Shown in pieces: positions 1 to 64,000 of a DNA stretch of 64,000 nt (positions are counted from its first letter, which is position 1; each line of letters begins with the position of its first letter). The DNA lies in assembly GCA_025150425.1 (NCBI GenBank), contig CP102281.1, positions 1,178,001 through 1,242,000 of the forward strand, given 5' to 3'. This DNA comes from [Eubacterium] siraeum. Lineage in GTDB: Bacteria; Bacillota; Clostridia; Oscillospirales; Ruminococcaceae. The position numbers and the translations under genes were made by a program. Below the pieces are notes generated by a model. That model ran no database searches, was not told where the DNA came from, and worked only from the letters and a program-made list of their open reading frames with translations.

Positions 1-1194
1 GTTTCGGAGGATACAAGCGTTACTTATGTAAAGCTGAACAAGAACTTTGCTTATATCTATGACGGCACAAATACCGATTCTGTCAATCCTCCGAATGTGG
101 GTCAGCTTCCCGAAGGCACGCTCGATTATTATAAGAGCGAATGGGACGAATATTATGTCACAACATCGGGCAAGCGATTCCTTAAGGAAGATGCCGACCT
201 TACAAGCGGTGTCGGAATGGGTGAAAATCCTCTTGTTGTCAATGCAATAGGAAATATGGGCGGAGATTCGTTCATACAGATGGCGCTGGAGGATCGCTCG
301 TCATTTACCGTTACGCCTATCGGAAACGACTATTATTCCGGTTATGACGGCGAGTTCAACCTTGATGATTTCACGGCTACTCATATCAACATCACGTTTG
401 ATAATATAACCTCGGTTACTGCACTTCCCGATTTTGACAACTGTACAGTGTTCAGTGCGGGTGAGTGGCAGCAGGTAGACGTTGACGGCGTTATGAAGTT
501 CCGGCTCGTGCTTAAATTAAGACAGCCGGGAGTTTATGCTGGAAACAGCGCCACATACGACAGCGAAGGCAATCTGCTGTTCAAGTTCGAGATACTTACA
601 AACGACATCAGTAATATGACTATAGTAATAGATCCCGGTCACGGTGTGACTGAGTACGGCTATGACGATCCCGGTGCGATAGGACATATTGAAGAAGCAG
701 GCGCAAACCTTGCGGTAGCAAAGCTGGTTGAATCAAAGCTCAAGGCTCTCGGCGTAAACGTTGTAAGGCTCAAGACCGAAAGCGAATTCTACGACACAAA
801 ACGCAGACCTTATTATGCCCGTGATTACGGCTGTGATTTATACATAGCCATTCATTCAAACAAGGCCGGTTCGGAAAGTCCGAGAGGAACAGAGTGCTAT
901 TATTACACATCGTACTCTCAGCCGCTCGCCGAGTCGCTCACAAGGCACGTTTCGTCATATTTCAGCAATAATGTTTATTCGGACGGAGCAAACTGCAACA
1001 GAGGAGCGCAGTACAGCTATATGTGGACAACAAAACAGCAGGATTTCCCGTCGGTACTTATAGAAATGGGATTTGTCAGCAACTATGAGGATGCGATGGC
1101 TCTTGCAAATTCGACCGATCAGGACGGTATAGCACAGGCTATTGTTGACGGAATAAAGGAATATGTAACAAGAAGCGGCGTATCATCATATTGA
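1..1194 (+). CDS. N-acetylmuramoyl-L-alanine amidase, 5' truncated by window edge
   Basis: Zinc amidase of the Amidase_3 family, which cuts the bond between N-acetylmuramic acid and the peptide stem of peptidoglycan and acts outside the membrane. The frame is open from base 1, so the true start and any signal peptide lie upstream of the window. The catalytic domain begins near base 616. It shows the zinc-ligand motif DPGHG at 631-645, a glutamate in IEEAG, a histidine in AIHSN, and the catalytic glutamate in IEMGFVSN close to the C-terminus. The preceding roughly 170 codons look like a beta-rich accessory module, possibly AMIN-like; this is tentative. A terminator follows at 1208, so this gene ends its transcription unit. 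Whether it is a housekeeping, sporulation or germination amidase cannot be told without the N-terminus. Confidence 0.9.
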   Translation, partial: VSEDTSVTYVKLNKNFAYIYDGTNTDSVNPPNVGQLPEGTLDYYKSEWDEYYVTTSGKRFLKEDADLTSGVGMGENPLVVNAIGNMGGDSFIQMALEDRSSFTVTPIGNDYYSGYDGEFNLDDFTATHINITFDNITSVTALPDFDNCTVFSAGEWQQVDVDGVMKFRLVLKLRQPGVYAGNSATYDSEGNLLFKFEILTNDISNMTIVIDPGHGVTEYGYDDPGAIGHIEEAGANLAVAKLVESKLKALGVNVVRLKTESEFYDTKRRPYYARDYGCDLYIAIHSNKAGSESPRGTECYYYTSYSQPLAESLTRHVSSYFSNNVYSDGANCNRGAQYSYMWTTKQQDFPSVLIEMGFVSNYEDAMALANSTDQDGIAQAIVDGIKEYVTRSGVSSY

Positions 1195-1207
1195 TATTCC
1201 TGTGTTT

Positions 1208-1240
1208 AAAAATGCGGCAAGTTAAAATTGCCGCATTTTT
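1208..1240 (+). terminator. Intrinsic terminator after the amidase gene
   Basis: A 13-bp perfect stem (AAAAATGCGGCAA paired with TTGCCGCATTTTT) with a 7-nt loop ends in a T run. The A and T tracts are symmetric, so it could work in both directions. Confidence 0.9.
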
Positions 1241-1272
1241 AGTATACTTTCTGCAAAAGAAACAAAAAATAC

Positions 1273-1301
1273 TTGCAATTTGCGACGTTCTTTGATATAA
1301 T
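1273..1301 (+). promoter_or_regulatory. Sigma-A promoter for purA
   Basis: TTGCAA at 1273-1278 and TATAAT at 1296-1301 are separated by 17 bp. They lie about 75 bp upstream of purA and downstream of the amidase terminator. No purine riboswitch fold was recognised in the short leader. Confidence 0.75.
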
Positions 1302-1360
1302 AACAATGTACTATGCGAAAGGACAGATTTCCTTAGCGGATACGATACTAATTTAATTAA

Positions 1361-2653
<1,293 letters not shown>

Positions 2654-2687
2654 CAAATACGATAACAATACTGTAGGACGTGTTTTA

Positions 2688-3452
2688 TTGAATATACTTT
2701 TTATCGGGGATGTTGTAGGACAGAAATCCTGCGCTAATCTCAGAGAAAAATTACCGCTACTCAAAAAAGAGTATAATATTGATACCGTTATTGTGAATGG
2801 CGAAAATTCTGCTGACGGTAACGGCATTACGCCCGTTACCGCAAAATACCTTTTAGAAAGCGGAGCCGATGTTATTACTACCGGCAATCATTGTTTCCGC
2901 AGAAAAGAGATGGACGCTTTTTACGAAACGTCGGATTTTGTTATCCGCCCTGCGAATTTTCCGGATGATGTTGTCGGTAAAGGATATACGATTCTTGACC
3001 ACGGGAGATATTCCGTATGCGTCATTAATCTTATGGGTGTGGTTTTCATGCAGAACCTTGAAAATCCGTTCCACTGTATCGACAGGATTCTGAGTGAAGT
3101 GAAGTCAAAGGTGATCATCGTTGATTTTCACGCTGAGGCAACATCTGAGAAAAGAGCGCTCGGACACTATCTGACGGGCAGAGTATCGGCGGTGCTTGGT
3201 ACTCATACTCACGTCCAGACAGCCGATGAAGAGATTCTTGGCGGTCATACAGGTTACATCACCGATGTCGGAATGACAGGTGTAACAGATTCCGTACTGG
3301 GAATCAAAAAAGAGATTATTATCAGCAATATGATGACAGGCTATCCGCAGAGATATGAATACGCAGACGGCGACTATTTTATTTGCGGCGTTGTCGTATC
3401 TGTTGATGAAAAAAGCGGTATCTGTACCTCTATCAAGAGAATCAGATACTGA
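2688..3452 (+). CDS. ymdB: YmdB-family metallophosphoesterase (TIGR00282)
   Basis: A 254-residue calcineurin-like phosphoesterase. In Bacillus subtilis YmdB hydrolyses 2',3'-cyclic nucleotides and affects motility and biofilm switching; that role is from the family and was not tested here. Metal-binding motifs typical of the family are visible: GDVVG at the N-terminus, NGEN near residue 39, TTGNH near residue 66, DFHAEA near residue 147 and GTHTHVQT near residue 172. The start is a TTG, with MNILFIGD matching the family N-terminus. It sits between purA and spoVS, an order seen in other Clostridia. Confidence 0.93.
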   Translation: MNILFIGDVVGQKSCANLREKLPLLKKEYNIDTVIVNGENSADGNGITPVTAKYLLESGADVITTGNHCFRRKEMDAFYETSDFVIRPANFPDDVVGKGYTILDHGRYSVCVINLMGVVFMQNLENPFHCIDRILSEVKSKVIIVDFHAEATSEKRALGHYLTGRVSAVLGTHTHVQTADEEILGGHTGYITDVGMTGVTDSVLGIKKEIIISNMMTGYPQRYEYADGDYFICGVVVSVDEKSGICTSIKRIRY

Positions 3453-3474
3453 ATAAATTACCGGGAGGTTTAAA

Positions 3475-3735
3475 ATGGAAGTAGTAAAAGTTTCAGCAAA
3501 ATCCGTTCCAAAGTCGGTTGCAGGCGCTATAGCAGCAGTTATTCGTGAAAACGGCGAAGTTGAAGTTCAGGCTGTAGGCGCAGGTGCTTCTAATCAGGCA
3601 GTAAAAGCTATTGCAATATCCAGAAGCTATATGGCTTTATCCGGCGTGGATCTTGTTTGCATTCCCGCTTTCACAACTGTCAGCATTGACGGTGAAGAAC
3701 GCACTGCGATGAAGTTCATCGTTGAATGCAGATAA
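3475..3735 (+). CDS. spoVS: Stage V sporulation protein S
   Basis: An 86-residue protein with the full SpoVS pattern (MEVVKVSAKSVPKSVAGAIA at the start, then an Alba-like fold). In B. subtilis SpoVS affects septation and spore coat or cortex formation, and the Alba-like fold suggests nucleic acid binding. The start follows a strong GGGAGG ribosome site. It lies 22 bp after ymdB and is followed by a terminator. It is one of the clearest signs that the organism forms spores. Confidence 0.95.
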   Translation: MEVVKVSAKSVPKSVAGAIAAVIRENGEVEVQAVGAGASNQAVKAIAISRSYMALSGVDLVCIPAFTTVSIDGEERTAMKFIVECR

Positions 3736-3792
3736 GCAATTATCATTATTGTTTAATGTAATTAAGAGGAGAATTTTTCCGGAATTCCGGGG

Positions 3793-3827
3793 CCGCTCTG
3801 ACGTATTTTGTCAGGGCGGATTTTTTT
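3793..3827 (+). terminator. Intrinsic terminator after spoVS
   Basis: CCGCTCTGAC pairs with GTCAGGGCGG (one G-T pair) across a 7-nt loop, followed by seven Ts. Just upstream, at 3779-3790, lies a perfect 12-bp palindrome, CCGGAATTCCGG, of unknown purpose. Confidence 0.85.
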
Positions 3828-3878
3828 GCATATAATACGCCTTACTGTAAATTATATTGATATAGTACGGAGGACTTT

Positions 3879-4406
3879 ATGACGGATATAATTGTAATTG
3901 ACAGTGAGGAATCACTGTCCCTGCTTATAGCGGAAACACTTTCACGTTCATTTTCGGTACGGTTTTATAATATGAATTCAATGTATCTGTCGGGGGAGGG
4001 CAATGCTGTAAACTTGTGGCGAACCGATTCTCTGCATGGACTTGTAACGGATGATTGCATTGTTGTAATGGGTGAAAATACTGCGGCTATTCCAAGACTT
4101 ATACCCGACACGGCGGTAATAATAGCAAACGCTCTCAACAAAGAACAGATGAATACTTTGTCATATCTGACGTGTAATGTGATAACTTGCGGAAATCTTA
4201 TAATGGATACGGTTTCATATACAAGTATTACAGATGAGGAAATATCGGTTTCATTCGGCAGGACGGTTACCACGCTTGACGGCGATGAAATACAGCCGTT
4301 TGAAATCCCCGTAAAGAGAAACGGCGCTGAGAGCCTGTACGAGATTATGGCAGTCACTGCTTTACGTCTGCTGACCGGCGATAATTCGATTATAGAAGAA
4401 GTGTAA
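3879..4406 (+). CDS. Conserved-looking protein of unknown function
   Basis: A 175-residue soluble protein that I cannot name. The start follows GGAGG with good spacing. It has no signal peptide, membrane segment or cysteine motif. It opens with an alternating hydrophobic stretch (DIIVIDSEESLSLLIAETL). The C-terminal half has the string NVITCGNLIMDTVSYTS and a later ESLYEIMAVTALRLLTG, which faintly recalls the substrate-binding part of Mur-ligase-like proteins; this is impression only. It stands alone between the spoVS terminator and the asp23 promoter. Codon use is like its neighbours, so nothing suggests recent transfer. Confidence 0.7.
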   Translation: MTDIIVIDSEESLSLLIAETLSRSFSVRFYNMNSMYLSGEGNAVNLWRTDSLHGLVTDDCIVVMGENTAAIPRLIPDTAVIIANALNKEQMNTLSYLTCNVITCGNLIMDTVSYTSITDEEISVSFGRTVTTLDGDEIQPFEIPVKRNGAESLYEIMAVTALRLLTGDNSIIEEV

Positions 4407-4444
4407 AGTGTATTGAAGAGATGAATAAAATATAGCTTATGCAC

Positions 4445-4473
4445 TTGTATTTTTCTCGTGTCTGGTGTATAAT
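4445..4473 (+). promoter_or_regulatory. Sigma-A promoter for the asp23-nusB-xse-isp-dxs run
   Basis: TTGTAT at 4445-4450 and TATAAT at 4468-4473 have a 17-bp spacer. The leader to asp23 (about 95 nt) contains a small GTGCC/GGCAC hairpin near 4502 and a GCCT/AGGC hairpin close to the ribosome site. No other convincing promoter was seen before recN ends, so this may drive a very long transcript. Confidence 0.7.
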
Positions 4474-4574
4474 GTATATAATAGCATTATAGTAGTTAAG
4501 TGTGCCCTTTGGCACGGATACTGTTATTTACGGTTACGCAGTGCATATTTGCCTGCGGGAAAGGCAGTTAATCT

Positions 4575-4946
4575 ATGAATAAAAAAGTTAATAATACAGG
4601 CGCAAGTCTGAGAATATCAAATGATGTGCTTACAAAAATCGCAGAGGTTGCGGCAACCGAAATAAGAGGCGTTGCGTCTGAGGGCGAGCATCTTGTTATC
4701 TGCGACAAGAATATGGCTCAGTTTACGGGAAAAATTATGCCTCAGTCACCGGTTAAGGCAGTACTGAAAAACGATGCTGTCGAGGTTACAGTAAGCATTG
4801 TTGTGTTGCAGGGCTTCAAGGCGGAGAATGTAGCACGCTCCGTACAGGAGAGCGTAAAGTCTGCTATACAGAATATGGCAGGCATATCCGTATCTAAGGT
4901 AAATGTAAAAATTGCTGATATTATGCTTTCAAAATCAGCTGATTAA
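4575..4946 (+). CDS. Asp23/Gls24 family envelope stress protein
   Basis: A 123-residue Asp23/Gls24 (DUF322) protein. The fold is recognisable from SLRISNDVLTKIAEVAATE followed by GVAS, and the C-terminal VQESVKSAIQNMAGI segment. Family members are small cytoplasmic or membrane-associated proteins linked to envelope stress; a copy just before nusB is a common arrangement in Clostridia and Bacilli. It is preceded by a promoter and a weak purine-rich ribosome site, with nusB 18 bp downstream. Confidence 0.9.
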   Translation: MNKKVNNTGASLRISNDVLTKIAEVAATEIRGVASEGEHLVICDKNMAQFTGKIMPQSPVKAVLKNDAVEVTVSIVVLQGFKAENVARSVQESVKSAIQNMAGISVSKVNVKIADIMLSKSAD

Positions 4947-4964
4947 ATAAAGGAAACAGATTAA

Positions 4965-5396
4965 ATGACAGAAAGAAAACTTACACGTCACGAAATGAGA
5001 GAAGCGGCTTTGCTCATTCTCTTTCAGATGAAGCTTAACCCCGAAACGCTTGACGAGATACTGGAGGACTGCAAAGAGTCCTTTGAGATGGAATACAATT
5101 CCCAGTCGGTGAAGCTGGCGAAGGGTGTTGCAGAGCATGAAGATGAGCTGAATGGCATCATCGAAAGCTATTCACCCTCAAGAAAGCTCGACAGAATTTC
5201 GTACATAAACCTTGCTATTATGAAAATAGCACTGTATGAAATGAAATACTGCCCGTCCGTACCCGATAAGGTGGCCATAAACGAGGCAATAGAATTTGCA
5301 AAGGAATATGCCGACAAGACAGATGTACGCTTTATAAACGGCGTTCTCAATTCATATTATAAGGACAATCCGACAAAGGAACAGCCTGATGCCTGA
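4965..5396 (+). CDS. nusB: Transcription antitermination factor NusB
   Basis: A 143-residue all-helical protein that binds boxA RNA with NusE (S10) and supports antitermination in rRNA operons. The N-terminal RHEMREAALLILFQ and the C-terminal VAINEAIEFAKEYADKTD-type motif are diagnostic. The stop codon overlaps xseA by 8 bases, so translation is coupled. It is part of the asp23-nusB-xseA-xseB-ispA run. Confidence 0.96.
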   Translation: MTERKLTRHEMREAALLILFQMKLNPETLDEILEDCKESFEMEYNSQSVKLAKGVAEHEDELNGIIESYSPSRKLDRISYINLAIMKIALYEMKYCPSVPDKVAINEAIEFAKEYADKTDVRFINGVLNSYYKDNPTKEQPDA

Positions 5397-6609
5397 TTTT
5401 TTTACCGTAACGGTTTCTCAGGTGACAAGACGGCTTTCGATGATAGTAAAGGGCGATAAGGCTCTGAACGATTTGTATGTTTCGGGCGAGATTTCGAATT
5501 TTACCCTGCATAAAGCGTCAGGACATATGTATTTCACGTTGAAGGACGAAACGGCTTCAATAAAATGCGTTATGTTTGCAGGTAATGCCCGCAGTCTTGA
5601 TTTCACTCCGTACAGCGGCCAGAGCGTAATCGTTCACGGAAGCGTGAATGTTTACGAGCGTGACGGAGCTAATCAGATTTATGTCACTGATATGATTGAA
5701 AGGGGACAGGGTGAGCTTGCTCTTGCGTATGAACAGGCAAAGCGTGAGCTTGAGGCAGGCGGATATTTCAATAAAAAGCGTCCCATACCGAAACAGCCGA
5801 AAAAGGTTTGCCTTATAACCGCTGAAAAGGGTGCGGCACTTCAGGATATGCTGAATATCATTGCAAGACGAAGACCTATACTGGAAGTGGTTTTTATTCC
5901 CGTAACGGTACAGGGAGCATACGCACCGTCAACCCTTATCAAAGCGTTGGCTCTGGCTCAGAGTACAGGCTCGGATCTTATCATTATCGGCAGGGGCGGA
6001 GGCTCGGCAGAGGACTTGTCGTGCTTTAACGATGTCGGATATGCAAAGGCACTGTACAACAGCGAGATTCCGACAATTTCCGCTGTAGGACACGAAACGG
6101 ATTTTACCATTTCCGATTTCGTAGCGGATTTCAGAGCGCCCACACCGTCTGCGGCGGCTGAGATAGCTACTGCGGTTACCTGCGATGATCTTTCGGAGCA
6201 TATCGAGCTTGTTTATGACAGGCTCAGCGATATTATCCATTCAAAGACAGACAGCTACGAACAGCTTATAGACAGTATACAAAGGCACATTTCAGCTTAC
6301 AGCCCCGGACAAAGAATAGAAAGATCCGAAAGGGAGCTTGTGCTTATAAGCGGTAAAATCAGAACGGCAACCGACGCAGTTATTACAAAAAACAGCGTGT
6401 TGCTTGACAATTATTCGGACAAGATAGAGGCGTTAAGCCCGATAAACGTGTTGAAACGTGGATACAGTGCAGTAACCAAAAACAACAGCGCCGTAAACAG
6501 TATCGGTGATATCGAACAAAACGATACCGTTGAGATACTATTTGCGGACGGTACGGCTACAGCACAGATAAAGGAAATACACGAAAATAATAAGGAGTGT
6601 TTTAGATGA
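5389..6609 (+). CDS. xseA: Exodeoxyribonuclease VII large subunit
   Basis: Catalytic subunit of the single-strand nuclease Exo VII, 406 residues. An N-terminal OB fold (roughly residues 1-100, including FTLHKASGHMYFTLKD) is followed by the catalytic domain with LIIIGRGGGSAEDL near residue 195 and SAVGHETDFTISDFVAD-type residues near 235, then a coiled region that binds the small subunits. It overlaps nusB by 8 bases and xseB by 4 bases, which favours matched synthesis of the two subunits. Confidence 0.96.
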   Translation: MPDFFTVTVSQVTRRLSMIVKGDKALNDLYVSGEISNFTLHKASGHMYFTLKDETASIKCVMFAGNARSLDFTPYSGQSVIVHGSVNVYERDGANQIYVTDMIERGQGELALAYEQAKRELEAGGYFNKKRPIPKQPKKVCLITAEKGAALQDMLNIIARRRPILEVVFIPVTVQGAYAPSTLIKALALAQSTGSDLIIIGRGGGSAEDLSCFNDVGYAKALYNSEIPTISAVGHETDFTISDFVADFRAPTPSAAAEIATAVTCDDLSEHIELVYDRLSDIIHSKTDSYEQLIDSIQRHISAYSPGQRIERSERELVLISGKIRTATDAVITKNSVLLDNYSDKIEALSPINVLKRGYSAVTKNNSAVNSIGDIEQNDTVEILFADGTATAQIKEIHENNKECFR

Positions 6610-6782
6610 GCTTTGAAACGGCCATGAAAAGACTTGATGAAATCTCAGTGCAGATGGAACAGCCCGATATAACACTTGACAATTCGATGAAGTGTTATAA
6701 AGAAGCGGTCGAGCTTATAGCTTTTTGCCGTAAGTATATTGATGAAGCAAAGCTGACGGTACAGAAACTGGAAGAGGTTTAA
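6606..6782 (+). CDS. xseB: Exodeoxyribonuclease VII small subunit
   Basis: A 58-residue protein read from ATG at 6606, overlapping the xseA stop (ATGA) and ending 1 base before ispA. It begins MSFETAMKRLDEI and contains the MEQPDITLDNSMKCYKEA stretch and the C-terminal LTVQKLEEV typical of XseB, a short helical hairpin that packs on the large subunit. The length is slightly under the usual 65-80 residues. Several small subunits bind each XseA. Position and motif together make the call secure. Confidence 0.93.
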   Translation: MSFETAMKRLDEISVQMEQPDITLDNSMKCYKEAVELIAFCRKYIDEAKLTVQKLEEV

Positions 6783-6783
6783 A

Positions 6784-7692
6784 ATGACAGCAGAGAAGTA
6801 CACCTTTCCTGTAACCGACGGCGGATTTGACGCTGTGTTCAGGGAATACCGTGCAATTTTTGAGAAGCAGCTTAGAACGGTATGTGATTCATTCTGTGAT
6901 AACGGTGCAAAATACAAGGCTCTTTATGATGCGGCGTCATACAGCCTTGAGGCAGGTGGAAAACGCATAAGACCCGTGCTTGCTTTTGAAATGTGCAGAG
7001 TGTGCGGCGGAGATATAAACGATGCCGTGCCTGCCGCTGTTGCCGTTGAGATGATCCATACATTCTCGCTTATTCACGATGATCTTCCTTGTATGGACAA
7101 TGACGATATGAGAAGAGGCAGACCGAGCTGTCATAAGGCACACGGCGAGGCTGTGGCACTGCTGGCAGGTGATGCATTATCTGCCTACGCAGGTAAATAT
7201 ATCTGCGACAGCGACTTATCCGCCGAAAAAAAGACGGCTATGATAAAAGAACTGTATGACAGGACGCTCGGCATGATAGAGGGGCAGACAATAGACACGG
7301 ACGGAAAATTCGACACGCTTGACGGATTGCTGTCAATGTACGAAATGAAGACCTCCGAGCTTCTTACTGCGGCTTCTGTTATGGGATGTATAGCGGCAGG
7401 CGCAGATGAGGAAAAAATATCGGCGGCAAGAGCCTATGCGCACGATGTCGGACTTGCTTTTCAGATTGTGGACGATATTCTTGACGTTACATCTACAGTG
7501 GAAGAACTCGGTAAGCCTATAGGCAGTGACGCACAGCAGGAAAAGACTACAAGCGTTACTCTTTTAGGACTTGATAAAGCAAGGGAGCTTGCAAAAAAAT
7601 ATACCGAAGGGGCTGAAAACGCACTTTCGGCATTTGAAAACAACGAGTTTTTGTGCCGGCTTACCGATTTGCTATTAAACAGAAAAAATTGA
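6784..7692 (+). CDS. ispA: Polyprenyl (farnesyl/geranyl) diphosphate synthase
   Basis: Chain-elongating prenyltransferase that condenses isopentenyl diphosphate with allylic diphosphates. The 302 residues include the first aspartate-rich motif DDLPCMDND (residues 99-107, with the two extra residues typical of bacterial farnesyl synthases), GGKRIRP near residue 58 and the second motif IVDDILDVT near residue 230. It is adjacent to xseB and shares a run with dxs, so precursor supply and chain growth are genetically linked. Exact product length (C15 or C20) cannot be read with certainty. Confidence 0.94.
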   Translation: MTAEKYTFPVTDGGFDAVFREYRAIFEKQLRTVCDSFCDNGAKYKALYDAASYSLEAGGKRIRPVLAFEMCRVCGGDINDAVPAAVAVEMIHTFSLIHDDLPCMDNDDMRRGRPSCHKAHGEAVALLAGDALSAYAGKYICDSDLSAEKKTAMIKELYDRTLGMIEGQTIDTDGKFDTLDGLLSMYEMKTSELLTAASVMGCIAAGADEEKISAARAYAHDVGLAFQIVDDILDVTSTVEELGKPIGSDAQQEKTTSVTLLGLDKARELAKKYTEGAENALSAFENNEFLCRLTDLLLNRKN

Positions 7693-7725
7693 CAGTGGAA
7701 TATAACCCCGGAGGGTCAGACATAA

Positions 7726-8229
7726 ATGAGAACTGATCAGATCAATGTTATCCTGCTGATTGCACTTATCAGCTGGGGTACTGCACAGATTTTAAAAACG
7801 TTGATACATTTCATAAAGACGAAGAACTTTAAAGCGGAACGTCTTACGGGTGCGGGCGGTATGCCGTCGGCACATTCGGCTACCGTATGTGCGACAGCAA
7901 TAACCACTTGCAGAGTCTGCGGAATATGCTCGCCTGAGTTTGCGCTTGCTATGATACTTGCCATGGTGGTAATGTATGATGCTATGGGTGTAAGACGATC
8001 TGCAGGACTTCAGGCTAAGGAAATCAATCGTCTGAGGCGTGTCGTCAATGAGCTTGACGAGGAATTTATGGACAAGTTCGACGATAAGGTTGACGAGATT
8101 GAAGAAAAGAAGCCTGAAGAAATACACGAACTGAAGGAATTTCTCGGACATACGCCGCTTGAGGTGCTCTGCGGCGCATTGCTCGGAATACTTATAGCTA
8201 TGGCTGTACCGATACAGGTGGTCGGCTGA
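7726..8229 (+). CDS. Divergent PAP2 family (DUF212) membrane protein
   Basis: A 167-residue membrane protein of the DivPAP2 family, distantly related to acid phosphatases of type PAP2. It shows an N-terminal membrane segment, the conserved GGMPSAHSATVCA stretch near residue 45 (phosphatase-like SAH motif), a second membrane segment, a charged linker rich in Glu/Asp/Lys (residues 103-135) and a C-terminal hydrophobic segment. Its place between ispA and dxs suggests a role on isoprenoid diphosphates, which is inference; no family member's substrate is assumed here. Good GGAGG ribosome site. Confidence 0.88.
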   Translation: MRTDQINVILLIALISWGTAQILKTLIHFIKTKNFKAERLTGAGGMPSAHSATVCATAITTCRVCGICSPEFALAMILAMVVMYDAMGVRRSAGLQAKEINRLRRVVNELDEEFMDKFDDKVDEIEEKKPEEIHELKEFLGHTPLEVLCGALLGILIAMAVPIQVVG

Positions 8230-8253
8230 TAGAATAATATCGGGAGATACAAT

Positions 8254-10053
8254 TTGATACTGAAAAACGATATGTCCGCCGAGTATTTGAAATCGCTTAC
8301 TCCCGAACAACGAAAAAAGCTGTGTTCGGAGATAAGACAGTTACTTGTGAAAACGGTAACGGTAAACGGCGGTCATCTTGCGTCAAACCTCGGTACAGTT
8401 GAACTTACGGTGGCAATGCACACCGTGTTTGACTCTCCGAAGGATAAATTTGTTTTTGATGTAGGACATCAGTCCTATACACATAAGATAATTACGGGCA
8501 GAGCGGGAAAAATGAATACTCTGCGCTGTGAGGGCGGTATTTCCGGATTTCCGAAGGCGGAAGAATCCGAGCATGACGCTTTTATCGGCGGTCACAGCAG
8601 TATTTCTATTTCTGCGGCACTCGGTATTGCCGAGGCCATGAGGTCAGACGGCGACGATCACAGCGTTGTTGCTGTTATCGGCGACGGCGCATTAACCGGC
8701 GGGGAGGCTTACGAAGGTCTTAACAATGCCGGAAAAAGCCGTTGTAATCTGATAGTGGTGCTGAACGATAACGAGATGTCGATTTCCAAAAATACCGGTG
8801 CGCTCGCTTTGTATCTGGCACAGATACGTTCTACAAGAAAATATTACAGCACAAAGAATTCCGTAAAGAATGTTCTTGATAAAACACCGATAATAGGAAA
8901 AGGCATCGGAAAAGCGGTAAAAGGCACTAAGCAGCTGCTGAAATATGCGATTTATCATTCAAACCTGTTTGAAGATTTAGGCTTTAAATATTTGGGACCG
9001 ATAGACGGTCATAATCTTGATGAGCTGACAGAGGCACTTATGGTTGCAAAAATGATGCAGCGTCCGTGCCTTGTTCATATTTATACAAAAAAAGGTAAAG
9101 GCTATGCTCCCGCAGAGGATAATTCGGGAGAATATCACGGTTTGCCGCCTAAAAAAGACGATGATAACAATTGCAAAGGTGAGTGCTTTACAGACGCTTT
9201 CGGAAAAGCTCTGCTCTCATTTGCCGATAATGACAACAGCATATATGCTGTTACAGCTGCTATGAAATACGGAACAGGGCTTCAGCATTTTTACAAGGCT
9301 TTTCCGGAGCGTTTCTTTGATGTCGGTATTGCGGAGCAGCACGCAGTGACTTTTTCGGCAGGACTTGCAAGTCAGGGTAAGCTGCCCGTGTTTGCGGTGT
9401 ATTCTTCATTTCTTCAGCGGTCGTATGACCAGCTTATACACGATTGTGCAATAGAAAAACGTCATGTTGTGCTTGGAATAGACAGAGCAGGATTTGTCGG
9501 TGAGGACGGTGAAACGCATCACGGCTTGTTTGATGTTGCGATGCTCACGACTGTACCCGGCGTCACCGTGTATTCGCCGTCAGATACGGCGGAGCTTTCA
9601 CAGTGTCTTGAGCAGGCTCTTTACAAGGATAAAGGCGTAGTTGCCGTAAGATACCCAAGAGGTTGCGAGCTATACCGTTCAGGCACGAAGGCGTACAGCG
9701 ACTTCAGGCACGTTTCAAATAAAAGCAGAAAGCTGATTTTCACATACGGCAGAATATCCGCCTACGCCTATACCGTTCACGGTGTCGATGTTTTACAGGC
9801 AATAAAAATTTTCCCTATCGCCGATGAAATAATTGATATTTGTCTTGCTTATGATGAAATATATGCCTTTGAGGAAGGCGAAAGAGAGGGCGGAATTGCT
9901 CAGAAGCTGTGTACCGCTCTGGCTCTTGCCGGATATAAAGGCAGGTTTACCATAACGGCGGTTGACGGATTTGTCCGTCATGCCGATGTTGCGACACAGC
10001 TGCATAACGCAATGCTCGACGCAGACGGAATGAGAAAAATTACAGGAGAATAA
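8254..10053 (+). CDS. dxs: 1-deoxy-D-xylulose-5-phosphate synthase
   Basis: Thiamine diphosphate enzyme that condenses pyruvate with glyceraldehyde 3-phosphate, the entry step of the MEP isoprenoid pathway. The 599 residues are slightly short for the family. VFDVGHQSYTHK lies near residue 68, the TPP motif begins with GDGALTGGEA near 143 and ends with LNDNEMSIS near 170, and the second domain has GIAEQHAVTFSAGLA near 352. The start is TTG behind a CGGGAG ribosome site. tlyA starts 1 base after the stop. ispA and the DivPAP2 gene lie directly upstream. Confidence 0.96.
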   Translation: MILKNDMSAEYLKSLTPEQRKKLCSEIRQLLVKTVTVNGGHLASNLGTVELTVAMHTVFDSPKDKFVFDVGHQSYTHKIITGRAGKMNTLRCEGGISGFPKAEESEHDAFIGGHSSISISAALGIAEAMRSDGDDHSVVAVIGDGALTGGEAYEGLNNAGKSRCNLIVVLNDNEMSISKNTGALALYLAQIRSTRKYYSTKNSVKNVLDKTPIIGKGIGKAVKGTKQLLKYAIYHSNLFEDLGFKYLGPIDGHNLDELTEALMVAKMMQRPCLVHIYTKKGKGYAPAEDNSGEYHGLPPKKDDDNNCKGECFTDAFGKALLSFADNDNSIYAVTAAMKYGTGLQHFYKAFPERFFDVGIAEQHAVTFSAGLASQGKLPVFAVYSSFLQRSYDQLIHDCAIEKRHVVLGIDRAGFVGEDGETHHGLFDVAMLTTVPGVTVYSPSDTAELSQCLEQALYKDKGVVAVRYPRGCELYRSGTKAYSDFRHVSNKSRKLIFTYGRISAYAYTVHGVDVLQAIKIFPIADEIIDICLAYDEIYAFEEGEREGGIAQKLCTALALAGYKGRFTITAVDGFVRHADVATQLHNAMLDADGMRKITGE

Positions 10054-10054
10054 G

Positions 10055-10780
10055 ATGCAGAAACGACTGGATGTTTATCTTTCCGAAAACAACACAGTAA
10101 AAAGCCGCAGCCTTGCCGCATCGCTCATAAAGCAGGGAAGCGTTGAGGTCAACGGCAGAATATGCACAAAAGCATCGTTTGCAGTTGATGAGAACGATAA
10201 TATCAGAATAATCGGAGAGATGCCGAAATATATCGGCAGAGGCGGATTGAAGCTTGAAAAGGCATTATCCCACTACCGACTTCACCTTGACGGCTCGGTG
10301 TGTATAGATATAGGAGCGTCAACAGGCGGTTTTACCGATTGTATGATTCAAAACGGTGCGGTAAAAGTCTATTCTGTCGATGTCGGAACAGATCAGCTTG
10401 ATGAAAAGCTGAGAAACGATCCCAGAGTAGTTTCTATGGAAAAGACCGATATAAGAAACTGCGTAGGTTCTTTACCTGCGGTGGATTTTATCGGTATCGA
10501 CGTTTCGTTTATATCGCTGAAGCTCGTTCTTCCGTCGGCTTATGCGCTGCTTAAGAACGGCGGAGAGTGCGTAGCGCTTATCAAGCCGCAGTTTGAAGCA
10601 GGAAAAAACCATCTCAGCAAACACGGAATAGTAAGAGATTCCAAAGTACATAAAAAAGTATGCGATGATATATCGGAGTTTGCCTCAACTCTTGGGTTTG
10701 AACGGGGAGAGGTCATATCCTCGCCCATAACCGGCGGTGACGGCAATACCGAGTATCTCATATATCTCAGACGTTTATAA
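10055..10780 (+). CDS. tlyA: TlyA family rRNA (cytidine-2'-O)-methyltransferase
   Basis: A 241-residue protein with an N-terminal S4 RNA-binding domain (RLDVYLSENNTVKSRSLA, residues 4-60) and a C-terminal FtsJ-like methyltransferase domain (VCIDIGASTGGFTDCMIQ near residue 86; later ALIKPQFEAG near 172). TlyA enzymes add 2'-O-methyl groups to rRNA and influence capreomycin sensitivity in mycobacteria; the old label 'hemolysin A' is misleading. The dxs-tlyA-nadK-argR-recN order is conserved in many Firmicutes. Confidence 0.94.
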   Translation: MQKRLDVYLSENNTVKSRSLAASLIKQGSVEVNGRICTKASFAVDENDNIRIIGEMPKYIGRGGLKLEKALSHYRLHLDGSVCIDIGASTGGFTDCMIQNGAVKVYSVDVGTDQLDEKLRNDPRVVSMEKTDIRNCVGSLPAVDFIGIDVSFISLKLVLPSAYALLKNGGECVALIKPQFEAGKNHLSKHGIVRDSKVHKKVCDDISEFASTLGFERGEVISSPITGGDGNTEYLIYLRRL

Positions 10781-10810
10781 CATATAACTTACAAAGGCAG
10801 GTGAAATATC

Positions 10811-11656
10811 ATGAAGGTAATGATATGTGCCAATCTCGCTAAAGAACGGAGCAGGAAAGCGGCGGCAGATGCGTGCGCTAAGCTGAATGAAATAGGCTTT
10901 CTGCCCATGATAGAAAAGCAGTACGAAAATATCATAAAGGTTGATAACGCCGTATACGCTCAAACAGACAGCCTTATAACCGACTGCGATATGTTTATGA
11001 CTATAGGCGGTGACGGAACTATTCTCAAGTGGGGACAGAAAGCCGCCGCCTGCAATAAACTCCTTCTTGGAATAAATACGGGCAGGCTGGGCTTCATGAC
11101 TTCTATAGAGAGCGGCGAGCTTGATACGCTGGAACGTCTTAGAACAGGCGAATATACAGTGAGCAGAAGAATGATGCTCGATATTGAATATGAGGGCAAA
11201 GGCAATTACAGTGCCATAAACGATGTCGTGTTCAGCAAATGCCGTTATTCAAAACTGCCTGAATTTATTGTTTCGGTAGAAGAATATGAGGTGACAAAAA
11301 TCAGAGCCGACGGAATTATCTTCAGTACGCCGGCAGGCTCTACGGCATATTCTTTATCTGCAGGAGGGCCTATTATATCCCCTGATGCACAGTGCATTGA
11401 ATTTACTCCGTTGTGTGCTCATTCGCTTTTCGGCAGACCTATGATATTTTCGGCAGATTCGGAAATAACGGTGCGTTTTTCCGCATATGAAGACAGCGGC
11501 GTTTCGCTCAGTATTGACGGTAATGACGATATGGATTTCAAAGAGGGCGAAATAATAAAGATAAGACGCTCGGAGCAGCAGCTTTCTATTATTGATATAA
11601 ACGGCAGCAGTTTCTATAAAGCGGTACACAACAAGCTGATGAGGCCGCTCAAATAA
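10811..11656 (+). CDS. nadK: NAD kinase
   Basis: ATP-dependent kinase that phosphorylates NAD to NADP; 281 residues. The GGDGT motif lies in FMTIGGDGTILKW near residue 60, followed by GINTGRLGFM near 88, and the NAD-binding TPAGSTAYSLSAGGPI near 175. It is in the conserved tlyA-nadK-argR-recN run, preceded by an AGGTG ribosome site. Confidence 0.95.
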   Translation: MKVMICANLAKERSRKAAADACAKLNEIGFLPMIEKQYENIIKVDNAVYAQTDSLITDCDMFMTIGGDGTILKWGQKAAACNKLLLGINTGRLGFMTSIESGELDTLERLRTGEYTVSRRMMLDIEYEGKGNYSAINDVVFSKCRYSKLPEFIVSVEEYEVTKIRADGIIFSTPAGSTAYSLSAGGPIISPDAQCIEFTPLCAHSLFGRPMIFSADSEITVRFSAYEDSGVSLSIDGNDDMDFKEGEIIKIRRSEQQLSIIDINGSSFYKAVHNKLMRPLK

Positions 11657-11677
11657 AATCTTACAAGGGGTGATATT

Positions 11678-12115
11678 GTGAAAAAGAAAAGACAGGCAGA
11701 AATTCTCAGAATCATATCTTCAAACGAAGTGGAAACGCAGGAAATGTTGCTTAATCTGTTGAAGCAAAAGGGCTATGATGTGACTCAGGCGACCGTTTCC
11801 CGTGATATAAACGAACTCAATATTGAAAAAACGGTTTCTTCAAACGGTGTCAACTGTTATGCAAAAGCGGAAAAGGTACACACGGTCAAGTTTCATAATA
11901 TTATTTCGGAAGCGGTTGTCAATATAGATTACGCAATGAATATAGTTTCAATAAAATGCCACAGCGGTCTTGCGAATGCCGCTTGTGCCGGTCTTGATAT
12001 GATGAATCTTTCCTATGTTGTCGGAACTATCGCAGGCGATGATACGATATTTGTACTGACAAGAACGGAGGGTGATGCAAGAATGCTGACACGTCACCTG
12101 AAGGAACTGCTTTAA
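11678..12115 (+). CDS. argR: Arginine repressor ArgR/AhrC
   Basis: A 145-residue transcription factor. The N-terminal winged helix (residues 1-70, with QEMLLNLLKQKG and TQATVSRDINEL) binds ARG boxes, and the C-terminal half, containing VVGTIAGDDTIFVL, forms the arginine-binding hexamer core. The start is GTG with AGGGGTG upstream. In this gene order it is a standing neighbour of recN and its gene targets probably lie elsewhere; no arginine genes occur in the window. Confidence 0.95.
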   Translation: MKKKRQAEILRIISSNEVETQEMLLNLLKQKGYDVTQATVSRDINELNIEKTVSSNGVNCYAKAEKVHTVKFHNIISEAVVNIDYAMNIVSIKCHSGLANAACAGLDMMNLSYVVGTIAGDDTIFVLTRTEGDARMLTRHLKELL

Positions 12116-12133
12116 GATAAGGAGGTCGGCGTT

Positions 12134-13804
12134 TTGCTCAGAGAATTATCTATTGAAAATCTTGCTGTGATTGAAAAGGCGTCGATAGCCTTTGACGATA
12201 AGCTGAATGTGTTTACGGGTGAAACGGGTGCAGGTAAGAGTATACTTATCGGCGGCATAAATGCGATACTCGGAGGAAGGGTAAGCAAGGATATCGTAAG
12301 AGCAGGCACAGAAAAGGCTGTTGTGACCGGCCTTTTTGACGATTTGCCCGAAAGCGTCAGAACTAAACTCAGCGATAACGGTTTTGCTGTCGATGACGAG
12401 CTTTTGTTGCAGCGTGATATTCATGCGGACGGTAAAAGCACAGCAAGAATAAACGGCAGAGCCACAACAGTGGCAATACTTCGTGATATAGCGTCCGAGC
12501 TTATTGATATTCACGGACAGCATGATAACCGTCTGCTTATGGACGGAGATAATCAGCGTGAGATACTCGACAGCTACGGCAAAAACAGCGGGTTGCTGTC
12601 GGAATATGCGACAGCTTTCAAGGAGTTTTCGGCTTTATCAAGAAAAATAAAAGAAGTCAGCCGTAAGAAAACCGAATCGCTTGAAAAGGCGGAGCTTCTG
12701 AGAGAACGTCTTGAGGAGCTTGACAGGTATAATTTTTCCGCAGATGAAGAAGAAACCGTAAAGCAAAAGATTGAGGAACTTCGCAATGCCGAATACATAA
12801 GCGAGAATCTGTATAATGCACAGACGGCAATATCGGGAGATGATGATACCGACGGAGCATATTCTATGCTCGAGCATTGCAAATACAGCGTTTCATCTCT
12901 CAGCAACACTATCCCGGAGCTTGATAAACTGGCAGAGCGTATATCCGATATGCTGGTAGAGCTTGAGGATATAAGAGAAGAAATAGTGCAGAGAATACCT
13001 GATGAAGACGAGGATACCGCAGGAATGCTCGGTGTTCTTGAAGAAAGGCTCAGCGTTATTTTGCGTCTGCAAAGAAAATACGGCACAGACCTTGCGCAGA
13101 TACTTGAAAATTCGGAGAAATGGCGCAACGAACTTTACGAAATAGATAATGGCGACGATATAATAGAAGAACTTACAGAAAAGAAAAAAGAAGCAGGCGA
13201 AAAAGTAAAGCGTCTTGCAACAGTACTTACAAACAGAAGAAAAAAAGCGGCGGATGATCTTGCAAAGCGGATTTCTGCGGAACTTACGTTTCTTGATATG
13301 CCGGATATAAGACTTGTGTTCGATATATCGCAGGATAAAGTCACACTCAGCGGAATGGATAAGGTGGAAATGCTTATCTCCGTCAATAAGGGTGAAGATT
13401 TGAAGCCTATGAGCAAGATTGCTTCGGGCGGTGAGCTGTCAAGAATAATGCTTGCAGTCAAGAACGTGCTTGCAGAAACCGACAAACTGCATACCATGAT
13501 TTTTGATGAAATTGATACGGGTATAAGCGGCAGAGCCGCCGCCAAGGTCGGATTAAAACTGCACGAGGCGGCGGAAAACAGACAGATACTTTGTGTAACG
13601 CATCTTGCACAGATTGCGGCAATGGCGGATACACAGCTTCTTATAAAAAAGACCAGCGATGAAAAACGCACCTATACGGGCATTACAAAGCTGGATTTTG
13701 AAGGCAGAAAGAGAGAAATAGCAAGGATTATTTCCGGTGATGAAAACGATCCGATTTCGCTTGAAAATGCCGAAATGCTGCTGCTAAGAAAAAACGTGAT
13801 ATAA
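12134..13804 (+). CDS. recN: DNA repair protein RecN
   Basis: SMC-like ATPase that acts at double-strand breaks before RecA loading; 556 residues. Walker A GETGAGKSI lies near residue 32, a Gln-loop IHGQHDNRLLM near 127, a long coiled-coil arm spans roughly 155-370, and the C-terminal head has LSRIMLAVKN (signature region) and MIFDEIDTGISG (Walker B/D-loop) near 460. The start is TTG after GGAGGT. It closes the housekeeping run; a dispersed repeat and a terminator follow. Confidence 0.96.
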   Translation: MLRELSIENLAVIEKASIAFDDKLNVFTGETGAGKSILIGGINAILGGRVSKDIVRAGTEKAVVTGLFDDLPESVRTKLSDNGFAVDDELLLQRDIHADGKSTARINGRATTVAILRDIASELIDIHGQHDNRLLMDGDNQREILDSYGKNSGLLSEYATAFKEFSALSRKIKEVSRKKTESLEKAELLRERLEELDRYNFSADEEETVKQKIEELRNAEYISENLYNAQTAISGDDDTDGAYSMLEHCKYSVSSLSNTIPELDKLAERISDMLVELEDIREEIVQRIPDEDEDTAGMLGVLEERLSVILRLQRKYGTDLAQILENSEKWRNELYEIDNGDDIIEELTEKKKEAGEKVKRLATVLTNRRKKAADDLAKRISAELTFLDMPDIRLVFDISQDKVTLSGMDKVEMLISVNKGEDLKPMSKIASGGELSRIMLAVKNVLAETDKLHTMIFDEIDTGISGRAAAKVGLKLHEAAENRQILCVTHLAQIAAMADTQLLIKKTSDEKRTYTGITKLDFEGRKREIARIISGDENDPISLENAEMLLLRKNVI

Positions 13805-13812
13805 TTTACAGA

Positions 13813-14065
13813 ACAGTCTGTTGAAAAACCTATATTTTTTTGAAAATGGGGTCGCAGGGGCGAAGCCCCCGTACAGGTTGTCAGCCATTTGTGCCACTGC
13901 ATCGTGCAGTGGCTTTGTGTGGCTGACTGCAAGCATCCTTGCTTGGACTAGGGGCGGTAGCCCCAGTAATATAGCCCCTTCCCGAGGGGAAGGGGTTTGG
14001 GGATAGGGATAGAGAATTCGCTCTATCTTATAAAAAACAGACTTTTTCTACAAGCTGACAGTCTG
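13813..14065 (+). repeat. MITE-like dispersed repeat, copy 1 (with internal insertion)
   Basis: The 349-bp gap between recN and spoIIGA is filled by a non-coding element that recurs at 42286-42453. Shared blocks are GAAAAACCTATA at the left, GGGGTCGCAGGGGCG then AGCCCCCG, AGGGGCGGTAGCCCCAGTAA, a CCCCTTCCC/GGGGAAGGGG hairpin, GGGGATAGGGATA, and GACTTTTTCTACAAGCTGA at the right. The two ends are imperfect inverted repeats (CAG, then 5-6 variable bases, then GAAAAA). ACAGTCTG occurs at both borders (13813 and 14058), the right one being part of the terminator arm. It encodes no protein; a transposase in trans is presumed. Confidence 0.8.
13878..13947 (+). repeat. 70-bp hairpin insertion inside repeat copy 1
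   Basis: Compared with the copy at 42286-42453, copy 1 has about 70 extra bases between ACAGG and CTAGGGG. The extra segment is highly palindromic: GCCACTGCA pairs with TGCAGTGGC across three bases, this sits inside a TCAGCCA/TGGCTGA outer stem, and a separate CAAGC/GCTTG hairpin follows. It could be a nested mini-element or an ancestral part lost from copy 2. Confidence 0.65.
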
Positions 14066-14087
14066 AGGAAACTCAGGCTGTTTTTTT
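14059..14087 (+). terminator. Intrinsic terminator serving recN, at the edge of the repeat
   Basis: CAGTCTGAG pairs with CTCAGGCTG (9 bp, one G-T pair) across GAAA, followed by seven Ts. The left arm is shared with the border of the dispersed repeat. Confidence 0.85.
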
Positions 14088-14101
14088 ATGTCCGTATCAC
14101 A

Positions 14102-14136
14102 AACCGACACTTTTTTACTTCCGTTTGTCCTATAAT
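14102..14136 (+). promoter_or_regulatory. Candidate Spo0A-activated promoter of spoIIGA-sigE
   Basis: TATAAT at 14131-14136 is strong, but there is no TTGACA-like box at the usual distance. AACCGACA at 14102-14109 and TTTGTCCTA at 14124-14132 each resemble the Spo0A box (TTTGTCRAA or its complement). Weak -35 plus Spo0A boxes is the known design of spoIIG in Bacillus, so this is suggestive only. Confidence 0.4.
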
Positions 14137-14153
14137 AAACGAGGGGCATAAAA

Positions 14154-15011
14154 ATGGTTATTTATCTTGATGTGTTGATTCTGATAAATCTTTATGTTAC
14201 ATATTTTCAGATTCTTGCCGTATCCGTATTTACTCACAGAAAAACAGTATGGTACAGAAAGCTGTCTGCGGCAGGCATAGGTGCGGTGGCATCACTGAGT
14301 ATTTTCATTCCGCAGGAAATGGTTTTGACTCTTACTTTACTTAAGATATTTCTTTGTGCTTTGATTGCTTTTGTCGCATTCGGTTATACGGGATTTCGTG
14401 CATATGCGGTTAGCGTGCTGTTTTTGATGCTTGTCAGTTTCGTCTTTTCGGGACTTATGCTTTGTGTGTGGCTGTTTGCCGCTCCTATGAAGATGCTGTT
14501 TATAAACGGCACTGTATATTTCGGTGTTGATACGATGACGATAATCCTGTCTACCTGTGCGGCTTACGGAGTTGTCAGAATAATAAGATATATACTCGAT
14601 AAAAACGGAAAAACCGATGGCAAGTATACTGTTATCATAAAAAATAACGGCAGGGAATGCAGGCTTTCGGCACTCGCAGACAGCGGAAACGGAATAGTCG
14701 ACTGTTTCAGCGGATTGCCTGTGATAGTGTGCAGACGTGATATGTGCGCCGATGTTTCACCTCCTGCAATCGAAATGATAGAAAATAACAGCGATATATC
14801 GGAAATAGGCACGCAGATGATAAAGGGTGTCAGGATAATGCCGTTTTCCACAGTGGGAAAGGGCGGACTTATCTGTATGTTCAAAGCGGAGAGCGTTGTT
14901 ATTGACGATGAAACGAATGAAGAAAAATATCCCGTCAATGCGCTTATCGGTATAGTGATAGGCGGAAGACAGGAATATGAAGCGATATTCAATCCGAAAA
15001 TACTTGTGTGA
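14154..15011 (+). CDS. spoIIGA: Sigma-E processing peptidase SpoIIGA
   Basis: Membrane-bound aspartic protease that removes the pro-sequence of sigma-E in the mother cell after a signal from the forespore. The 285 residues begin with about five membrane segments (roughly residues 5-22, 34-52, 56-78, 84-110 and 125-148), followed by a cytoplasmic protease domain with the catalytic Asp176 in ALADSGNG and the downstream GLPVIV strand. The stop lies 8 bases before the sigE start. A GAGGGG ribosome site precedes the ATG. Confidence 0.94.
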
Positions 15012-15019
15012 GGTGTAAA

Positions 15020-15739
15020 ATGCTCAAGATAATTGAAATTGTCAGCAATCTTATTGCAAAACTGCGTAATTCGGCAAACGGAAAATGCGAGTGCGATTAT
15101 ATAAACGGTGCGGAAACCTTGCCTCCTCCGCTTTCAAAGGAAGAGGAAGCAAAAACGCTTGCAAAGCTGAACACGGACTTTGAAAACGCAAGGGAAACGT
15201 TGATCGTACATAATCTGAGGCTGGTAGTTTATATCGCAAAGAAATTTGAAAGTACCGGTATAGGAATTGAGGATCTTATTTCCATAGGTACTATAGGGCT
15301 TATCAAGGCAGTGAACACATTCAGCGTGGAGAAAAACATAAAGCTCGCTACTTATGCCTCAAGGTGCATAGAAAACGAAATACTTATGTATCTGAGGAAA
15401 ACAAATCCGCAGAAAATGGAGGTTTCAATAGATGAACCTCTTAATGTTGACTGGGACGGAAATGAATTGCTCCTATCCGATATTCTCGGAACGGATGATG
15501 ATACTGTCAGCGTGGATATAGAATCTGAGGCAGAGAAAAGAATGCTTCTTGAAGCGGTGGAAAAGCTGGACGAAAGGGAAAAGCTGATAATGGAACTTCG
15601 TTTCGGGCTTAATAACCGCCCCGAAAAAACACAAAAGGAGGTCGCCGATATGATCGGGATCTCCCAGAGTTATATATCACGTCTTGAAAAGCGTATTATA
15701 AAAAGGCTCAAAAAGGAAATGGAAAGCCTGTGCAGTTAG
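15020..15739 (+). CDS. sigE: RNA polymerase sporulation sigma factor SigE
   Basis: Early mother-cell sigma factor, 239 residues from the ATG at 15020; an upstream in-frame GTG at 15008 overlaps the spoIIGA stop but GAGGTG sits just before the ATG. The N-terminal pro-sequence of about 25 residues is hydrophobic/amphipathic ([15 protein letters not shown]) as needed for membrane attachment. [10 protein letters not shown], region 2 ([40 protein letters not shown]) and the region 4 helix-turn-helix ([20 protein letters not shown]) are all clear. Its stop overlaps by 4 bases the stop of the converging gene. sigG, often next in line, is not here. Confidence 0.95.
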
Positions 15740-17340
15740 GTGCTTCTGTTGTTCCTGCCAACTGCCGCCATTGCACATTTTAGTCCGTCCATTGCCGCTG
15801 TCACAATGCCGCCGGCATAGCCTGCACCTTCGCCGCAAGGATACAAGCCTTTCACACTGACTGATGAAAGTGTTTCATCTCTTACTATTCTCACAGGCGA
15901 TGAGCTTCTTGTTTCAGGGCCTGTCATAACCGCATCAGGAGAGCCGAAACAGCTGATTTTCTCGGCAAACTGCGGCAAAGCGTATCTTAAAGCGTCGCAT
16001 ACGAAATCTGGCAGGTAATCATCGGGCGGCACAAATGTTGTGCCTATAGGATAGGAAGGAGTTACGTTGCCGAATTTTTCGGAGGTGCGTTTACTGAGAA
16101 AGTCGCCTACAAGGCATACAGGTGCGCTGTAATTTGCCCCTGCCGCTTTAAAGGCGGCTTTTTCTATTTTGCGCTGAAATTCTATTCCTGCCGTAATATC
16201 ATCATTTTCAAAATCATCCGGAGTTATTCCGACAAGGACGGCACTGTTTGCATTTTCTCCGTTTCTTGCGTAATAACTCATACCGTTTGTGACTACCGTG
16301 TTTTCTTCGGAGGAAGATGCAGTGACCACTCCGCCCGGACACATACAGAATGTATAAACGCCTCTGCCGTTTTTGTCGTGAACCGACAGCTTGTAATCGG
16401 CGGCGGGAAGTGACGGGTGACCGCTCATTTCCCCGTACATACTTCGGTCAAGGTCGGATTGCTTATGCTCGATTCTTACTCCTACGGAGAAGTTTTTGGG
16501 CTGCATAGTAACGTTGCGGTTTTTCAGCATATAGAACACATCTCTCGCACTGTGACCTATGGCAAGGATCACGTTGTCGGTTTCAATGGTGGATTCGGTG
16601 CCGTTTTTTATATAGCTTATGGCTTTAATTCTGCCGCTTTCGGTATCATAGCCGCAGAATTTTGCTCCGAATATTACCTCTCCGCCAAGCGATATAATAT
16701 CGTTTCTTATGTTCTTGACGGTTTCGGATAATTTGTCTGTGCCAATGTGCGGCTTCGCCTCATACATGATTTCTTCGGGTGCGCCGTGACGGACAAATTC
16801 TTCAAATACCGTTTTTGAAAGCGGATTGTTGACACCCGTGTTCAGCTTTCCGTCTGAAAAAGTGCCTGCACCGCCCTCACCGAACTGAACGTTACATTCT
16901 GTATCAAGTATTCCTTTTTCCCAGAACATTCTGACTTTCTCTTTACGGCTGTCAACATCAAGACCACGTTCAAGAACTATCGGACGCACACCGCACTGTG
17001 CAAGATAAAGTGCCGCAAACATACCCGCAGGACCGAAACCGACTACCACGGGACGCTTTGACAGCTTTGCTCTTTGAGGCAAGGAATACGGTATTTCTTT
17101 ATATGACGAAATGTTCTTGTTGCCTGAGTTCTTCTTTAATACTGCGTTTTCGTTTTCGCAGGTAAACGCAACGGTATAAACAAAGTGTATGTCATCCTTG
17201 CGCCGTGCGTCAACGGATTTTTTTATAATTTTCAGCCGTGACGGGTCAGGCTGTGATGTTCTGAGCTTTTTGCCGATAAATGCCGTTATGTCGTTTATTG
17301 TATGCTCCGGCGGCATTTTGATATTGCTGTATTTTATCAT
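15736..17340 (-). CDS. FAD-dependent dehydrogenase-like flavoprotein (COG2509)
   Basis: A 534-residue cytoplasmic flavoprotein of the COG2509 family, biochemical role unknown. An N-terminal domain of about 95 residues precedes the FAD dinucleotide-binding loop [16 protein letters not shown] near residue 100; [20 protein letters not shown]-type residues follow near 150, and [11 protein letters not shown] near the C-terminus closes the FAD site. It starts 3 bases after the next flavoprotein gene on the same strand, with its ribosome site (GGAG) inside that gene's end. The stop codon (TAA, bases 15736-15738) overlaps the sigE stop, leaving no room for a terminator between them. Confidence 0.88.
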
Positions 17341-17343
17341 TTT

Positions 17344-18570
17344 CTACTCCGATAAAGAAAGACTTGCGTTCATGCCTGCGGTATATCCGCTTTTCCACGC
17401 CCAGTCAAGATTATATCCGCCGCATTTGCCCTGGATATTGAGTATTTCACCGCACAGATACAAGCAGCTTGCCTTGAGGGATTCCAGCTTGTCGGAAACC
17501 TCGCTTGCAGGTATACCGCCGCAGGTTATCTGTGCAAGGCTCCAGTCCGATACGTTTCTTATGGGGTAGCGGCTGTCCTTTGCAAGATTACATAACACTG
17601 AAATGTCCTTATCCGATATTTCGCCGCAGGTTTTAGAAAAGGGAATACCTGCTTTTTTCAGCATTGCCTGTCCTACACGTTTGTGGTATATTCCTGTGAG
17701 AAGTTCTTCACACGGCAGTGACGCTCTTATTGCGGCTGTGCTTTTTATAAGCCCGTATAACTCGTCTTTGCCAAGCGTTGGGGCGGTATCGAGTGAAATT
17801 TCACCGTTGTTTATATATTCTGCCGCTTTTGCCGACAGATTGAAAATACAGATTCCCGACAATGCACCGTCGGTAAACTGAACCTCTCCTGATTGCCTGT
17901 CTATTACCCTTCCGCCCGAGATAAGCGTAGCGTCAGCCGCCACACGAAGTCCCTTAAGCGATTTTACAAGCTCAATATCCGTTCTTACAGGCGCAAGGGC
18001 AGGAAAGAGCCTTGTCACCGAGTGACCTAAGCTTCTGCAAAGCTCATAGCCTTCGCCGCTTGAGCCGAGCGACGGAGCCGCTTTTCCTCCTGCGGCAATG
18101 ATTACACGCTTTGCTTTTACCTGTGTTTCGCCGTCTGTTATGATAAAACCGTGTTTGGTTTTTGTTATTTCAGATACCGTAAAGTCGCATACTGTTCTGA
18201 TGCCGGAAGAATCAGCGGCAAATCTGAGAGCGTCAAGCACAGAGGTTGCGGCATTGCTGTAGGGATATACTCTGCCGTTATCATCCGCACGGCAGATAAG
18301 CCCGAGCGAAGAAAAGAAATCCTCCGCATTGTCAATATCGGGGCTGATGTATGATAGAAGCTCCGTATCACCGGTATAATCCGCAGGTGATATATTGCGG
18401 TTGGTGAGGTTGCATCTGCCGTTACCGGTTGAAAGTATTTTTTTGCCTACCCTCTGCATTTTTTCGAGTACGGTCACATTTCCGCACCCGTAACGAGAAG
18501 CGGCGATGGCGGCGGCAAGCCCCGATGCGCCTCCGCCTATAATTGCTGTTTCGGTATCAATTATTTTCAT
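17344..18570 (-). CDS. BaiN/HI0933-family NAD(P)/FAD-dependent oxidoreductase
   Basis: A flavoprotein of 408 residues if started at the ATG at 18570, which follows GGAG; an upstream TTG at 18585 has no such site. The FAD-binding loop IIGGGASGLAAAIAAS is at the N-terminus, followed by KKILSTGNGRCNLTN, and the family's C-terminal GGYNLDWAW...SGYTAG closes the protein. Members are widespread and mostly uncharacterised; BaiN itself acts on bile acid intermediates in Clostridium scindens, but similarity to the family does not establish that here. It is co-transcribed with the COG2509 gene. Confidence 0.88.
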   Translation of the reverse strand: MKIIDTETAIIGGGASGLAAAIAASRYGCGNVTVLEKMQRVGKKILSTGNGRCNLTNRNISPADYTGDTELLSYISPDIDNAEDFFSSLGLICRADDNGRVYPYSNAATSVLDALRFAADSSGIRTVCDFTVSEITKTKHGFIITDGETQVKAKRVIIAAGGKAAPSLGSSGEGYELCRSLGHSVTRLFPALAPVRTDIELVKSLKGLRVAADATLISGGRVIDRQSGEVQFTDGALSGICIFNLSAKAAEYINNGEISLDTAPTLGKDELYGLIKSTAAIRASLPCEELLTGIYHKRVGQAMLKKAGIPFSKTCGEISDKDISVLCNLAKDSRYPIRNVSDWSLAQITCGGIPASEVSDKLESLKASCLYLCGEILNIQGKCGGYNLDWAWKSGYTAGMNASLSLSE

Positions 18571-18621
18571 TTCTGCTCCGTTCAAAGAAGTTAATTAAAT
18601 TTATAATCTGTTAACATAAAA

Positions 18622-18650
18622 AGTATACCATATTATCATCGGGTAAGCAA
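18622..18650 (-). promoter_or_regulatory. Sigma-A promoter for the flavoprotein pair
   Basis: Read on the minus strand, TTGCTT (18645-18650) and TATACT (18622-18627) are 17 bp apart. On the plus strand a GGTAA-n9-TTACC inverted repeat (18642-18660) overlaps the -35 box and lies upstream of the divergent marR gene, so it could bind that regulator. Confidence 0.65.
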
Positions 18651-18729
18651 GTGGTTTACCTGATTGAGGAATGATTGATTTTCGCAGGCAGTATGGGAAT
18701 AACTGTGAGAAATACAAAGGAGAAGAATT

Positions 18730-19179
18730 ATGGACAACAGAATAATGAAACTTATAATAGCACTTGGTAAATTTTCCGCACAACCAAGACAGTACAGAAT
18801 AATAGAAGGGCTTAATGCCAGTGAAACAGGCGTTTTCTGGGCAATGACGCAGATTATTGCGGAAAAACCCGATACCGAGCTGTTCGGACTGAGCGAGCTT
18901 AACAGCTATCTTAATTTTACCAGACCGAATCTTTCCCAGACTATCAATAAGCTGGAGGACAAGGGCTATGTTGAGAGGGTCGTACTTAAGGATGACAGAA
19001 GAGTAACATATATCAGGCTCACTGAAAACGGCAAAGCAACGGCAAAAGCAAAATATGACGAGATTTTTGTAAGACTTGAAAATATAGCTAAAATACTCGG
19101 TGAAGAGGACACGGATAAGCTGATTGAACTTGTTCTGCGTTTTGCGGACGCTTACGAAAAGTCGGCTGAGCTGAAGTAA
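18730..19179 (+). CDS. MarR family transcriptional regulator of ABC cassette 1
   Basis: A 149-residue winged-helix regulator: SELNSYLNFTRPNLSQTINKLE is the recognition region (residues 58-80) and DDRRVTYIRLTENG the wing. Such proteins normally repress neighbouring exporter genes until a ligand binds. It starts after AAGGAG and lies 19 bp before a heterodimeric ABC exporter, which it very likely controls. The same MarR-ABC-ABC layout recurs at 47080-51224. No ligand can be inferred. Confidence 0.9.
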   Translation: MDNRIMKLIIALGKFSAQPRQYRIIEGLNASETGVFWAMTQIIAEKPDTELFGLSELNSYLNFTRPNLSQTINKLEDKGYVERVVLKDDRRVTYIRLTENGKATAKAKYDEIFVRLENIAKILGEEDTDKLIELVLRFADAYEKSAELK

Positions 19180-19198
19180 GAGAAAGGGAGCATAGTAT

Positions 19199-21511
19199 TT
19201 GTTTAAAATATTCGGGTATCTCAAAAACAGCATACCGCAGGTTTTGCTGATAATTGTACTGCTTATAATTCAGGCCTGGGGCGACCTTACTTTACCGCAA
19301 TATACATCGGATATTGTGGATATAGGTATACAGAACGGCGGTATAGAAAATGCGGCGGCAGATGCGCTGAGCGTTGACGGCTATAATGCGCTTGAAGCGT
19401 TTATGAATGACGAGCAGAAAAGCATACTTGCAAAAAGCTATACTCTTGTGAAAAAAGGCGAAGCGACCGATTCTCAGAAAGAACGCTTTCCCTGGTCTGC
19501 CGATAATGACGTTTATTTTCTGAATGAACTTACGGAAGATGAAAAACAACAGCTCATTAACACTGTCGATATACCTATGACGGCGGCTGAGATGATGAAA
19601 GAGCTTTCCTTTGAAGATTTGTCATCTATGACCGAAAAGCAGGGGATTAAACTTCCTTTTACTTCTTTTGAACAGGCAGGAGAAATGCTCGGTATTTCTT
19701 CCGGAAAAGCAAATGCACTGACGATTATTACGGCACTTGCGGAAAAAGGCGGCATGGGAGATACCGATTTGTCGGCATTGTCTGACAAAATATCGGAAAT
19801 GCCGGGAACTATAACAGAGCAGTCCGCAGTACGCTTTGTAAAAGACGAATATTTATCGCTGGGCGTTGATATGAACGTATTACAGCAGAACTATCTGCTG
19901 TCAGCCGGCGGAAAAATGCTGCTTATCGCACTTCTTATGATGGCGGTATCCGTGACGGTAGGTTTCTTTGCGGCGACAACAGCGGCGAAGGTCGGCAGAG
20001 ATCTAAGAGCCGGAGTGTTCAGAAATGTTGTCAGCTTTTCAAGCGCCGAGATTGACAGATTTTCCACTGCCAGCCTTATCACGAGAAGCACGAACGATAT
20101 ACAGCAGATACAGATGGTTATTGTAATGCTGCTCAGAATGGTTATATATGCGCCTATTCTCGGCATTGGCGGTGTATTTATGGTACTGACTACCGGTACG
20201 GGTATGGCGTGGATTATCGCCCTTGCCGTAATTGTTATTCTTGCGGTGGTGCTTATTCTGATGAAGATTGCGATGCCTAAATTCAAGCTGATGCAGAAAC
20301 TGGTTGATAAGCTGAACCTTGTTGCAAGGGAGATACTTACCGGTCTGCCTGTTATCCGTGCCTTCAGCCGTGAAAAATATGAAGAAGAACGTTTCGATAA
20401 AGCCAATAAGGATCTGACATCCGCAATGCTCTTCACAAACCGCACAATGACGTTTATGATGCCTCTTATGATGATGATAATGAACCTTGTAACCGTTCTT
20501 ATCATATGGGTAGGTGCAGGACAGATTTCGGACGGCTCTTTGCAGGTCGGAGATATGATGGCGTTTATCACATATACGATGCAGATTGTAATGTCATTCC
20601 TTATGCTGACAATGATTTCAATAATGCTTCCGAGAGCGGCAGTTTCCGCAGAGAGAATAAACGAAGTCATTTCAGCCGAAAAGAGCATTACTGATAAGCC
20701 CGATGCAGCAACATTCGATAAAGCGTCGCTCAGGGGCGATGTTACTTTTGATCACGTTTCGTTCCGCTATCCCGATGCAAATGAAGATGTTCTGACCGAT
20801 ATATGCTTTACCGCAAATGCGGGTGAAACGACAGCTGTTATCGGCAGTACGGGCAGCGGCAAATCAACGCTTATAAATCTCATACCGAGATTCTTTGACG
20901 TTACCGAAGGCAGTATTACTATAGACGGAACCGACATCAGAGATGTAACACAGCATTCTCTCCATGACGTTACAGGCCTTGTGTCGCAGAAAGGCGTACT
21001 GTTCTCTGGAACGATAGACAGCAATATAAGATTCGGTGCTGAAAATGCCGATGATGAAACTATCCGACTTGCCGCAGAGATTTCGCAATCGTCTGAATTT
21101 ATCGACAGCAAGCCGCTAAAATACAACGAGCCTGTTTCACAGGGCGGCACGAATGTTTCGGGCGGACAGAAACAGCGTCTGTCTATTGCCCGTGCAATTG
21201 CCAAAAAGCCTAAGATATATCTGTTTGACGACAGCTTCTCAGCACTTGATTTCAAGACAGATGTGAAGCTGAGAAAAGCACTCGCCGATAATATTCACGA
21301 TTGCACGATAATAATCGTTGCACAGCGTATCAGCACGATATTGAATGCCGACAAAATAGTTGTGCTTGACGAGGGCAGAATAGCAGGAATCGGAACTCAT
21401 AGCGAGCTTATGGAAAATTGTGAGGTATACAGGCAGATAGCACACTCGCAATTGTCGCAAAAAGACCTTGCGGCGATAGATAACGCAAAAGGGGGTGCTG
21501 TAAATGCGTAA
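19199..21511 (+). CDS. ABC exporter half-transporter, degenerate-site subunit, with large extracytoplasmic insert
   Basis: Membrane and ATPase domains fused, 770 residues, much longer than the usual 570-620. Between the first membrane segment (residues 13-30) and the second (about 238-262) lies a soluble insert of some 190 residues, predicted to be outside the cell. The ATPase domain has Walker A GSTGSGKST, signature VSGGQKQR and Walker B ending in DD (LFDDSFSALD), where the catalytic Glu is Asp. This marks it as the subunit that forms the degenerate site in a heterodimer such as TM287/288 or LmrCD. TTG start after AAAGGGAG; it overlaps the partner gene by 8 bases. Confidence 0.92.
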   Translation: MFKIFGYLKNSIPQVLLIIVLLIIQAWGDLTLPQYTSDIVDIGIQNGGIENAAADALSVDGYNALEAFMNDEQKSILAKSYTLVKKGEATDSQKERFPWSADNDVYFLNELTEDEKQQLINTVDIPMTAAEMMKELSFEDLSSMTEKQGIKLPFTSFEQAGEMLGISSGKANALTIITALAEKGGMGDTDLSALSDKISEMPGTITEQSAVRFVKDEYLSLGVDMNVLQQNYLLSAGGKMLLIALLMMAVSVTVGFFAATTAAKVGRDLRAGVFRNVVSFSSAEIDRFSTASLITRSTNDIQQIQMVIVMLLRMVIYAPILGIGGVFMVLTTGTGMAWIIALAVIVILAVVLILMKIAMPKFKLMQKLVDKLNLVAREILTGLPVIRAFSREKYEEERFDKANKDLTSAMLFTNRTMTFMMPLMMMIMNLVTVLIIWVGAGQISDGSLQVGDMMAFITYTMQIVMSFLMLTMISIMLPRAAVSAERINEVISAEKSITDKPDAATFDKASLRGDVTFDHVSFRYPDANEDVLTDICFTANAGETTAVIGSTGSGKSTLINLIPRFFDVTEGSITIDGTDIRDVTQHSLHDVTGLVSQKGVLFSGTIDSNIRFGAENADDETIRLAAEISQSSEFIDSKPLKYNEPVSQGGTNVSGGQKQRLSIARAIAKKPKIYLFDDSFSALDFKTDVKLRKALADNIHDCTIIIVAQRISTILNADKIVVLDEGRIAGIGTHSELMENCEVYRQIAHSQLSQKDLAAIDNAKGGAVNA

Positions 21512-23348
21512 TTCTCACAGAGGAGGACCCGGCGCTCCTGTAGAAAAGGCAAAGGATTTCAAGGGCAGTATCGGAAAACTGGCAAGGTATATGAGCGAAT
21601 ATAAGATTTCGCTTGTTTTCGTTGTGATATTCGCAATTACATCAACCGTATTCAATATTATCGGTCCTAAGCTGATGGGTAATGCCACAACGGAGATTTT
21701 CAACGGCATTATCGCAAAGGTAAACGGTACGGGCGACATGAACTTTGATGCGCTCGGCGCTATACTTCTATTGCTTATAGGATTTTATCTTATCAGCAGT
21801 ATCTGTTCGTTTATACAGGGCTGGCTGATGACGGGCGTTTCACAGAAGGTCAGCTACAGACTCCGTAAGGAGCTTATCGCAAAGATAAACCGTATGCCGA
21901 TGAACTATTTTGACAAAAGCACGCACGGTGAGGCACTGTCAAGAGTAACAAATGATGTGGATACTTTGGCACAGAATCTGAATCAGAGCATTACACAGCT
22001 TGTCACCTCTGTTACCACTATCATAGGTGTAATGGTAATGATGCTGTCGATAAGCCCGCTTATGACGCTTATCGCCGTTCTTATTCTTCCTGTTTCGATG
22101 GTGCTTGTGCTTTTCGTTGTAAAGATTTCTCAGAAGTATTTCAAGTCGCAACAGGAGTATCTCGGTCACATAAACGGACAGGTCGAGGAAATCTACAGCG
22201 GTCACAATATTGTCAAGGCGTTCAACCGTGAGGAACGTGTTATCGAAGATTTTAACGAGGCAAATGATATTTTATATAAGTCTGCGTGGAAGTCGCAGTT
22301 TTTCTCCGGTGTTATGATGCCTGTTATGACCTTTGTGGGAAATCTGGGATACGTTGCCGTTGCTGTTGTCGGAGGTTTACTGGCGGCAAACGGAACTATA
22401 ATGGTCGGCGATATATTATCGTTTATCCAGTACGTCAAGAACTTCACACAGCCTATAACACAGCTGGCACAGGTATCAAGTATGCTTCAGTCGACCGCCG
22501 CAGCCGCCGAGAGAGTATTTGAATTCCTGGCAGAGGACGAAGAAGAGCAATGTGCAAAGGAACACGCAATGCTTACCGATACCTCAGGCAATACCAGAAA
22601 TGTAACAACGCTTGATATTACCGGTGATGTAACGTTTGAACACGTTCGTTTCGGCTACACCCCCGAAAAGATAATAATCAATGATTTCAGTGCAAGGGTC
22701 AGACAGGGACAGAAGATAGCTATAGTCGGACCTACCGGAGCAGGAAAAACAACCATTGTCAAACTGCTTATGCGTTTCTATGAGCTTAACGGCGGAAGGA
22801 TACTTATTGACGGGTATGACATAGCAGACTTCGACAGGAGCGAGCTTAGAGAGCTTTTCGGAATGGTGCTTCAGGATACATGGCTGTTCAAGGGCAGTAT
22901 TATGGAGAATATCCGATACGGAAAGCTTGATGCGACAGATGATGAAGTTATTGCCGCCGCAAAAGCGGCTCACGTTGACCATTTCATAAGGACGCTTCCC
23001 GGCGGTTATGATATGGAGTTAAACGAGGAAGCATCCAACGTATCGCAGGGTCAGAAACAGCTTCTGACAATAGCAAGAGCGATTCTTGCAAATAACAAGA
23101 TACTGATTCTTGACGAGGCTACAAGCTCGGTCGATACCCGTACCGAGATACAGATACAAAAGGCTATGGATAATCTTATGAAAGGCAGAACAAGCTTTGT
23201 AATAGCACATCGCCTGTCTACGATAAAAGATGCCGACCTTATACTCGTTCTTAAGGACGGAGATATTATCGAGCAGGGTAACCACGAGGAACTTATTGCA
23301 AAGAACGGTTTCTATGCCGAGCTTTATAATTCACAGTTTGACAGCTGA
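21504..23348 (+). CDS. ABC exporter half-transporter, catalytic subunit
   Basis: A 614-residue partner of the preceding half-transporter. Six membrane segments (about residues 30-330) are followed by an ATPase domain with Walker A GPTGAGKTT, signature VSQGQKQL (SQGQ in place of SGGQ) and Walker B LILDEATSSVD with the catalytic Glu intact. An exporter of drugs, peptides or lipids is the family expectation; the substrate is unknown. The 8-base overlap and GGGGGTG ribosome site inside the upstream gene favour equal synthesis. A terminator follows. Confidence 0.93.
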   Translation: MRNSHRGGPGAPVEKAKDFKGSIGKLARYMSEYKISLVFVVIFAITSTVFNIIGPKLMGNATTEIFNGIIAKVNGTGDMNFDALGAILLLLIGFYLISSICSFIQGWLMTGVSQKVSYRLRKELIAKINRMPMNYFDKSTHGEALSRVTNDVDTLAQNLNQSITQLVTSVTTIIGVMVMMLSISPLMTLIAVLILPVSMVLVLFVVKISQKYFKSQQEYLGHINGQVEEIYSGHNIVKAFNREERVIEDFNEANDILYKSAWKSQFFSGVMMPVMTFVGNLGYVAVAVVGGLLAANGTIMVGDILSFIQYVKNFTQPITQLAQVSSMLQSTAAAAERVFEFLAEDEEEQCAKEHAMLTDTSGNTRNVTTLDITGDVTFEHVRFGYTPEKIIINDFSARVRQGQKIAIVGPTGAGKTTIVKLLMRFYELNGGRILIDGYDIADFDRSELRELFGMVLQDTWLFKGSIMENIRYGKLDATDDEVIAAAKAAHVDHFIRTLPGGYDMELNEEASNVSQGQKQLLTIARAILANNKILILDEATSSVDTRTEIQIQKAMDNLMKGRTSFVIAHRLSTIKDADLILVLKDGDIIEQGNHEELIAKNGFYAELYNSQFDS

Positions 23349-23381
23349 TACCGCAGAGGCTTGGAGATTTATTAAGAATTT

Positions 23382-23425
23382 GCAAAGGTGCAAAGCAGAA
23401 ATGTTTTGTGCCTTTTGCTTTTTGC
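23382..23425 (+). terminator. Intrinsic terminator of ABC cassette 1
   Basis: GCAAAGGTGCAAA pairs with TTTTGTGCCTTTTGC (one bulge, two G-T pairs) followed by CTTTTTG. Confidence 0.7.
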
Positions 23426-23527
23426 CCGGAGAATTAATCGTAAATCGTGCTGTTTCGCTTTATACGGCGGTAAAAGCAACCGGATATTTTGCCGTAAAAT
23501 AAATTACCTGCCTTGTTGTTTCCGACC

Positions 23528-23556
23528 TTGACAATGAATTTAAAAGGGAATATACT
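23528..23556 (+). promoter_or_regulatory. Sigma-A promoter for the aspartoacylase-like pair
   Basis: A perfect TTGACA (23528-23533), a 17-bp spacer and TATACT (23551-23556). Its position shows that in-frame start codons further upstream (from 23513) are not used and supports the TTG start at 23588. Confidence 0.85.
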
Positions 23557-23587
23557 TATAACAACGACAGATTTCGGAGGTGTCTAT

Positions 23588-24520
23588 TTGTTACAGGACG
23601 TTGTATCCGTTTCACTCCCTGTGAATGAGCGGATGATGATAAAAAAGAATCATTTTGAGCCGTACAACCTTACAGGTAACGAAAAGCGTATATGTATAGT
23701 TACAGGTATTCACGGCGATGAACTGGAAGGGCAGTACGTTTGCTATGAACTGATAAGAAAGCTCAGCGAAAACAGGCATTTGCTCAGCGGTATAGTTGAT
23801 ATATATCCGTCTATGAATCCGCTCGGAATGGATTCGATAAAGCGTGAGATGCCGATATTTGACCTTGATATGAATATGATATTTCCGGGCTCGGAAACCG
23901 GTGCGGTGGCTGAGCATATTGCCGCCGCTATCATGAACGATATAAAGGGTGCGGATATATGTATTGACATTCACGCAAGCAATATATTCCTGCGTGAAAT
24001 TCCGCAGGTGCGTATTTCGGAAGAAACTGCGCCGAAGCTGTTGCCCTATGCCAAAATGCTGAATGTTGACTTTATATGGGTACACTCCAGCGTCACTGTT
24101 ATGGAGGCTACTCTCTCGCACAGCCTTAACAAAGAGGGAACACCGACACTTGTTGCTGAAATGGGTGTTGGAATGCGTATAACCAAGTCTTACGGCGATC
24201 AGCTCCTTGACGGAATATTCAACCTGATGGCTGAGATGGGAATATGGACAGGTGAAACGAAGAAGGTTTCTCATCCTATTGTTTCTACAGACGGAAACGT
24301 ATCGTTCATATATTCGGATACATCCGGTATTTTTATGCCCGCAATAAAGCACTGGGCAGGAATATCCAAGGGAGATCATATAGGCGATATACTAGATCCG
24401 CTTTCGGGTGCTGTCGAACAGGAAATATTCGCACCTTGCAGCGGTATTGTATTTACGTTGCGTGAGTACCCCGTTGTATATGAAGGCTCGTTGCTTGCAA
24501 GAATACTCGGAGGGTGCTGA
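23588..24520 (+). CDS. Succinylglutamate desuccinylase/aspartoacylase-family zinc enzyme, active-site complete
   Basis: A 310-residue cytoplasmic M14-like deacylase. The start is the TTG at 23588, 6 bases after CGGAGGT. Zinc ligands are His42 and Glu45 (GIHGDE) and His129 (DIHAS); the probable general base is Glu191 (LVAEMG). Substrate-anchoring residues in the NP...R region and FPG near residue 100 are present. The C-terminal beta domain ends in the family's ILDPLSG and IFAPCSGIVFTL strands. Known relatives remove acyl groups from acyl-amino acids such as N-acetylaspartate or N-succinylglutamate; the substrate here is unknown. A diverged copy starts 1 base downstream. Confidence 0.88.
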   Translation: MLQDVVSVSLPVNERMMIKKNHFEPYNLTGNEKRICIVTGIHGDELEGQYVCYELIRKLSENRHLLSGIVDIYPSMNPLGMDSIKREMPIFDLDMNMIFPGSETGAVAEHIAAAIMNDIKGADICIDIHASNIFLREIPQVRISEETAPKLLPYAKMLNVDFIWVHSSVTVMEATLSHSLNKEGTPTLVAEMGVGMRITKSYGDQLLDGIFNLMAEMGIWTGETKKVSHPIVSTDGNVSFIYSDTSGIFMPAIKHWAGISKGDHIGDILDPLSGAVEQEIFAPCSGIVFTLREYPVVYEGSLLARILGGC

Positions 24521-24521
24521 A

Positions 24522-25457
24522 ATGAATAAAGAAAACATAGTTACATTGAAATCGCCTTACCGTGATGATTTTCAGATAAACGGATACAGATTCGGTAAGG
24601 GTGAAAAAACCTGTTGTATAGTCGGTGCAATGCGTGGCAACGAGGTCCAGCAGTTATATGTATGCTCACAGATCATAAGAGCCCTTTCAAATATTGAAAA
24701 GAAGGGCGATCTGGTTTACGGTAAGCAGATAATGGTCATCCCTTCGCTGAATCCGTTTTCGATGAATATCCAGCGCCGTTTCTGGTCGGTAGATAATACA
24801 GATCTCAACAGAATGTTCCCCGGTGACGCACACGGAAAGACCACACAGAGAATAGCCGCGGGCATATTCGATTTTATAAAGGAATATCAGTACGGCATTC
24901 AGTTTACTTCATTCTATATTTCCGGTGACTTTATACCTCATGTAAGAATGATGGATACCGAGCATAAAAACATAGGACTTGCAAATTTATTCGGTCTTCC
25001 GTATATACTTCTCAGAAAGCCAAAGCCGTTTGACACGGCAACGCTGAACTTCAACTGGCAGAACTGTGATACGAGCGCATTTTCCGTATATACAAACGAA
25101 ACAGAGCATATTGACGAAGAATCGGCAAATATAGCGGTAAGCGCTGTACTTCGTTTTTTGTCGAGAATGGGCGTCATAAAGTATCAGAGCCACGGCGGTT
25201 ATATGGCAACTACGCTTGAAGAAGAGCATCTGATGTCGGTACACGCTAAAAGCGGCGGAATATACCGCAGGATAAAACAGCCCGGCGACGAGGTGGAGCA
25301 GGGAGATGTAATGGCAGAGATACTCGATCCGTTTGAAGGCACGGTCAAGGAAGAAATCAAGTCGCCCGCAAACGGAATTGTATTCTTTGCGCATAAATCA
25401 CCGCTCGTACTTGAAAACTCGGTCGTTTATAAGATAATCAAAAGATTGCATATCTGA
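24522..25457 (+). CDS. Aspartoacylase-like paralog lacking zinc ligands (probable pseudoenzyme)
   Basis: A 311-residue paralog of the preceding gene, aligning over its whole length with almost the same residue numbering. The structural motifs remain (SLNPFSMN, LNRMFPGD at 95-102, ILDPFEGTVKEE, SPANGIVFF), but the active site has gone: Arg38 replaces the first zinc His, Thr129 the third zinc ligand, and Tyr190 stands where the catalytic Glu would be; only Glu41 is kept. The start at ATG 24522 follows GGAGGGTG. The frame is intact and the hydrophobic pattern preserved, so it is not a decaying gene. A regulatory or structural partner of the active copy is the likely role (inference). Confidence 0.85.
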   Translation: MNKENIVTLKSPYRDDFQINGYRFGKGEKTCCIVGAMRGNEVQQLYVCSQIIRALSNIEKKGDLVYGKQIMVIPSLNPFSMNIQRRFWSVDNTDLNRMFPGDAHGKTTQRIAAGIFDFIKEYQYGIQFTSFYISGDFIPHVRMMDTEHKNIGLANLFGLPYILLRKPKPFDTATLNFNWQNCDTSAFSVYTNETEHIDEESANIAVSAVLRFLSRMGVIKYQSHGGYMATTLEEEHLMSVHAKSGGIYRRIKQPGDEVEQGDVMAEILDPFEGTVKEEIKSPANGIVFFAHKSPLVLENSVVYKIIKRLHI

Positions 25458-25494
25458 TGGTGTTGCGATTATTTCAGGAAAACAGATAAAAAAT

Positions 25495-25532
25495 GAGCCA
25501 TACAGAGTAGGTATTCTCTGTATGGCTCTTTT
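25495..25532 (+). terminator. Intrinsic terminator of the aspartoacylase-like pair
   Basis: A 13-bp perfect stem (GAGCCATACAGAG with CTCTGTATGGCTC), 8-nt loop, then TTTT. Confidence 0.9.
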
Positions 25533-25863
25533 ACAGCGGCCGTGTATGTGGATGTTGGCAGATAACAGGGTGTGGCATTGAGGGTAGTTTTGATGGGAAT
25601 TTGCTTTTGATTTATGCCGGATAACCTGTATATTAATAAGCACTGCTAAAAAACGACCTATATATATAACGCAGAAAGTCCGAAAATGTGACGTCATATT
25701 TGATGCTAATTTTGCATTTTGCTGATATTTTGTACACCTGCACAAAAAACGAATTTTCAACGTCTTGCTTTTATGCACAAATACAACATTTATTATTACA
25801 AAAATGTAAATAAAGAACAAGTAAAAATGTGGCACATATTTCAGATTTATTTGGCGGAAAATA
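25533..25863. other. AT-rich gap without a recognisable gene
   Basis: About 330 bp between two terminators of converging units. No open frame with a ribosome site, no strong promoter and no RNA fold was recognised. It holds an 8-bp palindrome TGACGTCA near 25691 and AT-rich sequence towards the right. Confidence 0.5.
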
Positions 25864-25888
25864 AAAACCGGGCAAAATACCCGGTTTT
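25864..25888 (-). terminator. Intrinsic terminator of the zinc-ribbon operon
   Basis: AAAACCGGG pairs with CCCGGTTTT across a 7-nt loop; on the minus strand the stem is followed by TTTTTATTTT. Confidence 0.9.
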
Positions 25889-25917
25889 ATAATATGATTA
25901 TGATTTTGCGTTTGTAA

Positions 25918-26586
25918 TTAACCTTGACGGTTACTGTCCGGATTTGCCGCACCGCAGTTTGAACAGAATTTCTGTCCTGCGGAATTTTTGTTTCCGCATA
26001 CGCAGTACCACTCGCTGTTTTGAGAAACGTTGCTTGTCGGCTGAGCTGCCGCTTCTGTATTGCTCTGTGCGTAAGTCTGATAATTCTGCTGAGGACTGCT
26101 GCAGTTATAGTAGCCGTTCTGAAAAGAAGTATTGCAGTTATTGTAACCGGGCATATTATATGCCTGACTGCGTGCCGCCGTATTTGCCGCTGCGGCTGCC
26201 GTAAGCGTTTTGTCGGCCATTGTTTTGAAGCCGATAACGGTAGCGAATATGCCGAAAGCGGCTATAAGAATGCACACTATCATTGAAACTACAAATACCG
26301 CATTAACAACGGAAATAGCAAAATCCATCGCTTCATTTGCCGTTGCAAAATCCTCAAAATCAAGTTCTCCGCTTGCAATAGCGTCATAAAGCATCTGCCT
26401 GAAAGCGTCGCCTCCGAAAATACCGTTCATAACACCGAGAGAAACAACGCCTGTCAGCTCGAAGAATGTGATTACCGCTGTAATTATTGTTGTTACAGTT
26501 ATGCCTGTACGGCTGTTTGTCATCGGCTCCTGCTTATATCTGGAGCAGAGAACAAGCACAATTATAGAAAGCGCTATAAGTACCAA
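25918..26586 (-). CDS. Membrane protein with C-terminal zinc ribbon (third of three paralogs)
   Basis: A 222-residue protein of unknown function. Membrane segments lie at about residues 1-14, 28-50 and 92-118; a low-complexity linker rich in Asn, Gln, Tyr, Ala and Ser (about 130-190) leads to a zinc ribbon with cysteines in YCVCGNKNSAGQKFCSNCGA (CxC...CxxC). The probable start is a TTG at 26586 behind AAGGAG; an ATG closer to the ribosome site is out of frame. Last gene of a minus-strand operon with two shorter relatives upstream; followed by a terminator. Confidence 0.75.
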   Translation of the reverse strand: MVLIALSIIVLVLCSRYKQEPMTNSRTGITVTTIITAVITFFELTGVVSLGVMNGIFGGDAFRQMLYDAIASGELDFEDFATANEAMDFAISVVNAVFVVSMIVCILIAAFGIFATVIGFKTMADKTLTAAAAANTAARSQAYNMPGYNNCNTSFQNGYYNCSSPQQNYQTYAQSNTEAAAQPTSNVSQNSEWYCVCGNKNSAGQKFCSNCGAANPDSNRQG

Positions 26587-26609
26587 TTTGCATATCTCCT
26601 TTGAAGAAT

Positions 26610-27113
26610 TTATCTTATATGTCCGCAGTAAATACAGAATTTGTTGTCAGATTCGTTGTACTTACCACAGCTTGTACACTGCCATGCGGTATTTTCGGTT
26701 GTAAAGCTCTGCTGAACATTTGCGGCAGATTGTGCGTGGTATATCTGCTGTGCTCTTGCGGCGTTTACTCTCTGCTGTTCGCTGTAAGCCGCAGAGGTGA
26801 GCTCATTGTTGCTCATACACTTGTATCCCTTGATACAGGCGATGACACTCAGAGTGATAACGCCGCAGTAGTATATCACGGTTATTGCAAAGACACTTGA
26901 AGCGAACACTGACAGAATGGGGTAATATTTTTCGCTCTCCGAACCGTAATACATCGGTAATACGCCGAACAGAAACGACATCAGTTTAATTGATGCCAGA
27001 ACTGTCAGAATAATAGTCAGCACCTTGATTCCGGTAAGTTTTGAAACGATAGGACAACTCTTATAAGAACTGCATAAAACGAGTAAAGCAATAGCAATAC
27101 CTATATGGAGCAT
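26610..27113 (-). CDS. Membrane protein with C-terminal zinc ribbon (second of three paralogs)
   Basis: A 167-residue protein with an N-terminal hydrophobic segment, two further membrane segments (about residues 27-50 and 68-95) and a zinc ribbon at the very end (WQCTSCGKYNESDNKFCIYC). It shares with its neighbours the LVLCSSYK-type opening followed by a short loop with GI.V, the segment order and the ribbon spacing, so it arose by tandem duplication. ATG with GGAGG upstream. Function unknown. Confidence 0.77.
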   Translation of the reverse strand: MLHIGIAIALLVLCSSYKSCPIVSKLTGIKVLTIILTVLASIKLMSFLFGVLPMYYGSESEKYYPILSVFASSVFAITVIYYCGVITLSVIACIKGYKCMSNNELTSAAYSEQQRVNAARAQQIYHAQSAANVQQSFTTENTAWQCTSCGKYNESDNKFCIYCGHIR

Positions 27114-27125
27114 ACAAGTCCCTCC

Positions 27126-27770
27126 TTACTGACCGTTAGCGTTGCCGGAAGGCGCATTGTATTTTGGTGCGCCGCACTGCGAACAGAAATCTCCGCCTAT
27201 ATCCTTGTTTATTGTACCGCAAACGTTACATTTCCACGTGTTGCACTGAGGCTGCTGCATCTGCTGGGGCGGAACTGCGAAGCCTGCTCTGTACTGCTGC
27301 TGTAATGCGGCCGCTTTATCAAAGGCTTTCTTTTTAAGCTCTTTGTCAGAAAGCGTTGTATATCCTACAATACACATTATAATTCCCGCAATGACCGTTG
27401 CGATTATAACGATATAGTATGACACATATATTGCATATTCGCTTGTTCCCGGTACAAAGGAAGTGAAATTGTAGCTTGTGAAATAGTCGTAAGGGTTGCA
27501 AAGAAGCCTGAAAAAGTCAATCTTGAACAGCAGAAGAATTGAATCGAATACAGTAAGCAATACCGTTATTGCAGTAAGCGATTTTCTCTTGCCGAGCGTG
27601 GGATTTTTTCTGTATTTGGCAGTTATAATAAGCACTGTTATTATAAAAACAACAACTGCCAGATAAAAAATAAATCCGTCAAACAGACTGGACAACAATT
27701 TGTCTGTGGTCGAATTGAAATTTTCTGTGTCATTCAGAAATCGGCTTGCAGATGTAAGTAAATTGATCAT
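27126..27770 (-). CDS. Membrane protein with C-terminal zinc ribbon (first of three paralogs)
   Basis: A 214-residue protein with a longer N-terminus before the first membrane segment (about residues 30-50), then segments near 65-90 and 115-140. A TLSDKELKKKAFDKAAA stretch precedes a Gln-rich linker and a zinc ribbon (WKCNVCGTINKDIGGDFCSQ, then CG). The matching piece in the other two copies is MADKTLT or MSNNELT. ATG start after AAGGAGG. First gene of the operon, read from a promoter shared divergently with galE. Function unknown. Confidence 0.77.
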   Translation of the reverse strand: MINLLTSASRFLNDTENFNSTTDKLLSSLFDGFIFYLAVVVFIITVLIITAKYRKNPTLGKRKSLTAITVLLTVFDSILLLFKIDFFRLLCNPYDYFTSYNFTSFVPGTSEYAIYVSYYIVIIATVIAGIIMCIVGYTTLSDKELKKKAFDKAAALQQQYRAGFAVPPQQMQQPQCNTWKCNVCGTINKDIGGDFCSQCGAPKYNAPSGNANGQ

Positions 27771-27823
27771 TTTGAATCCTCCTTAAAAAATAAAGCAAAT
27801 TAATGTAAAAAAACTTCTACTGA

Positions 27824-27856
27824 TGTGATTTTATCACATTATTTCCTCTTTGTCAA
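27824..27856 (-). promoter_or_regulatory. Promoter of the zinc-ribbon operon with a palindrome over the -10 box
   Basis: On the minus strand TTGACA (27851-27856) and TAAAAT (27828-27833) have a 17-bp spacer. TGTGAT-TTT-ATCACA (27824-27838), a perfect 6-bp inverted repeat, covers the -10 box, so a repressor bound there would block transcription. The binding protein is unknown. Confidence 0.8.
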
Positions 27857-27871
27857 TCAAAGTAAAAAATA

Positions 27872-27900
27872 TTGACAATCCGCCCTTGCGGATATATAAT
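27872..27900 (+). promoter_or_regulatory. Consensus sigma-A promoter of galE
   Basis: TTGACA (27872-27877), 17-bp spacer, TATAAT (27895-27900): fully consensus. The -35 boxes of this and the divergent promoter are 15 bp apart, back to back. Confidence 0.92.
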
Positions 27901-27978
27901 ATAAGTTAGTGTAACGGTTATTTTTTTTGAAAACCGTTTTGCATACAGCGTTTATAGGCTGTGGAAAGGAACATTATT

Positions 27979-28977
27979 ATGGCAGTATTGGTAACGGGCG
28001 GAGCAGGATATATCGGCTCTCACACCTGCGTGGAGCTTCTTAACGCAGGCGAGGATATTATTGTAATAGACAACTTCTATAACTCAAAGCCGAAGGCTAT
28101 CGAGGCTATTAAGGAAATCACAGGCAGAGATTTCAGATTCTATGAGAATGACTGCTGTGACAGAGAAGCTCTCGACAGGATTTTCAGAGAGAACTTCATC
28201 ACAGAAGTAATACATTTTGCCGGCTACAAGGCAGTAGGCGAAAGCTGTGTAAAGCCTATAATGTATTATGAAAACAACATCAACTCAACTCTTGCACTTA
28301 TCGAAACAATGCAGAAATACGGCTGTAAGAAGCTCGTATTCAGCTCGAGTGCAACAGTTTACGGCATACCCGATAAAGTGCCGGTAACAGAGGATTTCCC
28401 TTTGAGCGCTATCAATCCCTACGGTTCTACAAAGCTGATGATTGAGAATATGTGCAGAGAACTGTACGCATCAGATGATCAGTGGAGCATTATCCTTTTA
28501 CGTTACTTCAACCCTATCGGTGCGCACGAGAGCGGTAAGCTTGGTGAAGACCCCAACGGTATACCGAATAACCTTATGCCCCTTATCCTCCGCACAGCCT
28601 CAGGAAAAATGGCAACGCTCAGCGTATTCGGCAACGACTATCCCACTCCCGACGGCACTTGCGTAAGAGATTACATTCACGTTGTTGACCTTGCACTCGG
28701 TCATGTTGCCGCAATAAAGGCGGCAAGAGCGCATACAGGCTGTCCCGCATACAACCTCGGTACAGGTAAGGGATACTCTGTGCTTGATATTATCAACGCT
28801 TTCGAAAAGGTAAACAAGGTCAAGGTACCTTATGTTATAACAGGCAGACGTCCGGGTGACGCAGCCGCTTGCTACTCAAATCCTTCACTTGCAAAGAAAA
28901 AGCTCGGCTGGACAGCAAAGAGAGGTCTTGAGCAGATGTGCCGTGACAGTTGGAACTATATAAAGGCAAATTCCTGA
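27979..28977 (+). CDS. galE: UDP-glucose 4-epimerase
   Basis: Short-chain dehydrogenase family epimerase that interconverts UDP-glucose and UDP-galactose; 332 residues from the ATG at 27979. NAD-binding GGAGYIGSH is at residues 8-16, the serine triad member lies in SSSATVYG, and the catalytic Tyr and Lys in NPYGSTK. An upstream in-frame ATG-like extension of six residues has no ribosome site. A terminator follows, but the Nudix-thioesterase-GH36 genes come next on the same strand; alpha-galactosidase and epimerase both serve galactose use. Confidence 0.95.
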   Translation: MAVLVTGGAGYIGSHTCVELLNAGEDIIVIDNFYNSKPKAIEAIKEITGRDFRFYENDCCDREALDRIFRENFITEVIHFAGYKAVGESCVKPIMYYENNINSTLALIETMQKYGCKKLVFSSSATVYGIPDKVPVTEDFPLSAINPYGSTKLMIENMCRELYASDDQWSIILLRYFNPIGAHESGKLGEDPNGIPNNLMPLILRTASGKMATLSVFGNDYPTPDGTCVRDYIHVVDLALGHVAAIKAARAHTGCPAYNLGTGKGYSVLDIINAFEKVNKVKVPYVITGRRPGDAAACYSNPSLAKKKLGWTAKRGLEQMCRDSWNYIKANS

Positions 28978-28993
28978 TAAAAACAGAATATAT

Positions 28994-29034
28994 AAAAGCC
29001 GCTTGGCGCATAGGCTGTGCCGTGCGGCTTTTTT
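28994..29034 (+). terminator. Intrinsic terminator after galE
   Basis: AAAAGCCGC pairs with GCGGCTTTT, with an inner GGC/GCC pairing in the long loop, followed by a T run. The next gene starts only 18 bp later and has no obvious promoter of its own, so partial read-through is likely. Confidence 0.75.
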
Positions 29035-29051
29035 GTAAAACGGAGAATGAT

Positions 29052-29555
29052 ATGAGATTTACATTCTGTCCCGATTGTGCAAGCAGACTGGTAGGACGTA
29101 AGACCGGAGATGACGGCCTTGTGCCGTATTGCGAACAGTGCAAACGTTTGTGGTTTGATATGTTCTATAATTGCGTGATAGTCCTTGCAAGACGAGGAGA
29201 TAAATACGCCCTTATCCGTCAGCACAGCGGTGACGGCAGTATAAGCGAGGACAGATTCGTCTGCGTGTCCGGCTACATAATGACGAACGAAACAGCCGAA
29301 CAGGCGGCGGTGCGTGAGGTTACGGAAGAACTCGGACTAAAGCCGGTCAAGGTACGCCTTGTTGCAACATACACCTATCAGAAAAAGCAGATGCTGATGA
29401 CGGGGTTTCTGGCTGAGCTTCCCGAGGGTGATTTCTCGCTTTCAGATGAGCTGATTGCGGCGCAGTGGTTTGATGAAGCCGAAGTCGGCGTAAGGCTTGC
29501 AGGCAGCTCTGTCGCAAAGCTGTTATTCAATGATATAAAAGGAGCAAAGCTATGA
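29052..29555 (+). CDS. Nudix hydrolase with N-terminal zinc ribbon
   Basis: A 167-residue protein from the ATG at 29052 (behind CGGAG). Residues 1-40 form a zinc ribbon (FCPDC and PYCEQC); the Nudix domain follows with a complete Nudix box, G-x5-E-x7-REVTEELG, at about residues 77-99. Zinc-ribbon Nudix proteins resemble NADH pyrophosphatases (NudC), but the NudC-specific SQPWPFPxS motif is not seen, so the substrate (a nucleoside diphosphate derivative) is open. The stop overlaps the next start (ATGA). Confidence 0.88.
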   Translation: MRFTFCPDCASRLVGRKTGDDGLVPYCEQCKRLWFDMFYNCVIVLARRGDKYALIRQHSGDGSISEDRFVCVSGYIMTNETAEQAAVREVTEELGLKPVKVRLVATYTYQKKQMLMTGFLAELPEGDFSLSDELIAAQWFDEAEVGVRLAGSSVAKLLFNDIKGAKL

Positions 29556-29989
29556 GAAAAGATCTACCGCCTATAGAGCCGTATGAGCGTACCGCTCATT
29601 ATTACGAAACCGACAGAATGGGCATAATACACCATTCGAATTATATAAGGTGGTTCGAAGAAACAAGAATACATTATCTTGACAAAGCAGGCTACCCCTA
29701 TTCCGAAATGGAAAAGGACGGAGTTATGATACCAGTGCTTTCTGCCGAATGTAATTATAAGAATGCCGTGCGTTTTGACGAAACAGTGCTTATAGACCTT
29801 AAAATCACAGAATTCAACGGCTTTAAAATGACAATTGATTATGTGGTAAAAGGCAAGGAAAACGGCGATGTCAAGGCAACGGGCAGAACACGTCACTTCT
29901 TCGTGAACAGCGATTTCAAGCCGGTAAGAGTAAAGGACAAGTATCCGAGAGTGTACGAAGTGTTCAACAGTCGCAAGGAGGAAGAATGA
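29552..29989 (+). CDS. Acyl-CoA thioesterase, YbgC/4HBT hotdog family
   Basis: A 145-residue hotdog-fold protein. The 4-hydroxybenzoyl-CoA thioesterase pattern is clear: YETDRMGIIHHSNYIRWFEE at residues 18-37 with the catalytic Asp at 21, then the GYPYSEM loop and a C-terminal ATGRTRHFFV strand. Such enzymes cleave short acyl-CoA esters. It overlaps the genes on both sides by 4 bases, so all three proteins are made from one coupled message, although no metabolic link between them is obvious. Confidence 0.9.
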   Translation: MRKDLPPIEPYERTAHYYETDRMGIIHHSNYIRWFEETRIHYLDKAGYPYSEMEKDGVMIPVLSAECNYKNAVRFDETVLIDLKITEFNGFKMTIDYVVKGKENGDVKATGRTRHFFVNSDFKPVRVKDKYPRVYEVFNSRKEEE

Positions 29990-32103
29990 AAAGGATAAAC
30001 ATAAACGAGAATAAAATCAACATTGTATTTGATATTGAGGATAACGGACAGATAAAGCTGATGCACTTTTCGGCGCTCCCGTTCAATGAAAACGATATAT
30101 GGGACGAGATGTACGAAAAGGATCATCTCGGCTGTTTTGACATAGCACAGGTCGAAATAGCGGGACTTGACCGTCCGTGTGAACGTCACGGCACGAAGTA
30201 CATAGTAACGGCACCGGGCTACAGACTCAAGTACAAGGATTTTTCGGATACCCGTGACAATATCGGCAGACTTATAAAGGTAACGCAGTATGACGAGCCG
30301 ACAGGTATAGAGGTTATCAGCACGTTCCGTTTCTATGATGGCATAAGCATAGTGCGCACCTATACGGAAGTCAGAAATACGTCTGCGACCGAAACATACA
30401 CGCTGACCTATGTTTCATCGTTCAACTATCTCGGTTTTGAAAAAGAGGGCATTCTTCCCCGTGATGATAAGTTTATTATAAAGATACCGCATAATTCGTG
30501 GCAGAAGGAAATGCTGTGGCAGGACTACACCTTTGAACAGCTCGGTATGCCGCAGTCGCAGAAAGACGGCTGGGAGCACTGCGGCAAGGCGATAAATGTA
30601 ACGAATGTAGGTAACTGGTCAACAAACGAATATCTCCCTATGGGATATATTCAGAATACCGAAACAGGAAACGGGCTTTTCTGGCAGATAGAGCATAACG
30701 GCTCGTGGCACTGGGAGATAAGCGACCAGAGAGGACATTTTTACATTGCGCTCAGCGGACCTAACGAACAGCAATCTCACTGGTTCAAGAACCTTGCTCC
30801 CGGGGAGAGCTTTACGTCCGTTCCTGTCGCAGTCGGCGTATGCCTTGACTTTGACGAGGGTATGGGCGAGCTTACAAGATACCGCCGTGCGATACGCAGA
30901 AAGAATGCCGATAACGAAAAGCTGGCGGTTATTTTCAACGACTATATGAACTGCCTTTGGGGCGACCCTACCGAAGAAAAGGAAATGCCGCTTATAAAAG
31001 CCGCCGCAGAGGCAGGATGCGAGTATTACTGCATTGATTGCGGCTGGTATGCGGATGGTTTCTGGTGGGACAGCGTGGGCGAGTGGCAGGAGAACCGCCG
31101 CCGCTTCCCGAACGGTCTTAAGAAGGTGACCGATGAGATAAGGAAATACGGTATGATACCGGGCGTATGGCTTGAGATAGAAGTTATGGGCATAAACTGC
31201 GAAATGGCAAAGAAAGTGCCTGACGAATGGTTCTTTATGCGGCACGGCAAGCGTGTATACGATCGTTCACGCTATCAGCTTGACTTTTCAAATCCCGAAG
31301 TCAGCGCTTATGCCAACAGTGTAATTGACCGCCTTGTAAAAGATTACGGTGTAGGCTATATAAAAATGGACTACAACATAGAACCTGGCATAGGCACTGA
31401 GGTTAACTGTGACAGCGTCGGCGAAGGACTTATGCGACACGAAAAGGCATATCTTGCGTGGCTTGACGGCGTGTTTGCACGTTACCCCGAGCTTATCATA
31501 GAAAACTGCTCAAGCGGTGGTATGAGAATAGACTATGCGATGCTCAGCCGTTATTCGATACAGTCGACGAGCGATCAGGACGATTACAGAAGATATGCTA
31601 CCATAGCGGCAAACGCACCGACAGGTCTTTGCCCCGAACAGAGCGCTATATGGTCATATCCGCTGACAGACGGCGACAGAGAAGAGGTTGTGTTCAATAT
31701 GGTAAACGCTATGACACAGCGTATCCATCAGAGCGGACACCTTGCAAATCTCAGCCCCGAGCGAATGTCACTTGTAAAAGAAGCGCTTGAATGTTATAAA
31801 AGTATTCGTGATGATATCAAGAAATCGATACCGTTCTGGCCCTTGGGATTATCTCATATCGGTGACGAATGGGTAACACTGGGTCTTAAAGCAGGAAATA
31901 AAGCCTATCTTGCGGTATGGCGCAGACAAGGAAGCAACGAGTGCTGTAATATACCGATAAGATATGCAACAGAGAATGCGAAGGTCAGCTGTATATACCC
32001 GTCCTTTGACGAGGGTGGGCATAAATTCAATCCGCTTTCAAGGTCGCTTTCTGTAAAACTGCCCGAATGCTTCACGGCAAGGCTTTTTGAAATAGAATTG
32101 TAA
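29986..32103 (+). CDS. Alpha-galactosidase, glycoside hydrolase family 36
   Basis: A 705-residue GH36 enzyme releasing terminal alpha-galactose from melibiose, raffinose and galactomannan fragments. The N-terminal beta domain covers about 1-290, and the barrel starts near residue 320 (NDYMNCLWGDPT). The nucleophile is Asp462 in YIKMDYN; NCSSGGMR follows, and the probable acid/base is Asp530 in STSDQDD. No signal peptide, so it acts on sugar imported into the cytoplasm. It overlaps the thioesterase by 4 bases and no terminator with a T run was seen before the yerC promoter. galE lies upstream on the same strand. Confidence 0.94.
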   Translation: MKRININENKINIVFDIEDNGQIKLMHFSALPFNENDIWDEMYEKDHLGCFDIAQVEIAGLDRPCERHGTKYIVTAPGYRLKYKDFSDTRDNIGRLIKVTQYDEPTGIEVISTFRFYDGISIVRTYTEVRNTSATETYTLTYVSSFNYLGFEKEGILPRDDKFIIKIPHNSWQKEMLWQDYTFEQLGMPQSQKDGWEHCGKAINVTNVGNWSTNEYLPMGYIQNTETGNGLFWQIEHNGSWHWEISDQRGHFYIALSGPNEQQSHWFKNLAPGESFTSVPVAVGVCLDFDEGMGELTRYRRAIRRKNADNEKLAVIFNDYMNCLWGDPTEEKEMPLIKAAAEAGCEYYCIDCGWYADGFWWDSVGEWQENRRRFPNGLKKVTDEIRKYGMIPGVWLEIEVMGINCEMAKKVPDEWFFMRHGKRVYDRSRYQLDFSNPEVSAYANSVIDRLVKDYGVGYIKMDYNIEPGIGTEVNCDSVGEGLMRHEKAYLAWLDGVFARYPELIIENCSSGGMRIDYAMLSRYSIQSTSDQDDYRRYATIAANAPTGLCPEQSAIWSYPLTDGDREEVVFNMVNAMTQRIHQSGHLANLSPERMSLVKEALECYKSIRDDIKKSIPFWPLGLSHIGDEWVTLGLKAGNKAYLAVWRRQGSNECCNIPIRYATENAKVSCIYPSFDEGGHKFNPLSRSLSVKLPECFTARLFEIEL

Positions 32104-32118
32104 TAAAAAGGATAAGTG

Positions 32119-32176
32119 TTGACTTTTATACTTTAGAGTGATAAAATAGTAGTATTATTATAGAGGTATTTTACCT
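32119..32176 (+). promoter_or_regulatory. Promoter of the yerC-recJ-relA run, with a downstream palindrome
   Basis: TTGACT (32119-32124), 17-bp spacer, TAAAAT (32142-32147). About 16 bp past the -10 box lies AGGTA-TTT-TACCT (32164-32176), an inverted repeat in the early transcribed region. A role as operator, perhaps for YerC itself, is a guess. Confidence 0.75.
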
Positions 32177-32202
32177 ATTTGCTTTTGAGAAAGGGAAACG
32201 CA

Positions 32203-32496
32203 ATGAACACAAAACTTGTTTCAAAGGATAAGGACGAGCTTTTCAAAGCGATAATGGAGCTTAGAAGTATTGAAGAATGCTACGACTTTTTTGAGGATTT
32301 ATGCACTATAAGAGAGCTTGAATCAATGGCTCAGCGTCTGCACGTTGCAAAGCTGCTTGTAGAGGGCAGAGTGTACAGCGATATAGTCGAAGAAACAGGA
32401 GCCAGCACCGCCACGATAAGCCGTGTAAACAGGTCTTTACAGGGCGGAAATGACGGCTACTCCATCGTTTTCGACAGAATGAAGGATAACGATTGA
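32203..32496 (+). CDS. YerC/YecD family TrpR-related protein
   Basis: A 97-residue DNA-binding protein from ATG 32203, behind a GAAAGGGA ribosome site; an upstream frame extension is not supported. It belongs to the Trp-repressor superfamily: ELFKAIMELRSIEECYDFFE, DLCTIRELESMAQRLHVAK and the helix-turn-helix YSDIVEETGASTATISRVN. Family targets are mostly unknown. It leads a run including a methyltransferase, hslO, recJ and relA; its own palindrome-bearing promoter suggests it may regulate itself. Confidence 0.9.
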   Translation: MNTKLVSKDKDELFKAIMELRSIEECYDFFEDLCTIRELESMAQRLHVAKLLVEGRVYSDIVEETGASTATISRVNRSLQGGNDGYSIVFDRMKDND

Positions 32497-32512
32497 CCGA
32501 AAGGGTGATAAT

Positions 32513-33262
32513 ATGTCGGCATACGGCTGTTTTGCGGACGTTTACGACACGCTGACTTCCAATATCGACTATAAGGAGCTTGCCGGGTATTACGACAGGA
32601 TAATTACTTCTCACGGCGGCAAAAGGGGCATACTTCTTGACCTCGCCTGCGGTACGGGCAGTATGTCGATGCAGCTATCTGCTCTCGGATATGATGTTAT
32701 CGGAGTGGACTTAAGCACCGAAATGCTCAGTGTGGCAAAGGAAAAACCGCACAAAAACATAGAGTATCTCTGTCAGGATATGTGCGAGCTTGATATGTAC
32801 GGCACTATTGATGTTACCGTGTGCGTGCTTGACAGCATAAATCATCTTGACAGCAAAGAGGATATACTGCGTTGCTTCAGCTCTGTATCGCTTTTCTGCG
32901 ACCCTGAGGGACTTTTCGTATTTGACATTAATACGGTAAGAAAGCACAGAGAGGTGCTTGCGGATAACACATTTGTGTATGATATGGAAAGCGTCTATTG
33001 CGTATGGCAGAATTATCTTGACAGTGACAGCGAAGACAGCAGGGTTGATATTGCACTTGATATTTTCACTGAAAACGAGGACGGCTCTTATGAGCGTTCC
33101 TGTGAGGATTTTTCAGAGATAGCTTTACCGCTTGAAGAAATTGAAGAATTACTGCATAAGGCAGGCTTCAGAATTCTTGACAGATATAATTATATGACAA
33201 CAGAAAAGGGCAGTGAGGACAGTGAAAAGGTGCTTTACTGCTGTGCAAAGGAAACAAAATAA
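32513..33262 (+). CDS. Class I SAM-dependent methyltransferase
   Basis: A 249-residue methyltransferase with the SAM-binding loop LLDLACGTGSMSMQL near residue 40 and the acidic residue in GVDLSTEML near 63. After the Rossmann part there is a beta-rich insert (EVLADNTFVYDMESVYCVWQ), a pattern common in small-molecule methyltransferases. The substrate is unknown. hslO begins directly at the base after the stop, so the two are coupled. Confidence 0.85.
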   Translation: MSAYGCFADVYDTLTSNIDYKELAGYYDRIITSHGGKRGILLDLACGTGSMSMQLSALGYDVIGVDLSTEMLSVAKEKPHKNIEYLCQDMCELDMYGTIDVTVCVLDSINHLDSKEDILRCFSSVSLFCDPEGLFVFDINTVRKHREVLADNTFVYDMESVYCVWQNYLDSDSEDSRVDIALDIFTENEDGSYERSCEDFSEIALPLEEIEELLHKAGFRILDRYNYMTTEKGSEDSEKVLYCCAKETK

Positions 33263-34138
33263 ATGGGAAAGATAGTAAGAGCTTTATCGGCAGACGGCAG
33301 TGCGCTCTGCAGTGCTGTTGACACTACCGACATCGTAAATGAAATACACAGAATACACGGCACATCCGCAACAGCGTCGGCGGCGGCAGGAAGACTTGCA
33401 ACTGCGGCTTGTATTATGGGTGCGCTTATGAAAAACGAAACCGACAGACTTGAGCTGAGGATAAACGGCGGCGGAAAAATCGGTACAATTACGACCGTAG
33501 CCGATTACAGAGGCAACGTAAAATGCTGTATGGATAATCCTTTTGCCGATCTGCCGCTCAACTCCAAAGGCAAACTGGATGTCGGAGGAATAGTAGGCAC
33601 GGACGGTTACCTTTCGGTAATAAGAGATCTCGGTATGAAAGAGCCTTATGTAGGACAGGTGCCTATAGTGAGCGGAGAAATAGCTATGGACGTAACGCAG
33701 TATTATGCGGTAAGCGAGCAGATACCTACCGTCTGCGCACTGGGCGTACTTGTCGATACCGACCTTACGATAAAAAAGGCAGGCGGATATATGATACAGC
33801 TTGTACCGCCCGTGAATGAAGCCGCTATAGATTTTATCGAAGAAAATATAAAGGATATGCAGTCTGTGACAAAAATGCTTGAGGACGGACTTACTCCCGA
33901 AGAAATAGCCCTCAAAGGACTTAAAGGCCTTGACGGAGAGATACTTGACAGCTGGGAAGCACAGTATTACTGCGACTGCTCAAGAGAGCGTACCGAGCAG
34001 GTTCTGATAACACTCGGCAAGGACGAGCTTGCAAAGCTTGCAGAGGAAGAGCCGGTCACGGAAGTGTGCTGTCATTTCTGCGATAACAAATATCGTTTTA
34101 CATCGGAAGAACTGAAAGAACTTATCAAGAGGATATAA
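33263..34138 (+). CDS. hslO: Redox-regulated chaperone Hsp33
   Basis: A 291-residue chaperone activated by oxidation. The N-terminal domain (MGKIVRALSADGSALCSAVD at the start, TASAAAGRLATAACIMGALM near 40) is followed by a linker and the C-terminal redox switch with zinc-binding cysteines CDC (about residue 238) and CHFC (about 270). Under oxidative stress zinc is lost and disulfides form, exposing the binding surface. Useful to an anaerobe meeting oxygen. The start abuts the previous stop. Confidence 0.95.
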   Translation: MGKIVRALSADGSALCSAVDTTDIVNEIHRIHGTSATASAAAGRLATAACIMGALMKNETDRLELRINGGGKIGTITTVADYRGNVKCCMDNPFADLPLNSKGKLDVGGIVGTDGYLSVIRDLGMKEPYVGQVPIVSGEIAMDVTQYYAVSEQIPTVCALGVLVDTDLTIKKAGGYMIQLVPPVNEAAIDFIEENIKDMQSVTKMLEDGLTPEEIALKGLKGLDGEILDSWEAQYYCDCSRERTEQVLITLGKDELAKLAEEEPVTEVCCHFCDNKYRFTSEELKELIKRI

Positions 34139-34144
34139 TTTCTT

Positions 34145-36163
34145 ATGAAAAAATGGCTTGTCAGAAATACGGACAATGCACTTGCAATGAAACTCAAGAC
34201 CGACACGGGACTGCCGATGCTTTTGTGCAGTCTGCTTGTCAGCAGAGGAATATACACAGCCGAGCAGGCACAGCAGTATTTCAACGGTACGGAGCTTTCC
34301 GACCCCTTGCTTATTGCGGATATGGATAAAGCTGTGCAGGCGATAGAAGAAGCGGTTGACAATGAAGTAAAGATAACCGTATACGGCGATTACGATTGCG
34401 ACGGCGTTACATCTACCGTTATGCTTTTCACACATCTTGATGCAATAGGTGCTGACGTAAACTGGTACATACCCACACGTGAAGAAGGCTACGGGCTGAA
34501 TGAAAATGCGATACGCAAACTGCACGAGGACGGTACGGGTCTTATAATAACGGTTGACAACGGCGTTTCAGCCGTCAACGAGGCGGAGCTTATATATGAA
34601 CTTGGAATGAAGCTTGTTGTTACCGACCACCATCAGCTCCCTGAGATTCTGCCTAAAGCGGAGGCTATCGTAAATCCGCACAGACAAGATGACAACTCTC
34701 CCTATAAAGAACTTGCAGGCTGCGGCGTTGCGCTAAAGCTCATTATGGCTCTGGAACGTGACGTTGAAGGTGTTCTTGAGCAGTATGCCGACCTTGCGGC
34801 TATCGGCACTATAGGCGATGTTGTCGCACTGACGGGAGAAAACCGCATAATAGTAAAGCGTGGACTTCTTGAAATGCAGTACAGCGAAAATCAGGGACTT
34901 CAGGCGCTTATCAATGCGGCAGGACTTGATGCCGAAAGTATTACTTCTACAGGCATAGCGTTCGGCTTATGCCCCCGTATAAATGCCGCAGGACGTTATG
35001 ACAGTCCGAAAGCGGCGGCAGAGCTTCTTATGGCTCAGACCGGACAGATAGCCGAGATAAAAGCGCAGGAACTGAATGAACTGAACGCTAAGAGAAAACA
35101 GATCGAAAGCGATATTCTCGAAATGGCAAAGGCTCAGCTTATTGCCGACCCTAAAGCGTTCAACTCCCGTGTGCTTATTGTTTGCGGCGAGGGTTGGAAT
35201 CACGGAATTATAGGTATAGTCAGCGCAAGACTTCTTGAACTTTACGAAAAACCCTGTATCGTCATAGGAATAGAGGGCGATGAGGCAAGAGGCTCAGCGA
35301 GAAGCATCGAAGGCTTTTCACTTTATACCGCACTTGATGCGTGCAGTGAGCATCTTACACGTTTCGGAGGTCATACGAAGGCGGCTGGCTTTTCGCTTCC
35401 GAAAGACAAGGTAGATGATTTTATAGCTCAGCTGAGAAGCTATGCGGATGAAAAATTCCCTTCAATGCCGGTTATGACAACGGAGGCTGATATTGAGCCG
35501 GAGCTGTCCGACCTTGAAATATCTTCAATCGAGAATCTTCGTCATTTACAGCCTTACGGCGAAGAAAACAACGCTCCGCTGTTTTTGATGAGAAACTGCA
35601 CGATCATATCATCAAGACCGCTAAAAGACGGTAAATATACATCGTTTAGCGCAGAGTATAAAGGCTCACAGTTTAAATTTCTCTGCTTCGGAACATCGTT
35701 TGATAAGTTCGGATATTATCCCGGAGATAAGGTCGATGTGCTGAGCCATATCGAAATAAACGAATATAATGATAAAAAAAGCGTCAGCGTAAGAGTAAAG
35801 GACATACGCAGAAGTGATTTTACGCAGGATAAGTATTTTGCCGCAAGAAATTTCTATGAAAAAATCCTCAGAGGCGAAAAAACCGATTCAAGACTTCTTA
35901 AACGTATCCTGCCCGATAAGGAGAACATGAAGCTCCCGTTCGACCTTGCAAGAAAGCTGACCTCTATAGATTCAGCCGCACAGATTGCAATGTCGCACGG
36001 TATGAATTACTGCCTTTTTATGATGTGCCTTCATGTTTTTGCGGAATTCGGTCATCTTGAGCTGGACAGAATAAACGGTACGATGAATTTCATAAAAGGC
36101 GGCAGACGTATAGAACTTGAAAACTCGGCAGTGATAAGAAGAATAATGAAATCCTGCAGCTGA
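34145..36163 (+). CDS. recJ: Single-stranded-DNA-specific exonuclease RecJ
   Basis: A 5'-3' exonuclease of the DHH superfamily, 672 residues. Motif I is YGDYDCDGVTST near residue 80, the DHH motif VTDHHQLPE near 160, and the DHHA1 domain shows GEGWNHGIIGIVSARL near 350 and FGGHTKAAGFSL near 410. The OB-fold follows, and the last 100 residues form an extra C-terminal part common in Firmicutes. It works in mismatch and recombinational repair with RecFOR. Six bases separate it from hslO. Confidence 0.95.
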   Translation: MKKWLVRNTDNALAMKLKTDTGLPMLLCSLLVSRGIYTAEQAQQYFNGTELSDPLLIADMDKAVQAIEEAVDNEVKITVYGDYDCDGVTSTVMLFTHLDAIGADVNWYIPTREEGYGLNENAIRKLHEDGTGLIITVDNGVSAVNEAELIYELGMKLVVTDHHQLPEILPKAEAIVNPHRQDDNSPYKELAGCGVALKLIMALERDVEGVLEQYADLAAIGTIGDVVALTGENRIIVKRGLLEMQYSENQGLQALINAAGLDAESITSTGIAFGLCPRINAAGRYDSPKAAAELLMAQTGQIAEIKAQELNELNAKRKQIESDILEMAKAQLIADPKAFNSRVLIVCGEGWNHGIIGIVSARLLELYEKPCIVIGIEGDEARGSARSIEGFSLYTALDACSEHLTRFGGHTKAAGFSLPKDKVDDFIAQLRSYADEKFPSMPVMTTEADIEPELSDLEISSIENLRHLQPYGEENNAPLFLMRNCTIISSRPLKDGKYTSFSAEYKGSQFKFLCFGTSFDKFGYYPGDKVDVLSHIEINEYNDKKSVSVRVKDIRRSDFTQDKYFAARNFYEKILRGEKTDSRLLKRILPDKENMKLPFDLARKLTSIDSAAQIAMSHGMNYCLFMMCLHVFAEFGHLELDRINGTMNFIKGGRRIELENSAVIRRIMKSCS

Positions 36164-36192
36164 AAAATTAACGATAAACGGAGGCTGTAAGC

Positions 36193-38370
36193 ATGACATA
36201 TACAATAGATATGCTTATTGACAAGATAAAGGAAGTAGGAAAGAGCTACGACCTTGATAAAATACAGGCGGCTTATGAGCTGGCGGAAAAGGCGCACGAC
36301 GGTGTTTTCCGCTCGTCCGGAGAGCCTTATATTACACACCCTGTAGCAGTAGCATATATACTTGTAGAACAGTTCTGCATGGATACAGATACAATATGCG
36401 CCGCTCTCCTGCATGACGTGGTAGAAGACACAGATGTCGGTCTTGATGTGATACAGAAGAAGTTCGGTGAGGATGTCGCTCATCTTGTTGACGGCGTTAC
36501 AAAGATAGGTCAGGTTCCCCTTAACACCCGTGAGGAACAGCAGGCAGAGAATATCCGTAAGATACTTATCGCAATGTCAAAGGATATTCGTGTTATTATC
36601 ATAAAGCTCGCCGACAGACTTCATAATATGAGGACGCTTGCGAGCAGACCGCCCGAAAAGCAGCGCAAGACTTCTCTTGAAACGATGAACTTCTACGCAC
36701 CTATAGCCCACAGGCTCGGTATCAGTGATGTAAAGGAAGAAATGGAAGACCTTGCCCTGCGCTATCTTGACCCATACGGCTTCAAGGAGATAGAGTCGCT
36801 TCTTGATGTCCATAAGGATGAACGTGATACGTTTATCGACAAGATAAAAGGTATGATAAGAGAGCGTATATCGGACATTCAGCCACCGCCGATAATCGAG
36901 GGCAGAGTAAAAAGCATATACAGTATTTACAAGAAGGTTTATGTCAAGGGAAAGGATTTTTCGGAGATATATGATATATATGCTGTGAGGATCATTCTTC
37001 AGACAGTTGTCGAATGCTACAACGTACTTGGTATAATTCACGATATGTTCCGCCCTATCCCTTATCGCTTCAAGGACTATATAGCAATGCCCAAGCCCAA
37101 CCGCTACCAGTCGCTCCATACGACCGTTATCGGCAGGGAAGGCATACCATTTGAAGTACAGATAAGAACGCAGGAAATGCACAACACCGCTCAGTACGGC
37201 GTTGCGGCACACTGGAAATATAAAGCAGGAATATCGGGAAATGTTGCAGGTGAAAAGCGTTTCGACTGGATAAGACAGCTTCTTGAACAGCAGCAGGAAG
37301 CTGACGATGTAGAGCAGATCTCAGAGGCTATCAAGGTCGATCTCGCCCCTGACGACGTATATGTTTTCACCCCGAAGGGCGATGTTATAACACTGCCTGC
37401 AGGCTCTAACGTTATAGATTTTGCCTACGCTATTCATACGCAGGTCGGCAATAAAATGACAGGCGCAAAGGTCGGCGGCAGAATGGTGCCGTTTGACCAC
37501 ACACTTCACACGGGCGACATCGTTGAGATACTGACCAGCGGAAGCGATAATTACGGTCCTAACCGAAACTGGAGCGAAATCGCAAAAACCAACGAAGCAA
37601 AAGCAAAAATAAGAGCGTGGTTCAAGCGTGAACGCAGAGAAGAAAATATCGAGTGCGGTAAAGCGGCATTTGAAAAAGAGATACGCAGAAACAATATTGC
37701 GGTCGATGATGAAATACTCTTGCAGGCGGCACACCGTCAGCGTTTATCCTCGGTTGACGATTTATATGCGGCTATAGGCTACGGCGGCGTACAGCTATCC
37801 AAAATCATTACCCGCTTGAAAGAAGAACAGGTAAAACAGCAGAGATTAAACGCTGTTCAGACACAGCCTATCGACATAGAAAAGACTATAGCCGACAACA
37901 ACAAGAGAGCACAGAAGAACGGCGTTGTGCTTGACGGAATAGAAGACTGTGCGGTAAAGTATGCGCAGTGCTGTAATCCGCTTCCCTGCGACGATATTAT
38001 GGGCTTTATCACCCGTGGCTACGGCGTATCTATCCATAAAGCCGATTGCCAGAATGTAAAGATTGGTTTGCAGGGAGAAAACAAGGACAGATGGATAAAG
38101 GCGCATTGGGCAGTGAACTCAAGCAGTGCGTTCAGAGCCACGATAGATATTATCGCAGATGACAGAACTGCGCTTATCGCCGATATTACCACTGCGATAG
38201 CAAGCAATCATCTGCCTATCCACGAGATAAACGCCCACTATCTCAAGAACGGTAATGCAAATATAATTCTCACAATCGAGGTCAGCGGTATAGATCAGCT
38301 CAAGAGCATCATACTCAGACTTCAGAAGATACCCGGAGTAATCTCTGCCGAAAGGACAGGAAAACAGTAA
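36193..38370 (+). CDS. relA: Bifunctional (p)ppGpp synthetase/hydrolase RelA/SpoT
   Basis: The 725 residues carry all Rel domains: HD hydrolase (THPVAVAYILVEQF and LLHDVVEDTD, with His and Asp intact, so hydrolysis is expected), synthetase (IYKKVYVKGKDFSEIYDIYA; AMPKPNRYQSLHTTVIG), TGS (DVYVFTPKGDVITLPAGSNV near 390), a zinc-finger-like region with CAVKYAQCCNPLPCDDI near 585, and a C-terminal ACT domain. It sets the alarmone level in response to uncharged tRNA. Order relA-MBL-hemZ is typical of Clostridia. The stop shares one base with the next start. Confidence 0.96.
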   Translation: MTYTIDMLIDKIKEVGKSYDLDKIQAAYELAEKAHDGVFRSSGEPYITHPVAVAYILVEQFCMDTDTICAALLHDVVEDTDVGLDVIQKKFGEDVAHLVDGVTKIGQVPLNTREEQQAENIRKILIAMSKDIRVIIIKLADRLHNMRTLASRPPEKQRKTSLETMNFYAPIAHRLGISDVKEEMEDLALRYLDPYGFKEIESLLDVHKDERDTFIDKIKGMIRERISDIQPPPIIEGRVKSIYSIYKKVYVKGKDFSEIYDIYAVRIILQTVVECYNVLGIIHDMFRPIPYRFKDYIAMPKPNRYQSLHTTVIGREGIPFEVQIRTQEMHNTAQYGVAAHWKYKAGISGNVAGEKRFDWIRQLLEQQQEADDVEQISEAIKVDLAPDDVYVFTPKGDVITLPAGSNVIDFAYAIHTQVGNKMTGAKVGGRMVPFDHTLHTGDIVEILTSGSDNYGPNRNWSEIAKTNEAKAKIRAWFKRERREENIECGKAAFEKEIRRNNIAVDDEILLQAAHRQRLSSVDDLYAAIGYGGVQLSKIITRLKEEQVKQQRLNAVQTQPIDIEKTIADNNKRAQKNGVVLDGIEDCAVKYAQCCNPLPCDDIMGFITRGYGVSIHKADCQNVKIGLQGENKDRWIKAHWAVNSSSAFRATIDIIADDRTALIADITTAIASNHLPIHEINAHYLKNGNANIILTIEVSGIDQLKSIILRLQKIPGVISAERTGKQ

Positions 38371-39008
38371 TGGAAATTAAAACGCTCACATTAGGCGAGC
38401 TTGGCACCAATTGTTATATAGTAATCAGCGCCGCAGGAAACGCCGCAGTGATAGACCCTGCGGACGATGCACAGCGTATCCTTGATACACTCGGAAAGGA
38501 AAACGCAGAACTTAAAATGATACTTCTCACGCACGGACATTTTGACCATACGGGAGCTGTTGCAGACCTTAAGAAACAGACAGGCGCAAAGGTATATATA
38601 CATTCAAAGGACGAATGTATGCTCGATGATACGATAAAGAACGTGGCATATCTCTGCCCCGGTTATTCCTACAAACCTTTTACTGCGGATGTGCTTGTTT
38701 CCGACGGCGACATCATACGCCTTGATGAGATTGAATTCAGCGTTATGCATACCCCCGGACATACCGCAGGAAGCGTGGTTTATTTTGCGGATAACTGTAT
38801 GTTTGCAGGCGACACCATTTTTGAAGGCTCTGCCGGCAGAACCGATTTCTATTCGGGCGACTATATCGCACAGCGAAACAGCCTTGCACGAATCGCCGCA
38901 CTGCGTGAGGATTATCTTATTTATCCCGGTCACGGCAGTTCGACTACTCTTAAACAGGAAAAGAAGTTTAATCAGTTTCTCGGACAAAGCCCGGTAGATT
39001 TCTTCTGA
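38370..39008 (+). CDS. MBL-fold metallohydrolase, glyoxalase II-like
   Basis: A 212-residue metallo-beta-lactamase-fold hydrolase. Metal ligands appear in THGHFDHTG (residues 51-59), HTPGHTAGS (near 128), the Asp of FAGDTIFEGSAGR and the C-terminal PGHGSSTTL. The TNCYIV start is typical of the YcbL/glyoxalase II branch. Thioester hydrolysis is the usual activity; the in vivo substrate is unknown. It overlaps relA by one base (TAATG) and is followed by hemZ after 1 base. Confidence 0.9.
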   Translation: MEIKTLTLGELGTNCYIVISAAGNAAVIDPADDAQRILDTLGKENAELKMILLTHGHFDHTGAVADLKKQTGAKVYIHSKDECMLDDTIKNVAYLCPGYSYKPFTADVLVSDGDIIRLDEIEFSVMHTPGHTAGSVVYFADNCMFAGDTIFEGSAGRTDFYSGDYIAQRNSLARIAALREDYLIYPGHGSSTTLKQEKKFNQFLGQSPVDFF

Positions 39009-39009
39009 T

Positions 39010-40452
39010 ATGATAAAATCGCTGTATTTTGATAACACGGCATATCAATATGCCTACGAGCTTGAGCGGCTGATAAGAAATTTCTCATTGCCGCACAAGC
39101 TTGAGTTTTATACCGACAAAACTCCCCACGGCACAGATTACGCATACTTCTGCGCCGATAACGGCAAATTATCCGTTACCGTATCTGATAATGATACCGT
39201 GTATAAGGAATCCTCAGATGTATGCGAGCCGTCCGATTATGAGAATGAGCTTTGCAGGCTTCTTTGCAGATGCATGGAAAGGCACGGTCACACTCCGCTT
39301 CCGTGGGGAATACTTACGGGAGTACGCCCCGTGAAATATATCCGAAGCATTTATGAAACCCGTGACAATGCGGAAGAATATCTTCGTAACTCATTGCTTG
39401 TAAGCGATAAGAAGATACAGCTTGCAAACGATGTAATACGCATTCAGAAACCGGTTCTGGACTCACTTGACCTCAGGAAGATAAGCCTGTATATTTCAAT
39501 CCCTTTCTGTCCGTCACGTTGCAGCTATTGTTCGTTTATCTCCGCTTCCGGTGAGGGTGCATTAAAACTGATAGACGATTATTTCGGGCTTTTGCTGAAA
39601 GAACTTGATATTTATGCTGATATCGTGAAACGTTTTTCACTTAAAGTCGATACTGTGTATATCGGCGGTGGAACGCCGACAACCTTGTCGGCTTCTCAGC
39701 TTGACAGCCTTATTGAAAAACTCGGTGAATTTGATATTGCAAATATCCGTGAATTTACCGCAGAAGCAGGCAGACCCGATACCATAACGGAAGATAAGCT
39801 GAGGGCGCTTAAAAACGGCGGTGTAAGGCGCATATCCATAAATCCGCAGTCGATGAACGACAGCGTGCTTGAAGCGGTCGGCAGACGTCATACGGTAAAG
39901 CAGGTGTGTGAAGCGTTTGATATAGCACGAAAGGTCGGTTTCGACTGCATAAATTCCGACATAATAGCAGGACTTCCCGCCGAAACAGAGCGTAGCTTTG
40001 AAGATTCTTTGCAACAGCTTTGCAAATTATCTCCCGAAAATATCACCGTTCATACATTGAGCCTTAAGCGCTCATCGGCATTATTCTGCCGGTTCGGCGA
40101 TGATATAGGCAAAGGCGCAAAATATATGACCGATACGGCATACGATATGCTTTTCGAAAAAGGTTATTTCCCGTATTATCTTTACCGTCAGAAGAATATA
40201 GCCGACAACCTTGAAAACATCGGCTATTGCAAAGACGGCTGTGAAAGCATCTATAATATCTGCATTATGGAAGATGTACAGACGATACTCGCCGCAGGCT
40301 GCGGAGCATCAACAAAGCTATATGACGGCAAGAACGTTTCAAGAGTCATCAATTACAAATATCCTTATGAATATATTTCACGTTTTGCTCTGATGAATGA
40401 GCGTAAGCGTGATATTGAGAATTTCTTTGAAGAAAAATTAACTCTTGCATAA
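39010..40452 (+). CDS. hemZ: HemZ, coproporphyrinogen III dehydrogenase-like radical SAM protein
   Basis: A 480-residue radical SAM enzyme with the cluster-binding motif PFCPSRCSYCSF (CxxxCxxC) near residue 168. A preceding 160-residue N-terminal domain includes TPLPWGILTGVRPVK, the hallmark that separates HemZ from HemN/HemW. YIGGGTPTTLS follows near residue 216. HemZ is annotated as an oxygen-independent coproporphyrinogen oxidase relative, but no other heme genes occur in this window and the activity may differ. A promoter for the next gene lies in its last bases. Confidence 0.92.
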   Translation: MIKSLYFDNTAYQYAYELERLIRNFSLPHKLEFYTDKTPHGTDYAYFCADNGKLSVTVSDNDTVYKESSDVCEPSDYENELCRLLCRCMERHGHTPLPWGILTGVRPVKYIRSIYETRDNAEEYLRNSLLVSDKKIQLANDVIRIQKPVLDSLDLRKISLYISIPFCPSRCSYCSFISASGEGALKLIDDYFGLLLKELDIYADIVKRFSLKVDTVYIGGGTPTTLSASQLDSLIEKLGEFDIANIREFTAEAGRPDTITEDKLRALKNGGVRRISINPQSMNDSVLEAVGRRHTVKQVCEAFDIARKVGFDCINSDIIAGLPAETERSFEDSLQQLCKLSPENITVHTLSLKRSSALFCRFGDDIGKGAKYMTDTAYDMLFEKGYFPYYLYRQKNIADNLENIGYCKDGCESIYNICIMEDVQTILAAGCGASTKLYDGKNVSRVINYKYPYEYISRFALMNERKRDIENFFEEKLTLA

Positions 40453-40473
40453 TTTTTCTTATTGTGCTACAAT
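40445..40473 (+). promoter_or_regulatory. Sigma-A promoter overlapping the hemZ stop
   Basis: TTGCAT (40445-40450), 17-bp spacer, TACAAT (40468-40473). It drives the small zinc-ribbon gene that starts at 40506. Confidence 0.75.
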
Positions 40474-40505
40474 ATAAAAAAGCATTTCTGAAAGGAAACA
40501 CGGCT

Positions 40506-40931
40506 ATGGATTTTAAAGACGAATTTGATTTTATATCAGAAAAAGCAAAACAGCTTACCGATACCGGCATTCGCAAGGCAGACGAGGTTATCGGTATTTC
40601 AAAACTCAAGCTCAGATGCATAAAAATAGACGCACTGATAAAGGCAAAGTACACCGAGCTTGGCAGAACTATGTACGGTATGGTTAAAAACGACAGCTCA
40701 GATGCCGACAGAATAGCGCAGGCTGTAATGGATATTGACCACCTTTATAAGAAAATGGCACAGTGCAATGCCAGAATTGAGCTGATGAAGAAAATCGTTA
40801 CCTGCCCCGTGTGCGGTACAAAGAACAGATTCAGCAACACATATTGCACCGCTTGTATGCACAAACTGGTATCAACAGATGAAGAGCCTGAGGATTATGC
40901 GTTTAATCCCGATGATGCCGAGAACAGATAA
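40506..40931 (+). CDS. Small protein with helical N-terminus and zinc ribbon
   Basis: A 141-residue protein of unknown function read from the ATG at 40506 behind GAAAGGA. The first 95 residues are charged and helical (DEFDFISEKAKQLTDTG; KLKLRCIKIDALIKAKYTE), likely a coiled coil; then comes a zinc ribbon, TCPVCGTKNRFSNTYCTACM, and an acidic tail. It resembles small clostridial proteins of the same layout without assigned role. Own promoter and terminator make it a single-gene unit. Confidence 0.78.
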   Translation: MDFKDEFDFISEKAKQLTDTGIRKADEVIGISKLKLRCIKIDALIKAKYTELGRTMYGMVKNDSSDADRIAQAVMDIDHLYKKMAQCNARIELMKKIVTCPVCGTKNRFSNTYCTACMHKLVSTDEEPEDYAFNPDDAENR

Positions 40932-40943
40932 ATTGATTTTGTA

Positions 40944-40975
40944 AAGAGGTACGATAAAAAAATCGTACCTCTTTT
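40944..40975 (+). terminator. Intrinsic terminator after the zinc-ribbon gene
   Basis: AGAGGTACGAT pairs with ATCGTACCTCT across a short A-rich loop, then TTTT. Confidence 0.9.
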
Positions 40976-41016
40976 GTGCTATTTTTGCATAAAATGCGTT
41001 AATTTTGAAAAAACTG

Positions 41017-41170
41017 TTTACAAGCAGGAAAATAAAGTTTATAATATTTCTGTAAAAACACGAGATTGCTTGAAATTGCAAATCTCGATATTATCATTAT
41101 TATGCTATCCTCTTAATCCATTTCCCATATATGAATACCCCTGTGTCAAATTTCACAGGGGTATTCTGTT
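41017..41170 (+). ncRNA. Candidate small RNA with its own promoter
   Basis: TTTACA (41017-41022) and TATAAT (41040-41045) with a 17-bp spacer form a good promoter that faces no gene: the only downstream gene is bsh on the other strand. The sequence from about 41052 has a CGAGATT/AATCTCG hairpin at 41061-41087 and a 12-bp perfect stem AATACCCCTGTG/CACAGGGGTATT at 41134-41165. The only ATG-started frame inside (41131, 27 codons) lacks a ribosome site. A transcript of 110-120 nt is inferred; the final hairpin lacks a long T run, which is a weakness. Confidence 0.4.
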
Positions 41171-41197
41171 TGCAAAAATTTGTAATAATACAGCCTC

Positions 41198-42172
41198 TCA
41201 GTTCTGATAGTTGATTTTTTCTTCTGTTATCATAGGATAAGAGATAAGCTCATTACCGTCAAGGTTTTCTTTTCTCATATCAACAGCGGAAATGCGGTGA
41301 TTATCGTAAGTTGTGTAATAATAAATGCCTTTATCCGCATTACAGCACGAGGTATAGATAGTAATCTCGTATTCCTTGTCTTTTACCTCACAGCAGCCTC
41401 TCTGCTGGTCAACCGAGCCGAGTATATGGAAAAACTGGCTTACGCTTTCGGTTTCGCCTTTTGCCGAAACCGAGTTAGCCTTTACAAAAGCCACACGCAC
41501 AAATCTTGATTGTGACGATAAATCGCCCGGAAGTCCGATAGCACCCATTCCTCTGCTATAGGTTTTCAGCTCCAGCTTATCCGAGAAATTGTTCTGAGGC
41601 TGTTTTCTTGATAAATGCATATAATCGTTCAATCTGAACATCTGCTCGTCAAAGGGCGGATTGTTTGTAAGCACACCTATCGGATTGTCATAAACCTTTA
41701 TTCCGTCCGATACCGATTCAACGGTTATTGCGCTGTTCCTGTCCGCAATTATCCAGTGGAGCTGACCTGCAGGCATCTGCTCGTCAAAGGGCGTATCGGT
41801 TATATTGATTTTAGAAATCAGCTCTTTCGCTTCATTTACGTCTGCGCATTTTCCGAGAATATACGGAATAAATTCATACTGTGCTACGTTGTCCTTATCG
41901 GGAGCGTTTTTAAAATAACGGGCATTGCCGACAAAGTTAAGCCCTGCCATACAAAGCCCTTTTTCGTTCATTGCATCATAGAACAACGGGTAACCTTTGG
42001 CAATATGAGCCGTACCGATTACTGCATAGTGGCTTTCGCAAACTCCCATATTCAGAAATTGCAATCTGAAATTTCTCGGCATGATTACAATTTCCTCGCC
42101 GTATGAACATTCGTAATCAAGCGTTCTGCCGAAATAGAAATCTTCTGTCTTGTATGTTGCGGCTGTACACAT
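41198..42172 (-). CDS. Choloylglycine hydrolase family protein, probable bile salt hydrolase
   Basis: A 324-residue N-terminal-nucleophile hydrolase. After removal of Met1 the catalytic Cys2 becomes N-terminal; Arg16 and Asp19 (FGRTLDYE), Asn79 (AGLNF), an Asn in VLTNNPPF near 170 and an Arg in SRFVRVAF near 225 match the active-site set of bile salt hydrolases and penicillin V acylases. AGLNF, rather than a penicillin-acylase Tyr-rich loop, favours bile salt deconjugation, typical of gut bacteria; the exact substrate needs assay. It stands alone with its own promoter, convergent with the candidate small RNA. Confidence 0.88.
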   Translation of the reverse strand: MCTAATYKTEDFYFGRTLDYECSYGEEIVIMPRNFRLQFLNMGVCESHYAVIGTAHIAKGYPLFYDAMNEKGLCMAGLNFVGNARYFKNAPDKDNVAQYEFIPYILGKCADVNEAKELISKINITDTPFDEQMPAGQLHWIIADRNSAITVESVSDGIKVYDNPIGVLTNNPPFDEQMFRLNDYMHLSRKQPQNNFSDKLELKTYSRGMGAIGLPGDLSSQSRFVRVAFVKANSVSAKGETESVSQFFHILGSVDQQRGCCEVKDKEYEITIYTSCCNADKGIYYYTTYDNHRISAVDMRKENLDGNELISYPMITEEKINYQN

Positions 42173-42207
42173 ATCTTTACCTCCGTGTTTTTAAAGTTTC
42201 TGTTATT

Positions 42208-42236
42208 ATTCTACTACATTTTCCCCCGTAAGTAAA
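42208..42236 (-). promoter_or_regulatory. Promoter of the bile salt hydrolase gene
   Basis: On the minus strand TTTACT (42231-42236), 17-bp spacer, TAGAAT (42208-42213), 36 bp upstream of the start; CGGAGG is the ribosome site. Confidence 0.65.
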
Positions 42237-42250
42237 GAAATATTACGATA

Positions 42251-42285
42251 AAAAGGGCAGTGCCGAAACACTGCCCTCAGACTAT
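42251..42285 (-). terminator. Intrinsic terminator for proS (distal copy, with T run)
   Basis: On the minus strand GGGCAGTG pairs with CACTGCCC across TTTCGG and is followed by TTTTT. The same 31 bases recur at 42454-42484, on the other side of the dispersed repeat, but there without the T run. Confidence 0.85.
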
Positions 42286-42453
42286 CGAAAAACCTATACA
42301 ATTTTTAAAAAAGGGGTCGCAGGGGCGTAGCCCCCGACAGGGTCTAGGGGCGGTAGCCCCAGTAATATAGCCCCTTTCCGGGGGAAAGGGGTTTGGGGAT
42401 AGGGATAATAAATCAGAAGTTTATTTCAAAAATAGACTTTTTCTACAAGCTGA
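42286..42453 (+). repeat. MITE-like dispersed repeat, copy 2, inside a duplicated terminator
   Basis: A 168-bp non-coding element matching copy 1 at 13.8-14.1 kb: GAAAAACCTATA, GGGGTCGCAGGGGCG, CTAGGGGCGGTAGCCCCAGT, the CCCCTTTCC/GGAAAGGGG hairpin, GGGGATAGGGATAA and GACTTTTTCTACAAGCTGA in the same order and orientation. It lacks the 70-bp insert of copy 1. A 31-base direct repeat, GGGCAGTG to CAGACTAT, flanks it exactly at 42255-42285 and 42454-42484. No coding capacity. Confidence 0.85.
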
Positions 42454-42497
42454 GGGCAGTGCCGAAACACTGCCCTCAGACTATTCACTTAAAAATT

Positions 42498-44222
42498 TCA
42501 GTCATTGAACTTAGCCATAAGCTCTTTTATAAGCTCCTGAACCTTGTCTGCGGTTTCCTCAACGGGAACTTTATATGAGAAGCTCTTATCCCTTGCAGAA
42601 ATCTCACAGCAGTTATCCTTCAGGTTTCTGGGGCTTACAACAACTCTCAGCGGTACGCCGAGAAGGTCTGCGTCAGAGAACATAACGCCTGCGCTTACCT
42701 GTCTGTCATCATAGATAACCTCGGCACCTGCGTTCTGTAAAGTGTCATACAGCTTATCTGCACAAGCCTTAACATCTGCGTCATCTGAACGTACAGCGCA
42801 GATATGAACCTGCCAAGGTGCAATAGGCATAGGCCAGATAGGACCGTAATCATCGTGGTGCGCCTCGCATACCGAAGCCGCAAGTCTGCCGACGCCGATA
42901 CCGTAACAGCCCATAATAGGTGTCTTTTCCTCGCCGTTGCTGTCAAGGTAGGTCATACCCATAGTCTTTGTGTACTTTGTACCGAGCTGGAATATGTTTC
43001 CGACCTCGATACCTCTTGAAATAGAAATTGAGTGCTTGTGGCAATTGGGGCAGATGCCGCCGTCAAGAATCTTTGCAAAGTCGTGATATTCAACATTTGC
43101 ACAATCACGGTCAATGTCAAGCCCCGTGTAGTGATATTCTTCCTTATTTGCGCCGCAAGAAAGGTTGTTTGTATTCTGAAGTGAAGTATCAAACAGAACG
43201 GTCATATTTTCGGGAAGACCGACAGGTCCGATATATCCTGCGTTAAGACCACATTCTTCTGTGATTACGGCAGGGTGAATTTCACAGCCTAAGAAGTTGC
43301 GGAGCTTTGTTTCGTTTACGTCTATATCGCCTCTTGTGAATACGACAACATAGCTGTCGTCTGCGTTTCTCTGATATACGACAGCCTTACAGCTCTTTTC
43401 CTTGGGAGTGTGCAAAAAGTCGCATATTTCTTCTATCGTATGGATATTCGGAGTATGAACAAGCTCCATAGGTGCGGAAACTTCATCTCTTGTGTTCTCG
43501 ATAATGCTGTCTGCGGCTTCCATATTCGCATTGAAACCACATTCGTGACAGCTTGCTATTGTATCCTCGCCTACGGGTGTAAGGAGCATGAATTCGTGCG
43601 AAATACTGCCGCCCATCATACCCGAATCGGACTTGACCGAGATTACCTCGGGAACACCTGCACGTCTGAATATGTTTTCATAAGCCTTGTGGCACTTATC
43701 GTAATACTGCTCAAGATCTTCCTGCGATGTGTGGAATGAGTAAGCGTCCTTCATAGTGAACTCACGGACTCTGATAAGACCGCCTCTGGGACGTGCTTCA
43801 TCACGGAACTTTGTCTGTATCTGATAAATCATGAAGGGGTACTTCGTGTAGCTCTTGCCGTATTCACGCACGAGATGCACAGCGGCTTCCTCGTGCGTCA
43901 TACCGAGTACCATAGGCATTCTGTTGCGGTCTGTGAAACGTAAAAGCTCACTGCCGATGCTTTCGTATCTGCCTGACTCCTGCCAGAGTGAAGCGGGCAT
44001 AACAACAGGAAACTGTACTTCCTGTCCGTCTATCTTGTCCATTTCTTCTCTGATGATCTGTTCGATCTTCTTTGTTATCCTCTTAGTGGGTGCGTATGAC
44101 GAGAAGATGCCGTTAGCCATATACTTGATATAGCCGCCTCTCACCATAATTGCGTGGCTGTCAATCTGACAGTCCGAGGGTCTTTCCTTAAAACGGTCGC
44201 CGACCAGTTTTTCAAGCTTCAT
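42498..44222 (-). CDS. proS: Prolyl-tRNA synthetase (bacterial type with editing domain)
   Basis: Class II synthetase that charges tRNA-Pro. The 574 residues start at the ATG at 44222, behind AGGAGG; 15 upstream in-frame codons belong to the leader. Class II motif 2 (FRDEARPRGGLIRVREFTMK region), the editing (INS) domain between residues of about 225 and 390, and motif 3 with GCYGIGVGR near 437 followed by the anticodon-binding domain are present. It is a ProS type 1 protein, expected to clear mischarged Ala-tRNA-Pro. A T-box leader controls it. Confidence 0.96.
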   Translation of the reverse strand: MKLEKLVGDRFKERPSDCQIDSHAIMVRGGYIKYMANGIFSSYAPTKRITKKIEQIIREEMDKIDGQEVQFPVVMPASLWQESGRYESIGSELLRFTDRNRMPMVLGMTHEEAAVHLVREYGKSYTKYPFMIYQIQTKFRDEARPRGGLIRVREFTMKDAYSFHTSQEDLEQYYDKCHKAYENIFRRAGVPEVISVKSDSGMMGGSISHEFMLLTPVGEDTIASCHECGFNANMEAADSIIENTRDEVSAPMELVHTPNIHTIEEICDFLHTPKEKSCKAVVYQRNADDSYVVVFTRGDIDVNETKLRNFLGCEIHPAVITEECGLNAGYIGPVGLPENMTVLFDTSLQNTNNLSCGANKEEYHYTGLDIDRDCANVEYHDFAKILDGGICPNCHKHSISISRGIEVGNIFQLGTKYTKTMGMTYLDSNGEEKTPIMGCYGIGVGRLAASVCEAHHDDYGPIWPMPIAPWQVHICAVRSDDADVKACADKLYDTLQNAGAEVIYDDRQVSAGVMFSDADLLGVPLRVVVSPRNLKDNCCEISARDKSFSYKVPVEETADKVQELIKELMAKFND

Positions 44223-44475
44223 TATGTTGTCCTCCTGAATTTCGGGCATAAAAAAAGCCCGAAGCATTAAATTTGCTTAGGGCGAAACATTGTTCCGTGG
44301 TACCACCTAAATTCGGTATAACCGCACTTGTATCTCTGTAACGGGAGAAACCGGTAACACTCATCGTGTACAGCTCAAAGACGGGTTCGATAAAACCTTG
44401 TCGGGAGCTTGCACCAACCGCTCTTTCTCTGTGACGCAGATTTATCTACTGTTTCTTGTCATAGCTTTTCTGTAT
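44223..44475 (-). promoter_or_regulatory. T-box riboswitch leader of proS
   Basis: About 250 nt of leader on the minus strand. Stem I features are AGTA (44447-44450) and the GGTTGGTG/AAGC distal region (44405-44421). A proline specifier codon CCC (44383-44385) follows GAA in the expected place. The T-box AGGTGGTACCACGG is at 44295-44308 and the terminator stem GCCCTAAGC/GCTTCGGGC with seven Ts at 44250-44283. Uncharged tRNA-Pro would pair with CCC and the T-box bulge and permit read-through. TTCGGGC at 44241-44247 (plus strand) can also pair with GCCCGAA at 44257-44263, an extra hairpin near the start codon. Confidence 0.92.
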
Positions 44476-44481
44476 GGTATT

Positions 44482-44510
44482 ATTTTAGCACAGAGGAGAA
44501 TGATTGTCAA
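44482..44510 (-). promoter_or_regulatory. Sigma-A promoter of the proS T-box leader
   Basis: On the minus strand TTGACA (44505-44510), 17-bp spacer, TAAAAT (44482-44487), just before the T-box leader. Confidence 0.88.
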
Positions 44511-44522
44511 GGGGGAAAAGGG

Positions 44523-44552
44523 AACACCGCAGAGCATTTCCTCTGCGGTGTT
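44523..44552 (-). terminator. Terminator of the flavodoxin operon
   Basis: AACACCGCAGAG pairs with CTCTGCGGTGTT across CATTTC (plus-strand reading). It lies between the flavodoxin stop and the proS promoter. The T run is better on the plus strand, so it may also work for stray plus-strand transcripts. Confidence 0.75.
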
Positions 44553-44593
44553 TTACGGAGTATGTTTGTTTATCTTTAAGCTGTATTCTGAAT

Positions 44594-45016
44594 TTATGAT
44601 GCAAGTGCCTTACCGAGAGCAACGCACTGCTCGGTAGCTGTGTCATCGGGAGCTTCGTTGCAGATAACGCCTTCGCCTGCCATAACTGCGCCGTCAGCGA
44701 TGCACTGTTCCTCCCAGTTTCTCATCCATTCGCCGTCGCCCCAGCCGTAAGAACCGAAAAGTCCTACCTTCTTGCCTGAAAGCTTTGCTTCACAAGCGTT
44801 GAACATAGGCTCGAACTCACTGTCCTCAAGCTGTTCACTGCCCATTGAGGGACAACCGAAAGCGATAGAATCAAACTGATCTACCATATCCGCAGAGAAG
44901 TCGGCCGCTGTAAATACGCTTACCTCTGCGCCTGCGCTCTTTGCGCCCTCTGCAACCGAGCCTGCCATAGCCTCAGTGTTGCCTGTTCCGCTCCAATATA
45001 CTACTGCTGTTTTCAT
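44594..45016 (-). CDS. Flavodoxin
   Basis: A 140-residue FMN-binding electron carrier. The phosphate-binding loop is YWSGTGNTEAM at residues 7-17; the two ring-stacking loops are FGCPSMGSEQLED (about 53-65) and GSYGWGDGEWM (about 87-97). Such short flavodoxins replace ferredoxin when iron is scarce. The third gene of a minus-strand operon after DUF2325 and DUF3793 genes, read from a promoter with two GTTAG-type palindromes, it fits an iron-limitation response. Confidence 0.93.
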   Translation of the reverse strand: MKTAVVYWSGTGNTEAMAGSVAEGAKSAGAEVSVFTAADFSADMVDQFDSIAFGCPSMGSEQLEDSEFEPMFNACEAKLSGKKVGLFGSYGWGDGEWMRNWEEQCIADGAVMAGEGVICNEAPDDTATEQCVALGKALAS

Positions 45017-45049
45017 AATAAAAATCCTTTCATTCTGATATTTTTTATA

Positions 45050-45610
45050 TTATGCAACCGTAAGTTGCACGATACTCCTGCCGTTTGCCCACATCTTTTG
45101 GTAGACAGCTCTGCACTTGTCAAATCTCGCAAAGGTGCGCATAGCCTCGCACTCGTTGCAGTATACCTTCCAACAGCCCGTGCATCTGCTGTTTTTTCCC
45201 TCGTTATCAATAAATCCGATAACATCTCCAAGCGGATAACCTAAGAACAGCCCTATCTCATGCGGAAATAAATCGCTTTTCGCCAGCTTGCCGCCAAGTA
45301 CCTTAAGGCACAAATCAATATCTGTATTCTCGTATCCGTGACATTTCATAAAACGCTCAACGCCCGGTCGGCTGAAATCCTTAGCAAGACATTTTGCCCT
45401 GTATACATATATAAGTGCCGTGTTCTCACGCTTTCTCAGAACCGTTACGGTAATTCCCTTGCCGGACAGTTCCTTGTTCCAACGCTCTACAGCCTTGTTA
45501 AGCTCATCCGTACTGCTGTATCTGTAATTGAAAAGATTCGCTGTCTTTAGCGATGCAAGAGTAGGGGAGCAGTTGTCAATCAGATATTGTTCAAAACAGT
45601 ATCCGTTCAT
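45050..45610 (-). CDS. DUF3793 family protein
   Basis: A 186-residue protein recognised as DUF3793, common in Clostridia and of unknown function. Visible features: CFEQYLIDNCSPTLASLKTA at the start, the central FPHEIGLFLGYPLGDVIGFI near residue 122, and a cluster of cysteines, CTGCWKVYCNECEAM, near 148, which could bind a metal. Members are often found next to flavodoxin and iron uptake genes (family knowledge). It overlaps the DUF2325 gene by 4 bases. Confidence 0.85.
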   Translation of the reverse strand: MNGYCFEQYLIDNCSPTLASLKTANLFNYRYSSTDELNKAVERWNKELSGKGITVTVLRKRENTALIYVYRAKCLAKDFSRPGVERFMKCHGYENTDIDLCLKVLGGKLAKSDLFPHEIGLFLGYPLGDVIGFIDNEGKNSRCTGCWKVYCNECEAMRTFARFDKCRAVYQKMWANGRSIVQLTVA

Positions 45611-45897
45611 AATGATGCACTTCTTTCCGCTAAAAGCTGTGATAAAGCAACCACACTGCTTGAGTGTACTCTTGCCACAGGAACACTGTTGCGCTTTGCC
45701 TCCTGTGTTGCACTCAGCATCATCTTGTGCGATACAGTATTTGTAAACAGTATCAGTAAATCGGGAGTGCCGACCTTCTTTTTAAGCGAGCTGTTTTCCT
45801 TTACAAAGACTTTAGCCTTATCGTAACCGTAAGCCTTGCATATATCCGCATAGCGTGTTTCCATGCGCTCGTTACCGCCGATTATTACTACGCTCAT
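45607..45897 (-). CDS. DUF2325 domain protein
   Basis: A 96-residue small protein with the DUF2325 pattern: VVIIGGNERMETRYADICKA at the start, the central PDLLILFTNTVSHKMM and the Ser-rich VARVHSSSV strand. The fold is probably Rossmann-like; no activity is known. First gene of the DUF2325-DUF3793-flavodoxin operon; its ribosome site is AAAGGA. The pair with DUF3793 recurs in clostridial iron-related loci (family knowledge). Confidence 0.85.
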   Translation of the reverse strand: MSVVIIGGNERMETRYADICKAYGYDKAKVFVKENSSLKKKVGTPDLLILFTNTVSHKMMLSATQEAKRNSVPVARVHSSSVVALSQLLAERSASL

Positions 45898-45921
45898 ATC
45901 CTGTCCTTTCTGTTTAAATGT

Positions 45922-46051
45922 GTTAGTTTAAACTAACCATATCCGTTTAAATAAACGGCGAAATGCCGTTTATTCGTTAAGTTGTCTTATGTAAACTGTG
46001 TTAGCATAAGCTAACTGTATATAGTTTATCATACGGTTTTCGTTTTGTCAA
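45922..46051 (-). promoter_or_regulatory. Promoter and paired palindromic operators of the flavodoxin operon
   Basis: On the minus strand TTGACA (46046-46051), 17-bp spacer, TAAACT (46023-46028), partly inside the end of lysR. Two 16-bp palindromes follow: GTTAGCATAAGCTAAC at 46000-46015, which covers the start of transcription, and GTTAGTTTAAACTAAC at 45922-45937, near the ribosome site. Both fit GTTAG-n6-CTAAC, which resembles DtxR/IdeR- or MntR-type metal-repressor boxes. Between them lies CCGTTTA-AA-TAAACGG (45943-45958) and an overlapping TAAACGGC/GCCGTTTA hairpin. Confidence 0.75.
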
Positions 46052-46940
46052 TAGGACATCGGTAATTTTTATAGAATTTTTTTGCCTCTGTAACAAATTC
46101 AAAAGCAGGCTCGCCTTTTATCAGTTTCTTTGAATACAGCCCCAATAACACCGGTGCCAATCCGTCGATGCGGATATATTCAAGTTCGCTGTCATTCATA
46201 CACGGCATCATCGGAAAAGCGGTTACCCCAAGCCCTGCCTTCGCCATAGCAAAAGCTGCCTCGCACCCGTCCGCAAGCAGTACGTTGCTGTTATTCGGCA
46301 GACCGAGCTTCATATACCCTTCCATTGCCGCATCGGGACACTTGTGCCTTTTAATAAGTATAACACGTCTGCCGTTTATATCGTTTATATTTATGCTTTT
46401 TCTTCCGCTCAGTTCATCGTCTTTCCGGCATATCAGCATAACCGGACACTCACACAGTGCAGTAAAGCACTCTGCTTTTGCGGCTTCGTTTTCAGCCTTG
46501 ATAGCGAATATGATCTGCAACTTGTTTTCCTCAAGCAGATTATCAAGCGATTTGAATGGCATCATAGTAATCTCCGGCTCAAAATTCGGATACATCTTCC
46601 CGATAATGTTCATCACCGGTACAGCCGCATCAAGCTCGTACTGATTATGAACACCGATAGCTACTGTCCGTTTTTTCTCCTTAACATTGGTACTCAGACG
46701 ATGTATGGAATTCATCGCCGTCCTGACTATCGTTTCCGCATCGCCTATAAAAATCAGTCCCTCTTTTGTAAGCTGAACGCTTTTGTTCGTTCTCAGAAAT
46801 AACCGCACCCCAAGCTCCGCCTCAAGCGATGAAATCTGATGGCTGACGGCAGGCTGGCTTATATTCACCATTTCTGCCGCTTTTGAAAAATTGAGGGTTT
46901 CCGCAACCGCAAGAAAGCATTCAAGCTGAGTAGTATTCAT
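46029..46940 (-). CDS. LysR family transcriptional regulator
   Basis: A 303-residue LysR-type regulator. The N-terminal winged helix (ECFLAVAETLNFSKAAEMVN, then ISQPAVSHQISSLE) is followed by a two-lobed ligand domain. Regulators of this type usually act on a divergent gene, here the marR-ABC-ABC cassette, whose promoter overlaps its own. The downstream flavodoxin operon starts in its last codons. Effector unknown. Confidence 0.92.
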   Translation of the reverse strand: MNTTQLECFLAVAETLNFSKAAEMVNISQPAVSHQISSLEAELGVRLFLRTNKSVQLTKEGLIFIGDAETIVRTAMNSIHRLSTNVKEKKRTVAIGVHNQYELDAAVPVMNIIGKMYPNFEPEITMMPFKSLDNLLEENKLQIIFAIKAENEAAKAECFTALCECPVMLICRKDDELSGRKSININDINGRRVILIKRHKCPDAAMEGYMKLGLPNNSNVLLADGCEAAFAMAKAGLGVTAFPMMPCMNDSELEYIRIDGLAPVLLGLYSKKLIKGEPAFEFVTEAKKFYKNYRCPIDKTKTV

Positions 46941-46981
46941 AACAAACTCCTTTTTTAATTAACGATAAATATTCTTTATTG

Positions 46982-47028
46982 ATTATAACATATTTGTATT
47001 TTACATTCAAGACCGTTTGGTGTATTAT
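46982..47028. promoter_or_regulatory. Overlapping divergent promoters of lysR and marR cassette 2
   Basis: Minus strand: TTGAAT (47005-47010), 17-bp spacer, TATAAT (46982-46987) for lysR. Plus strand: TTTACA (47000-47005), 17-bp spacer, TATTAT (47023-47028) for marR. The two -35 boxes share a base, so polymerase binding at one excludes the other. Confidence 0.75.
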
Positions 47029-47079
47029 TATCAATAGAGATAAACTGTTAGCATATTACCGGTAAGGAGGTTAACCGTT

Positions 47080-47544
47080 ATGAATGAAACCGACATTCAG
47101 GCGATAATGATTGATAACAAGACCATAAATCAGCGTATCGAAAACAGCCTGAACGTGATTTTTGCCGATATTGACATTACTGCGGCACAGGGCAGAGTGC
47201 TTATGTATATTGCAAATTCCCCCGATAAAGATATATTCGCCGCCGACTTGCATAAACATCTTTGCATCTCAAAGCCTTCGGTTTCCGCACTTATTAAAAA
47301 GCTGAGAAAATCGGGATATATAAGCTGTACAGGCTGTGAAAGCGATGAACGCTACAAGAATCTAACAGCAACAAATAAGGGCAGACAAACAGCAGGACTT
47401 ATATCCTGTCACATGAGGAATATAGAGCAGGCGGCATTCCGCAGTTTTACAGATTCCGAGCTGGATGAATTCATGCGGCTTCAGAAAAAGCTGCTGAACA
47501 ATATAGACAACATAAATACAGATAACTTGAAACAGAAAGGATGA
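47080..47544 (+). CDS. MarR family transcriptional regulator of ABC cassette 2
   Basis: A 154-residue winged-helix protein: LHKHLCISKPSVSALIKKLR (about residues 57-76) is the recognition region and SDERYKNLTATNKG the wing. It lies 8 bp before a heterodimeric ABC exporter and probably represses it. Palindromes TTACCGGTAA (47056-47065) and GGTTAACC (47069-47076) overlap its AAGGAGG ribosome site and could be its operators. Only modestly similar to the MarR at 18730, so the cassettes are not recent copies. Confidence 0.9.
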   Translation: MNETDIQAIMIDNKTINQRIENSLNVIFADIDITAAQGRVLMYIANSPDKDIFAADLHKHLCISKPSVSALIKKLRKSGYISCTGCESDERYKNLTATNKGRQTAGLISCHMRNIEQAAFRSFTDSELDEFMRLQKKLLNNIDNINTDNLKQKG

Positions 47545-47552
47545 CAGATTAA

Positions 47553-49298
47553 GTGAAAGAGCTTCTCAAACAGGTAAAGCAGTACAAGAAGGATTCTATA
47601 TTAGCTCCCGTCTATTCGGCACTTGAGGTTGTTATGGAGGTAATAATCCCTTTCGTAATGGCGTTGCTGATCGACGAAGGCGTAGAGAAAGGCAATATGA
47701 ACAAGATACAGCTTTACGGAATAATTATGATAGTCCTCGCTATGATAAGTCTTTTTGCAGGAATGATGGCAGGCAAATATGCCGCAAGCGCATCATCGGG
47801 CTTTGCCTGTAATTTAAGAGAGGCGATGTACCGTAACATACAGCGCTTCTCGTTTTCAAACATAGACAAGTTCAGTACAGCAGGACTTGTTACCCGTATG
47901 ACGACCGATGTAACAAACGTTCAGAACGCATATCAGATGATAATAAGAATAGCCGTGAGAGCGCCTCTTATGCTGATAAGCAGTATGGTTATGTGCTTTG
48001 TGGTAAATGCGGATATGAGCTTTATATTCCTCGGTGCTATAGTTTTCCTTGCGGCAGTTCTTGTGATAATTATGCTCAGGGCGATGAAGATTTTCAATGT
48101 GGCATTCACAAAATATGATGACCTTAACGCAAGCGTACAGGAGAATATCTCAGGCATCAGAGTGGTGAAATCGTACGTCCGTGAGGATTATGAGAACGAA
48201 AAGTTCAAGAAAGCCTCCGGCAATCTTTACAATATGTTCAAAAAAGCCGAAAGCACCCTTGCTTTCAATAACCCTGTGATGATGCTTGTGATTTATGCCT
48301 GTATTATGGCAATCTGCTGGTTCGGAGCTAAGTTTATCGTTGTTGACAAGACCTTGCAGATAGGCGAGCTTACATCGCTGTTCAGCTATGTAATGGGTTC
48401 ACTGATGTCGCTTATGATGCTCTCGATGATATTCGTTATGATTACAATGAGCGTTGCAAGTATGCGCCGTATAACCGAAGTTCTGCGTGAACAGCCAGAT
48501 CTTGCCGAGCCTTTCGCTCCCGTGGAGTTAATGTCAAACGGCAGCATAGACTTTGATAATGTGCATTTCAGATACCATAAGACAAGCGAGGAGGAGGTCC
48601 TCACCGACATAAACCTGCACATAAAGTCAGGTGAAACTATCGGCATAATCGGCGGAACTGGCTGTGGAAAGACCAGTCTTGTAAATCTTATCAGCCGTCT
48701 TTATGATGTACAGCAGGGAAGTGTAAAGGTAGGCGGCGTTGATGTAAAGGACTACGATATGAAGTTCCTGCGTGATCAGGTATCGGTAGTACTTCAGAAG
48801 AACGTCCTGTTCTCAGGCACTATACTTGATAATCTGCGCTGGGGCAACGAAAACGCCACCGAGGAAGAATGTATCGAGGCTTGTAAGTGGGCTTGCGCAG
48901 ATGAGTTCATCGAGCGTTTCCCCGATAAGTACAATACGGTTATTGAGCGTGGCGGTACTAACGTATCCGGCGGTCAGAAACAGCGTATATGTATAGCAAG
49001 AGCACTTCTCAAAAAGCCTGCCGTGCTTATCCTTGACGATTCCACAAGCGCAGTGGATACGGCTACAGACGCAAAGATAAGAGCGGCATTCCAAAAGTGC
49101 ATACCCGGTACAACCAAGATAATTATTGCACAGCGTGTATCAAGCGTTCAGGATGCAGATCGCATAGTCGTTCTTGACGACGGCAGAATAAACGGTGTAG
49201 GAACGCACGATGAGCTTGTTGCCAATAATGAGATATACAGAGATATATACGAATCTCAGACAAAGGATGGCGGCGACTTTGACCGCCCCCGGAATTAA
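47553..49298 (+). CDS. ABC exporter half-transporter, degenerate-site subunit
   Basis: A 581-residue half-transporter of standard length. Six membrane segments lie within about residues 15-300. The ATPase domain has Walker A GGTGCGKTS, signature VSGGQKQR and Walker B LILDDSTSAVD, with Asp in the place of the catalytic Glu. Unlike the equivalent protein at 19199 it has no large external insert. The start is GTG at 47553, with AAAGGATG 13 bases before it, a long spacing. The catalytic partner follows after 18 bp. Confidence 0.92.
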   Translation: MKELLKQVKQYKKDSILAPVYSALEVVMEVIIPFVMALLIDEGVEKGNMNKIQLYGIIMIVLAMISLFAGMMAGKYAASASSGFACNLREAMYRNIQRFSFSNIDKFSTAGLVTRMTTDVTNVQNAYQMIIRIAVRAPLMLISSMVMCFVVNADMSFIFLGAIVFLAAVLVIIMLRAMKIFNVAFTKYDDLNASVQENISGIRVVKSYVREDYENEKFKKASGNLYNMFKKAESTLAFNNPVMMLVIYACIMAICWFGAKFIVVDKTLQIGELTSLFSYVMGSLMSLMMLSMIFVMITMSVASMRRITEVLREQPDLAEPFAPVELMSNGSIDFDNVHFRYHKTSEEEVLTDINLHIKSGETIGIIGGTGCGKTSLVNLISRLYDVQQGSVKVGGVDVKDYDMKFLRDQVSVVLQKNVLFSGTILDNLRWGNENATEEECIEACKWACADEFIERFPDKYNTVIERGGTNVSGGQKQRICIARALLKKPAVLILDDSTSAVDTATDAKIRAAFQKCIPGTTKIIIAQRVSSVQDADRIVVLDDGRINGVGTHDELVANNEIYRDIYESQTKDGGDFDRPRN

Positions 49299-49316
49299 GG
49301 AAAGGAGCGTAACGTA

Positions 49317-51224
49317 ATGGATAAAAGAAAAATGGGACCCCGTCCCGATGTTTCACCGAAGGAACAGGTAAAACTGCTCGGCAGAATTATTAAATACACA
49401 TTCAGTCACTATAAATTCTCGTGTATCTGCGTTGTTGTATGTATTCTTGTGCAGGCGGTCACAACGCTTGTCGGAATGCTTTTTATACAGTCGCTTATCG
49501 ACGATTATATCAAGCCTATGATTGCAGCCAAAAGCACAGACTTCACACCTCTTGCGTTTGCAATGCTCAGACTTGCGATTGTTTACGTTGTCGGTCTTGC
49601 GGCATCTTATGCGTATAACAGGATAATGGTAAACGTAGGACAAGGTACGCTCAGAAACTTCCGTAACGACCTTTTCACCAATATGGAAAAGCTCCCGATA
49701 AAGTATTTTGACACACACCAGCACGGCGATATAATGTCGGTTTATACAAATGATATTGATACATTCAGACAGTTTATCTGTCAGAGTATACCTCAGGTGA
49801 TAAACTGCGGTACTACAGTTATAATCTCACTTGTTTCTATGCTTATTATGAGTATACCGATGACGATACTTGCCGTAGGTATGGCGGCTGTGATGCTTGT
49901 TGTAACAAAGAAGATCGCCGCAAAATCAGGTAAATATTTCGGTAAACAGCAGCACGATCTGGGCGAGGTTGATGGCTTTATAGAAGAAATGCTTGACGGT
50001 CAGAAGGTAGTAAAGGTGTTCTGTCACGAGCAGGAGGCAATAGACGATTTTGTAAAGATAAACGATAACCTAAGAAATAGTGCATATAAGGCAAACAAGT
50101 ATGCGAATATCCTGATGCCGATAAACGCCAATATAGGCAACATCAGTTATGTTTTATGTGCGTTGCTCGGCGCAGTGCTTGCAACAAACGGCTTCGGCGG
50201 TCTTACTCTCGGTACTATTGTTTCATTCTGTACTCTCAACAAGAATTTCACAAACCCGATTTCACAGCTAAGCCAGCAGATGACGTTCGTGATAATGGCT
50301 TCAGCAGGTGCAAAGCGTCTGTTTGATCTTATGGATCAGAAGCCTGAACACGATGACGGTTATGTTGAGCTTGTCAATGCCGAAATTGATGAAAACGGCA
50401 ATATTACGGAGGTCGATCACCGCACAGGCAAATGGGCGTGGAAGCATCCTCATAAGGCTGACGGTACGGTTTCGTATAAAAGGCAGGAGGGCGGTATCGT
50501 CTTTGACGGTGTAGATTTTGGCTACACTGACGAAAAAATGGTGCTTCATGACATAAAGCTATATGCAAAGCCCGGTCAGAAGATTGCATTTGTAGGCTCG
50601 ACCGGTGCAGGAAAAACTACCATAACCAATCTTATTAACCGTTTCTACGATATTCAGGACGGTAAGATAAGATATGACGAGATCAATATTAATAAGATAA
50701 AGAAGCCAGAACTGCGTAAGTCGCTCGGCATCGTTTTACAGGAAACCAATCTGTTCACAGGTACGGTAATGGATAATATCAGATACGGCAAGCTGGACGC
50801 AACGGATGAAGAATGTATAGCCGCCGCAAAGCTTGCTAATGCCGACAGCTTTATAAGAAGACTCCCCGACGGTTATCAGACTATGCTTACAGGCGACGGC
50901 GCTAATTTAAGTCAGGGTCAGCGTCAGCTGTTATCTATAGCAAGAGCGGCGGTCGCAGATCCGCCTGTACTGATTCTTGATGAGGCTACCTCGTCAATAG
51001 ATACCCGTACCGAAAAGCTCGTGCAGGCGGGAATGGACGCACTTATGCACGGCAGAACAACGTTCGTTATCGCTCACAGGCTTTCAACCGTGCGCAACTC
51101 CGATTGTATTATGGTGCTTGAGCAGGGCAGAATTATCGAGCGTGGCACGCATGACGAACTTATAGAAAAGAAGGGCAAGTATTACAGCCTGTACACCGGT
51201 AACTTCTCGGAAGAAACCGCCTGA
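49317..51224 (+). CDS. ABC exporter half-transporter, catalytic subunit
   Basis: A 635-residue partner of the preceding gene. Six membrane segments span about residues 30-320. An insert of roughly 55 residues (about 340-395, charged, with NAEIDENGNITEVDHRTG) lies between the membrane and ATPase domains. Walker A is GSTGAGKTT, the signature LSQGQRQL, and Walker B LILDEATSSID with the catalytic Glu. The SQGQ signature and DE Walker B match the catalytic subunit at 21504. A terminator follows. Confidence 0.93.
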   Translation: MDKRKMGPRPDVSPKEQVKLLGRIIKYTFSHYKFSCICVVVCILVQAVTTLVGMLFIQSLIDDYIKPMIAAKSTDFTPLAFAMLRLAIVYVVGLAASYAYNRIMVNVGQGTLRNFRNDLFTNMEKLPIKYFDTHQHGDIMSVYTNDIDTFRQFICQSIPQVINCGTTVIISLVSMLIMSIPMTILAVGMAAVMLVVTKKIAAKSGKYFGKQQHDLGEVDGFIEEMLDGQKVVKVFCHEQEAIDDFVKINDNLRNSAYKANKYANILMPINANIGNISYVLCALLGAVLATNGFGGLTLGTIVSFCTLNKNFTNPISQLSQQMTFVIMASAGAKRLFDLMDQKPEHDDGYVELVNAEIDENGNITEVDHRTGKWAWKHPHKADGTVSYKRQEGGIVFDGVDFGYTDEKMVLHDIKLYAKPGQKIAFVGSTGAGKTTITNLINRFYDIQDGKIRYDEININKIKKPELRKSLGIVLQETNLFTGTVMDNIRYGKLDATDEECIAAAKLANADSFIRRLPDGYQTMLTGDGANLSQGQRQLLSIARAAVADPPVLILDEATSSIDTRTEKLVQAGMDALMHGRTTFVIAHRLSTVRNSDCIMVLEQGRIIERGTHDELIEKKGKYYSLYTGNFSEETA

Positions 51225-51289
51225 GGCAGTAAGCCGCCGCAACCTTGTTCGCCTTTCTTGAGGCAGGCAGTTTGTTAACATCTTCGCAG

Positions 51290-51321
51290 AATCCGCTGTT
51301 TTTATAACGGCGGATTTTTTT
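51290..51321 (+). terminator. Intrinsic terminator of ABC cassette 2
   Basis: AATCCGC pairs with GCGGATT across a 13-nt loop, followed by a run of Ts. Confidence 0.8.
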
Positions 51322-51340
51322 ATAAAAATATTGAAATAGG

Positions 51341-51369
51341 TTGAATTTATCCTAACACTCTGATATAAT
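51341..51369 (+). promoter_or_regulatory. Promoter of the antitoxin/doc remnant
   Basis: TTGAAT (51341-51346), 17-bp spacer, TATAAT (51364-51369), 22 bp before the antitoxin start. Confidence 0.75.
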
Positions 51370-51391
51370 ATAATTACAGGAGGGATTGCAT

Positions 51392-51634
51392 ATGACCGTA
51401 AACACTAAAACGATGGTTTCGATTACTGAAGCAAATCAGAATTTTTCAAAAGTCGCCCGTCTCGTTGATGAAAACGGCTCTGCCGTGATACTGAAAAATA
51501 ACGTTCCTCGTTATATAGTAATGGAGTTTTCTGAAGCAGAAAAGTTGCAAACGGCATCAGATGAAGATGTAATGAGCGTTTCCAAAAAGCTGATAGAAAA
51601 GAATATCCGGGCATACAAGGAGCTTGCAAAATGA
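51392..51634 (+). CDS. Type II antitoxin, Phd/YefM family
   Basis: An 80-residue antitoxin from the ATG at 51392, behind AGGAGG. The Phd/YefM pattern is clear: VSITEANQNFSKVARLVDE in the DNA-binding half, AVILKNNVPRYIVM, then a helical C-terminus that would wrap the toxin. Such proteins repress their own promoter and neutralise a Doc or YoeB toxin. The stop overlaps (ATGA) a Doc-like frame that is broken, so the antitoxin may now be an orphan repressor. Confidence 0.87.
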   Translation: MTVNTKTMVSITEANQNFSKVARLVDENGSAVILKNNVPRYIVMEFSEAEKLQTASDEDVMSVSKKLIEKNIRAYKELAK

Positions 51635-51777
51635 TAAAACTTACAAAAGAACAGGTTGTATCAATACACAGTTCTTTGATTAAAGCAAGCGGAGGAACTG
51701 ATGGAGTGCGGGATGATGGTTTGCTCGAATCAGCTCTTGAATCACCGTTTCAAATGAAGAATTATCCGTATGGCTGA
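51631..51777 (+). pseudogene. Truncated death-on-curing (Doc/Fic) toxin
   Basis: A 48-residue frame, too short to have been listed by ordinary gene finders, starts at ATG 51631 overlapping the antitoxin stop. It reads MIKLTKEQVVSIHSSLIKAS and then GGTDGVRDDGLLESALESPF, which is the start of Doc-family toxins of about 125 residues. It ends after PYG at a TGA. The catalytic HPFxxGNKR region, which phosphorylates EF-Tu in Doc, is missing, and no remnant of it was seen in the next 130 bp in any frame. The toxin has therefore been inactivated by deletion. Confidence 0.85.
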
Positions 51778-51796
51778 GTTCTCACAATTGAATTTT

Positions 51797-51833
51797 GAAA
51801 AAAGGAGGTGTAATTTCGCTTCCTTTTTTCATA
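51797..51833 (+). terminator. Intrinsic terminator after the doc remnant
   Basis: GAAAAAAGGA pairs with TCCTTTTTTC across a 14-nt loop. The T run is within the right arm. Confidence 0.65.
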
Positions 51834-51848
51834 CTGCGAATAATCCTA

Positions 51849-51877
51849 TTGCCAGCCGAACTTATTTATGGTATCAT
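51849..51877 (+). promoter_or_regulatory. Promoter of the GH26 gene
   Basis: TTGCCA (51849-51854), 17-bp spacer, TATCAT (51872-51877), 32 bp before the start. Confidence 0.6.
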
Positions 51878-51909
51878 TATATAGAGATTTACCCGAAAGG
51901 AGAACGCTT

Positions 51910-52878
51910 ATGAGCGATAAATTATATACCTCTTCAAACCCGAATGCACAGCAGGGTGTACGCAATGTGCTTAAATATCTGTCCGATATAACCTACGAAA
52001 AAATCATAACCGGACAGCATACGCAGACTATGGCACAGGAAGAGCTTCATCTTATAGAAAAGGTCACAGGAAAACAGCCTGCACTTCTCGGTTTTGAACT
52101 GCTTTCATATTCACCGAATATCAACTATTCCGATACGGACGATGAATGTATGACAGAGGTCATGGAGAATTACGGCACTCTTAAAAGAGTGTGGGAGTGG
52201 GCAGAGAAAAAGGGACTTATCACTATGTGCTGGCACTGGTTTTCTCCGCTTTACGGCAGGTCAAAATCGTTTTTCAGCGAAAATACCGACTTTGACGCAA
52301 GCAAGGCTGTGATTGACGGTACACCCGAAAATAAAGCTCTGCTTTCCGATATGGATACAATGGCAGGAATACTCCGACCCTTCTGCGAAAAGGGAGTGCC
52401 GATTCTGTGGCGACCCTTTCACGAGGGCGACGGCGATTGGTTCTGGTGGGGCAAAAAAGGAGCGGATACCGTTAAAAAGCTGTTCCGCCTTATGCACGAC
52501 AGATACACTGACAAGTTTCATCTTGACAATCTTATATGGGTATGGAACTCGCAGGTTCCTGAGTGCTACCCCGGTGATGGTGTCGTGGATATCATATCAA
52601 GGGATATGTATCCGCCTGAACACGAGCATACCTCGCAGAGCGAAATGTACTATAACCTGTGTGAGATAACGTCTGAAAAGAAAATAACGATAATCGGTGA
52701 AACAGGTACATTGCCGAGTCCCGAAGCGGTAGTATCCGAAAAAGTCGGCTGGTCGTCCTATATGACGTGGTCAAAACCGTTCTGCCTTACCGAAAAGTTC
52801 AATACCTTCGAACAGCTTAAAAAGGTGTATAACAGCGAATATGCCGTAACTAAGGACACGCTTCCCGATTTGTATTGA
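51910..52878 (+). CDS. Glycoside hydrolase family 26 (beta-mannanase-like)
   Basis: A 322-residue single-domain GH26 enzyme from ATG 51910, behind AAAGGAG. The acid/base Glu172 lies in RPFHEGDGDWFWWG, a family hallmark, and the nucleophile is Glu264 in IIGETG. GH26 enzymes mostly cut beta-1,4-mannan, some lichenan or xylan. There is no signal peptide, dockerin or binding module, so it probably acts in the cytoplasm on imported oligosaccharides, matching the cytoplasmic GH36 enzyme elsewhere in the window. Its own promoter makes it a single-gene unit. Confidence 0.92.
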   Translation: MSDKLYTSSNPNAQQGVRNVLKYLSDITYEKIITGQHTQTMAQEELHLIEKVTGKQPALLGFELLSYSPNINYSDTDDECMTEVMENYGTLKRVWEWAEKKGLITMCWHWFSPLYGRSKSFFSENTDFDASKAVIDGTPENKALLSDMDTMAGILRPFCEKGVPILWRPFHEGDGDWFWWGKKGADTVKKLFRLMHDRYTDKFHLDNLIWVWNSQVPECYPGDGVVDIISRDMYPPEHEHTSQSEMYYNLCEITSEKKITIIGETGTLPSPEAVVSEKVGWSSYMTWSKPFCLTEKFNTFEQLKKVYNSEYAVTKDTLPDLY

Positions 52879-53318
52879 GCTATGAAGGAAAGATAGCATC
52901 GGGAGATACCATATCAATGTTTCACCTTTGCCGGCGACTTAGATTTCGATCGGTTTGAAATCGGGCATTTCAGAACATTATATTAAATACCGCAAATCTG
53001 TTTTGCTTACAGGACGGGTTTGCGGTATCGTCATATAAAACAGGAATGTGTATATATAAATTTGATATGGCAAAATCGGCATTTTGACATATTTTCGGTT
53101 AAAACAACGATACGAAAATGAGAAATAAGACAAAAGTTAAGCGATTTTTCTATTGACTTTGCCCTTTATATGTGGTACAATACTAAAATGTATCATAATG
53201 GATTGATATGCGTTCGTGCTGAAATTCCGCAGTGTCGAAAGGTGTAGATTTTCCCTTTATTATGCGGAAAACACGAGCGTATAAATATCCGTGAATAAAT
53301 TAAGGAGTGGTAAAGCCC
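52879..53318 (+). promoter_or_regulatory. Intergenic region with the rpoBC promoter
   Basis: This 440-bp gap has no gene. A 10-bp inverted repeat ATACCGCAAA/TTTGCGGTAT (52987-52996 and 53019-53028, 22-nt loop) probably ends the GH26 transcript, though it lacks a T run; GATTTC/GAAATC near 52945 forms a smaller hairpin. The rpoB promoter is TTGACT (53153-53158), 17-bp spacer, TACAAT (53176-53181), followed by a leader of about 130 nt. No rplJ or rplL gene is present upstream. Confidence 0.8.
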
Positions 53319-56300
53319 ATGGTGAATGTCAAGCAGGTAAAGCTGGGTAGAAATACCCGTATGAGTTTTTCCAAGATCAATGAAGTTCAGAAGATGCCGA
53401 ACCTCATCGAAATTCAGAAGGATTCATATAAGTGGTTTTTGGACGAGGGTATAAAGGAAGTATTCAAGGATATTTCTTCTATTACCGACGCTAACGGCAA
53501 GCTGGTACTGAGTTTCGTTGATTATCGTCTCGATGAGAACCCCAAGTATTCTATAGAGGAGTGCAAAGAACGTGATACAACGTATGCGGCACCCCTTCGT
53601 GTAAAGGCACAGCTCAGAAACAACGAAACCGGAGAGGTTGTCGAGAATGAGATATTCATGGGCGACTTCCCGCTGATGACCGAAAGCGGCACATTCGTAA
53701 TCAACGGTGCCGAGCGTGTCATTGTTTCACAGTTGGTTCGTTCCCCCGGCGTTTATTACGGCTTTGACTACGATAAAACGGGTAAGAAGTTATTCAAGTC
53801 AACTGTTATCCCCAACAGAGGTGCATGGCTCGAATATGAGATGGACTCAAACGACATCTTCTATGTCCGTATAGATAAAAACAGAAAGATACCGGCAACA
53901 ACATTCATCCGTGCACTCGGTATCAGCAGTGACGATGACCTTATCGATCTGTTCGGCGAAGATCCCAGAATAGTTCAGACGATTCAGGAAAAGGACGCTA
54001 CAAAGAACACCGAAGAGGCTTTACTTGAAGTATACAGAAAGTTAAGACCCGGTGAGCCTCCTACGGTCGATTCCGCAAATACTCATATCAACAATCTTTT
54101 CTTTGACGCAAAGAGATATGACCTTGCAAGATTCGGACGTTACAAGTACAACAAGAAGCTCGGAGTTGCTTCGAGAATTGCCGGTCATAAGGCTGCTCAG
54201 CCGATTATAGATCCTACCACGGGCGAGATTCTTGTTGACGAGAACGAGTTCATCAACGCTGAAAAGGCACAGGCTGTAGAGCAGGCAGGCGTTAAGGAAT
54301 GCGTAATCTTCTCCGAGGAAAAAATAGCAAAGGTTCTCGGAAACGGAATGGTCGATATAGCCGGTTACATTCCCGAATCTATAGATGCAGAATCACTCGG
54401 TATCAACGAGAAGGTATGCTTCAGCGTACTGCGTGAGATACTTGACAAGTGCGGTGATGATGTTGAGGCACTCACAGCCGAGCTTTCAAACAGAGTAGAA
54501 GACCTTATCCCCAAGCACATCACTCTTGACGATATATTCGCAACAGTAAGCTACTTCATCAATCTTTGCGAAGGTGTCGGTGAGGTTGACGATATAGACC
54601 ACCTCGGAAACAGACGTATCCGTAGCGTAGGTGAGCTTTTACAGAACCAGTTCAGAATCGGTTTTGCAAGAATGGAAAGAGTTATCCGTGAAAGAATGGG
54701 ACTTCAGTCACAGGAAGGCGACAAGGTAACTCCCAACGCCCTTATCAATATCCGTCCCGTTGTTGCGGCTATCAAGGAGTTCTTCGGTTCTTCGCCGCTT
54801 TCACAGTTCATGGATCAGAACAACCCCCTTGCAGAGCTTACTCATAAGAGAAGACTTTCAGCACTCGGCCCCGGCGGTCTTTCCCGTGACCGTGCGAGCT
54901 TCGAAGTTCGAGATGTACACTATTCCCACTACGGAAGAATGTGTCCTATCGAAACCCCCGAAGGTCCTAACATCGGTCTTATCTCTTACCTTGCTTCATT
55001 TGCAAAGATAAACAAGTACGGCTTTATTGAAGCCCCTTACCGTAAGGTTGACAAGGAAACAGGCGTTGTACTTGACGAAGTAACCTATATGACTGCCGAT
55101 ATGGAGGATAATTACGTTGTAGCACAGGCTAACGAGCCTCTTGACGAGCAGGGAAAATTCGCAAGAAAGCGTGTAAATGCACGTTTCCGTGAAGAGATTC
55201 TTGAAGTTGACCGTGACCGTGTAGACTACATGGACGTTTCGCCTAAGATGGTTGTTTCTGTCGCTACTGCGATGATTCCGTTCCTTGAGAACGATGACGC
55301 AAACCGTGCTCTTATGGGTGCAAACATGCAGCGTCAGGCAGTACCGCTTATGGTAACACAGAATCCTATCGTAGGTACGGGTATGGAATACAAGGCAGCC
55401 GTTGATTCGGGTGCGGTTGTAGTAGCAAAGGAAGACGGCGTTGTAACAAAGTGCAGTGCCGACGAAATCGTTGTTACCGATGGCAACGGTGTTGAACACA
55501 GCTATAAGCTGATAAAGTTCAAGCGTTCAAACCAGGGTACCTGCGTAAACCAGCGTCCTGCCGTTACAAAGGGTATGGAGATAAAGACCGGCGATGTCCT
55601 TGCTGACGGTCCCGCTACAAGCCAGGGTGAGATTTCACTTGGTAAGAATGCTCTTATCGGCTTCATGACATGGGAAGGCTACAACTACGAGGACGCCGTT
55701 CTTATAAATGAAAAACTCGTTTATAATGATGTCTACACATCGATCCATATAGAAGAATATGAGCTTGAATGCCGTGATACAAAACTCGGACCGGAAGAGA
55801 TAACAAGAGAGATCCCCAACGTTTCTGAGGACGCTCTTAAGGATCTTGACGAGCGTGGTATCATTCGTATCGGCGCAGAGGTTCACTCCGGCGATATTAT
55901 GGTCGGCAAGGTTACACCTAAGGGTGAAACAGAGCTTACCGCAGAAGAAAGACTTCTCCGTGCTATCTTCGGTGATAAGGCAAGAGAAGTAAGAGATAAT
56001 TCACTGCGTGTACCTCACGGCGAAAGCGGTATCATCGTTGACGTCAAGGTGTTCACAAGACAGAACTGTGATGAACTTTCACCCGGCGTAAATATGGTGG
56101 TAAGATGCTACATCGCACAGAAGCGTAAGATTTCTGTCGGCGATAAGATGGCGGGCCGTCACGGTAACAAGGGTGTCGTTTCCCGTATCTTAAAGCAGGA
56201 GGATATGCCTTTCCTTCCCGACGGTACACCGCTTGATATTGTACTGAACCCCCTCGGCGTTCCTTCACGAATGAACATCGGTCAGGTTCTCGAGGTACAC

Positions 56301-57104
56301 CTCGGTTATGCTTGTAAGGCACTTGACTGGCAGATAATGACCCCTGTATTTGACGGCGCTCACGAGGCCGACATCAGAGCTTGCTTTGAAAAGGCTGAGG
56401 CTGAACGTGAAAACTACAAGGATAAGGATTCTGCAAAGATAGACTTCTCTAAGATTCCTATGCGTCCTGACTGCAAGACACAGCTTACAGACGGTCGTAC
56501 AGGCGAGAAGTTTGACAGCCCTGTAACAGTAGGTTATATGTACTACCTCAAGCTTCACCACCTTGTTGACGATAAGATTCACGCACGTTCAACCGGTCCT
56601 TACTCACTGGTAACACAGCAGCCTCTCGGCGGTAAGGCACAGTTCGGCGGACAGCGTTTCGGTGAGATGGAAGTTTGGGCACTTGAGGCTTACGGTGCGG
56701 CTTATACACTTCAGGAAATCCTTACTGTAAAGTCGGACGATATAGTAGGACGTGTTAAAACTTACGAGGCAATCGTCAAGGGCGATCCTGTTCCTAAGGC
56801 AGGCGTTCCCGAGAGCTTCAAGGTTCTGTTCAAGGAGCTTCAGTCACTCGGTCTTGACATCAAGGTACTTGATGCTGACAAGAATGAGATTGATCTCAGA
56901 CAGACTTACGAAGAAGACGATGAATACGGTCAGGCAGCAGGCGAGGATACATTTGAGTATGTAGCCGAGGATGGCTCTCTTGATGACGGTTTCACAACTA
57001 AGGATATAGACGAAGACAGCGAATTCTATGCCGATAAGGACGATGAAGATGATTTTGACATCGACTTCAACGAAAATGACGCTGACGACTCGTTTGATGA
57101 ATAA
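53319..57104 (+). CDS. rpoB: RNA polymerase beta subunit
   Basis: The 1261-residue beta subunit from the ATG at 53319 ([10 protein letters not shown]), behind AAGGAG; a GTG twelve bases upstream lies inside the ribosome site and is unlikely. The rifampicin region is wild type in appearance ([22 protein letters not shown] region near residue 505, with Gln, Asp, His and Ser as in sensitive strains). Downstream motifs [15 protein letters not shown] and the C-terminal [20 protein letters not shown] are present. A long acidic tail of about 60 residues ends the protein. Confidence 0.98.
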
Positions 57105-57190
57105 TCAGACGATGATTTAAGCATAGGCATTGACAGAAAAGCGTGTGTTATCACACATAAACTTCTATAGAAAGAATTGAGGTCTGTAAA

Positions 57191-60100
57191 TTGGCATATA
57201 AAACATTTGATTCAATGAAGATCGGTCTTGCTTCTCCGGATCAGATCCGTGCATGGAGCTACGGCGTTGTTGAGCGTCCCGAAACAATCAACTACAGAAC
57301 ACAGAAGCCCGAAAGAGGCGGTCTGTACTGCGAAAAGATATTTGGTCCTACAAAGGACTGGGAGTGTTCCTGCGGTAAATACAAGAGAATCCGTTTCAAA
57401 GGTAAAATATGTGAGCGTTGCGGCGTTGAAGTAACACGCAACAAGGTAAGACGTGAGCGTATGGGTCACATAGAGCTTGCGGCTCCCGTATCACATATCT
57501 GGTATTTCAAGGGTACGCCCAGCCGTATCGGTCAGGTACTTGATATTTCACCCAAAAGACTTGAAGAAGTTCTTTACTTCACAAAGTATATAGTTGTCGA
57601 TCCCGGCGATACTGTTCTTACAAAGAAGCAGATACTCACAGAAAAAGAGTATGCTGATATGAGAGAGCGTTATGAGGATGATTTCAGAGCCGAGATGGGC
57701 GCAGAAGCTATCAAGGAGCTTCTTTGCGAAATCGACCTTGACAAGCTGTCCGAGGAGCTTAAGAAGGAGCTTGAGGATACACAGCAGGGTCAGAAGAGAG
57801 TAAAGTTATTAAAAAGACTTGATGTTGTTGAGGCATTCAGACTCAGCGGTAACCGTCCCGAATGGATGATACTCGACTGCATACCCGTAATTCCTCCGGA
57901 TCTGCGTCCTATGGTTATGCTGGACGGTGGCAGATTCGCCACTTCCGACCTTAACGACCTGTACAGACGTGTTATCAACAGAAACAACCGTCTTACAAAG
58001 ATGAAGGAGCTTCACGCTCCCGACATTATCATCAGAAACGAAAAGAGAATGCTTCAGGAAGCTGTTGACGCACTTATCGACAACGGCAGACACGGCAGAG
58101 CGGTTACAGGCCCTTCAAACCGTCCTCTGAAATCTCTTTCGGATATGCTCAAGGGTAAGCAGGGACGTTTCCGTCAGAACCTTCTCGGTAAGCGTGTTGA
58201 CTATTCAGGACGTTCAGTTATCGTAGTAGGCCCCGATCTTAAGATGGATCAGTGCGGTCTTCCCAAAGAAATGGCTATCGAGCTGTTCAAGCCCTTTGTA
58301 ATGAAGGAACTTGACAAGCGTGGTATCGCTAACAATATAAAGAGTGCAAGAAAGATGGTAGAGCAGGCTAAGGATCCTGCTGTATGGGATGCTCTTGAAG
58401 AAGTTATCAAGGATCACCCCGTACTGCTCAACCGTGCGCCTACACTGCACAGACTCGGTATTCAGGCATTTATGCCGGTACTGGTCGAGGGTCGTGCAAT
58501 CAAGCTGCATCCGCTGGTTTGTACAGCGTTCAACGCAGACTTTGACGGTGACCAGATGGCAGTGCATCTTCCTCTGTCTGAGGAAGCACAGAACGAGGCA
58601 AGAACACTTATGCTTGCCGCAAAGAACCTGCTGAAGCCTTCAGACGGCCGTCCTGTTACAGTTCCTACTCAGGATATGGTACTTGGTTCTTATTATCTTA
58701 CTATCGACAAGCCCGGCGAAAAGGGCGAGGGTAAAGTATTCCGTGACTTCAATGAGGCTATTATGGCTTACAATGAAGGGGATATTACAATCCACTCGGC
58801 TATCAAGGTAAGAGTTACCAAGGACGTAGGCGGAGATCATCCCGAAACAAAGATAATCGACGCTACGGTAGGACGTATTCTTTTCAACGAGCATATTCCT
58901 CAGGATCTCGGCTTTGTTGACAGAAACGACCCCGAAAAGAAGTTTGATCTCGAAATCGGCTTCAAGGTAAGAAAGAAAGAGCTTGGAAAAATCATCGACA
59001 AGTGCCTTAAGGTTCACGGAACACCTATGACGGCGCAGGTTCTTGATAAAATAAAGGCTATGGGTTACAAATACTCGACTAAGGCGGCAATCACAGTAGC
59101 TGTATGCGATGCTACAATACCGCCCGAGAAAAAGGATATTCTTGCAAATGCGGATGCGCAGGTTCAGGAAATCAACGAGTATTTCAACAACGGTTTCATT
59201 TCGAACGCCGAAAGAAAATCTCAGGTGCTTTCAGTTTGGAACCAGGCTACAACAGATGTTACAGTTGCACTGACAAAGGGTCTTGACGATTACAACCCCA
59301 TCTATATGATGGCTGACTCAGGAGCCCGTGGTAGTACAAACCAGATAAGACAGCTTGCAGGTATGCGTGGACTTATCGCAAATACATCGGGTGAAACGAT
59401 TGAAATCCCGATCAGAGCTAACTACCGTGAAGGTCTTAACATCCTCGAATACTTCATTTCTTCAAGAGGTGCGAGAAAGGGCCTTGCCGATACGGCGTTA
59501 AGAACAGCCGACTCAGGTTACCTTACAAGACGTCTTGTTGACGTATCACAGGAAGTTATCGTAAGAACCGATGACTGCGGTACTACAGACGGTATCGACA
59601 TTTACGAGATTCGTGAAGGCAAGGAGCTTATCGAGTCGCTTGAAGAACGTCTTACAGGCAGATACCTTGCCGAAGATTTCACTGATGACAACGGTGAAGT
59701 CCTCGTTTCAAAGGATAAGCTGATAACGGAAGCTGATGCCAAGATGATAGTTGCATCGGGCGTAAAGACCGTTAAAATTCGTTCAGTTCTTACCTGTCAT
59801 GCAGAACACGGAGTCTGCGCAAAGTGCTACGGTTCTTCACTTGCTAACGGCAAGAAGATTACAATCGGCGAAGCAGTTGGTATCATAGCCGCACAGTCTA
59901 TTGGTGAGCCCGGTACACAGCTTACTATGAGAACGTTCCATACCGGTGGTATTGCATCGGCTGAAGATATTACACAGGGTCTTCCCAGAGTAGAAGAACT
60001 GTTCGAGTCACGTCGTCCCAAGAATGCCGCAATTATGGCTAAGCATTCCGGTAAGACGAGAATCGACGAGATAAAGAAAACCAGACACGTTATAATTACA

Positions 60101-60778
60101 ACAGCTGACGGCGAGGAGCATCCTTATCCCGTACCTTTCGGCTACAAGCTGAAAATACAGGATGGCGATTTCATCGAAGCCGGTGAAACACTTACAGAAG
60201 GCAGCGTAAATCCTCACGATGTACTTGAGGTAAAGGGCGAGGAAGCAGTTCAGAACTACATTATCGCCGAGGTACAGAAGGTATATCGCTTACAGGGTGT
60301 TGATATTAACGATAAGCATATCGAAGTTATTGTTCGTCAGATGATGAGAAAGGCTCGTGTAACCAACCCCGGCAGCAGTTATCTTCTTCCCGGCTCGGTT
60401 ATTGACAAGAATGAGCTTGTCAAGGTTAACAATGAGCTTGAACAGCGTAAGGAAGCAGGCGAACAGATTGAACCCGTAGAGTGCGAAGCTGTTCTTCTCG
60501 GTATCACAAAGGCTGCACTTGCAACAGACAGCTTTATGTCTGCCGCTTCATTCCAGGAAACCACAAGAGTTCTTACCGATGCTGCAATTCACGGCAAGGT
60601 AGATCCGTTGCTCGGTCTGAAGGAAAATGTTATCATAGGTAAGCTTATTCCCGCAGGCACAGGTCTTGAGGCAATGGAGAAGGAAAAAGAAGAAAGAGAA
60701 AAAGCTGCCGAAGCTGTTGCTGAATCGGATGAAAACGAATCAGACAGTGAAGAAGTTGGCGAAACTGCACAAAATTAA
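57191..60778 (+). CDS. rpoC: RNA polymerase beta' subunit
   Basis: The 1195-residue beta' subunit, TTG start behind TTGAGG, 86 bp after rpoB. The N-terminal zinc ribbon has CSCG...CERCG (residues 60-80), the catalytic [12 protein letters not shown] holds the Mg-binding aspartates near 450, and the second zinc site [13 protein letters not shown] lies near 875. The C-terminus is acidic (Glu/Ala-rich). Between rpoB and rpoC a small GTGTG/CACAC hairpin at 57144-57155 is the only visible structure. Confidence 0.98.
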
Positions 60779-60793
60779 GTTGTAATTCAGTCC

Positions 60794-60867
60794 AAAGGCG
60801 ACGATTGTTACAAAGTTTTTTCGGTAAAACGAAAAGGCTTGACAATCGCCGCCTTTTTGTATATAAT
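60794..60867 (+). promoter_or_regulatory. rpoC terminator overlapping the rpsL promoter
   Basis: AAAGGCGACGATTGT (60794-60808) pairs with ACAATCGCCGCCTTT (60842-60856) across a 33-nt loop and is followed by TTTTTG: an intrinsic terminator. The right arm and the T run lie inside a perfect promoter, TTGACA (60839-60844), 17-bp spacer, TATAAT (60862-60867), which drives rpsL-rpsG-fusA. Termination and initiation therefore share the same 30 bp. Confidence 0.85.
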
Positions 60868-60949
60868 ATTTAAATGTGTGCAGAATAAATGCGTAAAAGC
60901 GTTATTCTGTGGCATAAATTTTTAATAAATTTGCAAGGAGGTGTAACAT

Positions 60950-61378
60950 TTGCCAACCTTTAACCAGCTCGTTCGTAAGGGCAGAGCAGTTGCAGAAAAG
61001 AAGTCTAAGGCTCCCGCACTGCAGAAGAGCATGAACACTCTGAAGAAGGAAACAGTAGATATGTCTTCTCCCCAGAAGAGAGGCGTATGCACAGCTGTTC
61101 GTACTGCTACCCCTAAGAAGCCTAACTCTGCTATGAGAAAGATTGCCAGAGTAAGACTTTCCAACGGTTATGAAGTTACTGCTTATATTCCGGGTATCGG
61201 ACACAAACTGCAGGAACACAGCGTTGTACTGATCCGTGGCGGCCGTGTTAAGGATCTCCCCGGTGTACGTTACCACATTGTAAGAGGCACACTTGATGCT
61301 CAGGGTGTTGACGGAAGAATGCAGGGCAGATCAAAGTACGGAGCTAAGCGTCCGAAGGCTGGTGCGAAAAAAGCGTAA
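60950..61378 (+). CDS. rpsL: 30S ribosomal protein S12
   Basis: The 142-residue S12 from a TTG start behind AAGGAGGTG. It has the [11 protein letters not shown] start, an insertion of about 15 residues (near [15 protein letters not shown]) relative to E. coli that is common in Clostridia, and the decoding-site motifs [11 protein letters not shown] and [12 protein letters not shown], where streptomycin-resistance changes occur; the residues seen are the sensitive form. First gene of the str operon after its own promoter. Confidence 0.97.
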
Positions 61379-61498
61379 CTGATGACTTTTAGCCACTTTT
61401 GTGGAGTAATATATTATATTACCTCTGCAATTGGACGGCGGGAGTTAATCGCTTTCGAGTACCGATGATTTTCATTATTTATGAAGGAGGGAAGTAAA

Positions 61499-61969
61499 GT
61501 GCCAAGAAGAGGTAATGTTCCTAAGCGTGATGTATTACCCGATCCTATGTACGGCTCAGAGCTCGTAACAAGACTCGTAAACAATATCATGCTCGACGGC
61601 AAGAAGGGTGTTGCTCAGAAGATCGTATACGGTGCATTTGACATCGTAGCCGAGAAGTCAGGTAAGGGCGCACTTGAAGCTTTTGAAGAAGCTATGGAAA
61701 ATATCATGCCTCAGTTAGAGGTAAAGGCACGCCGTGTCGGCGGTGCCACATATCAGGTTCCTATGGAAGTTCGTCCCGAAAGAAGAAGAACTTTAGGTCT
61801 GAGATGGATTACTCTGTACGCAAGACAGAGAAACGAAAAGACAATGAAGGAAAGACTTGCAAACGAGATCCTCGACGCTATGAACGGTCAGGGCGGAGCT
61901 TGCAAGAAGCGCGATGATACACACAGAATGGCTGAAGCTAACAGAGCTTTCGCACATTACAAGTGGTAA
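61499..61969 (+). CDS. rpsG: 30S ribosomal protein S7
   Basis: The 156-residue S7 from the GTG at 61499, behind GGAGGG; an ATG 18 bases upstream overlaps the ribosome site. [15 protein letters not shown] at the start and the C-terminal [13 protein letters not shown] are diagnostic. S7 starts assembly of the 30S head. It lies 120 bp after rpsL, a gap containing an AT-rich GTAATATA/TATATTAC palindrome at about 61406-61422 but no gene. fusA follows after 19 bp. Confidence 0.97.
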
Positions 61970-61988
61970 TCAATAAAACGGAGGAAAT

Positions 61989-64000
61989 ATGGCTAGAGAC
62001 GTAACTCTTGAAATGACCCGTAATATTGGTATCATGGCTCACATCGACGCAGGTAAGACAACTACGACCGAGCGTATCCTGTTCTACACCGGTATCAACC
62101 ACAAGATCGGTGAGACCCACGACGGTTCTGCTACGATGGACTGGATGGAGCAGGAGCAGGAAAGAGGTATCACAATTACTTCTGCTGCTACTACTGCATA
62201 CTGGAAGAAGCACAGAATCAATATTATCGATACTCCCGGACACGTTGACTTTACTGTTGAAGTTGAGCGTTCGCTGCGAGTTCTTGACGGATCTGTTACA
62301 GTTTTATGTGCTAAGGGTGGTGTTGAGCCCCAGTCAGAAACTGTATGGCGTCAGGCAGACAAGTATCATGTTCCGAGAATGGCATACATCAACAAGATGG
62401 ACATCATGGGTGCAGACTTCTATAATGTTGTAAGCATGATGAAGGACAGACTTAAATGTAATGCTGTTCCGATACAGCTCCCTATCGGTGCCGAAGATAC
62501 ATTCAGAGGTATCGTTGACCTTATCGAAATGAAAGCTGACATCTACTATGATGATCTCGGTAAGGACATGCGTGTGGAAGAAATTCCGGACGACATGAAG
62601 GAGAAGGCTCAGGAATATCACGATGCACTCATCGAGGCTGTTGCTGAGCAGGACGAGGAACTTATGAACAAGTACCTCGAAGGTGAAGAAATCACCGTTG
62701 AAGAAATCAAGGCTGTACTCAGAAAGGCTACGATTGACAATGAGATCGTTCCTGTAACCTGTGGTACATCTTATAAGAATAAGGGCGTACAGAAGCTCCT
62801 CGATGCGATCGTTGACTATATGCCCTCACCTCTTGATGTTCCTTCTATCAAGGGTGTTAACCCCGAAACAGGCGAAGAAGTTGAAAGACACGCAGGCGAC
62901 GATCAGCCGTTCTCTGCACTTGCTTTCAAGATTGCTACAGACCCCTTCGTTGGTAAGCTCTGCTTCTTCAGAGTTTACTCAGGTATCGTAGCAGCCGGTT
63001 CTACTGTTCTTAACGCAACTAAGGACAAGAAGGAGCGTATGGGACGTATTCTTCAGATGCACGCTAACCACAGAGCAGACCTCGAAGTTTGCTACTGCGG
63101 CGATATTGCAGCTGCTGTAGGTGTCAAGAACACTACAACAGGTGATACGCTGTGTGATGAAAACAACCCCGTAATCCTTGAGTCTATGGAATTCCCCGAG
63201 CCTGTTATCTCGCTCGCTATTGAACCCAAGACCAAGGCAGGTCAGGAAAAGATGGCTATTGCTCTTGCAAAGCTCGCAGAGGAAGACCCCACTTTCAGAA
63301 CCTATACAAATGAGGAAACAGGTCAGACAATCATCGCCGGAATGGGCGAACTTCACCTTGAAATCATCGTAGACAGACTTCTCCGTGAATTTAAGGTTGA
63401 GGCTAATGTCGGTGCTCCTCAGGTTGCATATAAAGAGACAATCACCACTAATGCAGACGTTGATACAAAGTATGCACGTCAGTCAGGTGGTAAGGGTCAG
63501 TACGGTCACGTTAAGCTCCACGTTTACCCGAACGAGTCCGGTAAGGGCTATGAGTTCATTAACGCAATTGTCGGCGGTTCAATTCCTAAGGAATATATCC
63601 CCGCAGTTGACGCAGGTATTCAGGGCGCTTTACAGTCTGGTGTTCTTGCAGGCTATCAGACAGTAGACGTTAAGGTTGAGCTTTATGACGGTTCATACCA
63701 CGAGGTCGACTCTTCTGAAATGGCATTCAAGATCGCAGGTTCAATGGCTATCAAGGAAGCATGCCGCAAGGCTAACCCCGTTATCCTTGAACCTATTATG
63801 AAGGTAGTTGTAACAGTTCCCGAAGAATACATGGGCGACGTTATCGGCGATTTAAGCTCACGTCGTGGTGAGATACAGGGTATGGAAGACAGAAACGGCG
63901 TTAAGCAGATCAATGCTTTCGTTCCTCTGTCAGAAATGTTCGGTTACTCAAACGATCTGCGTTCTAAGTCACAGGGTCGTGGTCAGTATGTAATGGAACC
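61989..64000 (+). CDS. fusA: Elongation factor G, 3' truncated by window edge
   Basis: Translocase GTPase of protein synthesis, read from the ATG at 61989 behind GGAGG; about 670 codons are visible and only some 20 C-terminal residues lie beyond the window. G1 is [15 protein letters not shown] near residue 17, switch I ends [13 protein letters not shown]3 is DTPGHVDF near 82 and G4 NKMD near 136. Domains II to V follow, with domain IV including [14 protein letters not shown] near 495. Last visible gene of the str operon; tufA would be expected next. Confidence 0.97.

What the first reader, a model, noticed from the sequence alone, without database searches (positions are those of the whole stretch)
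23588..25457. Tandem aspartoacylase-like genes: an intact enzyme paired with an active-site-dead copy
Two adjacent genes, 1 bp apart under one promoter, encode full-length paralogs of 310 and 311 residues with nearly identical numbering. The first has His42, Glu45, His129 and Glu191; in the second these are Arg38, Glu41, Thr129 and Tyr190. The fold-defining motifs and reading frame are kept, which argues for selection on a non-catalytic role. An enzyme/pseudoenzyme heteromer, as in other metabolic pairs, is a plausible and possibly undescribed arrangement for this family.
Basis: partly seen in the sequence, partly recalled or inferred. Interest (0 to 1): 0.72.

Follow-up and report, generated by a model that had tools for sequence, protein, structure and literature searches.

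The report
Enzyme and zinc-less twin gene pair
Two neighbouring genes make a zinc-dependent amide-cutting enzyme and a sister protein that has lost its zinc site in a fixed, conserved way; in Clostridia the two are nearly always kept together, which suggests that they work as one unit whose substrate is still unknown.

Summary
Confirmed to the residue: gene A (23588-24520) keeps His42, Glu45, His129, Glu191; gene B (24522-25457), 25% identical, has Arg38, Glu41, Thr129, Tyr190. B is not decaying: in 136 distinct B sequences position 38 is always Arg, 129 never His, 190 never Glu; in 141 A sequences the four residues are invariant (one is truncated before two of them). Median dN/dS is 0.04 for B, 0.06 for A. 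In evenly drawn genome samples A and B fall in the same genomes (order: 23 and 22 of 295, the 23rd with a B remnant; class: the same 10 of 291). Of 80 named B loci 70 have A just upstream; the genomes of the other 10 hold A elsewhere, 9 of them as a split pair. New: in 36 of the 70, A-B follows a circularly permuted ATP-grasp, Alpha-E and transglutaminase, the trio of the Anbu-peptidase operon. The window's genome has no such ATP-grasp. Best reading: an obligate enzyme/pseudoenzyme unit, probably a heteromer, that hydrolyses an amide or isopeptide and takes the peptidase place where the trio is present. Physical contact and substrate are inferred, not shown.

The parts
23528..23556 (+). candidate sigma-70 promoter (TTGACA-17-TATACT)
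   Evidence: 11 of 12 matches; hit count in the region no higher than in shuffles
23588..24520 (+). gene A: AstE/AspA-type zinc amide hydrolase, His42, Glu45, His129 (predicted zinc ligands), Glu191 (predicted general base)
24522..25457 (+). gene B: zinc-less paralog; Arg38, Glu41, Thr129, Tyr190; keeps Arg86, Asn96, Arg97
25495..25528 (.). palindromic terminator-like hairpin behind the two-gene unit
   Evidence: listed on the - strand; on the + strand four T follow the stem

Best explanation
A and B are an obligate enzyme/pseudoenzyme unit. A is a zinc-dependent amide hydrolase of the AstE/AspA fold. B is an old sister that lost the zinc site once, before the pair spread through Clostridia, and rebuilt the pocket (Arg38 with Glu41 in the zinc place, Tyr190 in the place of the general base, Arg86/Asn96/Arg97 kept). 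It most likely binds A, made next to it from an overlapping or abutting gene, and contributes substrate recognition or regulation, as the zinc-less subunit does in M16B heterodimers. Where the ATP-grasp/Alpha-E/transglutaminase trio is present, A/B stands in the place of the Anbu peptidase and would hydrolyse the amide or isopeptide bonds that this amidoligase system makes. Shown: sequence state, selection, pairing, gene order. Inferred: physical complex, role of the B pocket, substrate.
For: Both carry the PF24827 fold. Active-site residues are invariant in A and invariantly replaced in B (141 and 136 distinct sequences; B R38 also 58 of 58 among loci not fetched by a pattern that contains it). 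In one FastTree run B is a clade of its own (support 1.0, with three fragments) and A plus B separate from the other family members (0.933). B's old active-site segments are more conserved than the rest of its catalytic domain (mean entropy 0.77 vs 1.39, p 1.7e-6) and 11 columns are at least 95% fixed to different residues in A and B. dN/dS A 0.062, B 0.041. Class sample: the same 10 of 291 genomes for A and B; order sample: 23 A and 22 B of 295, B always with A. 70 of 80 named B loci have A just upstream, 40 of 70 with a 4-base overlap. The 10 genomes whose fetched B stood alone (9) or at a contig start (1) all hold a full-length A elsewhere (13 handles, 3 of them linked controls). Unlinked A and unlinked B each form a pure 12-member clade; 11 genomes hold both. 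Trio upstream in 36 of 70; 17 of 18 genomes with CP_ATPgrasp_2 in the order sample carry A.
Against: No complex was modelled or measured. Co-retention in related genomes counts inheritance as well as need. G088 has an intact A, a 47-residue remnant of B, a shortened ATP-grasp and no Alpha-E match, so A can outlast B at least briefly. G187 has an unlinked A without unlinked B, G498 the reverse (both also hold a linked pair). The link to the amidoligase is not general: no ATP-grasp in the window's genome or in five sampled congeners with the pair, and no full-length one in 23 of 26 named genomes tested whose pair lacks the complete adjacent trio. For the model system, a study of the Anbu operon saw no stable complex between Anbu and its operon partners and no peptidase activity of Anbu (passages of PMC6376114). 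My active-site segments were chosen after seeing the alignment.
Confidence: 0.6

Rival explanations
1. B is a separate protein with a new job in the same pathway (ligand sensor, carrier or a non-zinc enzyme built on Arg38, Glu41, Asp91, His140) and does not bind A. The genes stay together because the pathway needs both.
For: B has fully invariant residues of its own (R14, R38, E41, Q44, C48, E59, N82, W88, D91, D94, N96, R97, S130, H140, F157, T174, F212: 136 of 136), more than a plain scaffold would seem to need. The unlinked clades still keep both genes, which needs a shared pathway but not contact.
Against: The most common arrangement is a 4-base overlap (40 of 70), which is usual for co-made subunits (recalled) though not proof. 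B keeps the length of A throughout (aligned full-length B 307-319 aa); its fold was predicted for the window's B only.
Confidence: 0.27
2. A is an ordinary AstE/AspA-type catabolic deacylase or dipeptidase, and B is a tolerated paralog with little effect.
For: A matches DoeB and CphZ folds closely. AstE/AspA proteins of another class stand alone in several relatives.
Against: B is at least as constrained as A, with a conserved remodelled pocket. In the order and class samples only one of 33 A-bearing entries lacks an intact B (a few genomes are in both samples).
Confidence: 0.1
3. B is a decaying duplicate of A.
For: Loss of two zinc ligands and the general base. Two genomes do show a broken B (G088, G096).
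Against: dN/dS 0.04; the same replacements in 136 of 136; 122 linked pairs with mean pairwise identity 58% in A and 57.5% in B. In G096 A and the transglutaminase are broken too.
Confidence: 0.01

Closest known systems
DoeB/EutE (N-acetyl-diaminobutyrate deacetylase, 6twl/6twm) and other AstE/AspA-type zinc hydrolases (PF24827)
   Different: A scores 56.5 bits against the DoeB cut-off of 402.7, 19% identity; substrate not known; no zinc-less partner for this family was found in the sources searched
CphZ cyanophycin dipeptide hydrolase (8ein/8eip)
   Different: 14-16% identity; no cyanophycin gene among the recurrent neighbours that were annotated; specificity untested
Anbu operon (ATP-grasp, Alpha-E, transglutaminase, Anbu peptidase)
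   Same: The same three partner families precede A-B in 36 of 70 linked pairs
   Different: The hydrolase place holds an AstE/AspA pair instead of the Ntn-fold Anbu; A/B also exists without the trio, as in the window
M16B tandem heterodimers (MPP alpha/beta, SPH2681/SPH2682, AlbE/AlbF)
   Same: Works like: paired paralogs, one with the zinc motif and one without (passages of PMC12731061)
   Different: Unrelated fold and family; the heteromer is proven there and inferred here
M14 pseudopeptidases AEBP1, CPXM2, CPD-III
   Same: Related carboxypeptidase fold; the catalytic Glu is also replaced by Tyr (table seen in PMC11266112)
   Different: Animal proteins, not encoded in an operon with an active paralog (recalled)

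Membership tests
AstE/AspA catalytic family (PF24827), for A | domain match above cut-off | tested here: met
   79.2 bits, cut-off 25
AstE/AspA catalytic family (PF24827), for A | His, Glu, His zinc ligands and catalytic Glu | tested here: met
   H42, E45, H129, E191
AstE/AspA catalytic family (PF24827), for B | domain match and fold | tested here: met
AstE/AspA catalytic family (PF24827), for B | zinc ligands and catalytic Glu (catalytic membership) | tested here: not met
   R38, T129, Y190 instead of H, H, E; 136 of 136 without them. B is a homolog, not a zinc enzyme of the family
DoeB, AstE, PRK02259 aspartoacylase equivalogs | curated NCBIfam score | tested here: not met
   best 56.5 of 402.7 required (A), 39.2 (B)
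Anbu-type amidoligase operon | CP ATP-grasp + Alpha-E + transglutaminase next to the hydrolase | tested here: inconclusive
   met in 36 of 70 linked pairs elsewhere; not met in the window: no PF14403 in the genome, and no transglutaminase or Alpha-E profile match within 1.5 kb of the pair
Anbu-type amidoligase operon | Anbu (Ntn hydrolase) itself | not tested
   no search for Anbu was made; apart from A/B and the trio no gene cluster recurs in more than 16 of the 80 named loci
CphZ cyanophycin dipeptide hydrolase | activity on beta-Asp-Arg | not testable with these tools
   fold match only
M16B heterodimeric peptidase | HXXEH motif and M16 fold | tested here: not met
   no M16 model among the Pfam matches of A or B
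Enzyme/pseudoenzyme heteromer (general kind) | physical complex | not testable with these tools
   no complex prediction available

The most novel reading that the evidence does not exclude
A/B is the clostridial counterpart of the Anbu peptidase: a heteromeric isopeptidase in which the zinc-less B, with its rebuilt pocket (R38-E41, D91, H140, Y190), recognises the amide-linked product of the ATP-grasp/Alpha-E/transglutaminase system and presents it to A. Genomes such as the window's, with A/B but no such ATP-grasp, would then act on the product made by neighbours or by another ligase.
Probability: 0.28. Interest if true: 0.82.

Novelty: new variant of a known kind. Interest (0 to 1): 0.62.

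Why it matters
Active/inactive paralog pairs are known in M16 peptidases and other enzymes, but none was found for the aspartoacylase family in the searches made (no paper each; a 2024 review of metallopeptidase pseudoenzymes has no hit for aspartoacylase or succinylglutamate). It offers a handle on the Anbu-type ATP-grasp/Alpha-E/transglutaminase system: one structural paper says that the hypotheses on its role are not confirmed, another that its substrates and interactors are still to be found (passages of PMC6376114 and PMC5666114). If A/B is its hydrolase in Clostridia, the product of that system could be trapped by deleting A or B. It also means that a name such as 'succinylglutamate desuccinylase/aspartoacylase' would mislead for B.

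Tried and rejected
Complementary half-sites: in the window A has Met97 where B keeps Arg97, which suggested that each supplies what the other lacks. Rejected as general: A has Arg97 in 128 of 141 (7 Lys, 5 Met, 1 Ser).

B alone as counter-evidence: nine B loci and one at a contig start lack an adjacent A. All ten genomes hold an A elsewhere, so this became support.

Window genus as a trio-less genus: first assumed because all six sampled members with the pair lack PF14403. Corrected: 11 of 30 genus loci with A (L001, L003-L031) have the transglutaminase just upstream, and G038 and G053 hold both a trio-type and a window-type A.

Anti-phage defence: no PADLOC match for A, B or one example of each trio protein. 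Ectoine (DoeB) and arginine (AstE) degradation by NCBIfam: far below cut-offs. Cyanophycin: a 2023 paper says the isoaspartyl dipeptidase of Firmicutes remains undiscovered (passage of PMC10206079); no cyanophycin gene was among the neighbours annotated, but no genome search for it was made, so this stays open.

B outside the class: a phylum sample of 244 genomes gave a full B score only in the own genome; the other 15 genomes with matches score at most 55 bits.

Neighbours in pairs without the trio (DUF1062, DUF3877, helicase, pentapeptide and DegV proteins) recur in at most 7 of 80 loci each and gave no lead. A complex prediction and coordinates of the models were not available. Iyer et al. 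2009, cited by the Anbu papers for the trio, is not held, so I cannot exclude that it mentions an AstE/AspA pair. The last two paper searches served the M16 comparison and a trio query; one search returned mostly unrelated papers.

Dropped rows: one search collapsed 410 A/B records to 277 distinct ones and left out 34 shorter or low-scoring ones (fragments and other family members, listed). In one search, 112 of 148 pairs were dropped for dS above 1.5 or below 0.05. One search was given 25 of the 31 linked loci without any trio gene plus L085 (Alpha-E match only); L059-L062, L081 and L121 were left out.

Full report
Observation. A (23588-24520, 310 aa) starts with TTG seven bases behind GGAGG; B (24522-25457, 311 aa) starts one base after the A stop. 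Both match PF24827 AstE_AspA_cat (79.2 and 55.4 bits, cut-off 25) and are 25% identical. The aligned active-site residues are H42/R38, E45/E41, H129/T129 and E191/Y190. Solved relatives align these A positions with their own HG.E, DLH and TEFGG-type motifs. That these are the zinc ligands and general base is recalled family knowledge, in line with the M14 table seen. The pair is the only PF24827 content of the complete genome. A promoter-like TTGACA-17-TATACT lies at 23528-23556 and a palindromic terminator-like hairpin at 25495-25528.

B is conserved as a zinc-less protein. From all loci held at that point, 141 distinct A and 136 distinct B sequences were aligned. A: H42, E45, H129 and E191 in all, except one A truncated at its start that still shows H129 and E191. 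B: R38 and E41 136 of 136; position 129 is A 93, T 31, P 9, S 2, V 1; position 190 is Y 130, F 6. One of the two patterns that fetched the named loci contains R38, so the count was split: loci found without it give R38 58 of 58, no His at 129 and no Glu at 190. R86 (132 of 136), N96 and R97 (136 of 136) are kept in B. Other B residues are fixed in all 136, among them W88, D91, C48, E59, N82, H140 and T174. The segments around the old active site are more conserved in B than the rest of its catalytic domain (entropy 0.77 vs 1.39; p 1.7e-6; segments chosen by me after seeing the alignment), and 11 of 296 columns are at least 95% fixed to different residues in A and B, against 14 fixed to the same residue. 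This is a remade pocket, not erosion.

Origin. In a FastTree run with the other family members fetched, B forms one clade (support 1.0, with three B fragments), A another (with seven A fragments, 0.998), and A plus B separate from the rest (0.933). The simplest reading is one old duplication and one loss of the zinc site. This is a single, quickly made tree.

Selection. Nei-Gojobori dN/dS over linked pairs with B identity of 80-98% and dS between 0.05 and 1.5 in both genes (36 of 148 pairs): median 0.062 for A, 0.041 for B. Window against its nearest relative L021: A 0.025/1.13, B 0.026/1.18. The pairs are not independent.

Pairing. Genus: 28 of 71 genomes have A, 27 of them B; the exception, G069, has an A that runs to a contig end. 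Order sample (295): A at 400 bits or more in 23 genomes, B in 22 of the same genomes (in G460 split over two contigs), and G088 with a B fragment. Class sample (291): the same 10 genomes for A and B. The two samples share a few genomes. Phylum sample (244): a full B score only in the window's genome. In 80 named loci fetched by B, 70 have A directly upstream on the same strand; the offset is -4 in 40 of 70, and all 70 lie between -23 and +64.

The split pairs are telling. In a group of genomes whose records are titled Oscillospiraceae, Ruminococcaceae or Clostridia bacterium, and in G163 and G492 of the window's family, A and B are unlinked. The unlinked A form a pure 12-member clade (support 0.885), in 12 of 12 next to a large FtsX/MacB-type permease and in 9 of 12 next to an iron-dependent-repressor-type gene. 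The unlinked B form a pure 12-member clade (0.911), in 11 of 12 behind an NYN/OST-HTH gene, in 8 with thymidylate synthase and in 5 with an aminoacyl-tRNA editing domain gene (family names from one representative each). Eleven genomes hold both. G498 has only the unlinked B and G187 only the unlinked A, and both carry a linked pair too. Linkage is therefore not what keeps the two genes together, though common descent remains a part of it.

Counter-examples. G088 keeps A and the transglutaminase but has a 47-residue B remnant, a shortened ATP-grasp and no Alpha-E match. In G096 B falls into two pieces, A into three and the transglutaminase is shortened, that is, the genes are broken together.

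The operon. In 36 of 70 linked pairs three genes on the same strand precede A-B: circularly permuted ATP-grasp (PF14403/PF04174), Alpha-E (PF04168) and a bacterial transglutaminase (PF01841/PF08379); 3 more have one or two of them and 31 have none within 4.5 kb. These are the partners of the Anbu peptidase. Two structural papers describe that operon and the proposals of a peptide-synthesis or tagging system with Anbu as peptidase; one states that the hypotheses on its role are not confirmed and reports no complex of Anbu with its operon partners and no Anbu peptidase activity (passages read, PMC5666114, PMC6376114). The word aspartoacylase has no hit in either. In the order sample 17 of 18 genomes with CP_ATPgrasp_2 have A (the exception, G434, has a lower-scoring ATP-grasp). 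The six A genomes without it belong to the window's genus, the window included. That genus is mixed: 11 of 30 loci with A have the transglutaminase just upstream, 19 do not, and G038 and G053 carry both types. Of 26 named genomes tested without the complete adjacent trio, three have a full-length ATP-grasp elsewhere. So in the order sample the ATP-grasp rarely occurs without A/B, while A/B often occurs without the ATP-grasp: A/B looks like the core and the trio like an optional supplier.

Mechanism. A most likely hydrolyses an amide or isopeptide next to a carboxylate, as its relatives DoeB and CphZ do. B cannot bind zinc in the family's way; Arg38 probably pairs with Glu41 in the empty site, and the kept Arg86/Asn96/Arg97 could still hold a carboxylate. 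I infer that B binds A and supplies recognition or control, as the zinc-less subunit does in M16B heterodimers (passages of PMC12731061). The main rival is that B acts on the same pathway without touching A, as a sensor or a new enzyme.

Novelty. Searches of the held papers for this family with pseudoenzyme, inactive paralog, ATP-grasp or transglutaminase terms gave no paper, and a 2024 review of metallopeptidase pseudoenzymes has no hit for the family. Iyer et al. 2009 is not held, so prior mention cannot be excluded. The kind (active/inactive paralog pair) is known; its occurrence in this family and the operon link appear to be new.

Noticed in passing
window 19199-23345 (+): Two tandem ABC exporter half-transporters (PF00664 + PF00005) just upstream, separated from A by a terminator-like hairpin at 23384-23415.
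   Followed up: partly
window 25918-27770 (-): Three adjacent small proteins with C-terminal zinc-ribbon-like matches, mostly weak, possibly paralogs of each other.
   Followed up: no
L286 (G096:C24): B in two pieces, A in three, transglutaminase shortened: the genes are broken together in this genome.
   Followed up: partly
L281 (G088:C41:1-12000): Operon with an intact A and transglutaminase, a 47-residue B remnant, a shortened ATP-grasp and no Alpha-E match.
   Followed up: partly
L008/L031 (G038) and L017/L030 (G053): Two species of the window's genus carry both a window-type A without trio and a trio-type A with the transglutaminase upstream, which suggests two lineages of the pair in one genus.
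   Followed up: partly
L262-L279 (unlinked A clade): Unlinked A lies beside a large FtsX/MacB-type permease and its ATPase and, in 9 of 12, an iron-dependent-repressor-type gene; serS and parAB are near in several.
   Followed up: partly
L072, L102, L108, L128 (unlinked B clade): Unlinked B follows thymidylate synthase, an NYN/OST-HTH protein and an aminoacyl-tRNA editing domain protein.
   Followed up: partly
L118, L122, L123: In these Lacrimispora-type loci A-B is flanked by DUF1062 and DUF3877 proteins.
   Followed up: no
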